Position numbers and translations under genes: made by a program. 31,347 nt of DNA from a virus. The notes below the pieces were generated by a model. That model ran no database searches. It had not been told where the DNA came from and saw only the letters and a program-made list of their open reading frames with translations. Below, piece by piece: positions 1-31,347 of this stretch. The stretch spans positions 1 through 31,347 of the IMG/VR virus record IMGVR_UViG_3300031227_000255; one strand, written 5' to 3'. Position 1 is the first letter of the stretch; every line of letters begins with the position of its first letter.

Positions 1-6
1 CCATCC

Positions 7-1596
7 ATGGGACGCAGAATGAAATTATTCATCAAAACAATAATTATTTTACTTATGTTAATGGCCTCAAGTGAAGCTGCTATTTACTATATTAGAGAAG
101 ACGGTGGTGATGCAACTGAATGTCTAGGTACTACTGATGCGGCATACGAAGGTGGTTCAGGACAACCTTGCGCTTTTGAAAACCCCATAGAAATATTAGG
201 GTGGGAAAAAGCCATAGCTGAGAATGATACAGTTATTATAAAAAATGGTACTTATGTAACAAACGATTCTTTATTTATGGCTAATGGAGTAAAAATTTAT
301 GGTGAAAACTACGCTGATTGTAAAAGTATGCCAAAGATAATAGCAACAGGCGCTAGAGCATTTGACATTAATCATGGTGAAAGTGATATAGAACTTAGGT
401 GTTTAGAAATTACTGATCCCGCTGCTTGTTCAGAGAGATCCTCTGGATTAGATGTAGAGTGGAGGTGTGGTGGGGTAGGGTGCGAGATAGGTCTTGATAT
501 AGGAGGAAACGATAATGTAATATTACGAGACATTAATATACACGGCATGGCTAATACTGGCGTCGCTGCTGGTACTAATTTATCTAATTTTGATGTAGAC
601 AGGGTAACTATAAGAGCTAACGGATTTTCTGGTTGGGGTTATAGTGGAGAGACAATTACATCTGGTACATTTGATTTTAATGATTTTCATGTAGATTGGA
701 ATGGCTGTATAGAAACAATGGATGGTGAAATTGGACACTGTTTCAGTAGCGCACAAAATGGTTTTGGTGATGGATTTTCAATGGGCTCCGGCGCTGCTGG
801 TAATTGGTCTTTTAATAATTCAACATTTAAAAATAATGTTCAAGATGGTTTAGATATTATACATAGCGGCGCAACAGATACATTTGTTATTAGAAATTCA
901 GTAATTGAGGGTAATGGCGGCACAGGATTAAAAGGCGCTGCTGGAACTTATATTGTTGAGAATAATATAATTGTTGGTAACTGTAACTTTTTTAGGGGTA
1001 AACCATATACCCAAGAACCGAGTTTTGATCACTGTAGAGGTGATGGAAAACCATTTAGTTTTAGCCCAGCTATAGGCGCAGATTATTATGTTTATGGTAA
1101 TACAATTTGGGGTGAATCTACAATGTTAATGATAGTAGGTTCTAATACTTGTGATGGAACTGAAACAGCGACATTGAGAGGCAATCTATACATAGGTTCA
1201 GATTATGCTAAAAATGGAAACCCTACACTGTCATACCATATGCCCGCGGCAAGTTGTTCAGGATTAGATTTAGATGATGATTACTCTGTCGCTTTCAGAA
1301 TTGCTGATAATGAAAGTATTCTAGGACCTAATTCAACAGTTGTTGATCCAGAACTAATAGTTGATTATCTCTATGGTTATGCGGGAGAATTTATAAGTAT
1401 AATATTAGGTCCAACAAGTCCAGCTATAAATTATGCAACAGATATGTCACCAGCGTTTCCAAGTCCTTTCACTTTATTAGATACAGATTATAGAGGACAG
1501 CCGAGAACTAATAGGGACGCCGGATATTTAGAACAAAGCTCGTCTGTCAAACAAGGAGTAGGCGGGGGTTCTTTTTCTGGGGGGACACTACGATAA
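7..1596 (+). CDS. Exported right-handed beta-helix protein
   Basis: The N-terminus has basic residues, a hydrophobic stretch (about residues 8-20) and a small-residue cleavage site near SSEAA, so a Sec signal peptide is likely. The central part (about 150-330) is made of short strand-turn repeats rich in Asn, Gly and alternating Ile/Val, as in pectate-lyase-like parallel beta-helices. The C-terminus (about 495-515) carries a DYRGQPR...DAGYLE signature like the choice-of-anchor Q domain of secreted proteins, followed by a Gly/Ser-rich tail. It could be a tail spike or surface depolymerase, but a signal peptide is odd for a virion protein; an exported protein acting at the host surface is equally possible. 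A second in-frame ATG lies at 19, and the frame is open to the window edge, so the start is uncertain. The next gene overlaps its stop by one base. Confidence 0.75.
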   Translation: MGRRMKLFIKTIIILLMLMASSEAAIYYIREDGGDATECLGTTDAAYEGGSGQPCAFENPIEILGWEKAIAENDTVIIKNGTYVTNDSLFMANGVKIYGENYADCKSMPKIIATGARAFDINHGESDIELRCLEITDPAACSERSSGLDVEWRCGGVGCEIGLDIGGNDNVILRDINIHGMANTGVAAGTNLSNFDVDRVTIRANGFSGWGYSGETITSGTFDFNDFHVDWNGCIETMDGEIGHCFSSAQNGFGDGFSMGSGAAGNWSFNNSTFKNNVQDGLDIIHSGATDTFVIRNSVIEGNGGTGLKGAAGTYIVENNIIVGNCNFFRGKPYTQEPSFDHCRGDGKPFSFSPAIGADYYVYGNTIWGESTMLMIVGSNTCDGTETATLRGNLYIGSDYAKNGNPTLSYHMPAASCSGLDLDDDYSVAFRIADNESILGPNSTVVDPELIVDYLYGYAGEFISIILGPTSPAINYATDMSPAFPSPFTLLDTDYRGQPRTNRDAGYLEQSSSVKQGVGGGSFSGGTLR

Positions 1597-1970
1597 TGAA
1601 TGTTATACCAATACTTTTGTGGGGGCTTGGAATATGTACAACCGGTTTTTTATTTTTAGCTGGATGGTGTTGGTATTTAATAAAAGCTATATCCAATAAT
1701 TCTAAAGAACTTGAAAAACGAATATCTTATGAATGGTTTGAAAATAAATTTTTACCAGAATGTCGTTCTAATCGCCATGAAGCAAATAAAGATATGGAGA
1801 GTGGATTTAATAGGGTAGATAAAAATATGGAAAATAAATTTAATGAATTAGATAGAACAATAAAAGAGATAAGAGACGCTTTGATTGGAACCGTCGAGAA
1901 AAAAGGCTTAATTACAAAAATACATAATCAGGATGATAGACTTGAAAAATTAGAAAACAAAAAGGATTAA
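1596..1970 (+). CDS. Small membrane protein with coiled coil, holin-like candidate
   Basis: This 124-residue protein has one strong N-terminal membrane segment (about residues 4-30, rich in Leu, Gly and Trp). A long charged helical tail (about 33-124) follows, with heptad-like spacing and repeats such as MESGFNRVDKNMENKF. The layout resembles phage XhlA/holin-associated proteins, with one anchor and a cytoplasmic or periplasmic coiled coil. Its ATG overlaps the stop of the preceding gene in a TAATG arrangement, so translation is probably coupled. It heads a run of small genes that includes a papain-fold hydrolase-like protein and a lipoprotein, which supports a lysis role. No family was assigned with certainty; a structural or envelope-anchoring function is possible. 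Confidence 0.6.
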   Translation: MNVIPILLWGLGICTTGFLFLAGWCWYLIKAISNNSKELEKRISYEWFENKFLPECRSNRHEANKDMESGFNRVDKNMENKFNELDRTIKEIRDALIGTVEKKGLITKIHNQDDRLEKLENKKD

Positions 1971-1971
1971 G

Positions 1972-2172
1972 ATGAAAAAGAAGGATTTTATTGATGCTTT
2001 CGTCACTATAATAACACGACGTCTCGATAAAATTCTTCCAGATGAAGGTTCTGAAGGAGTGTTTATGTTTAAAGCGTATAGAATAGTCTCAAGAGGTTTA
2101 GGGCACATATTATTAGGTAAATTAGATCCCGAACACCAAGAAGAAGAAGGGGGGAAAAATGGATCCTCATAA
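1972..2172 (+). CDS. Hypothetical small protein in the lysis-like cluster
   Basis: This 66-residue protein starts one base after the previous stop, behind an AAAAGGA ribosome binding site. It has a basic N-terminus (MKKKDF), an amphipathic helix around residues 6-22, a moderately hydrophobic segment around 30-48 (FKAYRIVSRGLGHILLG) and an acidic tail (HQEEEGG). The end overlaps the next start by 14 bases. No family was recognised. Its position between a membrane protein and a hydrolase-like protein suggests a lysis accessory, which is inference from context only. Confidence 0.55.
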   Translation: MKKKDFIDAFVTIITRRLDKILPDEGSEGVFMFKAYRIVSRGLGHILLGKLDPEHQEEEGGKNGSS

Positions 2173-2716
2173 AATACCAAAAAAAGATCTTCCTCTGATT
2201 GTATTTTCCGATCATACGAGCGGTTTAATTCAAACAATTATAAAAATTCGAACAAAAGGTTTTTATAATCATGTTATGTGGATGCATAAAGACGGCGTGT
2301 TTGCTTCCCAAGGAAATAAGTATTCCAGAATTAAAGTTTCTAAATATATGAAAAAAGGTAATCGTCTTAAATTTATATCAATTAATGGATTGTCAAATCA
2401 CCTTAAAAAAATCCTTATTCACTCTGTTGAAGTTAAATTAAAACAACCATGGTATACAACTCTTTATGATTGGGTCGGAATTGTGGGTCAAGCTATCGGG
2501 TTAAGACGAATGAACATTCCCGGATTAGAATATTGTAGCGAGGACGTACCCTATCATCTAAGAGCCTTGCTCCCTTATGATCTTCCTAAGAAATTAAGAA
2601 AGTTTATTAAGAATCTACCAACGCACGGATCCCCGGAAGATCTTAACCAATACATGAAAGATAACAAAGAGCATAACATACTTTACGGGAGGTGGGATAG
2701 TGATACGGAAATTTAG
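2159..2716 (+). CDS. Permuted papain-fold (YiiX/NlpC-P60-like) protein
   Basis: This 185-residue protein has the order expected for circularly permuted NlpC/P60 proteins (the YiiX/YaeF-type group). A His sits near the N-terminus in the strand NHVMWM (H38), followed by the GVFASQG turn, and the candidate catalytic Cys lies late, in LEYCSEDV (C126). Families with this order cleave amide bonds in peptidoglycan or lipoprotein-type substrates, and phage members sit near lysis genes. There is no signal peptide, so it would need a holin or would act inside the cell. Its AAGGGGG ribosome binding site lies inside the preceding gene. It overlaps the lipoprotein gene downstream by 17 bases. The alternative is a non-lytic virion or host-modifying amidase. 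Confidence 0.6.
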   Translation: MDPHKIPKKDLPLIVFSDHTSGLIQTIIKIRTKGFYNHVMWMHKDGVFASQGNKYSRIKVSKYMKKGNRLKFISINGLSNHLKKILIHSVEVKLKQPWYTTLYDWVGIVGQAIGLRRMNIPGLEYCSEDVPYHLRALLPYDLPKKLRKFIKNLPTHGSPEDLNQYMKDNKEHNILYGRWDSDTEI

Positions 2717-2915
2717 TTTAATCCTAATCATTATATGTTTATCTGGTTGCGTGACGCATTACCATAATGAGAAAAAGATATACGGGAAGTCAAGCGATAT
2801 AAAGACTAAGGTCGGAAACATTGATGCCGCAAAAGCAGACTTTATATCCATAGTAGATATCTGGATCCCGTGGAAACCTAAAACAAAGGGGGGCTGCATG
2901 AAAAATGAGAAATGA
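2700..2915 (+). CDS. Small lipoprotein, Rz1-like spanin candidate
   Basis: This 71-residue protein begins at a GTG preceded by a clear GGGAGGT site eight bases upstream. A short basic start (MIRK), a hydrophobic core (about residues 5-13) and a lipobox LSGC with Cys17 mark a lipoprotein signal peptide. Mature Cys17 would be lipidated and the rest would sit in the periplasm. A small lipoprotein at the end of a lysis-like cluster resembles an outer-membrane spanin subunit, but it lacks the Pro-rich stretch of classical Rz1 and no inner-membrane partner is certain. A cor-like superinfection-exclusion lipoprotein is an alternative. Confidence 0.65.
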   Translation: MIRKFSLILIIICLSGCVTHYHNEKKIYGKSSDIKTKVGNIDAAKADFISIVDIWIPWKPKTKGGCMKNEK

Positions 2916-2940
2916 CTTCCCTTTTTCTAAAAAATATTAT
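2912..2940 (+). promoter_or_regulatory. Weak sigma-70 promoter candidate
   Basis: ATGACT (2912-2917, four of six matches to the -35) is followed by a 17-base spacer and TATTAT (2935-2940, five of six matches to the -10). It lies just upstream of the exported-protein gene at 2,983, which has its own strong GGAGGTG site and a terminator after it. The -35 is poor, so the call is tentative. Confidence 0.35.
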
Positions 2941-2982
2941 ACAATATAAATAGATTAATTAATCAATTACCGGAGGTGACAC

Positions 2983-3498
2983 ATGAAAAAAAGAATTCTA
3001 GTTTTAAGCGTTGCATTAATTTTAGCCCTTTCGTCTACTTGCTTTGCAAGTCTCGGCATAAAACTCGATGGGGGTACCCAGCAAGGGGTAAAGACGATCA
3101 ATCTAACTGGACCTTCTGCCCTTACAAAAACAAACGGGGCATTAAATATTCCAGTTGTGGATCCAACTTTGATTGCCGCGGGTGCTGCAAACGGCGGCGC
3201 GGTATCTATGCTTTCTTCGACAACGGCCATACCTACTTCGTATTCTTATATAAATATGCAGATTACGACAGCAGATCCGGCTTTTGCAGCTAAAACTCTT
3301 GCTGATGGAAAGAAAGGACAGATCCTAACTATTCATGCTTATAGTGGAGCTCAGACAACTACAGTTACGCCTACTACTTCATACGGATGGTCAGCGGCGT
3401 CATTTAATGCTGTTGATGATCAACTCACTCTTATATTTATTGATAGTACCGACGGGTGGGCTGTATTATCTTTGACAAGTGTTACACTTACACCTTAA
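2983..3498 (+). CDS. Exported beta-rich protein with virion-like repeat domain
   Basis: This 171-residue protein starts with a textbook Sec signal peptide (MKKRILVLSVALILALSS, predicted cleavage near CFAS). The mature part is rich in Thr, Ser, Ala and Gly and predicted to be beta. Its C-terminal half (about residues 105-168) has the pattern GQILTI...G...TTSYGW..ASFNAVDDQLTL...DGW, which recalls short beta-domains of structural proteins in environmental phages. The combination of a virion-like domain and a secretion signal is unusual. It has its own GGAGGTG site, a weak upstream promoter and a terminator directly downstream, so it is probably a single-gene unit with high expression. The function is unknown; surface decoration of host or virion are both possible. 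Confidence 0.65.
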   Translation: MKKRILVLSVALILALSSTCFASLGIKLDGGTQQGVKTINLTGPSALTKTNGALNIPVVDPTLIAAGAANGGAVSMLSSTTAIPTSYSYINMQITTADPAFAAKTLADGKKGQILTIHAYSGAQTTTVTPTTSYGWSAASFNAVDDQLTLIFIDSTDGWAVLSLTSVTLTP

Positions 3499-3522
3499 AA
3501 TTTTATAGGAGACCACGTGGAA

Positions 3523-3549
3523 GGGGAGAAGAAATTCTCCCCTTTTTTT
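3523..3549 (+). terminator. Rho-independent terminator
   Basis: An 8-bp perfect stem GGGGAGAA / TTCTCCCC (3523-3530 with 3535-3542) with a GAAA tetraloop is followed by seven T residues. It ends the plus-strand unit at 3,498, exactly where the converging minus-strand block ends. On the minus strand there is no T run after the stem, so it works mainly for the plus strand. Confidence 0.85.
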
Positions 3550-4636
3550 ATTCTAAATGAATTGTTCTACGTCGAACAATCATTTCACAATAGGCGAGGA
3601 AAAGGAGCATGAGTAAGACAGTTTGAATCATTCGCATAGGAAAATGGACCATCATATCAACTACAATAATTGAGTACCCCGCTAAGACCCGAGAGTATTT
3701 TATTTTATCTTCCCTATACTGATTTAACAATCGCAGAAATGTCGTTATGTTTACCCCGACAAAAAGAATAAACAAAGGATATCCAATTTCGAAAAGCATT
3801 TGAAGCCAATCATTATGTGCGGTTTTTACCGGCGTATCTGGAAGTCCACTTTTAATAGGGAATATAACTTTATACGTTCCTAAACCCCAGCCCGGTAAAG
3901 CTCTTTCGTTGGTGAGTTCAATCGTCCTTTTCCAAATACTCATTCGGCCATGATAGTGTTGTACAGACCAATTAGCCTCAAACTTATGTGTTATCACCCC
4001 CATAACAACGAACCCTATGAAAATTAAAAAAGCTATTCTCCGCCACACTTTTGAAGGGAAATAAATCCACGTCCCTATCGCAATACATAATACGGACCAT
4101 GTAGAATTGCAAAACAGCGCAACAAAAACAGGAATGATTAAAAATCCCGGATGTAATTGAATAAGAAATGCAGATACGATCACAATAAAACTCGCCTCTT
4201 GCATATGGTGTCCCACTACTCCGAATTGTGTTATCTCAGTAAGACCAAAATTTAAAAGTTGATCATGAGAAAAGAATTGAGCCGCTATTAAGAGAAGGTT
4301 AAGAACCAAAACAGCTTTTAACATCCTAAATGTAGGGCCCCACGATTTCATCTTAATCGCGCCAATATAAAAATAACAACAGAAGACGATCGCTACATAC
4401 GCATTAAATGATAGGTAGGGTACGTTACTGAAAAAACAACTGATAAAACTTAATAGTGATACCCCTTTAATGATCGGATTTATTTCCATAAAAAGAAGAT
4501 ACATCCCGGCGCATCCGGCGCACGTTATTATTAGCGGCCACCAAGATAAAGGGGGTGTGAGTTTAAAATAAATAAAAGGCACACAGGCAAAAAATCCAGC
4601 GATCAAGGGGATGGTATAGGATAGGGTTTTTTTCAT
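3548..4636 (-). CDS. O-antigen ligase/polymerase-like (Wzy_C family) membrane protein
   Basis: This 362-residue protein is very hydrophobic, with about ten membrane segments. The family signature lies in the large loop before the last segments: HGRMSIWKRTIEL (R231, W235), PGWGLGTYK (249-256) and AHNDWLQMLFEIG (H274, N275). This is the pattern of O-antigen ligases (WaaL) and Wzy polymerases, which act on undecaprenyl-linked sugars at the periplasmic face of the inner membrane. The ATG overlaps the stop of the resolvase gene as ATGA, so it is translated as part of the phage operon and is its last gene. Such genes in phages are usually seen in lysogenic conversion. Here it could alter host surface glycans and so block re-infection. 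Family is fairly sure; substrate is unknown. Confidence 0.75.
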   Translation of the reverse strand: MKKTLSYTIPLIAGFFACVPFIYFKLTPPLSWWPLIITCAGCAGMYLLFMEINPIIKGVSLLSFISCFFSNVPYLSFNAYVAIVFCCYFYIGAIKMKSWGPTFRMLKAVLVLNLLLIAAQFFSHDQLLNFGLTEITQFGVVGHHMQEASFIVIVSAFLIQLHPGFLIIPVFVALFCNSTWSVLCIAIGTWIYFPSKVWRRIAFLIFIGFVVMGVITHKFEANWSVQHYHGRMSIWKRTIELTNERALPGWGLGTYKVIFPIKSGLPDTPVKTAHNDWLQMLFEIGYPLFILFVGVNITTFLRLLNQYREDKIKYSRVLAGYSIIVVDMMVHFPMRMIQTVLLMLLFLAYCEMIVRRRTIHLE

Positions 4637-5094
4637 AGGTCCTCCACGCTGTCAGGATTATAGATCGCTTCTTTTCTCCGGCCATATTCAGCAATTAAAA
4701 GAGCGTCAGCGACAGCATGAGTGATTGTAAGTTGAGGAAATAATTCTTGAGCTTTCTTTTTGGTTACGTTTTTATCACCTTTAGAGAGGCACCCCATGAC
4801 GCGTTGCCACGTTCCCGGGGAAACATAAGCAAAAGGGATTTTTAAAGCTGTGAGGATCCCTACATACATTCCAAAATTTTGACCAAAAGTAAACGTTGAC
4901 CTTACTCCCTGTTTTGGCATAGAGTGAACGCGTTCGATGTAGCATTTTGTAATTCGATGCTTTATTTCATCGAGCGTCAATGCTATATCGTGAGGGGTCA
5001 TATGTTTAACTTTTGTTTGTAACCATGCAGTACCATTTTTACGCCCGAGTAATGCTATGCCTCCGGAGATTCCGGGGTCAATTCCTAATATCAT
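4633..5094 (-). CDS. RuvC-like Holliday junction resolvase
   Basis: This 153-residue protein has the RNase H/RuvC fold motifs: GIDPG at residues 4-8 (D6), YIERV at 52-56 (E54), the conserved STFTFGQNFG stretch (66-75), and HAVADALLIAEYG at 126-138 with D130. These supply the acidic metal-binding residues of phage and poxvirus RuvC-type resolvases, which cut branched DNA during recombination and before packaging. A perfect AGGAGG site lies nine bases before the ATG. It overlaps the upstream gene by 17 bases and the O-antigen ligase-like gene downstream by 4. Confidence 0.85.
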   Translation of the reverse strand: MILGIDPGISGGIALLGRKNGTAWLQTKVKHMTPHDIALTLDEIKHRITKCYIERVHSMPKQGVRSTFTFGQNFGMYVGILTALKIPFAYVSPGTWQRVMGCLSKGDKNVTKKKAQELFPQLTITHAVADALLIAEYGRRKEAIYNPDSVEDL

Positions 5095-5305
5095 GGCGCA
5101 CCTCCTGAGTAATGTTTAACCTTTTGCGATCAGTGTCCTGTACTCCGTGTTTATACCCGTGGACCATTGCAGTTTTATAATGAATTCCTATTAAATCTAA
5201 CACGTGCTCATTCTCTCCGTGAGCTTTAAGGATGTTAGATAAATAAGCCCAATGATCCTCCGCTAACTTTTTCACTTCGTCAGAAGTCTTTTGAGATTTT
5301 GACAC
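5078..5305 (-). CDS. Hypothetical small helical protein
   Basis: A protein of 75 residues, mostly helical and charged, with motifs DEVKKLAEDHWAYL, MVHGYKHGVQDTD and a basic C-terminus. I chose the GTG at 5,305 because an AGGGG site lies a suitable distance upstream; a longer reading from a TTG at 5,365 adds 20 residues but overlaps the neighbouring gene much more. No family recognised. The pattern of Trp, His and Tyr in helices is common in small phage proteins expressed beside RuvC-like resolvases, but that does not define a function. Confidence 0.6.
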   Translation of the reverse strand: MSKSQKTSDEVKKLAEDHWAYLSNILKAHGENEHVLDLIGIHYKTAMVHGYKHGVQDTDRKRLNITQEVRHDIRN

Positions 5306-5489
5306 CTTTACACCCCTTTGTAATAAGTGGTCTGATTTTAAATTGCTTTGGTATTTTTTTACCAAAGGTGTACTCCGTAATAAATTTAGTGATTACTTGA
5401 GTTTGTTTTTTTCCGTTGATGGCGAGTTTAACGAGGAAATGTCTTTTCAATTCTCCGTCGATGTCAACATATATACCTTTATTTCCCAT
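5280..5489 (-). CDS. Hypothetical small basic protein
   Basis: This 69-residue basic protein opens with a strand pair (KGIYVDIDGELKRHFLVKLA), then a helix (KKQTQVITKFITEYTFG) and a Lys-rich tail. The beta-helix-helix look and the IDGELKRHF phrase recall small ribbon-helix-helix DNA binders of the Arc/CopG type, with the helix serving in dimerisation; this is tentative. The ribosome binding site is an AG-repeat (GAGAGAG) inside the end of the preceding gene, which it overlaps by 11 bases. It overlaps the next gene by 26 bases. Confidence 0.6.
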   Translation of the reverse strand: MGNKGIYVDIDGELKRHFLVKLAINGKKQTQVITKFITEYTFGKKIPKQFKIRPLITKGCKGVKISKDF

Positions 5490-5934
5490 CGTGCTCTCTC
5501 TTTTTTTGTATGCGCTGCCTTAACTGCGCCTTTTTTTCTGGTGATAGATTAAGTTTATCAATCGGAATTTGAATATCAAATACTTCAGGCTCCGGCTGAT
5601 CCATATCCTCTACTTCAACCCCATGTTGCGGATCTACTGCCATATCACTATCTTTTTCGACACAGATCCCACATTCCGGACAAACCATTTTCATGTAACA
5701 GTCGAGCATCCGCCCAAACCATTTCATTTTTGCTTGACATTCCGGACACTTAATAATTTTGTCGGTGTCTCTCCATTTATTAAGCATGGGGTCAATAGAC
5801 AAAATAGATACATTATCGTATTTACAAAAATAAGCTTTTACATATTGATTTTTAACTTTAAACTCAGCACATTGCATAAGCTCGTCGCATAGAGGACAGT
5901 AAACATTTTCTTTTGGGGTTATTAATACTCCCAT
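5479..5934 (-). CDS. Zinc-ribbon protein
   Basis: This 151-residue protein contains several Cys pairs: CPLC (13-16), CPEC (63-66) and a later CPEC-GIC group, suggesting two or three zinc ribbons. The spacing resembles small Com-like or transcription-factor-like ribbons of phages. After the ribbons an acidic Pro-rich linker (about 100-120) leads into a charged helix (SPEKKAQLRQRIQKKREH). Possible roles are DNA or RNA binding, or partner recruitment in the replication complex. It lies three bases downstream of the 74-residue gene that follows the polymerase. No precise family assigned. Confidence 0.65.
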   Translation of the reverse strand: MGVLITPKENVYCPLCDELMQCAEFKVKNQYVKAYFCKYDNVSILSIDPMLNKWRDTDKIIKCPECQAKMKWFGRMLDCYMKMVCPECGICVEKDSDMAVDPQHGVEVEDMDQPEPEVFDIQIPIDKLNLSPEKKAQLRQRIQKKREHDGK

Positions 5935-5937
5935 TAA

Positions 5938-6162
5938 TTAACCCTCCTTTTTTTCCACTTTTACTAATCTTCCCCACTCCCCCGCCGCTAAAACCAAAGT
6001 AGGGGAAGGTTCTTCCGCCATAATTTCTTGATCTTTTATTTGTTTTGATACAAGACTAACATCAATGAGGGATAGATCTCCGTTAGGGGTTATTGTTAAT
6101 CGGTCTGCTTCTTGACGTATAGCACCATACTTTTTTGTTTCTACTTCGTATAAATATCTCAT
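5938..6162 (-). CDS. Hypothetical small protein coupled to the polymerase
   Basis: This 74-residue protein follows the DNA polymerase with an ATGA overlap, so its translation depends on the polymerase gene. It starts with a strand (MRYLYEVETKKYGAI) and ends with an acidic-basic tail (VKVEKKEG). Nothing in it matches a family I recognise. Coupling suggests it is made in step with the polymerase. Confidence 0.6.
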   Translation of the reverse strand: MRYLYEVETKKYGAIRQEADRLTITPNGDLSLIDVSLVSKQIKDQEIMAEEPSPTLVLAAGEWGRLVKVEKKEG

Positions 6163-8075
6163 TTTTTATATCTCTCCCCGGCCCATCCTTCAGCGTCTAT
6201 CGGACAACCCTTCGCCCACGAAGGTAATTTGCACATAAGGTCAATCATTTCCTCGAGGGAATGTTCTTCATCCCCCTCACAAACAACTTCGTCGTGCACT
6301 GATAACACTAAAGAATAATTAGCCTTTTCAAGTTTTAACATAGCCCATGCCATAAGATCTCGAGCAATAGCCTGAACAATGTTTTCGGTTAATTTGCCTC
6401 CGTAAGTGAAGGTCTTTTTAAAACTTTTAGATTCGCTATTAACTGTATAGTAATAAAGAGAATCTTTTGTCTTACCCCATTTCATTTCTTTTTGTTCCGT
6501 GCCGGGATAATAATAAGCAAGATCTCGACCGGAAGGTAATCGACAATAAAGAAACTTCCCTTTGATGTAGAAAGTAACAGGACCACAATGACAGGGTTTT
6601 TTATGCCTAACTGTATATTTGGCCGCACGTTCAATATCATTCCAGAAAGAAACCACTTTTTTATATTTATTCCTGTACGCAGTAACGGCTATTTCTGAAA
6701 GTTCTTTACTAACCTTAACCCCAAACCCTTCGCAAGTTACTTTAAATCTAGGGGCGGCCATTTGAAAACCACATCCGAGGACCGTGTGTTTTCCAACAAG
6801 CCTTTCTTTTTTATCTTTACTTGTTAAGGCAATATTTTTATAAATCACTTTAGCCATATCAACGTATATGTCTTTTTTGTCGTGAAATAATGTTACTGCG
6901 TCTCGCTGTTTAGCAACCCACATTAAAACCCGGGCTTCGATCGCTGAATAATCCGCGGCCAACAATGTTTTATTCTTTGGAGCAACCACGACACCCCGAA
7001 TACAAGTCGATAAGGCAGATATAGGATTACTGTACAACGTACTCATAAACTCAGCGTCGCCACTTTTAATAACATCAATACATACATCTTGATCAATGTC
7101 CCCACCCCTCGGTAAATTTTGAAATTGAACGGTTTGACTTGTCCACCGTCCGGTTGACGCACCATGATAAATTAAATGGTTACGGATCCTTCCATCATCA
7201 CAGCAAGAATCAATAACCCGACTGAATTTAGCAACAGAGCTACGCCCGTACTCAAGACGCAATATAAGAAGACGACGAAGCTCGTCGGGTATATCATACG
7301 TTAAAGCCTCTTCTACATCGTCAGCGCTAACCCCGGCCATATCAATTCCTGAATAGTTTTCATTGATCCAATTTTTTAATCGTACAGTTTGTGTAACCGC
7401 GAGAATCTTCTTATTTGTTATTTCTGCTACTTCCTTATTACATTCTATCGAAAGATCTTTACATATTGTCATAGCTTCTTGGGCTAATTCTGTATCAACA
7501 CAAACTCCTCGGTCGTTAATATCAAGTGTTAATTGGAATATATCTTGTTCGATCGGCACAAGATCTGGTAAACGTCTGTCAACTTCTCGTTCTGTCTTAA
7601 CGTCTTGACGACAGTATTCCATAAATTTTTTATAATCTTCCGGAAAATCTTCCGGACGATTAAATTTACCGTCTTTGTTTGGTACAGAAAATAATCGAAT
7701 TAACCGCATACCTTCAAGTTCTTTTTGTTCCGGTAGCTTTAAGGCCCTAGCAAGCTTTTCCAGTTTCCAAGGAAGCCCGTGGGCGCACGCCATTGCCATC
7801 GTACACATAAAAGGTGGAGGTGTCTTTTTCCAAACGTGTTTCCAAACCGAGTATTCAAAAAAAGCATTATGGGCGACGAAGGTATATCCTTTTTCAATCC
7901 AGCGGTCGAATATAGGAGGATAATAATTACCCGGCTCAACTAATACCGGTCCGTCATTTTGAGCGTATGCAACACATAATATCTCAGTAGAAGGATCCTT
8001 ACAGTAACGTCCCGCCCCGCTCTTCCTTATATTTATGCGGGATAGTGTTTCAAAATCTAGGTGTATTTTATTCAT
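6159..8075 (-). CDS. Family A DNA polymerase with 3'-5' exonuclease
   Basis: This 638-residue protein has the proofreading domain first: exo I LDFETLS (D7, E9), exo II AHNAFFEY (around 68-75) and exo III YCRQD (D158). The polymerase domain follows: STGRWTS...QNLPRG template-binding motif (307-324), motif A AADYSAIEAR (D375), motif B RLVGKH..LGCGFQM (425-439) and motif C VHDEV (593-597). There is no 5' nuclease domain, as in phage replicases. I start at the ATG at 8,075, which has AAGGA upstream and an ATGA overlap with a small gene; a frame extending to 8,153 runs through that gene and is rejected. In motif B the usual Tyr-Gly is replaced by Phe, which may affect nucleotide selection. Confidence 0.92.
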   Translation of the reverse strand: MNKIHLDFETLSRINIRKSGAGRYCKDPSTEILCVAYAQNDGPVLVEPGNYYPPIFDRWIEKGYTFVAHNAFFEYSVWKHVWKKTPPPFMCTMAMACAHGLPWKLEKLARALKLPEQKELEGMRLIRLFSVPNKDGKFNRPEDFPEDYKKFMEYCRQDVKTEREVDRRLPDLVPIEQDIFQLTLDINDRGVCVDTELAQEAMTICKDLSIECNKEVAEITNKKILAVTQTVRLKNWINENYSGIDMAGVSADDVEEALTYDIPDELRRLLILRLEYGRSSVAKFSRVIDSCCDDGRIRNHLIYHGASTGRWTSQTVQFQNLPRGGDIDQDVCIDVIKSGDAEFMSTLYSNPISALSTCIRGVVVAPKNKTLLAADYSAIEARVLMWVAKQRDAVTLFHDKKDIYVDMAKVIYKNIALTSKDKKERLVGKHTVLGCGFQMAAPRFKVTCEGFGVKVSKELSEIAVTAYRNKYKKVVSFWNDIERAAKYTVRHKKPCHCGPVTFYIKGKFLYCRLPSGRDLAYYYPGTEQKEMKWGKTKDSLYYYTVNSESKSFKKTFTYGGKLTENIVQAIARDLMAWAMLKLEKANYSLVLSVHDEVVCEGDEEHSLEEMIDLMCKLPSWAKGCPIDAEGWAGERYKK

Positions 8076-8209
8076 AACATCCTTAGTTGAGTAGTGGGGG
8101 CTAGGTACACCTTGTTTGAATTGTAGCACCCTTTGTCCATGTGGCGATCGCACCTCACATGAACGGGTTCTACATTCGCCCGCGGCTCCTCATGCCCCCA
8201 ATCTACCAT
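8072..8209 (-). CDS. 45-residue coupled small protein
   Basis: A short frame links the PGDYG gene to the polymerase with no spare bases. Its ATG overlaps the upstream stop as TAATG, and its TGA overlaps the polymerase start as ATGA. The product begins MVDWGHEEPRANVEPVHV and contains a possible metal-binding patch CDRHMDKGC (two Cys, one His). Such perfect double coupling is strong evidence for a real gene despite its size. No family recognised. It explains the otherwise unexplained 133-base gap. Confidence 0.6.
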   Translation of the reverse strand: MVDWGHEEPRANVEPVHVRCDRHMDKGCYNSNKVYLAPTTQLRML

Positions 8210-8472
8210 TATTTAAAAAGATCTCCTTTTTCCTCGACGTAAATTTTTTCAAATTCGTCTTTAGCTATAGGATAAGGGTACCCACGAGCATCAATGGCTA
8301 AATAACCATCTTTACAGCTTAATTTTCCTTCACTCGTTTCAACCGTAAATTCAGTATTGATACGGATCGCCCGCGTCAATACTTTTTTACGGAATTTTCT
8401 CGCGTTAGAAAAATCAGGTAAATGCTCTTTTGAAAAAACGGGTGTTTCTATTTGAGAGGTATCTTCGCTCAT
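8209..8472 (-). CDS. PGDYG-domain protein
   Basis: This 87-residue protein has a basic middle (FRKKVLTRAIRI) and a C-terminal half matching the small PGDYG domain of phage and bacterial proteins: CKDGYLAIDARGYPYPI followed by KDEFEKIY. The domain's biochemical role is not established; members often sit in phage replication or early regions. The ATG overlaps the stop of the putative Tad1/Acb2-like gene as ATGA, and its own stop overlaps the next start, so four genes here are read in tight succession. Confidence 0.65.
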   Translation of the reverse strand: MSEDTSQIETPVFSKEHLPDFSNARKFRKKVLTRAIRINTEFTVETSEGKLSCKDGYLAIDARGYPYPIAKDEFEKIYVEEKGDLFK

Positions 8473-8795
8473 ACTTTATGTTCCCCTTCTACCTCGCGAT
8501 CTTCCCTGTCTTTTGTTCGTGCTTCCAAACAATTCAAAGCGTTTTGTAAAGCAAGAATAGCTTGTTGATTTGCTTCACAATTAAACTTTGATCCTTGATA
8601 AAACTCAAGACGGGATTTAGCCGCTGAGATAACTGTTTCAACGAAAGCCCCATTAGGTTCTTTTCGTTGGGGACCGCGACCTAACGGCCCGTTTTGCCAA
8701 GAGATATTTAATCCCACACCGACAACAAGCCCCCCTGTAGGGTTGCCATCAGTGTCATTCTCATTAATAATTTTACATTGATCAATTCCGTTCAC
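8469..8795 (-). CDS. Tad1/Acb2-like putative cyclic-nucleotide sponge (anti-defence)
   Basis: This 108-residue protein has a Gly-rich beta-strand (LVVGVGLNISWQNGPL, 23-38), the NGAFVETV turn-helix (48-55), a helix ending RLEFYQ (62-67), then FNCEAN..AI..LQNAL (71-87) and the terminal signature RTKDREDREVEGEH (93-106). Strand, NG-x-E helix, RL.F.Q, C.aN..Ai and RT..R..R.VEG.H in this order match my recollection of the Acb2/Tad1 hairpin domain. Proteins of that family bind and sequester signalling nucleotides (gcADPR for Thoeris, cyclic oligonucleotides for CBASS). It starts at a GTG overlapping the SSB stop and lies in the early block, where anti-defence proteins are expected. Ligand residues cannot be verified by eye; the alternative is a related helical-hairpin protein of unknown role. 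Confidence 0.5.
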   Translation of the reverse strand: MNGIDQCKIINENDTDGNPTGGLVVGVGLNISWQNGPLGRGPQRKEPNGAFVETVISAAKSRLEFYQGSKFNCEANQQAILALQNALNCLEARTKDREDREVEGEHKV

Positions 8796-9322
8796 TATAG
8801 ATCACCATTTTCATCGTCGGGCAAATCATCAAAATCATCATCCGGACGTACCCGGCTGATCAACGGTTCACCCTCTTCACATTTTTGAATATTTCGCACA
8901 GAAACGGATACGCCGTTCTTGCCCTTGAATGACCAAGCATAACAAGAAACTGTTGCGCGAGCATAACATCCCGGATAAAATTCTTCCGGATCCTCAAGAG
9001 GTTGACGTTTTGCATCAACAATTCCTGGTTTATACTTTCCACACTTACCATTGATATAAAACATCCCCTCATATTCCGGACGATCGCTGTCGTCACCGTC
9101 GAGAGTAGGAAGCATGAGCCCTTTAGGGGCGTTTTTTGGCCACTTTTCTTGTATTGTAGCCCCAACAAGATCATCGAGAGCGTCAAACTCTGTATCTTTC
9201 TCGAAGATCATACCAAGACCATACTTGCCCTCGTCGTTTGGCTCAAAAACATGAGGGAAAGTTACCCTAAATATAGGGGTCAACAACGAGCCATCTTTTT
9301 TGATTATGAAGTCTTTTTGCAT
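8795..9322 (-). CDS. DUF2815 single-stranded DNA-binding protein
   Basis: This 175-residue protein matches DUF2815, the phage ssDNA-binding family related to T7 gp2.5: TPIFRVTFPHVFEP near residues 15-29, YGLGMIFEKDTEF (34-46), an internal YEGMFYINGKCG, the conserved FYPGCYARATVSCYAW (about 115-131) and an acidic tail (DDDFDDLPDDENGD). The OB-fold would coat ssDNA and the acidic tail would recruit polymerase and helicase. The ATG lies after an AAAAAGGAAAA site. Its gene order (DUF2800, DUF2815, polymerase) is a standard phage replication module. Confidence 0.88.
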   Translation of the reverse strand: MQKDFIIKKDGSLLTPIFRVTFPHVFEPNDEGKYGLGMIFEKDTEFDALDDLVGATIQEKWPKNAPKGLMLPTLDGDDSDRPEYEGMFYINGKCGKYKPGIVDAKRQPLEDPEEFYPGCYARATVSCYAWSFKGKNGVSVSVRNIQKCEEGEPLISRVRPDDDFDDLPDDENGDL

Positions 9323-9359
9323 TTTGTTTTTCCTTTTTTAATTTTTAATGACGTTTGGT

Positions 9360-9668
9360 TTAAAGTTCTGCTAACTCGGCTGCCGGATCTTTTGTAGTTT
9401 CTGAATCAGGCGCGTCGTCTTTTGGCGGATCATTAATCGGATCCGACAATTTTGCGCCTTGTGAAGAATCATTACCCCCGTCGTTATCATCATCAGGAGG
9501 GGGAGGAGGATCTTCAACGTGATCTTCTACCAATTCAGCATCCCGAATATAACAATACGATGCATTAAAATCATCTTTTAATGCTTGCGTTTTCTTTTGG
9601 GGATCCAGCGTGTTCCAAATACGCTCAAACCCGTCGAGAGCTACTTGTTGTGGTGTTTTTTCGGCCAT
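9360..9668 (-). CDS. Acidic, Pro-rich hypothetical protein
   Basis: This 102-residue protein has a folded N-terminal helical part (about 1-45; VALDGFERIWNTLDPQKK) and a disordered tail dominated by Pro, Asp, Asn and Gly (EDPPPPPDDDNDGG). The start is the ATG at 9,668, with GAGGAG upstream; a frame from 9,701 would overlap the DUF2800 gene. It lies between the nuclease gene and the SSB gene, and the acidic tail could bind a basic replication partner, as SSB-type acidic tails do. This is inference; no family recognised. Confidence 0.6.
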   Translation of the reverse strand: MAEKTPQQVALDGFERIWNTLDPQKKTQALKDDFNASYCYIRDAELVEDHVEDPPPPPDDDNDGGNDSSQGAKLSDPINDPPKDDAPDSETTKDPAAELAEL

Positions 9669-9672
9669 AATT

Positions 9673-10824
9673 TTAAATCTCCTCAAAGTCTTCTTTTGCA
9701 CTTGTTAAACTAATTGGCTCGCCTTTGCTATCCGAGGTGACGAGCTTATACCCCGTGTCCGGTTTAAACGCGTATTGTACTACTTCTTTTTTACCGATCA
9801 CCTTTTCCATCTTCGACGGTGATTTTAATTTCTTTGGCTCAAACATTTTACTACCATGTTTACCTTCAAAATCGGCAAGTACCGCGTCTTCTGAGGACCA
9901 TTTTCGGTGTCCTTGGGATGTTACTAATTTATACCCGGGAATGTTTTCACCTTGGTAAGCTAACTCCTTAGCATAATCCACAACTTTAGTAATGAACGCC
10001 TTAATGAATTCTTGGTTATCGAGTACCTTAACAATTTGTTTAATTGTTAAACGACTTACCGGCGGTGCATCGGTAAAGTCTTTCGCCACGAGAGATTGAG
10101 CTTTCTCGTTGGCGGTCTTACACGTATTAAATACCGGGCAGTACGTCTTATGACACCAATCCCCGGCGATCAATGGGGCTTTTGGAGATAGAGCGGCTTT
10201 TGCTTTAACTGCTAACTCTTCACGAAAACTATTCATGTACTCAGCGTCTACGGCGTAAGTGCTAACATGATCATCACCCATACGCGGTTGAACAATACTA
10301 ATTTCAATTTCCTTTACATCCTCGTCAATATAATAGCGAAGGATATAATAGAGAAGTTGTTTATTTTCGTAAGACGATATCTTTTTTCCGGCCCCATATT
10401 TAAGATCAAACCCCATGATTTTCTCATAGGGCCAAATGATGATACAGTCCGGGGTTGCAAATAAAAGTTTATGGACCTCGGGGATCTCGATTTTTTTCTC
10501 GACGATCATTATAGCCCCCGGCCTCATATGAGACCGAACATCTTCTACGTACTCCCACACTGCATCAATCATTTCTTCATCGACGGTGATAATGTGCTCC
10601 CCCTCAGATTTTTCAACCCCCTCAAAAGATGCAAGCTTTTCATAATCCCAATCCTTTAAAAGACAATCCGCGGACAAATCATGCGCTACTGTACCTTCTG
10701 CCATATAGCTACTTGTAACAACGATACAGTTTGCTGTGGCTTTCACGGATCCGGGACAATTCCACCATCGTTCACACGAGGATGCTGCAAGTTTAGAGTG
10801 GGCTGGGAAAGTTTTAGATATCAT
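9673..10824 (-). CDS. DUF2800 Cas4-like PD-(D/E)XK nuclease
   Basis: This 383-residue protein matches DUF2800: opening AHSKLAASSCERWWNCPGS (8-26), AEGTVAHDL (42-50), and a nuclease core TPDCIII (D126) and GFDLKYG (D140, K142). A late Cys group WCHKTYCPVFNTC (C224, C229, C235), together with C23 or C17, would hold an Fe-S cluster as in Cas4/AddB-type nucleases. It would process DNA ends in recombination or replication. The C-terminal third (about 250-383) contains repeated Lys-rich segments and may bind DNA. It overlaps the SNF2 helicase gene by 11 bases. Confidence 0.88.
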   Translation of the reverse strand: MISKTFPAHSKLAASSCERWWNCPGSVKATANCIVVTSSYMAEGTVAHDLSADCLLKDWDYEKLASFEGVEKSEGEHIITVDEEMIDAVWEYVEDVRSHMRPGAIMIVEKKIEIPEVHKLLFATPDCIIIWPYEKIMGFDLKYGAGKKISSYENKQLLYYILRYYIDEDVKEIEISIVQPRMGDDHVSTYAVDAEYMNSFREELAVKAKAALSPKAPLIAGDWCHKTYCPVFNTCKTANEKAQSLVAKDFTDAPPVSRLTIKQIVKVLDNQEFIKAFITKVVDYAKELAYQGENIPGYKLVTSQGHRKWSSEDAVLADFEGKHGSKMFEPKKLKSPSKMEKVIGKKEVVQYAFKPDTGYKLVTSDSKGEPISLTSAKEDFEEI

Positions 10825-12514
10825 CGTCGTCCTCCGCTAAAACTTCTGCGAATTGTTCGTAACATTTTCCAATCTTCTTACCCTCAAGAGTATCTAACTT
10901 CGTACCGCCGAGAGCTTGAATAGTGGTTTTACAACGATTCTTTCCAACGCCGTTAGGGAATTTTTTACAAATATCCGCGGCGAGCGCTCGAACCTGATCA
11001 ATGGTTATTTCCCCATCATCAGGATCTTCTACCGTGGGTTCCGCTTCGGCTTGCTTCGTAACTTTCTTTGTTACCTTTTTTGTTCCCGCTTTTCCCGGCG
11101 CGGTAGTTACAGTCTCGGAGGCGGGGGCGTCGTTAAGAACTTTGTCAAGCGTGGCAACTAACGTCGATATTGCTTTTTCGAGTTTTTCAATTTTTTCTTC
11201 TAAGTACATTTGCTTTTCTCCTGTTTTTTGGATTATCCGATTCATTATTTGTTCTTTCCAACGCGCAGTACCCATCATCTTAGCCTCAAGCGTAGCTTTT
11301 ATGACGAGGATATATGCGTTGACCATGTATGTTTGACCAAATCTTTTTAGCCGCCCAATACATTGTGTTATATCTGTGGGGGACCAAGAAGGTTCTACAA
11401 ACACCGCCGTATGGCAAGCATATTGTAGTCCGTCAAGGCCCTCTCCACAGGCTTGTATCTGTCCAAGAAAAAGTCGGCACGAGGGCTCTGTGTTGAATTG
11501 TTCAACAATCCCGGCGCGTTTCTGTGCGGGTACGGTACCGTCGATATAAACCGGATTTTCTTTAGACAGTGATTTTAATAAAGCATTTTTAACTGTTCTA
11601 TGATGATAAAAAATAACAATCTTAGAGGTCTCTTCCAGAAGATCTTCTATAAAGGGAAGGGATTCTTTTATTTTATATTTTGCTAAAGCTTGTCTGATAC
11701 GCGCGGTCTCCCCCAAAGTAAATAATTCTATGTCACGTTCTCCGGCTAACTCTGCCGTTTTTAATTCTTCTTCCCGTATAATTTTTTTGGCTTCAGGCGT
11801 ACATTCAAGTTCAACAGTATCTATCATAGCGTCGGGTAATTCTTTTAAAACTTCTTGCTGTTCTCTTCTAAGCATAAATGGACGTATGCGGTTTGCGAGG
11901 TCCCCTTCATGTGAAGCGCCGTTGACATTAAGACCATATTTATCTTCGTAAGCTCCGCAAAAGCGATACGCAAACCGCAAATACGAAGTGTAAGGGGCAA
12001 TAAGGTCGGGCCGCGTGGATGATAGGAGAGAATGTAAATCAATGGGACGATTTTTAATAGGTGTCCCAGTTAAGAACCACATTTTATCTGTACGGGAAAT
12101 CAATCCTCGAGGGTGAAGGATCCTTTTAGTGCGGTGAGCACGTGTGTTTTTAAGTTTATGAGATTCATCACAAATAATCAAACCAAAATTCATAGTCATT
12201 AATTGCTTAAAAACCTCTCTACCTCCCCGGCTTATAAGAGCATAATTTATAATGTAAAAATCCCTATTTAATGGTATGGGGTCCTTCCCGTTCTTTATAA
12301 TTTTAATGTATTGTCTTCTGTGAGTGATCCACATTTCAATCTGGTTAGCCCAATTATGTTTTACCGAAGCTGGACAAACAACGAGGACAGGGAAGCTGTC
12401 AAGCGCACAAAGAGCTTGTGCTGTCTTCCCTATACCTACATCGTCAGCTAAGAGCGCGTATTTACGCTCTTGTAAGAATTTAACTCCAATTTTTTGATAA
12501 TCTCTTAGTTGCAT
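10814..12514 (-). CDS. SNF2-type DEAD/DEAH helicase with C-terminal extension
   Basis: This 566-residue helicase has the Walker A ADDVGIGKT (23-31), the DESH box (116-119), a motif III region FLTGTPIKNRP (about 148-158), and the C-terminal RecA domain with KIVIFYHHR, GLDGLQ and QCIGRLKRFGQ motifs. It is a phage SNF2-like translocase or branch migrator. After residue 435 there is a coiled coil (MYLEEKIEKLEKAISTL), a Lys/Thr-rich linker (KKVTKKVTK) and a small globular domain (about 500-560). An internal ATG at M436 is preceded by AGGAG, so a separate 131-residue C-terminal product is possible. It overlaps both neighbours, indicating operon coupling. Confidence 0.85.
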   Translation of the reverse strand: MQLRDYQKIGVKFLQERKYALLADDVGIGKTAQALCALDSFPVLVVCPASVKHNWANQIEMWITHRRQYIKIIKNGKDPIPLNRDFYIINYALISRGGREVFKQLMTMNFGLIICDESHKLKNTRAHRTKRILHPRGLISRTDKMWFLTGTPIKNRPIDLHSLLSSTRPDLIAPYTSYLRFAYRFCGAYEDKYGLNVNGASHEGDLANRIRPFMLRREQQEVLKELPDAMIDTVELECTPEAKKIIREEELKTAELAGERDIELFTLGETARIRQALAKYKIKESLPFIEDLLEETSKIVIFYHHRTVKNALLKSLSKENPVYIDGTVPAQKRAGIVEQFNTEPSCRLFLGQIQACGEGLDGLQYACHTAVFVEPSWSPTDITQCIGRLKRFGQTYMVNAYILVIKATLEAKMMGTARWKEQIMNRIIQKTGEKQMYLEEKIEKLEKAISTLVATLDKVLNDAPASETVTTAPGKAGTKKVTKKVTKQAEAEPTVEDPDDGEITIDQVRALAADICKKFPNGVGKNRCKTTIQALGGTKLDTLEGKKIGKCYEQFAEVLAEDDDDI

Positions 12515-12675
12515 ATTTTTTTCTTTTTAAATATTATTTCTTCTATTTTAAAATTAGGGTTTCGATTCAACTCTGTCCTAAAATAAGCTTCCATAACACC
12601 TTTATGGGCGTTTGCCAACACAAGCCGATCGCCGTCAAAAATAGCCCACCCATATTGATTTTTTATTCTTCCCAT
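12505..12675 (-). CDS. 56-residue hypothetical protein
   Basis: A short frame fills the gap between the HNH gene and the helicase. Its ATG has an AAAGGA site eight bases upstream, inside the HNH gene end, and it overlaps the HNH stop by 13 bases and the helicase start by 10. The product has an N-terminal strand pair (WAIFDGDRLVLANAHKG), a helix (VMEAYFRTELNR) and a basic tail (IIFKKKKICN). Tight packing and a good ribosome binding site support it. No family recognised. Confidence 0.6.
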   Translation of the reverse strand: MGRIKNQYGWAIFDGDRLVLANAHKGVMEAYFRTELNRNPNFKIEEIIFKKKKICN

Positions 12676-13025
12676 TCTAATTCCTTTTGATTTTCCGGTG
12701 TTGCGTGCTGAATTGATCCTCTAGGTCTACGACGTTTTATGTTCTCTGTTAGCTCAATGTATCTACAATTTTCAAATGTATAATTCCCGTCGGGGTCTAC
12801 GCGGTCTAAAGACGGCCTCTCCAAAATTTCACCTCGATCGCGGTTATAGAGGAAATGGGCTTGATCATATGTAAGGGTACACCTGATTCCGCGTCCACCA
12901 TAGCCCGGATATTCTCTATGATTTTTGTCAGTGCATCGACGTTTAGCGTATTCAACGGGACGATACCACCGTCCGTTCTTGTTTCTCCATGGCTTGACAA
13001 CGGTTTCATAACGGCTACTCCCCAC
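12663..13025 (-). CDS. HNH endonuclease-like protein
   Basis: This 120-residue protein matches the phage HNH group in which a YAKRRCTDKNHREYPGYGGR stretch is followed by GRGIRC and then the core LDRVDPDGNYTFENCRY, with Asn and His/Cys residues for metal binding. Such enzymes may be homing-type or packaging-associated nickases. I start at the GTG at 13,025, behind a perfect AAGGAG site; a frame from 13,058 is less likely because the site would then be coding. It sits in the replication block, not next to the terminase, so a packaging role is less probable. No intron is visible. Confidence 0.75.
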   Translation of the reverse strand: MGSSRYETVVKPWRNKNGRWYRPVEYAKRRCTDKNHREYPGYGGRGIRCTLTYDQAHFLYNRDRGEILERPSLDRVDPDGNYTFENCRYIELTENIKRRRPRGSIQHATPENQKELEWEE

Positions 13026-13275
13026 TATTTTCTCCTTCGAGTTGTTCCTTCCGTCCATCTAGCACTTGCATAATAAACGCGGGCATCCCGGCGGCGTGGT
13101 CCTGTTGAATGAAAGCATTGCCCGCGTACTTGAGTTGGTGGCCCTTATCTTGCTGAACCGTAAAGAGCATAAAACCCTCACACGTTTTTAATGCTTGCTC
13201 GGCAAGGCGCCGGGCGTCCTTCTTACTCTTAAAGCTTGTGTCTTCCTTATGCAATTTAGAAAACTGTTTAACCAT
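13015..13275 (-). CDS. Hypothetical 86-residue protein
   Basis: The start is coupled to the upstream stop (TAATG), with a GAGGTG site. The N-terminal part is basic and helical (FSKLHKEDTSFKSKKDARRL), the middle is hydrophobic (GFMLFTVQQDK), and the C-terminal half is polar with FIMQVLDGRKEQLEGE. Nothing links it to a known family. The following HNH gene begins inside its last codons. Confidence 0.55.
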   Translation of the reverse strand: MVKQFSKLHKEDTSFKSKKDARRLAEQALKTCEGFMLFTVQQDKGHQLKYAGNAFIQQDHAAGMPAFIMQVLDGRKEQLEGENSGE

Positions 13276-13481
13276 TAAATCACCTCACTAATTTGTATCA
13301 TGCCTTTTGCAATTTGTCGGCATCTTCGTGCTTTCTCTTGTTTATGATTATGAATTATGCCAACGCTTCGTGCAAAAGCCATACGCATTTTAATGTAACG
13401 TTTTTTCCAATTCATTTTTCGTCTTGACCTATCTCTAATTCTTGCTTCAGGTTCTAAATCATGAAGACTGATCATCCGCAT
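13275..13481 (-). CDS. Hypothetical very basic small protein
   Basis: This 68-residue protein is rich in Arg and Lys (RIRDRSRRKMNWKKRYIKM, then HNHKQEKARRCRQ), so nucleic acid binding is plausible. The ATG follows a strong AAGGAG site. Stop and next start overlap as TAATG. The upstream gene, a small membrane protein, overlaps it by 23 bases. No family recognised. Confidence 0.55.
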   Translation of the reverse strand: MRMISLHDLEPEARIRDRSRRKMNWKKRYIKMRMAFARSVGIIHNHKQEKARRCRQIAKGMIQISEVI

Positions 13482-13641
13482 CTTTTTCTCCTTTCTCTTT
13501 AAACTTAACTGTGTCCGGACTTATGAAAGCAACTAAAGGCATAAATAATAAAAATATAGCAATCATTATAAGCATCGTCCATATAAACGGAATAAGCCCT
13601 ACACACATCATACATTTTGTTAATCGTTCTAATATACGCAT
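13459..13641 (-). CDS. Small membrane protein
   Basis: This 60-residue protein has one long hydrophobic span (about residues 11-41, with IPFIWTMLIMIAIFLLFMPL) that could cross the membrane once or twice, followed by a charged tail (KFKEKGEKDADDQ). The ATG follows an AGGAGG site. It is the first gene behind the promoter at 13,663-13,691. Small early membrane proteins are often involved in host interference or exclusion, but here that is only a guess. Confidence 0.6.
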   Translation of the reverse strand: MRILERLTKCMMCVGLIPFIWTMLIMIAIFLLFMPLVAFISPDTVKFKEKGEKDADDQSS

Positions 13642-13662
13642 TTCCTATCCTCCTAGTTTCCT

Positions 13663-13691
13663 AGTATACTATTAAACTATGAATTTGTCAA
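13663..13691 (-). promoter_or_regulatory. Strong sigma-70 promoter for the replication genes
   Basis: On the minus strand TTGACA (13686-13691, perfect -35) is followed by exactly 17 bases and TATACT (13663-13668, five of six matches). The -35 lies inside the last codons of the prim-pol/VapE gene. It should drive the small membrane protein, HNH, helicase, nuclease, SSB, putative anti-defence and polymerase genes. Confidence 0.75.
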
Positions 13692-15786
13692 TACTTTTTG
13701 CGTAGAAAGTTTTTCGGTGTCCGCCGTCTTGATATTGCTGCTTAACAAAACCAAGGGCTTTTAAGATTCCAGCAATACGTAACGCTTCACGAGGAGAAAA
13801 CATTGTAGTATTGCCCCCAATACAACTAACAAAAATATCAATGGGTTGTGTAACACAAGCAAATTTCTTATTGTCGTAGTAGTCAAAATAATGTTGGTCC
13901 AACCAATTATCAATAGTATGAAGCCAAGGATCGTCAATCTGTCTTTTTGCTGTCTCTTCTCTGGACATTGCTTCGATCTTTTTGTCATACACATAAATTG
14001 ATTCCCCTTTCATATAACATACATATGCTTCCGCGAGAAGTTGATCCCTCTCTTCTCTTAATAAGGGGATGTTTACTTCATTAATGAGTACCGGCCAGTA
14101 ACGCCTATTCTCATGATCTTTTAAATACCCTTCTGTCTCTGCGTTAACTGTACCAATAAAAATATTCTGTCTAGGGTAGTTAACAGCATTGCGCCCGTAT
14201 GCCGGACGGCAACGATCAACGCAAGTAGTTATAAAACCTTTCATAGCTTTACTCTCATACTTAGACACGGCATACATTTCAGCAAGTTCTACTATCCAAT
14301 TCCCTTGAATTAGATCAATAGAATCTTTGTGTTTAACATTTATATGCGCGTCGGTAAACCATGGATCACTTAGTATCTTACATAAAAAACTTTTACCTCT
14401 ACCTTGAGGACCTTCTAATACAAGAACGTGATCAAATTTACATCCGGGTTGAAACACACGTGATACCATAGCAATTAATGTCTTACGCCCATAAAATCGA
14501 ATAAGCTCAGTATCTTTGGCCCCGCAGATCCGCGATAGCCAATTATCAATGCGCGGTGCCCCATCCCATTTTATACTCCGGACAAAATCTCGGACCGGGT
14601 GATACGCGTTATCAGAAGCGATCGTTACAACAGCCTCATGAATATGGGATGTTGGTGGATCGTAATCCCAATTAAGGGAAAGGTGATGTTTAACTTGAAT
14701 CGCGTCTTCGTCGGTCCAGTGCGCCGCAGTTTTACGCCAAGGTGGAGCCATAACAAATTCAATACGGTTAGTGAATAAATTATATTGAAGTTTATTTTTT
14801 AGGAGAGGGGTGTAATCTTTTTTTAATCCATCAGCTTTAGAAAGAATTTGAACAGTGTTGTGGAGAGTAACTCTAAAACGTTTTCCGTTCGGCGTCTTAT
14901 GCCAAATTCTTTTTTCAGTTTTTACCATTGTTTGTTCGGGTTGTTGGTATTCATCAAATTCATTCTCGATAGATTTACATCCAGTTTGTTTATATCCGTG
15001 TTGGTACGCATTTTTAACTTTAACTTCGAGCTCGTCGTGTGTCCATTCAGGTTGACACCGAGGATTAAAAAATTGACACATTAACTCGTGGGTCTTTTCC
15101 CATGAGAGGCCATAATCTTTTCCAAGAGCGGCGACGGTGAAGGTACGACTATCTCCGCCCGCGCCTTGTATAGCGGGTGTCCCATTTGATACAATATCAA
15201 CGAATTTTTTGATGTTCGTCGGGTGATTTGTGAGTAACCCTTCCGCAACAACGTCGATATCATCCCCTCGGGCGAGTAAAGCCAAGAGAACGTCCGGGCA
15301 TTTTTGGATAACCGAGGGCGAATACCTTTTGATTTCATAATGTTTATCTACCTCCTCATTGTAACTTCCGGCCGCGGTAATAAAATGCTGTTTAAATTCA
15401 AGCCCGGGATAATCTTTAAGGCTTCCTTTAATTTGCACTTGCTCCAACTTAGAAAAATAAATATGATACCCTCCCGATGGAGTGGACACGGTAAATGTTT
15501 GGTTAACTAAAGCTACTGGAATTTGAATGTCTTGAAATAATCGTGATAGGGGTTTATCATTTTCTGGTTGGAAGCTTCGTTTGTCTACATCAATAACAAC
15601 GTATCTTCCTCTTAATAGTACGCCGTAATTTTGATCGCTTACTGAGAAAAGGGGATCGAACGGCGTATTTTTAAAACCTCGTCGTAATGGTTTCTTCGAA
15701 TAACCATCACATTGAAATAACGTAAGCCCCGCGTCCGTGTATAGGTCGAGGAGCTCACGCTTTACTTTATAAGTCTTCGGCTTCAT
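13672..15786 (-). CDS. Prim-pol / VapE-family primase-helicase
   Basis: This 704-residue protein has an N-terminal bifunctional primase-polymerase domain (about 10-170): YGVLLRGRYVVIDVDKR (D66, D68), the STPSGGYHIYF strand with H108, and LEFKQHFITAAGSY. A PriCT-like helical region (about 205-265) follows. The C-terminal VapE/SF3-type ATPase has Walker A LEGPQGRGKS (457-466), Walker B-like NWIVELAEM (496-504), sensor FIGTVN (543-548) and an Arg finger NRRYWPV (560-566). It would prime and unwind at the phage origin. Its ATG overlaps the tandem-HTH gene by 20 bases. The next promoter lies in its 3' end. Coupling primase, helicase and regulator is typical of this module. Confidence 0.92.
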   Translation of the reverse strand: MKPKTYKVKRELLDLYTDAGLTLFQCDGYSKKPLRRGFKNTPFDPLFSVSDQNYGVLLRGRYVVIDVDKRSFQPENDKPLSRLFQDIQIPVALVNQTFTVSTPSGGYHIYFSKLEQVQIKGSLKDYPGLEFKQHFITAAGSYNEEVDKHYEIKRYSPSVIQKCPDVLLALLARGDDIDVVAEGLLTNHPTNIKKFVDIVSNGTPAIQGAGGDSRTFTVAALGKDYGLSWEKTHELMCQFFNPRCQPEWTHDELEVKVKNAYQHGYKQTGCKSIENEFDEYQQPEQTMVKTEKRIWHKTPNGKRFRVTLHNTVQILSKADGLKKDYTPLLKNKLQYNLFTNRIEFVMAPPWRKTAAHWTDEDAIQVKHHLSLNWDYDPPTSHIHEAVVTIASDNAYHPVRDFVRSIKWDGAPRIDNWLSRICGAKDTELIRFYGRKTLIAMVSRVFQPGCKFDHVLVLEGPQGRGKSFLCKILSDPWFTDAHINVKHKDSIDLIQGNWIVELAEMYAVSKYESKAMKGFITTCVDRCRPAYGRNAVNYPRQNIFIGTVNAETEGYLKDHENRRYWPVLINEVNIPLLREERDQLLAEAYVCYMKGESIYVYDKKIEAMSREETAKRQIDDPWLHTIDNWLDQHYFDYYDNKKFACVTQPIDIFVSCIGGNTTMFSPREALRIAGILKALGFVKQQYQDGGHRKTFYAKSIDKFIV

Positions 15787-16165
15787 TAAATACCCCCATG
15801 AATTTATCTAAAGATTTTTTAGGGATGAGAATTTGATTGTCAGCGGTACAGTAACCTTCCAGCCGTCCCGACTTAATCAATGTCTTTAGATAGTTAGGGG
15901 TATAGTTTAACAGAGATTGCACTTCAATTAAAGTATAAAATTTTTCATGTTGCGAAAGATCTCCAAGTTCTTCAAACGAAGGGAACCCAGCCTTGCGCGA
16001 ATGAAAAGTCATGATCTCGGCGTTGTCGAGGTAGATACGACTTCCAATTTTTTGTTTGGAAAATCGTCCTCGGTAGATCATCTGTCTCAACGCTTCCATC
16101 GAACGGTTAAGGACAGTGCACGCCTCTTGCGTCGTCAATAGTGTTTTTCCTTCATATTGTATCAT
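15767..16165 (-). CDS. Tandem helix-turn-helix (excisionase-like) DNA-binding protein
   Basis: This 132-residue protein contains two similar HTH_17/MerR-type units: LLTTQEACTVLNRS...RQMIYRGRF (about 8-35) and FYTLIEVQSLLNYT...LKTLIKSGRL (about 75-105), each followed by a strand that would form the wing. Such proteins bind direct or inverted repeats. I start at the ATG at 16,165, behind AGGAGG with an eight-base spacer; a GTG nine bases upstream lies inside that site. It follows the promoter at 16,211-16,240 that overlaps a palindromic element, so it may regulate itself. It could be a repressor or an origin-binding protein for the neighbouring prim-pol helicase. Confidence 0.72.
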   Translation of the reverse strand: MIQYEGKTLLTTQEACTVLNRSMEALRQMIYRGRFSKQKIGSRIYLDNAEIMTFHSRKAGFPSFEELGDLSQHEKFYTLIEVQSLLNYTPNYLKTLIKSGRLEGYCTADNQILIPKKSLDKFMGVFNEAEDL

Positions 16166-16202
16166 GTATATCACCTCCTAATTAGTAAACAATTCTCGAA
16201 TG

Positions 16203-16240
16203 TATGTGACATATTACCATAGATATCTAGGCTTTGTCAA
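16203..16240 (-). promoter_or_regulatory. Promoter with overlapping palindrome, upstream of the HTH gene
   Basis: On the minus strand TTGACA (16235-16240) is followed by 18 bases and TAATAT (16211-16216). The -35 overlaps the end of the 62-residue gene. TATGTGACATA (16203-16213), an odd palindrome with half-sites TATGT and ACATA, overlaps the start of the -10. This is a natural operator position for repression, possibly by the HTH protein. Confidence 0.55.
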
Positions 16241-16415
16241 GTTTTTTATTTATTGCTTCTTCAAACCGGGTAATAAACTCTTCCAAAAATTGCTTATGTT
16301 CGTATAAAGCAGTGCTAATAGTATTAGCTGCACTCTGCATAGCTCCCGCGGCGCTTTGCATATTATGTCCCGCGGATTTAACATCCTCAGAACCCTGTAA
16401 ATAAATATAGTCCAT
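16227..16415 (-). CDS. Hypothetical small helical protein
   Basis: This 62-residue protein is Ala/Ser/Gln-rich and helical, with a repeat pair NMQSAAGAMQSAANTIS and a C-terminal charged helix EEFITRFEEAINKKLD. Small proteins that open with Y(I/L)xGSEDV and continue with an Ala-rich helix occur in many phages, without a known role. The ATG starts one base after the SleB-like stop, with AAAGGAGAAT upstream. Its C-terminal codons contain the -35 of the next promoter. Confidence 0.6.
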   Translation of the reverse strand: MDYIYLQGSEDVKSAGHNMQSAAGAMQSAANTISTALYEHKQFLEEFITRFEEAINKKLDKA

Positions 16416-16416
16416 C

Positions 16417-16833
16417 TTATTCTCCTTTTGTAGTAATCCTCCTATAAAAGTTATGGTTTCCTTCTTTTGTTATGTAAATCATCGGAACGCCTTGCCACGC
16501 TTCCCGGCACACATCAAGATCAGAACACCACATATCAGGATATCCAAAACCCGCGCATACACCCGGCTCAAGAGCCCAATACAGAGCATCAATAGCGGTT
16601 TGACGCTCAACCCATGAAGGTGTTCGGGTCATTTCGGATCCGTTAACTCCGTATAATCCTTCCGGTCGGTATAATATACCGCAAGCAACTGCAACTTGCC
16701 CGGCAAGTGTTTCCCCAGCGGCTTCTCCTATTATAGCGTGTACCACTTGTTCGGTTGCGTCATTTAATGGTTGCTTCCACGTAAAACCGGACGTAAGCAA
16801 CAAAAGCGCTAACCCAATTATAAATTTTTTCAT
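16417..16833 (-). CDS. Exported SleB-like cell wall hydrolase
   Basis: This 138-residue protein opens with a Sec signal peptide (MKKFIIGLALLLLTSGF) and continues with the SleB/Hydrolase_2 core HAIIGEAAGETLAGQVAVA (E37 is the candidate catalytic Glu), then GILYR and a later TPSWV and CREAWQGVP. The family cleaves peptidoglycan glycan strands. The ATG at 16,833 overlaps the preceding 58-residue gene as ATGA and has GGAGGG upstream. A secreted hydrolase in the early block, far from the lysis-like cluster, is unusual. It may be an endolysin with a secretory signal, or an early enzyme affecting the cell wall. It is shorter than typical SleB proteins. Confidence 0.72.
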   Translation of the reverse strand: MKKFIIGLALLLLTSGFTWKQPLNDATEQVVHAIIGEAAGETLAGQVAVACGILYRPEGLYGVNGSEMTRTPSWVERQTAIDALYWALEPGVCAGFGYPDMWCSDLDVCREAWQGVPMIYITKEGNHNFYRRITTKGE

Positions 16834-17006
16834 TTTTCCCTCCAATAAGGTTTGTCTTGCTCACTCATTTTAATTTCAAAATCAGTTAAAACAATAACTC
16901 GCATATCCCCCACATGATTTTTGCGGTGAACAAGCGCTCTACCCCCACGGACGAATTCACAAACAAAGACGTCCGCTTCGTAATAGATTAAATCATCTTT
17001 ACGCAT
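16830..17006 (-). CDS. 58-residue hypothetical protein
   Basis: The ATG at 17,006 has a perfect AAGGAGGTG site, and the stop overlaps the SleB-like start as ATGA, so this small frame is convincing despite its size. The product begins MRKDDLIYYEADVFVCEF, is mostly beta with a few basic residues (GRALVHRKNHVG), and ends with a charged tail (SEQDKPYWREK). No family recognised. Confidence 0.65.
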   Translation of the reverse strand: MRKDDLIYYEADVFVCEFVRGGRALVHRKNHVGDMRVIVLTDFEIKMSEQDKPYWREK

Positions 17007-17055
17007 AGAGTTACACCTCCTTTAATGAAATTGTCCCGAACCCTGTTATATTATT

Positions 17056-17244
17056 TTACAGAGTTGCGGCTTCTAATTCCGCAGAATCAGGTTCACATTC
17101 CACTACAGCTTTTTCCCGATTGATAATATAAATATCCGTCCAGTCAGGATATTTTTTATTCGCAATCCTTTCCGCTTCGTCGAGGCTGTGCGCCATTATA
17201 ATATGCGGGCGCATCCTCGGCGCAAAAACTTTAAATTGTGACAT
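17056..17244 (-). CDS. Hypothetical 62-residue protein
   Basis: The start has an AAGGAGG site. The sequence has an N-terminal strand (FKVFAPRMRPHIIM), a helix (LDEAERIANKKYPD) and a second strand (DIYIINREKAVVEC), ending in an acidic tail. An alpha/beta compact fold is likely. It is one of a run of small early genes. No family recognised. Confidence 0.6.
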   Translation of the reverse strand: MSQFKVFAPRMRPHIIMAHSLDEAERIANKKYPDWTDIYIINREKAVVECEPDSAELEAATL

Positions 17245-17262
17245 AATTTTTAAACCTCCTTT

Positions 17263-17463
17263 TTAAAATCTTCCTGAGTTTAAAACCTCTTCTTGTTCTG
17301 TTTTTGGTTTGTTAAATCCTTCGTCAATACATATTTGGCAGATCGAGCCAGCGCTGTCCCTGTAGCCGTAAGCCCTCAAGCACCGCTCACCCTTTTTAAT
17401 AAGTATGAGGCATTGTTTACAGTGTGTATCTTTTAATGTTGGCTCTATTGATATTTTAATCAT
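17263..17463 (-). CDS. Small zinc-binding protein
   Basis: This 66-residue protein has CKQC (C15, C18), C28 and CQIC (C42, C45), enough for one four-Cys zinc site with treble-clef-like spacing. It ends in a polar tail. The start lies behind GGAGGT within the end of the preceding gene, overlapping it by eight bases. DNA, RNA or protein binding are all possible; no family assigned. Confidence 0.6.
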   Translation of the reverse strand: MIKISIEPTLKDTHCKQCLILIKKGERCLRAYGYRDSAGSICQICIDEGFNKPKTEQEEVLNSGRF

Positions 17464-17698
17464 GTTGCGTTACCTCCATAACTGTGACAAGGCTATGGTC
17501 AAATTTAGAATCGAAACCATATTTTTTAATAATTGGAATGTCCTTAGCTGTTAAGCCGACTTGCTCCATTTGAAGTAAATCATCCTCGCCGCACATTTTA
17601 TGCTTTCGGACGAGGTTTATATATTTGTTGTCAATCTCGACGTCGAATACGTCTTTATAATTTGCCCCGTCACGATAAAACAATTTAACAGTTATCAT
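17456..17698 (-). CDS. Hypothetical 80-residue protein
   Basis: The ATG at 17,698 has AAGGAGG eight bases upstream; a GTG nine bases further would lie in that site. The product begins with strands (MITVKLFYRDGANYKDVFDV) and a helix-rich middle (LVRKHKMCGEDDLLQMEQVG). It follows a 165-base structured leader, so its expression may be regulated at the RNA level. No family recognised. Confidence 0.55.
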   Translation of the reverse strand: MITVKLFYRDGANYKDVFDVEIDNKYINLVRKHKMCGEDDLLQMEQVGLTAKDIPIIKKYGFDSKFDHSLVTVMEVTQHD

Positions 17699-17707
17699 TT
17701 TTCCCAC

Positions 17708-17872
17708 CTCCTTTTTATATAGTGAGGTTGTTCAGGGTACAACCTCAAAAACCCTTGTTTAATACGTGGGGTCTTTAGCCCCGAAGCATGACAACCCCCC
17801 TTCCTTTTACATTTATAACCCAACAGCCCCGAGAATAAGGGGGCTGTTTCGCTCTTGTGAGCTCGTCAGGGG
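17708..17872 (-). promoter_or_regulatory. Structured leader with three hairpins in the early operon
   Basis: This 165-base gap has no gene. It holds three stems: AACAGCCCC / GGGGCTGTT (17822-17830 with 17840-17848, 9 bp, 9-base loop), GGGG / CCCC (17768-17771 with 17779-17782) and GAGGTTGT / ACAACCTC (17724-17731 with 17739-17746, 8 bp). The last stem ends 13 bases before the AAGGAGG site of the next gene. There is no T run, so a simple terminator is unlikely; a regulatory RNA leader or protein-binding site fits better. Confidence 0.45.
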
Positions 17873-18178
17873 TTAATAATTAAAACCCCCTCCCCCTTTT
17901 ATCATTTCTTTTAATTCAGTTTTATTTCTGAGAATAAAAACCCTTTGCTTTTTTTCAAATCGACTTTCAATAGCCCCGTTAAATGTTTTGTAGCTTGTTC
18001 TATTCTCTTGGTCTAAATAAAAACTACGCCAAAAATATTCATTGTTTCTTTTTACTAAAACAGATTGTCTGTTGCACCTTTCCACTAAATAGATTCTATT
18101 AGAACCCTCTTGCGATATCTCTTTTAAAGTTAAAGTTTCAATCGGGGCTTTTATTACAGCGTTGATTATTTCTTGCAT
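17873..18178 (-). CDS. Hypothetical 101-residue protein
   Basis: The start has an AAAGGAG site. The protein is an alternating strand-helix sequence, with IIKAPIETLTLKEI early, RIYLVERCNRQSVLVKR in the middle and a Gly-rich C-terminus (KGGGGFN). It is rich in Arg and Lys, so nucleic acid binding is possible. No family recognised. It precedes the structured leader at 17,708-17,872. Confidence 0.55.
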   Translation of the reverse strand: MQEIINAVIKAPIETLTLKEISQEGSNRIYLVERCNRQSVLVKRNNEYFWRSFYLDQENRTSYKTFNGAIESRFEKKQRVFILRNKTELKEMIKGGGGFNY

Positions 18179-18214
18179 GATATAAAACTCCTTTCGTTGG
18201 TTAAGGATTAAAAA

Positions 18215-18385
18215 TTAAAGGTCTTTTTCTGTTATTGGTTTTCCTGTTACATCAGCGACGGGGGTCAAATGGTCTTTAAATTCTTTGAACCACCCCAAAG
18301 ACCTCCCAAGAGAAATTATTTCCCTGTTAGGCATTAGAAGCACATTTAATGTGCAAGTGATAATTTGATTAGGTTGTTTTTTCAT
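18215..18385 (-). CDS. 56-residue hypothetical protein
   Basis: Its ATG overlaps the preceding stop as ATGA, and GGGGAAG sits just before it. The product begins MKKQPNQIITCTLNVLLMPN and has a Trp/Lys helix (GWFKEFKDHLT). Coupling and ribosome site support a real gene. No family recognised. Confidence 0.6.
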   Translation of the reverse strand: MKKQPNQIITCTLNVLLMPNREIISLGRSLGWFKEFKDHLTPVADVTGKPITEKDL

Positions 18386-18729
18386 TCTTCCCCATCCTCT
18401 TTTTTATCTTTGATAATTTCTTCCGCCCAAACTCTGAGCGCCTCCCAGTAACAGCAATCAAGACAAGCATTTCCAATCTTACCCGCAAGATAAGCCATAT
18501 CATCGTCGGACAAGTTGTCGATTTGTTTTTGGGTTAAGGTGTTTACTAAATCCCCACGGCTTAAACACGTAATAGGGAAGCCGTCACGCCACGGGTCGAG
18601 CGCTTCCTTTAAATAATTATAAGCGTCAAGCTCGAAGCGTTCTCTTTCTTTTGGGTTAGTTAAATTACAGCAAGCGTCTTTTATTCCTTCGGCTATGCTG
18701 TCAATGTCTTCTATTGTAATTGGTTTCAT
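18382..18729 (-). CDS. Hypothetical acidic helical protein
   Basis: The start is the ATG at 18,729, with GGGGG upstream; a TTG two codons earlier is less likely. The 115-residue product is helical and acidic (EDIDSIAEGIKDACCN, KQIDNLSDDDMAYLAGKI, RVWAEEIIKDKKEDGEE) with paired Cys at two places (CC and CLDCC), which may bind metal or form disulphides. No family recognised; the acidity and position suggest an early interfering protein, which is only a guess. Confidence 0.6.
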   Translation of the reverse strand: MKPITIEDIDSIAEGIKDACCNLTNPKERERFELDAYNYLKEALDPWRDGFPITCLSRGDLVNTLTQKQIDNLSDDDMAYLAGKIGNACLDCCYWEALRVWAEEIIKDKKEDGEE

Positions 18730-18731
18730 AA

Positions 18732-18941
18732 TCAAGCCCCCATTTTTTCAGCGGTTGCCTTACCACTAGGATAAGTTTTAACAAAACTCAACCTCCCACA
18801 AACTAAACATATTTTAACGGCGTCCCAATAGCCTCGGCTTGAAACGCTTCCTTTTTTTGGTTGAAGGATTAAAATATAATTATCACAATGCGGACAAATG
18901 TAAGTTGTTAGCTTCTCTTTATTATTAACCGCCCGCCCCAG
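18732..18941 (-). CDS. Small zinc-ribbon protein with unclear start
   Basis: A frame with no internal stop encodes TYICPHCDNYILIL and later CLVCGRLSFV, a CxxC...CxxC zinc ribbon, and ends with a TGA two bases before the next gene's ATG. Codons are clearly protein-like. However, no ATG, GTG or TTG lies in the frame upstream of the ribbon before a stop; only CTG (18,941) or ATT triplets are available. It may use a rare start, or be a remnant. The zinc motifs are solid, the start is not. Confidence 0.45.
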   Translation of the reverse strand: MGRAVNNKEKLTTYICPHCDNYILILQPKKGSVSSRGYWDAVKICLVCGRLSFVKTYPSGKATAEKMGA

Positions 18942-19218
18942 TATCGCAATGTATACGATATTTAAAACCCTTTATCTCTTCTTGTCCTTCTCTTATAACA
19001 GGGTTAAGGACGTCAATAATATCCATGGTATTCCATCTTAAATAATTAGTGGAGCGCACGAGCTCAACAAATAACGCCCATGATAAATCATATACCCCGA
19101 GCCTTTTACATTGATCCGCAAACCTTCGTTTTATTTCTTTGGCTTTTAAGTGTGTTGCTCCATCCCCGATTAATCCTTTTGTTGCGTCCTTGAGTGCTCG
19201 CTTGTGATTTAAATTCAT
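18925..19218 (-). CDS. Hypothetical 97-residue protein
   Basis: The start follows an AAGGAG site. The protein is basic and helical at the N-terminus (KRALKDATKGLI, KEIKRRFADQCKRLG), then a Trp/Leu-rich segment (SWALFVELVRSTNYLRW) and a C-terminal strand. A DNA- or RNA-binding helical protein is possible. It overlaps the zinc-ribbon frame by 17 bases at most. No family recognised. Confidence 0.6.
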   Translation of the reverse strand: MNLNHKRALKDATKGLIGDGATHLKAKEIKRRFADQCKRLGVYDLSWALFVELVRSTNYLRWNTMDIIDVLNPVIREGQEEIKGFKYRIHCDTGAGG

Positions 19219-19254
19219 TGGTTTTTTTCTCCTTCATTATCAGGTTAATAATAT

Positions 19255-19371
19255 TTAACTAATTTGTTTGCAGTAAATTGTTTCTGGAAACTTCGCCATC
19301 AATTCAAATAGATCACTGGCGCAAACTATTTGAATTGTGTCGGTCGCTGTTAGTGTAATTATTTCCCACAT
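19255..19371 (-). CDS. 38-residue first gene of the early block
   Basis: A short frame begins at an ATG behind AAAGGAGGG and reads MWEIITLTATDTIQIVCASD, ending in FPETIYCKQIS. It is the first gene after the early promoter. It contains a perfect 12-bp inverted repeat, so it may serve as a regulatory leader peptide or simply be a small protein. Ribosome site and position support it; no family recognised. Confidence 0.5.
   Translation of the reverse strand: MWEIITLTATDTIQIVCASDLFELMAKFPETIYCKQIS
19300..19337. repeat. Perfect 12-bp inverted repeat
   Basis: CAATTCAAATAG (19300-19311) and CTATTTGAATTG (19326-19337) are perfect reverse complements, separated by 14 bases. They lie inside the 38-residue first early gene. 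The pair can be a protein operator or an mRNA hairpin that controls early transcription. Confidence 0.75.
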
Positions 19372-19431
19372 GATTAAAGCCCTCCTTTCACTTATAATAT
19401 AGGGTTAAGGTTTTTTACTTTTGATAGTTAT

Positions 19432-19459
19432 AGTCTACCAGATATAACTAGAATGTCAA
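19432..19459 (-). promoter_or_regulatory. Early promoter candidate
   Basis: On the minus strand TTGACA (19454-19459, perfect) is followed by 16 bases and TAGACT (19432-19437, four of six matches). It lies about 60 bases before the ribosome site of the first early gene. The -10 is imperfect. Confidence 0.5.
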
Positions 19460-19520
19460 TAGATTATTATTTTGTCATGACCACACCTACAAAAGCACTT
19501 GGACGTAATATTGGTCGAGT

Positions 19521-19564
19521 ATCGAAGCACGCATTTTTATTTATTGGATTTTTAGTGCTTCGAT
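19521..19564. repeat. 10-bp inverted repeat with 24-base loop
   Basis: ATCGAAGCAC (19521-19530) and GTGCTTCGAT (19555-19564) are perfect reverse complements around an A/T-rich loop. No T run follows on either strand, so it is not a typical terminator. A regulator or replication-initiator binding site is possible. Confidence 0.65.
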
Positions 19565-19826
19565 TGTGTGCGGATGTAGTAATAGACGTTGAAATGTAGT
19601 AGTCTAGCTAAGTTCTTTAGGGGTAAGGGGTTAGCTCTGAAATGCTTCTATGTAGGTATTAAAATTAAAACATAATAATCAGTTTTAGTATTGTATAGTA
19701 TAGGGGGAAAGGGCATAGTCTATGCTCGAAGTCTTCAGATAATGCATTGCACTGCACTAACTTCGTCCATAATTAACACTCTTGGTGTTGTTGTTATGTT
19801 ATCCCTGTCCTATTTTGTTATGTTGC

Positions 19827-19848
19827 ATTATGAGCATATGCTCATAAT
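19827..19848. repeat. Perfect 22-bp palindrome
   Basis: ATTATGAGCATATGCTCATAAT reads identically on both strands (22 bases, no loop; shown here by its half-site ATTATGAGCAT). It sits between the divergent promoters, about 240 bases upstream of the virion-block promoter, and is a strong candidate for a dimeric regulator site. Confidence 0.8.
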
Positions 19849-20081
19849 TCATTTGCTCGTTGTGTGTGCTCCCTATCCTCACGCCCATGGAGAGAATAAG
19901 GAATCGACCCCCACCCCCTCATTTTTTCCGGGTGCATTGCATCCGTTAACCGGCCCGGTGTTGTATATAAAATATTACAGGACCCCCTCTTCCCCTCCCC
20001 CTCCTCTAAAGTACCTACTCTATATAAGACCCCCACCCCTTGTAGCTATAAATACCCTACCTACAATATACAGAAAAACCC

Positions 20082-20110
20082 TTGACAAATTTAAAAAAAT
20101 AAACTAATAT
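20082..20110 (+). promoter_or_regulatory. Virion-block promoter
   Basis: TTGACA (20082-20087, perfect) is followed by 17 bases and TAATAT (20105-20110). It lies 56 bases before the first virion-block gene, which has AAAGGAG upstream. The spacer and downstream region are A/T-rich. Confidence 0.7.
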
Positions 20111-20166
20111 AAAAATATAGAGTTGTTTGAAAACATCATAACAAAATACAAAGGAGATGATAAACC

Positions 20167-20847
20167 ATGAAAGGATTTAAAGTAAAAGTAGTTGGGGAGT
20201 ATTATGCACGCTCCGAAATCATGGGGGAGAAACGGATTGTTAAGCAATATGAGTTTGAGGCAAATATTCCGTCGCTGACCGCTGCTCTGTCTACGGTTAA
20301 GAATAAACTATTGACCCCTGTGCTATCAAAGGCGCACTCAGATTATATTATGTACCGTACATATCATATAACTGGGATCACTCCTCTCGACGAGGCTTCG
20401 AAACAGCAAATGAGAAAAGTTGAGATCGTGTATATGGATAGGACTTCTTTGGTGAGCTACATAAAGGATAACCTTCTTCCCGTCGATTCTCGATTATATC
20501 CTGATTTGTTTAAACTTCGTATAGCTGTTCAAGATGCGAAGACGGACCCCGACGCTTATTTAAAGAAATTAGAATTGCGACGACCTGACCTTGAAATGGA
20601 TTTGCAGATCGGGGACCTTAATCCGGAATTGCATAAGCAAGAAGAAACACCTCCGAGCGTTTCGATTGCTAATCAATCAAAAACAGAGACCGGTCCCTCA
20701 CCAAACGTGGATAAAAAAGATTTAACACCGGCGTCGATTGCGAAGCAAACAACAGAAAGGGTTGAGGGGTTGAACCAAGATATGATGAAGACCGGCGAGC
20801 ATGGTCCTTTGGATCAAACCGTTGATGAAGAACTAGAAGATATCTAA
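20167..20847 (+). CDS. Hypothetical protein ahead of the terminase
   Basis: This 226-residue protein is the first gene of the virion block. Its N-terminal part (about 1-75) is beta-rich with FKVKVVGEYYARSEI, its middle is helical (LFKLRIAVQDAKTDPDAYL), and the C-terminus (about 160-226) is polar and disordered. AAAGGAGATG lies upstream. The stop overlaps the next start as TAATG, coupling it to the terminase small subunit. It might be a packaging accessory or a small regulatory protein; no family recognised. Confidence 0.6.
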   Translation: MKGFKVKVVGEYYARSEIMGEKRIVKQYEFEANIPSLTAALSTVKNKLLTPVLSKAHSDYIMYRTYHITGITPLDEASKQQMRKVEIVYMDRTSLVSYIKDNLLPVDSRLYPDLFKLRIAVQDAKTDPDAYLKKLELRRPDLEMDLQIGDLNPELHKQEETPPSVSIANQSKTETGPSPNVDKKDLTPASIAKQTTERVEGLNQDMMKTGEHGPLDQTVDEELEDI

Positions 20848-21284
20848 TGGGTATTTTACAACAGCTTGCACAAAACATTAATCAGGTAGAGCGGGCTATG
20901 GATATTGTTCCCGTCGAGAACTACTCCACTAAATTAAAGTGGGTTGATGGGAAGCCAGTAATTATAGGCGCGCCGATAGTTGCGGGGCCGATGGACGGCC
21001 GGATGAAGATGTTGTTGTCTGAAGCAATGAATCTTCCTTATGACGGTCACGACCCACGCTATGTAGGATTGACTAAAGGTGAGGCGCTTATAATTGATCT
21101 CGTTGATCAAGCTTCTCGAGGAGATAAAGACGCGAGGAAAGAGGTCCTCGACCGTGCTCTTGGTAGACCAGTACAGAATATTAAGTCTTTGAGTGTACGT
21201 GGGACAATAGAGGATTTTCTTGATAACCTCGACCCAATAGAAACGATTGATGTGGTTAACGTTGACGACGTGGAGGATTTGTAA
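20847..21284 (+). CDS. Terminase small subunit candidate
   Basis: This 145-residue protein lies directly before, and is coupled to, the large terminase. Its middle has the pattern LTKGEALIIDLVDQASRGD...ARKEVLDRALGRPVQ (about 75-112), which recalls small terminase and DUF5681-like proteins, where a helical motif is followed by GRP-Q. It would bind the packaging site and deliver DNA to the motor. An acidic tail (VDDVEDL) ends it. Identification rests on position and the partial motif. Confidence 0.62.
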   Translation: MGILQQLAQNINQVERAMDIVPVENYSTKLKWVDGKPVIIGAPIVAGPMDGRMKMLLSEAMNLPYDGHDPRYVGLTKGEALIIDLVDQASRGDKDARKEVLDRALGRPVQNIKSLSVRGTIEDFLDNLDPIETIDVVNVDDVEDL

Positions 21285-22894
21285 TGGGTATCAATAATAG
21301 ACAAAACGAACGGGCGAAACGGTTAAATGATTTAAAAAATCAATTACCTTATTTTGCGTCGCAGTGTTTGACTATTAAAGATAAAGCCGGCGCGCTCGTG
21401 CCTTTTAATTTTAACAGGGCACAGCGTTATACGCATCAAAGATTAGAAGAACAGAAAGCTCGTATTGGAAAAGTACGGGCTCTTTTATTAAAGGGAAGAC
21501 AGCAAGGTATGAGTACCTATACCTCTGCGAGATTCTTTCATAAAACTATTTTTGTTCCCGGCACGGGTACCTTCATCTTATCCCATCAGGCGAAGACGAC
21601 GGGTCCCTTATTTGATATGGTTAAAAGATATCTTCGTTATATGCCGGAGATAATTGCCCCGACAGTAGATGCCGCTAATAAGAATCAAATAAAATTTTCA
21701 GAGATAGAATCTGAATATACCGTCGGGACCGCGGGGAATGAAGATCTTGGCCGAGGGTTAACTATTAAACAGTTGCATTGCTCCGAGGCTGCATGGTACG
21801 CGCGTACAGATGAATTAGAGACAGGATTATTTCAAGCGGTATCTGATATGGATGATACTGAGGTCATTCATGAATCTACTGCTAATGGTATGAATAATAT
21901 GTTTTATCGTAAAGCTATGGACGCTATGAAAGGCAAGGGCGAATTTATCCTTATCTTCATCCCTTGGTTTTGGCAAGAAGAGTATCGCACTAAACCCGGA
22001 CCGGATTTTATTCTCGATCAAGACGAACATGATTTAATGAAAGCTTATAAGCTTGATGTAGCTCAAATGTGTTGGCGACGTAATAAGATTATCGAACTTG
22101 GCGACGAATGGAAATTTAAACAAGAATATCCAATGAACGCAATGGAAGCGTTTGTTATTTCCGGCCAATCACTTCTTTCACCTAAATTATTACTTGAAGC
22201 ACGTAAAAGAATAATTCAAGATGCTTCCGCGCCAAAGATATTAGGTCTTGATTGTGCTAGGACCAATGATCGTGTTGTGTGGGTTTGTCGTCAAGGAAGA
22301 AAAATTTTATGGTACAAAGTTATTCAGGGCGCAGACATACCAGAAGACCCGAGTATTCCTTTGGGTCAACAAACGGCGCGTATGATTGAAAGAGAAGGTA
22401 TTGATAAATGTTTTATTGATTATGGACAAGGTTACGGAGTTATTGACTTTTTACGCGCATCAGGGTATAAAGAAGTAGTACAGGGAGTTTACTTTTCTCA
22501 CAAACCTATGAACAGGGATCGCTTCCTTAACAAGCGCGCGGAAATGGCGTTGACGTTAAGAGATTGGATTGAAGATGGTATGTGTGATATTCCCGACGAT
22601 GAAGATTTCTTTGCTGATCTCCTCATTGTTCCGATGTACAAAGAAACACCGACTAAAAAAATATACTTAGTTTCGAAAGCACAAATAAAATTAGATTACG
22701 GAATATCCACCGACATATTCGACGGGACCATTTTAACTTTTGCGTACCCGGTAGCAGCGAATATGCGTGGGTCGAAAATTCGCATAGCAAATCAAATTGA
22801 AAGAAATAAAACGAAGAGCGAGTTAACGACCATCAGGCGCGTTACCGGAACCCAAAAACAAATCGGATCCGTTAGCGTTAACGTTAGTCATTAA
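21284..22894 (+). CDS. Terminase large subunit
   Basis: This 536-residue protein has the ATPase part first, with the Walker A-like LLLKGRQQGMSTYTSARF (67-84), FILSHQAKTTGPLFD and a central LHCSEAAWYARTDELETG region. The nuclease part follows: ILGLDCARTNDRVVWV (about 318-333), CFIDYGQGYGVIDFL (about 371-385) and a late DIFDGTILTFAYP. It pumps and cuts the DNA concatemer. Overlapping starts with the small subunit (TAATG) show coupled expression. Confidence 0.9.
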   Translation: MGINNRQNERAKRLNDLKNQLPYFASQCLTIKDKAGALVPFNFNRAQRYTHQRLEEQKARIGKVRALLLKGRQQGMSTYTSARFFHKTIFVPGTGTFILSHQAKTTGPLFDMVKRYLRYMPEIIAPTVDAANKNQIKFSEIESEYTVGTAGNEDLGRGLTIKQLHCSEAAWYARTDELETGLFQAVSDMDDTEVIHESTANGMNNMFYRKAMDAMKGKGEFILIFIPWFWQEEYRTKPGPDFILDQDEHDLMKAYKLDVAQMCWRRNKIIELGDEWKFKQEYPMNAMEAFVISGQSLLSPKLLLEARKRIIQDASAPKILGLDCARTNDRVVWVCRQGRKILWYKVIQGADIPEDPSIPLGQQTARMIEREGIDKCFIDYGQGYGVIDFLRASGYKEVVQGVYFSHKPMNRDRFLNKRAEMALTLRDWIEDGMCDIPDDEDFFADLLIVPMYKETPTKKIYLVSKAQIKLDYGISTDIFDGTILTFAYPVAANMRGSKIRIANQIERNKTKSELTTIRRVTGTQKQIGSVSVNVSH

Positions 22895-22914
22895 CTTTTA
22901 CTAAGGAGTTTATT

Positions 22915-23175
22915 ATGGCAGCAGCGATTATACCTCTATTGATGATTGGGACCGCTTCGTATGCCGGTACTAAATTAGCAAATGCTGGAAAGAATAATGC
23001 TACGGGGACACCGACGGTAGATACGAGTAAAGCAGATGCACAAGCAAAAGCCGCGTCGGAACAAGCTTCGGGAGAAAAATCACCTAAGCAAGCAGCAGCG
23101 TTTTTGAAAGATCGAAAAGCTCAGGGCTTTGGTCCTAATCCGAATAAAGCGAAACCGTTTTTACTATCTCTCTAA
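22915..23175 (+). CDS. Small hypothetical virion-block protein
   Basis: This 86-residue protein starts behind AAGGAG, with a hydrophobic Ala/Gly-rich N-terminus (MAAAIIPLLMIGTASYAGT), a disordered Ala/Lys/Ser middle and a basic C-terminus (FLKDRKAQGFGPNPNKAK). It lies between terminase and portal, where many podoviruses have a small gene of unknown role. A membrane or virion-associated peptide is possible. Confidence 0.6.
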   Translation: MAAAIIPLLMIGTASYAGTKLANAGKNNATGTPTVDTSKADAQAKAASEQASGEKSPKQAAAFLKDRKAQGFGPNPNKAKPFLLSL

Positions 23176-23185
23176 GGGGGTTATT

Positions 23186-24919
23186 ATGGCATCAATAACA
23201 AATAAAGTGAAGTTGACGAAAGACCGCCATAGTAACGGGGTTAAAATTAAACAACACTGGTTGACGATGTATCAGCTTGTTGGTGAATATGTTTTAACCC
23301 GAAAACAAAATTTCCTCGCTAACTCAATGCCGGGCGAGTTTTTGACGGAACAACTGTTTTCTTCTACAGCGCCGGAAGCGAATCGAACGATGGCTTCGGC
23401 CATTCTCGGTAACTTGTGGCCAAATGGGGGGCGGTCGTTTAGAATACAGCGGCCACGTAACATTCCAGATTCAGCAGAAATAAAAAAGTATTACGCAGAT
23501 GTTTCACGAATCCTCGCCGACAGTATGGATGATCCGGAAGCCGGTCTTGCTACTGCTCTTGACGAGTATATGTTGGATCAGGGGGCTTTTGGTATTAGTG
23601 GAATTCATACAGAAGCAACGGGGGATCTCTTTGTCCCGATAAGGTATCACGCAATTAATGTTAAGAACATGGTCATTGAAGAAAACAAGAACGGGATAAT
23701 TGATACTATTTTCTTGGACATTGAATATAATGTTGATCAACTAATTAAAGAATATGGCATTAATAATGTTAGCAAGAAGTCGTCGGATAAATGGATCAAT
23801 GGAAATTTTCTTGATAAAGTACGTGTCTTACAACTCATTGAACCCCGACGAGAAGGGCGGTTTGGTTTTGGTAACAAGTCTATGCCTATTGCTTCTCTTC
23901 ATATTGAATACGATGCAAACAAAATATTAAGAGAAAGTGGTTTTAATCAACACCCTATTGCAGTAGGACGTTTCACAAAAGCATTAGGTGAAATATATGC
24001 TAGATCTCCGGCCATGTTTGCTATGCCGGCAATCTTACGACTTAATGTAGCATGGGAACTTGTTATGCGCGCGGGAGAGAAAAACCTTAATCCTCCTCTA
24101 TATCTTTTAGATAATGGGGCTCTCGGTAGTGGAGTAGTAGATACTTCCGCGGGTGGGTTGAGTGTTTTTAATACTACGAGCATAGGTGAAAAATCTCCTG
24201 TTGGTGCGTTGTTTGATGTTGGTGATATGCAGATGATCCAGCAATTAATTGAACAATTAATTAATGACGTATCAAAAGCCTTTTATATTGATCGTTTAAT
24301 GGATCTCAATAACGAGACAAGAATGACGTTAGGTGAGGCTCAAATACGTGATCGTTTTAGGGGCGAGGGTTTAAGTGGTGTTTTTAAACGACAAGAGACT
24401 GAAACTTTTAATAAAGTAATTAAATCCTCTTTTAATATTCATCTTGAGGCGGGATTAATAGGAGTTATTAAAGGTTCAGAGAAAGAAAAAGAAATAGTTA
24501 GTCAAGGGCTTGTTCCTCTATATATACCGGCGCCTATTGCAAAAGCTATGGAACGGGGACAGAAAGTCTACGACGTTAAATATGTTTCTCCGGCAAATCG
24601 TATTATGCGAATTGAAGAACTTCAAGGAATTACTCAACAACTTGATATTGCTCTCGGGATGGCAGCGGGAGGATTAACCGAGGTCCTTGATGGCATTAAT
24701 CAAGATGAAACTTTACTTCGTATCAATGAATTAACCGGAGCAACATTTGATACATTAAACGATACTAAAACCATGAAGAACATACGAGAAGCTCGGGCGG
24801 AAGCCGCGAAAGCCATGCAGCAAGTACAGATGGCACAGATTGGGGCTGATGTAGCAATGAAGGGGGCTCAGGCTCAGAGTATGACACAAGGAGCTATCAG
24901 TGGGAGACCAAGAGGCTAA
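23186..24919 (+). CDS. Portal protein (head-to-tail connector, podovirus type)
   Basis: This 577-residue protein matches the T7 gp8-type head-tail connector family: an N-terminal WLTMYQLVGEYVL helix, SSTAPEANRTMASAILGNL, then HPIAVGRFTKALGEIYARSP (about 255-275), a NLNPPLYLL loop and the late LIEQLINDVSKAFYIDR (about 355-372) and TLGEAQIRDRF. The start is the ATG at 23,186, behind AAGGGGG; a frame from 23,129 lies inside the preceding gene. The C-terminus is Gln/Met/Ala-rich. It forms the dodecameric vertex for packaging and tail attachment. Confidence 0.9.
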   Translation: MASITNKVKLTKDRHSNGVKIKQHWLTMYQLVGEYVLTRKQNFLANSMPGEFLTEQLFSSTAPEANRTMASAILGNLWPNGGRSFRIQRPRNIPDSAEIKKYYADVSRILADSMDDPEAGLATALDEYMLDQGAFGISGIHTEATGDLFVPIRYHAINVKNMVIEENKNGIIDTIFLDIEYNVDQLIKEYGINNVSKKSSDKWINGNFLDKVRVLQLIEPRREGRFGFGNKSMPIASLHIEYDANKILRESGFNQHPIAVGRFTKALGEIYARSPAMFAMPAILRLNVAWELVMRAGEKNLNPPLYLLDNGALGSGVVDTSAGGLSVFNTTSIGEKSPVGALFDVGDMQMIQQLIEQLINDVSKAFYIDRLMDLNNETRMTLGEAQIRDRFRGEGLSGVFKRQETETFNKVIKSSFNIHLEAGLIGVIKGSEKEKEIVSQGLVPLYIPAPIAKAMERGQKVYDVKYVSPANRIMRIEELQGITQQLDIALGMAAGGLTEVLDGINQDETLLRINELTGATFDTLNDTKTMKNIREARAEAAKAMQQVQMAQIGADVAMKGAQAQSMTQGAISGRPRG

Positions 24920-25157
24920 AGAGGTACCTAATAGAATACAAAAGGCAATTACCGAAGTAGCTCAAACCGCAGAAGGGCAAGAGCTATTTCGGTACTTGTT
25001 ACGTCAGTGTAACTTTCATACGAGTACGATTGTGGGGGATCCACGCTCGCATGAGATTAATGTTTATGGCACTCTATTTAACGAAGCGCGAAGAAGGCTA
25101 TATTTAGACATTAGACGTTACATTCCCCATGGAATAAGAAGAAAAATAGAAAACTAA
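24900..25157 (+). CDS. Bbp19-like phage protein
   Basis: This 85-residue protein begins at a GTG preceded by AAGGAG, and overlaps the portal stop by 20 bases. It contains GQELFRYLLRQCNFHTSTI (about 25-43) and a later FNEARRRLYLDI (about 60-72), the pattern of the Bbp19 family, found in Bordetella-type podoviruses next to the portal gene. The function in the virion is not established. The family call is by eye. Confidence 0.62.
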   Translation: MGDQEAKEVPNRIQKAITEVAQTAEGQELFRYLLRQCNFHTSTIVGDPRSHEINVYGTLFNEARRRLYLDIRRYIPHGIRRKIEN

Positions 25158-25177
25158 AACAAAAGAGGAGAGACACA

Positions 25178-26107
25178 ATGAAAAAGTTTTGGAACAATGA
25201 GTGGGCTAAATTCCCTTTTAACAATCGTGGCCTTGTTGGTGATCCACCAGCCGGAGATCCACCAGCCGGAGATCCACCAGAGGTTAAAATTGATGTTAAC
25301 AATACTCCCCCGGGAGGAGACCCACCAGCATATAAAGCTCCTGAGCTTGATATGGCTACCGCATTACCCCCGGAACACAGAAATAAGGAATATTTTAAGG
25401 ATATCACGTTTGAAAAGCTTATTGACCAACACGTTAATCTTCAATCAAAGTTAGGTCAAAGGCCGGATGTTGGGGTCCCGGGAGCAGAGGCTACCCCGGA
25501 ACAGATTACTGCTTTTTATAACTCCTTACGCCCCAAAGACATGAGTGAATATGCCTTTCCGGAAACTGAGTTTTCTAAGGCAAACGGTCGGGATGAAGGT
25601 TTTCAAACAGGCATGAAGCAAGTATTTCATGATGCGGGAGTTAGCCAACACCAAGTTAATAAGATCACAGAAGGGTATGATAAAATAGCGGGAGATATTA
25701 AAGCGACTGAAGAGGCTAAAGACACAGAGTTTGATACTAAGATTTCTGAAATATACAAAGATAGTCGAGAAACGGCATTGGGTATAGCTAAGAATCTTAT
25801 GAGAGAGAATATTCCAGATGATCTTAAACCTGAGCTTGAGAACCTTGATAACCGTTCCTTGTTATTGTTAACTACAACTCTTAATGCGGTTCACAAGAAG
25901 TATATTAGCGAAGATGGTATAGGACCGAGTAATAGACCAGCAACCGGAGATCCCGTCGCTTTACGAGAAGAAGCTATGCAACTTATGAAAACTCCCGCGT
26001 ATAAAGATTTTCGTGATCCGGGATATGATGTAGCACAACAAAAAGTTAAAGACCTATACTCTCAAATAGCCGAAATACAAAAAGGTGCGAGCGCAACAAA
26101 AAAATAA
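25178..26107 (+). CDS. Scaffold-type protein
   Basis: This 309-residue protein starts with a DPPAGDPPAGDPP repeat (about 22-34), a disordered Pro-rich stretch, and continues with long helices (LRPKDMSEYAFPE, KNLMRENIPDDLKPELE, VKDLYSQIAEIQKG). Disordered N-terminus plus helical body, high charge and the gene position just before the capsid gene are the usual marks of a head scaffold, which shapes the procapsid and then leaves. The start has an AGAGGAGAG site. It is about the usual length for the role. Confidence 0.75.
   Translation: MKKFWNNEWAKFPFNNRGLVGDPPAGDPPAGDPPEVKIDVNNTPPGGDPPAYKAPELDMATALPPEHRNKEYFKDITFEKLIDQHVNLQSKLGQRPDVGVPGAEATPEQITAFYNSLRPKDMSEYAFPETEFSKANGRDEGFQTGMKQVFHDAGVSQHQVNKITEGYDKIAGDIKATEEAKDTEFDTKISEIYKDSRETALGIAKNLMRENIPDDLKPELENLDNRSLLLLTTTLNAVHKKYISEDGIGPSNRPATGDPVALREEAMQLMKTPAYKDFRDPGYDVAQQKVKDLYSQIAEIQKGASATKK
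25241..25280 (+). repeat. Short tandem repeat in the scaffold gene
   Basis: GATCCACCAGCCGGA (15 bases) occurs twice in full, with a third partial copy (25241-25280). It encodes GDPPA repeats in the disordered N-terminus. Copy number may vary between phage isolates. Confidence 0.8.
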
Positions 26108-26115
26108 AAAAGTTC

Positions 26116-26145
26116 TTGACAAATGTTATGGTATTCTAGTAAAAT
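26116..26145 (+). promoter_or_regulatory. Capsid promoter
   Basis: TTGACA (26116-26121, perfect) is followed by 18 bases and TAAAAT (26140-26145, five of six matches). It sits between the scaffold and capsid genes and gives the capsid its own strong transcript. Confidence 0.8.
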
Positions 26146-26149
26146 AGAG

Positions 26150-26275
26150 GTAATGGGGAGCGAGTAAAATCGTCCGTTGGTAAAGCCTACCTTACAGGCG
26201 ACACGTCCGGTAACGGGGAGCGTACCGAGGATCAAAATTTTTCATTAACCCTTTTCTAACAAACACGGGAGTGTA
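26150..26275 (+). promoter_or_regulatory. Structured 5' leader of the capsid transcript
   Basis: The roughly 126 bases between promoter and capsid ATG contain hairpin GCGA / UCGU (26160-26163 with 26170-26173), GGTA / TACC (26179-26182 with 26188-26191) and ACG-UCCG closed by a GUAA tetraloop with CGGG-CGU (26203-26209 with 26214-26223). GGGGAGCG and CGTCCG are each present twice. The pattern suggests a stabilising or regulatory leader. Confidence 0.5.
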
Positions 26276-26277
26276 AT

Positions 26278-27162
26278 ATGTCTGCTCAAATTGAAGTTGC
26301 ACAAATTATCCAATTCTCGGATATGGTTCACGTTGAAGCGCAGCAAATGAGAGCTCGCTTTGCCGGGATATTCCCCGTAAAACAAATGCGTGGTAAAGCG
26401 TATGCCTATGATGGCGTCGGTTCTATCGAAGCGCAAGAGTTAAGCGGACGTTTCAACAAAGTAAATTTTAGTGATTTGAAGATCACAAGACGAAAAATCG
26501 GAAGACGACGTTTTTCTCTTACCATCCCTATCGACGAAGACGATGTGTCAAAAGTTCTTTTGGATCAAGAGCGTGAATACCAAAAAGCGTGTGCTATGGC
26601 TATGGCACGGGTTCATGATCGTATCGGTATAGAAGCGGCGTTAGCTGATGTTCTTACTGGTGAGGATTTTGAAACCACAGTTACTTTTGCTAGTGACGGT
26701 GGGGCCACAGTTACGGCCACGGGCGGTATTACTTACGCAAATCTTTTATCAACAGTACAGAATTTTATCGACGAGGATGTTGGCAACGATATGCTCGAAG
26801 ATTTTGTTTTCTGTATCTCGGGTGACGAACATACGGCGTTAATGCAGGAAACTGAATTAACGAGTGGTGATTTTGTTCGTCAATACGCAATCGAGAAGGG
26901 TAGTATGACTGAAGTTGTCGGGATGCGTTTAATTAAATTTGCGGCCAATGCTACTAATCCTATTCTTTCTGTCTCTGCCGGAGTACGGTCTTGTCTAGCA
27001 ATGAGCTCTCGTGGCCTTTGTTATGCAATGCCTAAACAGTTTGAGATTAAAGTCCAAGAAAGAACGGACTTAGTACAAACTAAACAAGTTCAGGTGAATT
27101 GGACACTCGGAGCAGTTCGTACCGAAGGTGTTTTAATTCAGAGAATTACTACGACCGATTAA
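26278..27162 (+). CDS. Major capsid protein
   Basis: This 294-residue protein matches the Phage_capsid_2-type major capsid family: N-terminal FSDMVHVEAQQMRARF, a RFNKVNFSDLKITRRKIG region, then IDEDDVSKVL (about 81-90), CAMAMARVHDRIGIEAAL and the late NATNPILSVSAGV and VNWTLGAVRTEGVLI. The HK97-like fold is inferred. It lies after scaffold and before a decoration-like gene, as usual. The GGGAGTG site precedes the ATG. The promoter, structured leader and terminator suggest this is the most highly expressed unit in the window. Confidence 0.88.
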   Translation: MSAQIEVAQIIQFSDMVHVEAQQMRARFAGIFPVKQMRGKAYAYDGVGSIEAQELSGRFNKVNFSDLKITRRKIGRRRFSLTIPIDEDDVSKVLLDQEREYQKACAMAMARVHDRIGIEAALADVLTGEDFETTVTFASDGGATVTATGGITYANLLSTVQNFIDEDVGNDMLEDFVFCISGDEHTALMQETELTSGDFVRQYAIEKGSMTEVVGMRLIKFAANATNPILSVSAGVRSCLAMSSRGLCYAMPKQFEIKVQERTDLVQTKQVQVNWTLGAVRTEGVLIQRITTTD

Positions 27163-27196
27163 CCCGTTTTTTTAAAAAAAAATAGAGGAGCTTGTT

Positions 27197-27700
27197 ATGA
27201 GTTTTGATAAAGTTGATGCAAATGTATTAGCGGGAGTGGCGACGGACGCTCACAAGTCAAGCGGGGTCGGTCCTACTGTTAGAAGTATTACGTTTGAAAC
27301 CGAAGCGGCTGATGCCGCGGGGGATGTCAAGGCCCTGTTTCGTGTAGGCGCCCATGAAATTCCTTTAGAGTGTTGGATCATCAATGATGCTATTGCTGGT
27401 GCTACTGATATTGACCTTGGCTTATATAGAGAGGATGGTACAGTAGTTGACGCAGATGCATTAATGGATGGTACTGATATTAATGCCGGGGTCGCGTATT
27501 CTTCAAAAACTGATGGTTTAGCTGCGTTAGGGGTAGAAGAGAGAGGCGTGAAGTCTTTTTATGATATTGCTAATGATGTTGCGACCACAGATGTTATAGG
27601 GCATATCCCCAATGATTCTTATTGGGTGGCGTTGACACTTAATTCTGAGGTTTCTGCTGCCGGAACGATTACAGTCGTCTTGACGACTTTAGGTCGTTAA
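27197..27700 (+). CDS. Decoration-like virion protein
   Basis: This 167-residue protein is Ala/Asp/Gly/Val-rich and predicted to be beta (FRVGAHEIPLECWIIND, IDLGLYREDGTVV, SYWVALTLNSEVSAAGTI). It follows the capsid gene and shares its promoter and terminator. Such beta-sandwich proteins frequently decorate or cement capsids. GAGGAG lies upstream of the ATG. A minor capsid role is the most likely reading, by context. Confidence 0.6.
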   Translation: MSFDKVDANVLAGVATDAHKSSGVGPTVRSITFETEAADAAGDVKALFRVGAHEIPLECWIINDAIAGATDIDLGLYREDGTVVDADALMDGTDINAGVAYSSKTDGLAALGVEERGVKSFYDIANDVATTDVIGHIPNDSYWVALTLNSEVSAAGTITVVLTTLGR

Positions 27701-27726
27701 CGTAGTTTTAATCTTAAATTTCGTTT

Positions 27727-27770
27727 AAAAAAGCGCACGTATAGTTTTAGACGCTTGCGTGCGCTTTTTT
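27727..27770 (+). terminator. Rho-independent terminator after the capsid genes
   Basis: AAAAAAGCGCACG (27727-27739) pairs with CGTGCGCTTTTTT (27758-27770), a 13-bp stem with GC core and a six-T tail on the plus strand, around an 18-base loop. The flanking A and T tracts also allow reading on the other strand. It closes the capsid transcription unit. Confidence 0.9.
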
Positions 27771-27789
27771 ATTTACCAAGGAGGTCGGT

Positions 27790-28437
27790 ATGTCACTACC
27801 AACGAGTAAAGTCGGGGTATGCAATCTCGCCTTAGACTTATTAAAAGAAAAACCGATTGCGGATATTGATACCCCTACGACGGATGTAGAAAGTCTTTGT
27901 GCTCGTTGGTATGATGTTGTTCGCGCTGGGCTCATTCAATCTCGAAATTGGAATTTTGCTACAAAATCTGAAGCGGTTTCTCGTGGAGGAACACCTTCTG
28001 TATCTATCTATGCAGATTATTATTCATTTCCAAATGATTATCTTAAACTAACAGCTATCATAAGTCCTAAACATTCTCTATCTAAATACGATTATCGTAT
28101 TGAGGCGGGAATTATTTTGATTAATAATAATGAAGGATCTTCTCTCGATGTATGGTTTCTTTATGATAATGAAACTGTAACTGACTTTCCTCCTCTCTTT
28201 ACTCTATTATTAGTTGCGCGATTAGCTTTGGTGATAGCTCATAAGATTACAGCGAAACCTTCGGTTATTAAAGAAATTAAAGATTTTATTATAGCGACAG
28301 AAAAAGAAGCTCTTGCTTTTAACGGACAAGAAAGGCCACCAACTCGATATGAAAATAGTAAACTTGTGAGTTCCGGTCTATTTCCATCAACCCTACAACA
28401 AGTAGCCGGCGACTATGAGTTTGATTTCGTTTATTAA
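27790..28437 (+). CDS. Tail tubular protein A (T7 gp11-like)
   Basis: This 215-residue protein has the family pattern VGVCNLALDLLKEKPI, DVESLCARWYDVVRAGLIQS, RNWNFATKSEA, then YSFPNDYLKL, an ITDFPPLF-like strand (VTDFPPLF) and LLVARLALVIAHKI. This is the gatekeeper ring of podovirus tails, which joins the portal. It follows the capsid terminator, starts at an AAGGAGGT site, and ends three bases before the tail tubular protein B. Confidence 0.85.
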   Translation: MSLPTSKVGVCNLALDLLKEKPIADIDTPTTDVESLCARWYDVVRAGLIQSRNWNFATKSEAVSRGGTPSVSIYADYYSFPNDYLKLTAIISPKHSLSKYDYRIEAGIILINNNEGSSLDVWFLYDNETVTDFPPLFTLLLVARLALVIAHKITAKPSVIKEIKDFIIATEKEALAFNGQERPPTRYENSKLVSSGLFPSTLQQVAGDYEFDFVY

Positions 28438-28439
28438 TT

Positions 28440-30749
28440 ATGCAACAGCTATTAACAAAATTTTCAGGTGGTGAGGTTTCTTCTGATCTTTATGGTCGAA
28501 CAGATTCCGAATTATATTTTGGTTCCGGGAAACGGATGCAGAATTTTATTGCTCGACAACAAGGACCTATGGTATACCGCGGCGGTACGATGTTTAGTCA
28601 TAATTCTCGTCATAATTATGAAGCTCGAATAGAACGTTTTCGGTACAACGACGAACAAGTATATATTTTAGAATTTACTAATGCTAAAATTAGAATCCAT
28701 GAAGACGCGGCTTTAACTCTTGATCCTACTGCAACTGTTATTACAGGAGCTACTCAAGCAAGTCCTGTTGTTGTTACCGACGTGGGACACCCTTATTCTA
28801 ACGGCCACGAGATCTATATTGAAGGTGTCGTCGGTATGACAGAACTTAATGGTCGATATTTTCGTGTTGCTAACGCCGGGGCCAATGATTATGAACTGAC
28901 TGATCTTTTTGATGATGATGTAGATGGTACTGGATTTACTGCGTACGTTTCTGATGGGACTTCTACTATAGTGTATGAATTAACTTCACCCTATACTGAT
29001 ACTGAATTATTTGAATTTGAACTTGCACAACAAGGTAATGTTATGTATACCGCGCAGCGTACTTTTCCGCCATATAAATTAACACGTGTAAGCGCGACGT
29101 CATGGACCTTTGCTGTATATGTCCGTACTGCGGATCCTTTCGGTGGGGCGAATGATTATCCCGGTGGTGTTGGTTTTTATCAAGGCCGATCTGTTTTCTC
29201 AAGTACCCATAATAATCCCGATTCTATGTGGTTAAGTCGATCTCCGACGGACGCGGGAGCGTCTCGCTATGATGATTATACGACCGGGGCTGATGCAGAT
29301 CACGCTATCGTATTTCCTATTACTTCAGATCAAGGGGATGTTGTTTATATAAATTGGATTGTAGGACTTCCAGATTTTATATCCGTCGGGACAACCGGAG
29401 GTATTATTGGAATTGATGGAGGGGGTACTAATGATGCTATTACCCCGACTAATATTCGAAAACGTCCTCTTGACCCTTACGGGGCTCAGGCAGTTAGACC
29501 GGTAGCAAATGGTAACACGCTTTATTATGTTCAAAAAGGCGGGCGGATCATTCGTAGTTTTGAATATGAATTATTAGCAGATTCTTATAAATCAGTTAAT
29601 AGAGCATTTGTATCGTCTCATTTAACAGTCTCGGGAATTAAACAAATTGCATTTCAGCGCGGACGATCTGATATTTTATGGATGGTTAGGAATGATGGAG
29701 TGCTTGTCGGAATAACATTAAAATCAAAAGAGGATGTTTCTGGTTGGCATCAACATAAAATCGGGGGCGCTGATGTAAATATAACGAGTGTTGCTATCGA
29801 ACCTTTAGAAGACGGGTATGACAGGGTGTGGATTGTCGTTGAACGAACTATTAATGGTACCGCTGTATGTTATTTAGAATATTTTACAGAACCATTTGAG
29901 GGGGTATCTAAAACAGATTATTATACTGATGATGAAGATGCAGATACCGCAGCCTATGAAAATGAGGTATACGAAGCGCAGAAAGATTTAACTTATCTTG
30001 ATAGCTTTTTAACTTTTGATGGATCTGTTATTACTTCAGATCCTACAATGACCCCTTCAGCTACGACGGGTACAGGGATTAATTTTACTATGTCCGGAGG
30101 GGGATCCTTTGTCGCCGGGGACGTTGGTAAAAAGATTTTTAAAAAATACCAAGATCGTGTAGGGGGAGGCGTCGCATTAATTACTGCATATACGAGCCCT
30201 ACTGTTGTTGTATGTACGGTTGAAAGTGATTTTGATAATACGGATGCTATTGCTGCGGGAGATTGGTATTTAACAGCCGATACCATAACAGGACTTCATC
30301 ATTTAGAAGGGGAGACTATTCAAGTTATTACAGACGGGCGTACCCATCCAGATGTAACAGTTAGCAATGGGACTATAACGTTAAACAGACAAGCGGGCAT
30401 TGTTCATCTAGGATATAATTATATTGGTATTTTTGTTTCTATGGACCTAGTATTAGGGTCCGACGAAGAAAATATTCTAACAAGTCAAAAAAATGTTTCT
30501 GATGTAGATTTAATATTTTCTCACAGTATTGGATCTAAATACGGGACCAATTTATATGAGTTAGATCAAATTACTTCTTCGGTGTCGGGTCAAGCAACGG
30601 ATCGACCCCCTCTTCCTTTTACCGGAGTAAAATCAAATTTCTATGAAGACAAATGGGAAGAGAGAAAAGAGTTGATTATTTTACAGGATCAACCTTATCC
30701 TTGTACTGTTAACGCAGCCAACTTAACATTAGACGCGGGGGAAAAGTGA
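28440..30749 (+). CDS. Tail tubular protein B (T7 gp12-like nozzle)
   Basis: This 769-residue protein begins with the family signature MQQLLTKFSGGEVSSDLYGR (1-20), GSGKRMQNFIARQQGPMVYR and later YVQKGGRIIRSFEYEL. Many beta-propeller-like strands follow. It forms the nozzle below protein A. It carries an inserted domain around residues 90-130 (HEIYIEGVVGMTEL) similar to small Ig-like or ubiquitin-like inserts. Length is close to that of T7 gp12. It ends in a GTGA overlap with the next gene. Confidence 0.87.
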   Translation: MQQLLTKFSGGEVSSDLYGRTDSELYFGSGKRMQNFIARQQGPMVYRGGTMFSHNSRHNYEARIERFRYNDEQVYILEFTNAKIRIHEDAALTLDPTATVITGATQASPVVVTDVGHPYSNGHEIYIEGVVGMTELNGRYFRVANAGANDYELTDLFDDDVDGTGFTAYVSDGTSTIVYELTSPYTDTELFEFELAQQGNVMYTAQRTFPPYKLTRVSATSWTFAVYVRTADPFGGANDYPGGVGFYQGRSVFSSTHNNPDSMWLSRSPTDAGASRYDDYTTGADADHAIVFPITSDQGDVVYINWIVGLPDFISVGTTGGIIGIDGGGTNDAITPTNIRKRPLDPYGAQAVRPVANGNTLYYVQKGGRIIRSFEYELLADSYKSVNRAFVSSHLTVSGIKQIAFQRGRSDILWMVRNDGVLVGITLKSKEDVSGWHQHKIGGADVNITSVAIEPLEDGYDRVWIVVERTINGTAVCYLEYFTEPFEGVSKTDYYTDDEDADTAAYENEVYEAQKDLTYLDSFLTFDGSVITSDPTMTPSATTGTGINFTMSGGGSFVAGDVGKKIFKKYQDRVGGGVALITAYTSPTVVVCTVESDFDNTDAIAAGDWYLTADTITGLHHLEGETIQVITDGRTHPDVTVSNGTITLNRQAGIVHLGYNYIGIFVSMDLVLGSDEENILTSQKNVSDVDLIFSHSIGSKYGTNLYELDQITSSVSGQATDRPPLPFTGVKSNFYEDKWEERKELIILQDQPYPCTVNAANLTLDAGEK

Positions 30750-31189
30750 GATTAGAAAATTTTGTTGCAGAAGATTATTTTAAATTAAATCTTGAGGAAG
30801 AGGCTGGACTTGAAATGTGGATGCCGGAAGAAAGTATTCCTAGAGCTCTTTTAGAATTAGAACACAGAGGAGTTTCTCGGTCTCTTTGGTTTGGAGATAA
30901 ATTATATGCAATCTTCGGGCTTTACAAAATTCGAATGGGGGTTGCAGAGGTGTTTTTCTTTGGTACTAAAGGATGGTGTGAAAAAAAGAAATCTATTTGT
31001 CAAGCAGTTAAACAAGATCTTGATGTAGTTACGAAAATGTTTAATCGTATTCAAATGACTTGTTTAGAAGGAGCCACTTTTTTAAGATTTGCAAAGTTTT
31101 TTGGTTTTGAAAAAGAAGGTTCTTTAAAACATTATGATAAATTTGGTCGAACATATTCGATGTTATCTATTACAGGAGGTGTCTTATGA
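30746..31189 (+). CDS. GNAT-like internal virion protein (T7 gp13-like)
   Basis: This 147-residue protein starts at a GTG overlapping the nozzle stop (GTGA), with GGGGG upstream. It has an acyltransferase-like pattern: SRSLWFGDKLYAIFGLYK (43-60), a central VFFFGTK, and TFLRFAKFFGFEKEG (111-125). Podovirus internal protein A (gp13-like) often has this fold without enzyme activity. It follows tail genes and precedes internal protein B, as in T7-type genomes. Confidence 0.7.
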   Translation: MRLENFVAEDYFKLNLEEEAGLEMWMPEESIPRALLELEHRGVSRSLWFGDKLYAIFGLYKIRMGVAEVFFFGTKGWCEKKKSICQAVKQDLDVVTKMFNRIQMTCLEGATFLRFAKFFGFEKEGSLKHYDKFGRTYSMLSITGGVL

Positions 31190-31347
31190 GCCTTGCCGTT
31201 ATTGCTTTATCCACATTTATTATTCTCTCCGCGGGAGCGTCGATATACGGAGGCATAGCAGAAAAAAGTGCCGCGGATGATCAAGCGGCGTTATTAGAAG
31301 AACAAGCTCGTATTCAGCAAGAAGAGACGGGCGCAGAAGCTTCTCGT
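31186..31347 (+). CDS. Internal virion protein B (T7 gp14-like), partial
   Basis: The gene begins at an ATG overlapping the previous stop as ATGA, behind AGGAGG, and runs off the window end after 54 codons. The visible part has a hydrophobic Ala/Gly-rich segment (VIALSTFIILSAGASIYGG) and a charged helix (DDQAALLEEQARIQQEE). Membrane-active internal proteins that extend the tail into the envelope often look like this. The assignment rests on gene order and the N-terminal pattern. Confidence 0.62.
   Translation, partial: MSLAVIALSTFIILSAGASIYGGIAEKSAADDQAALLEEQARIQQEETGAEASR

Follow-up and report, generated by a model that had tools for sequence, protein, structure and literature searches.

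A predicted Tad1-type nucleotide sponge encoded between the single-stranded DNA-binding protein and DNA polymerase genes of an uncultivated phage

The Acb2/Tad1 family of phage proteins includes two distinct layouts. In Tad1, an N-terminal antiparallel sheet, reviewed as having four strands, is combined with two long C-terminal helices, and the pocket is formed by conserved loops, the C-terminal tail and the hairpin of the partner chain, whereas Acb2 carries a short N-terminal helix and lacks the N-terminal beta-sheet (PMC12043709). According to published work on Panoptes, a decoy-nucleotide defence can be set off by CbTad1 and ColiTad1 (PMC12657218) and, therefore, carrying a Tad1-type sponge can also be a liability.

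The gene described here lies in a stretch of 31,347 nucleotides, referred to below as the window, which constitutes positions 1 to 31,347 of the IMG/VR record IMGVR_UViG_3300031227_000255 and belongs to a virus of bacteria. It occupies positions 8469 to 8795 on the minus strand, begins with GTG and encodes a protein of 108 amino acids for which a beta-sheet followed by an alpha-hairpin is predicted. A sequence-only reading of the window had associated this gene with the Acb2/Tad1 hairpin domain and had proposed that counter-defence would rise together with replication. Sequence searches and predicted fold agree, and on this basis we assign the protein as a Tad1-type, and not an Acb2-type, member of the family. 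From the same comparisons and the gene order we consider it likely, with some confidence, that the gene encodes a multimeric Tad1-family sponge for gcADPR and/or cyclic oligonucleotides that is made together with the replication proteins.

Relatives were collected from IMG/VR by a pattern scan, which yielded 55, and by a wider scan, which yielded 188; a family profile was built from 43 relatives and conservation was tallied over 93 distinct proteins. With 188 encoded relatives, the open reading frame is real, far beyond chance. When the window protein alone was compared with the PDB using phmmer, it matched CmTad1 (8kbb, 1.4e-5) and CbTad1 (7uav, about 0.007), and in a PHROGs search it fell within PHROG_2428 (E 1.5e-18), a family listed without a function. 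The profile of 43 relatives, run against all PDB chains, recovered Tad1 at 5.3e-16 to 5.7e-13 and gp184 (8y6v) at 1.2e-7, and up to E=1 it matched nothing else, including no Acb2 chain. The proposed search against PF24729 (Acb2_Tad1_hairpin) and Tad1 profiles gave a divided answer: the window protein itself did not match PF24729, either at E<=1 in a single-sequence Pfam search or at E<=10 in a six-frame search, while 25 of the 43 relatives matched it at E<=0.1 (best 4.3e-8) and the family profile found the Tad1 chains. Among ten relatives scanned singly against the curated cut-off of 27 bits, eight fell just below it, one (L002) narrowly exceeded it with 27.2 bits and one was unmatched. A single-sequence search of NCBIfam with the window protein gave no Acb2/Tad1 match. 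A WAC_Acf1 match (E 0.1) was dismissed as noise.

An AlphaFold (AF2) model of the monomer, with a mean pLDDT of 82 and a pTM of 0.71, predicts a beta-beta-beta-alpha-alpha layout with strands at residues 8-13, 19-26 and 29-33 and helices at 48-67 and 74-99; the loop around residues 40-50 is poorly modelled. This agrees with the pattern of strand, NG-turn and two helices recognised earlier from the letters. The predicted N-terminal strands and paired C-terminal helices conform to the Tad1 layout, with three strands predicted where the review gives four for Tad1 (PMC12043709), and the three N-terminal strands are at variance with the sheetless Acb2 layout. In a Foldseek search of the PDB with this monomer model, the first 20 matches were all Tad1, with probability 1.0, and noise lay below them; the TM-scores to Tad1 are moderate, at 0.5-0.66. 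The best match in the viral library BFVD was A0A4V0NRU7 of Vibrio phage VP-1 (TM 0.80).

The C-terminal motif RTKDREDREVEGEH fits the signature RT..R..R.VEG.H noted earlier, which proved to be nearly invariant among the 43 relatives: R93, T94, R97, E103 and G104 are invariant, V102 and H106 are each present in 42 and R100 in 38. There are 27 invariant columns in the alignment of the 43 sequences and, across the 93 distinct proteins, the elements D, P, GG, G, I, WQ.GPLG, R, PNGAFVE, R, YQ, F, C, N, A, L, A, L, RT, R and VEGTH are each kept in at least 90%. Ten positions are common to the window protein, the 43-sequence family, CmTad1 and CbTad1, namely G49, R62, an aromatic at 66, Q67, an aromatic at 71, N76, A79, R93, R97 and G104; Q67 and the aromatic at 71 are nearly invariant in the 43-sequence family and the remainder are invariant. 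By position, Y66, N76, R93 and R97 of the window protein align with F82, N92, R109 and R113 of CbTad1, which we take to be residues of the gcADPR pocket. The location of the family's invariant residues fits the published description of the Tad1 pocket (PMC12043709).

The same alignment bears on the choice of ligand. The near-invariant loop RKEPNGAFVE is particular to this clade and, except for NG or G, is absent from CmTad1 and CbTad1, and another record, IMGVR_UViG_3300007076_000018, carries two diverged clade members, L077 at about 36.5 kb and L117 at about 32.2 kb, which could mean two ligand specificities. Both observations could be reconciled with a Tad1-clade sponge that binds another signal, for example a type III CRISPR cyclic oligoadenylate or an undescribed nucleotide, in place of gcADPR or a CBASS cyclic oligonucleotide. 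Nevertheless, the hairpin and C-terminal tail positions common to CmTad1 and CbTad1 are retained, which favours the same pocket, and we regard the alternative as unlikely. It would be similarly surprising if this clade, marked by its near-invariant WQxGPL...RKEPNGAFVE loop and by two diverged copies in at least one phage, formed a sponge lineage of its own among uncultivated phages and recognised a signal nucleotide other than gcADPR and those of CBASS.

For a sponge of gcADPR and/or cyclic oligonucleotides, which we prefer, the protein would assemble into a multimer as Tad1 does, probably a trimer of dimers (hexamer). Host immune signals, whether gcADPR isomers, cyclic dinucleotides and/or cyclic trinucleotides, would be bound in pockets to which the conserved loops, the C-terminal tail and the hairpin of the partner each contribute; with these signals sequestered, the effectors of Thoeris, CBASS or similar systems would stay inactive while infection proceeds.

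The genes discussed below all lie on the minus strand of the window. The replication cassette includes a VapE-like primase/helicase (13672..15786; PF05272, 3.1e-68), an SNF2-type helicase (10814..12514; PF00176, 3.3e-30) and a DUF2800/PD-(D/E)XK nuclease (9673..10824; PF10926, 1.9e-67), followed by an acidic protein of 113 amino acids (9360..9701), an open reading frame that found no family match in Pfam, PHROGs or NCBIfam searches. Next comes the Enc34-type single-stranded DNA-binding protein (SSB) of 175 amino acids (8795..9322; PF10991, 4.9e-32), and from here the genes form a continuous chain of overlaps. The SSB stop and the sponge start share one base within TAGTG (...GAT CTA TAG/TG AAC), the last base of the stop codon being the first of the GTG. 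The sponge stop overlaps, in an ATGA, the start of a small phage protein of 87 amino acids (8209..8472), whose own stop overlaps through TAATG with a possible open reading frame of 45 amino acids (8072..8209); this putative frame in turn overlaps through ATGA with the likely ATG start, at 8075, of a family A type DNA polymerase (6159..8075), which shows 35-37% full-length identity to annotated phage DNA polymerases. The order of SSB, sponge and 87-aa gene was thereby borne out by the open reading frames, and the TAGTG overlap, already remarked on in the sequence-only reading, recurs in a second assembly. The latter, IMGVR_UViG_3300035698_013095, is a longer record of the same virus with DNA 99.98-100% identical at the locus over up to 11.9 kb; it demonstrates that the locus is not an assembly artefact and adds no independent phage to the comparisons. 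The GTG start is further supported by relatives (L003, L004 and L007) that open with MNAI.C. Within the C-terminal codons of the SSB, 4 nt upstream of the GTG, lies the heptamer GGTGATC (8800..8806), and its complementarity to the 3' end of 16S rRNA suggests that the sponge gene may own a ribosome-binding element. Translation of the sponge would probably follow that of the SSB through the overlapping stop and start codons and, if so, the sponge would be made as replication begins.

Among the relatives, the neighbours of the sponge gene differ almost everywhere. Pfam and PHROGs searches of 123 neighbouring proteins detected helicases including DnaB, terminases, portal, holin, methylases, Mom, RusA, topoisomerase and others, with every family seen at most twice and most about once, and no SSB or replication gene was consistently linked to the sponge among these neighbours. 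A PF10991 SSB occurs in two of the 47 records that carry the sponge gene, one belonging to the same virus and the other being L037, in which about 7 kb separates the SSB from the sponge gene. Since many of the records are fragmentary, a record that lacks the SSB counts for little, but its absence from the flanks carries weight. Among the independent relatives examined, none has the sponge adjoining an Enc34-type SSB. Any link between counter-defence and replication is, consequently, one phage's arrangement: the proposed tie to a replication operon holds for the gene layout of this virus and did not hold as a property of the family.

The reciprocal comparison, from the side of the cassette, was made with annotated phages carrying a related polymerase, since a pattern scan for relatives of the window SSB and polymerase found the same virus only. 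All six of these phages carry a PF10991 SSB, and the polymerase directly follows it in four while other genes intervene in two. The order helicase, DUF2800 nuclease, SSB and polymerase is the same in two of the compared genomes (L067 and L068) as in the window, which adds the Tad1-type and 87-aa genes. Given the variable neighbours in the relatives, and related cassettes that mostly run from SSB to polymerase without it, the simplest reading is that the junction between SSB and polymerase in a core replication operon holds the Tad1-type gene as accessory cargo. The sponge gene would then have entered this junction of a standard cassette. Such promiscuous placement is as expected of a counter-defence gene and hard to reconcile with a fixed role in replication. 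That the Tad1-fold protein works instead within the replication machinery, for instance as an SSB that responds to nucleotides or as a polymerase accessory factor, is very unlikely, for although the gene sits inside an overlapping chain of replication genes and the clade is strongly conserved, its surroundings elsewhere are mixed, no independent relative has the SSB near it, and related cassettes possess SSB and polymerase without a Tad1-type gene.

The 87-aa gene downstream, assigned to PHROG_36774 (6.8e-6), had earlier been taken for a PGDYG gene, an identification that is not supported, as no match to PF14083 was obtained. Six or more further uncultivated phages (L154-L159) encode small proteins of the same family in unrelated genomic settings, and neither an Enc34-type SSB nor a Tad1-type gene adjoins these relatives; the 87-aa gene is, therefore, probably a second accessory gene, as judged from its sequence relatives.

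The survey adds a clade of no fewer than 93 distinct Tad1-type proteins; almost all come from uncultivated phages, and they are poorly recognised by Pfam and carry no assigned function in PHROGs. In the phage isolate collection, close relatives are confined to seven Vibrio phage records. Should its members bind immune nucleotides, a sponge would be present in many environmental phages for which no counter-defence has been annotated. Through its position, the window copy offers, for one virus, a candidate case of counter-defence timed by a replication operon.

Some members depart from the usual size or source. In gp184 (PDB 8y6v_I, 230 aa) it is the C-terminal 60 residues that match the Tad1 hairpin profile, which suggests that larger phage proteins can also contain the hairpin as a domain; the window protein likewise matches PHROGs 23843 and 22140, of 200 and 230 positions respectively. 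A homologue in a contig from a Candidatus Amesbacteria metagenome-assembled genome (MAG) (L058:3127-3480) carries an internal duplication of the segment GGAVHGVGLEIKWQEGP. Other clade members were found in MAG contigs labelled Phycisphaerales, Omnitrophota (two contigs, one bin), Lentisphaerae and Actinomycetes (L057 and L059-L062), and these contigs are possibly prophages or binned phage contigs.

Among the described proteins, Acb2 (Pseudomonas phage PaMx33 gp24; T4 Vs.4, 7uq2) has in common with the window protein the hairpin domain that defines PF24729, but 7uq2 is a weak fold match to the model (rank 38, E 2.4). The Vibrio phage VP-1 protein A0A4V0NRU7, named in UniProt as an Acb2/Tad1 hairpin domain-containing protein, belongs to the same clade with 48% identity, although its gene lies in an Ackermannviridae genome of about 150 kb, near a topoisomerase gene and rIIB, with no adjoining SSB. 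CbTad1, from a Clostridium botulinum prophage (7uav, 7uaw, 8smd, 8kbe, 8kbf), shares the layout of beta-sheet and hairpin and, despite only 16-19% identity in fold alignments, its equivalents of R62, the aromatic at 66, Q67, N76, R93, R97 and G104 are kept in the window protein. The best match in both sequence and fold is CmTad1 (8kbb apo, 8kbc with cAAA and 8kbd with cAAG). It differs in its length of 132 aa against 108 aa, in an identity of about 27% over the fold alignment and in lacking the RKEPNGAFVE loop, whereas it shares the FQEGPI/WQNGPL...NG loop ([WF]QxGP[LI]...NG), FQ/YQ, a C-REN-like turn and the RTxDRE...EG tail. The window protein itself is new and its kind is already known: it belongs to a large, mostly uncultivated and unlabelled clade of Tad1-type proteins.
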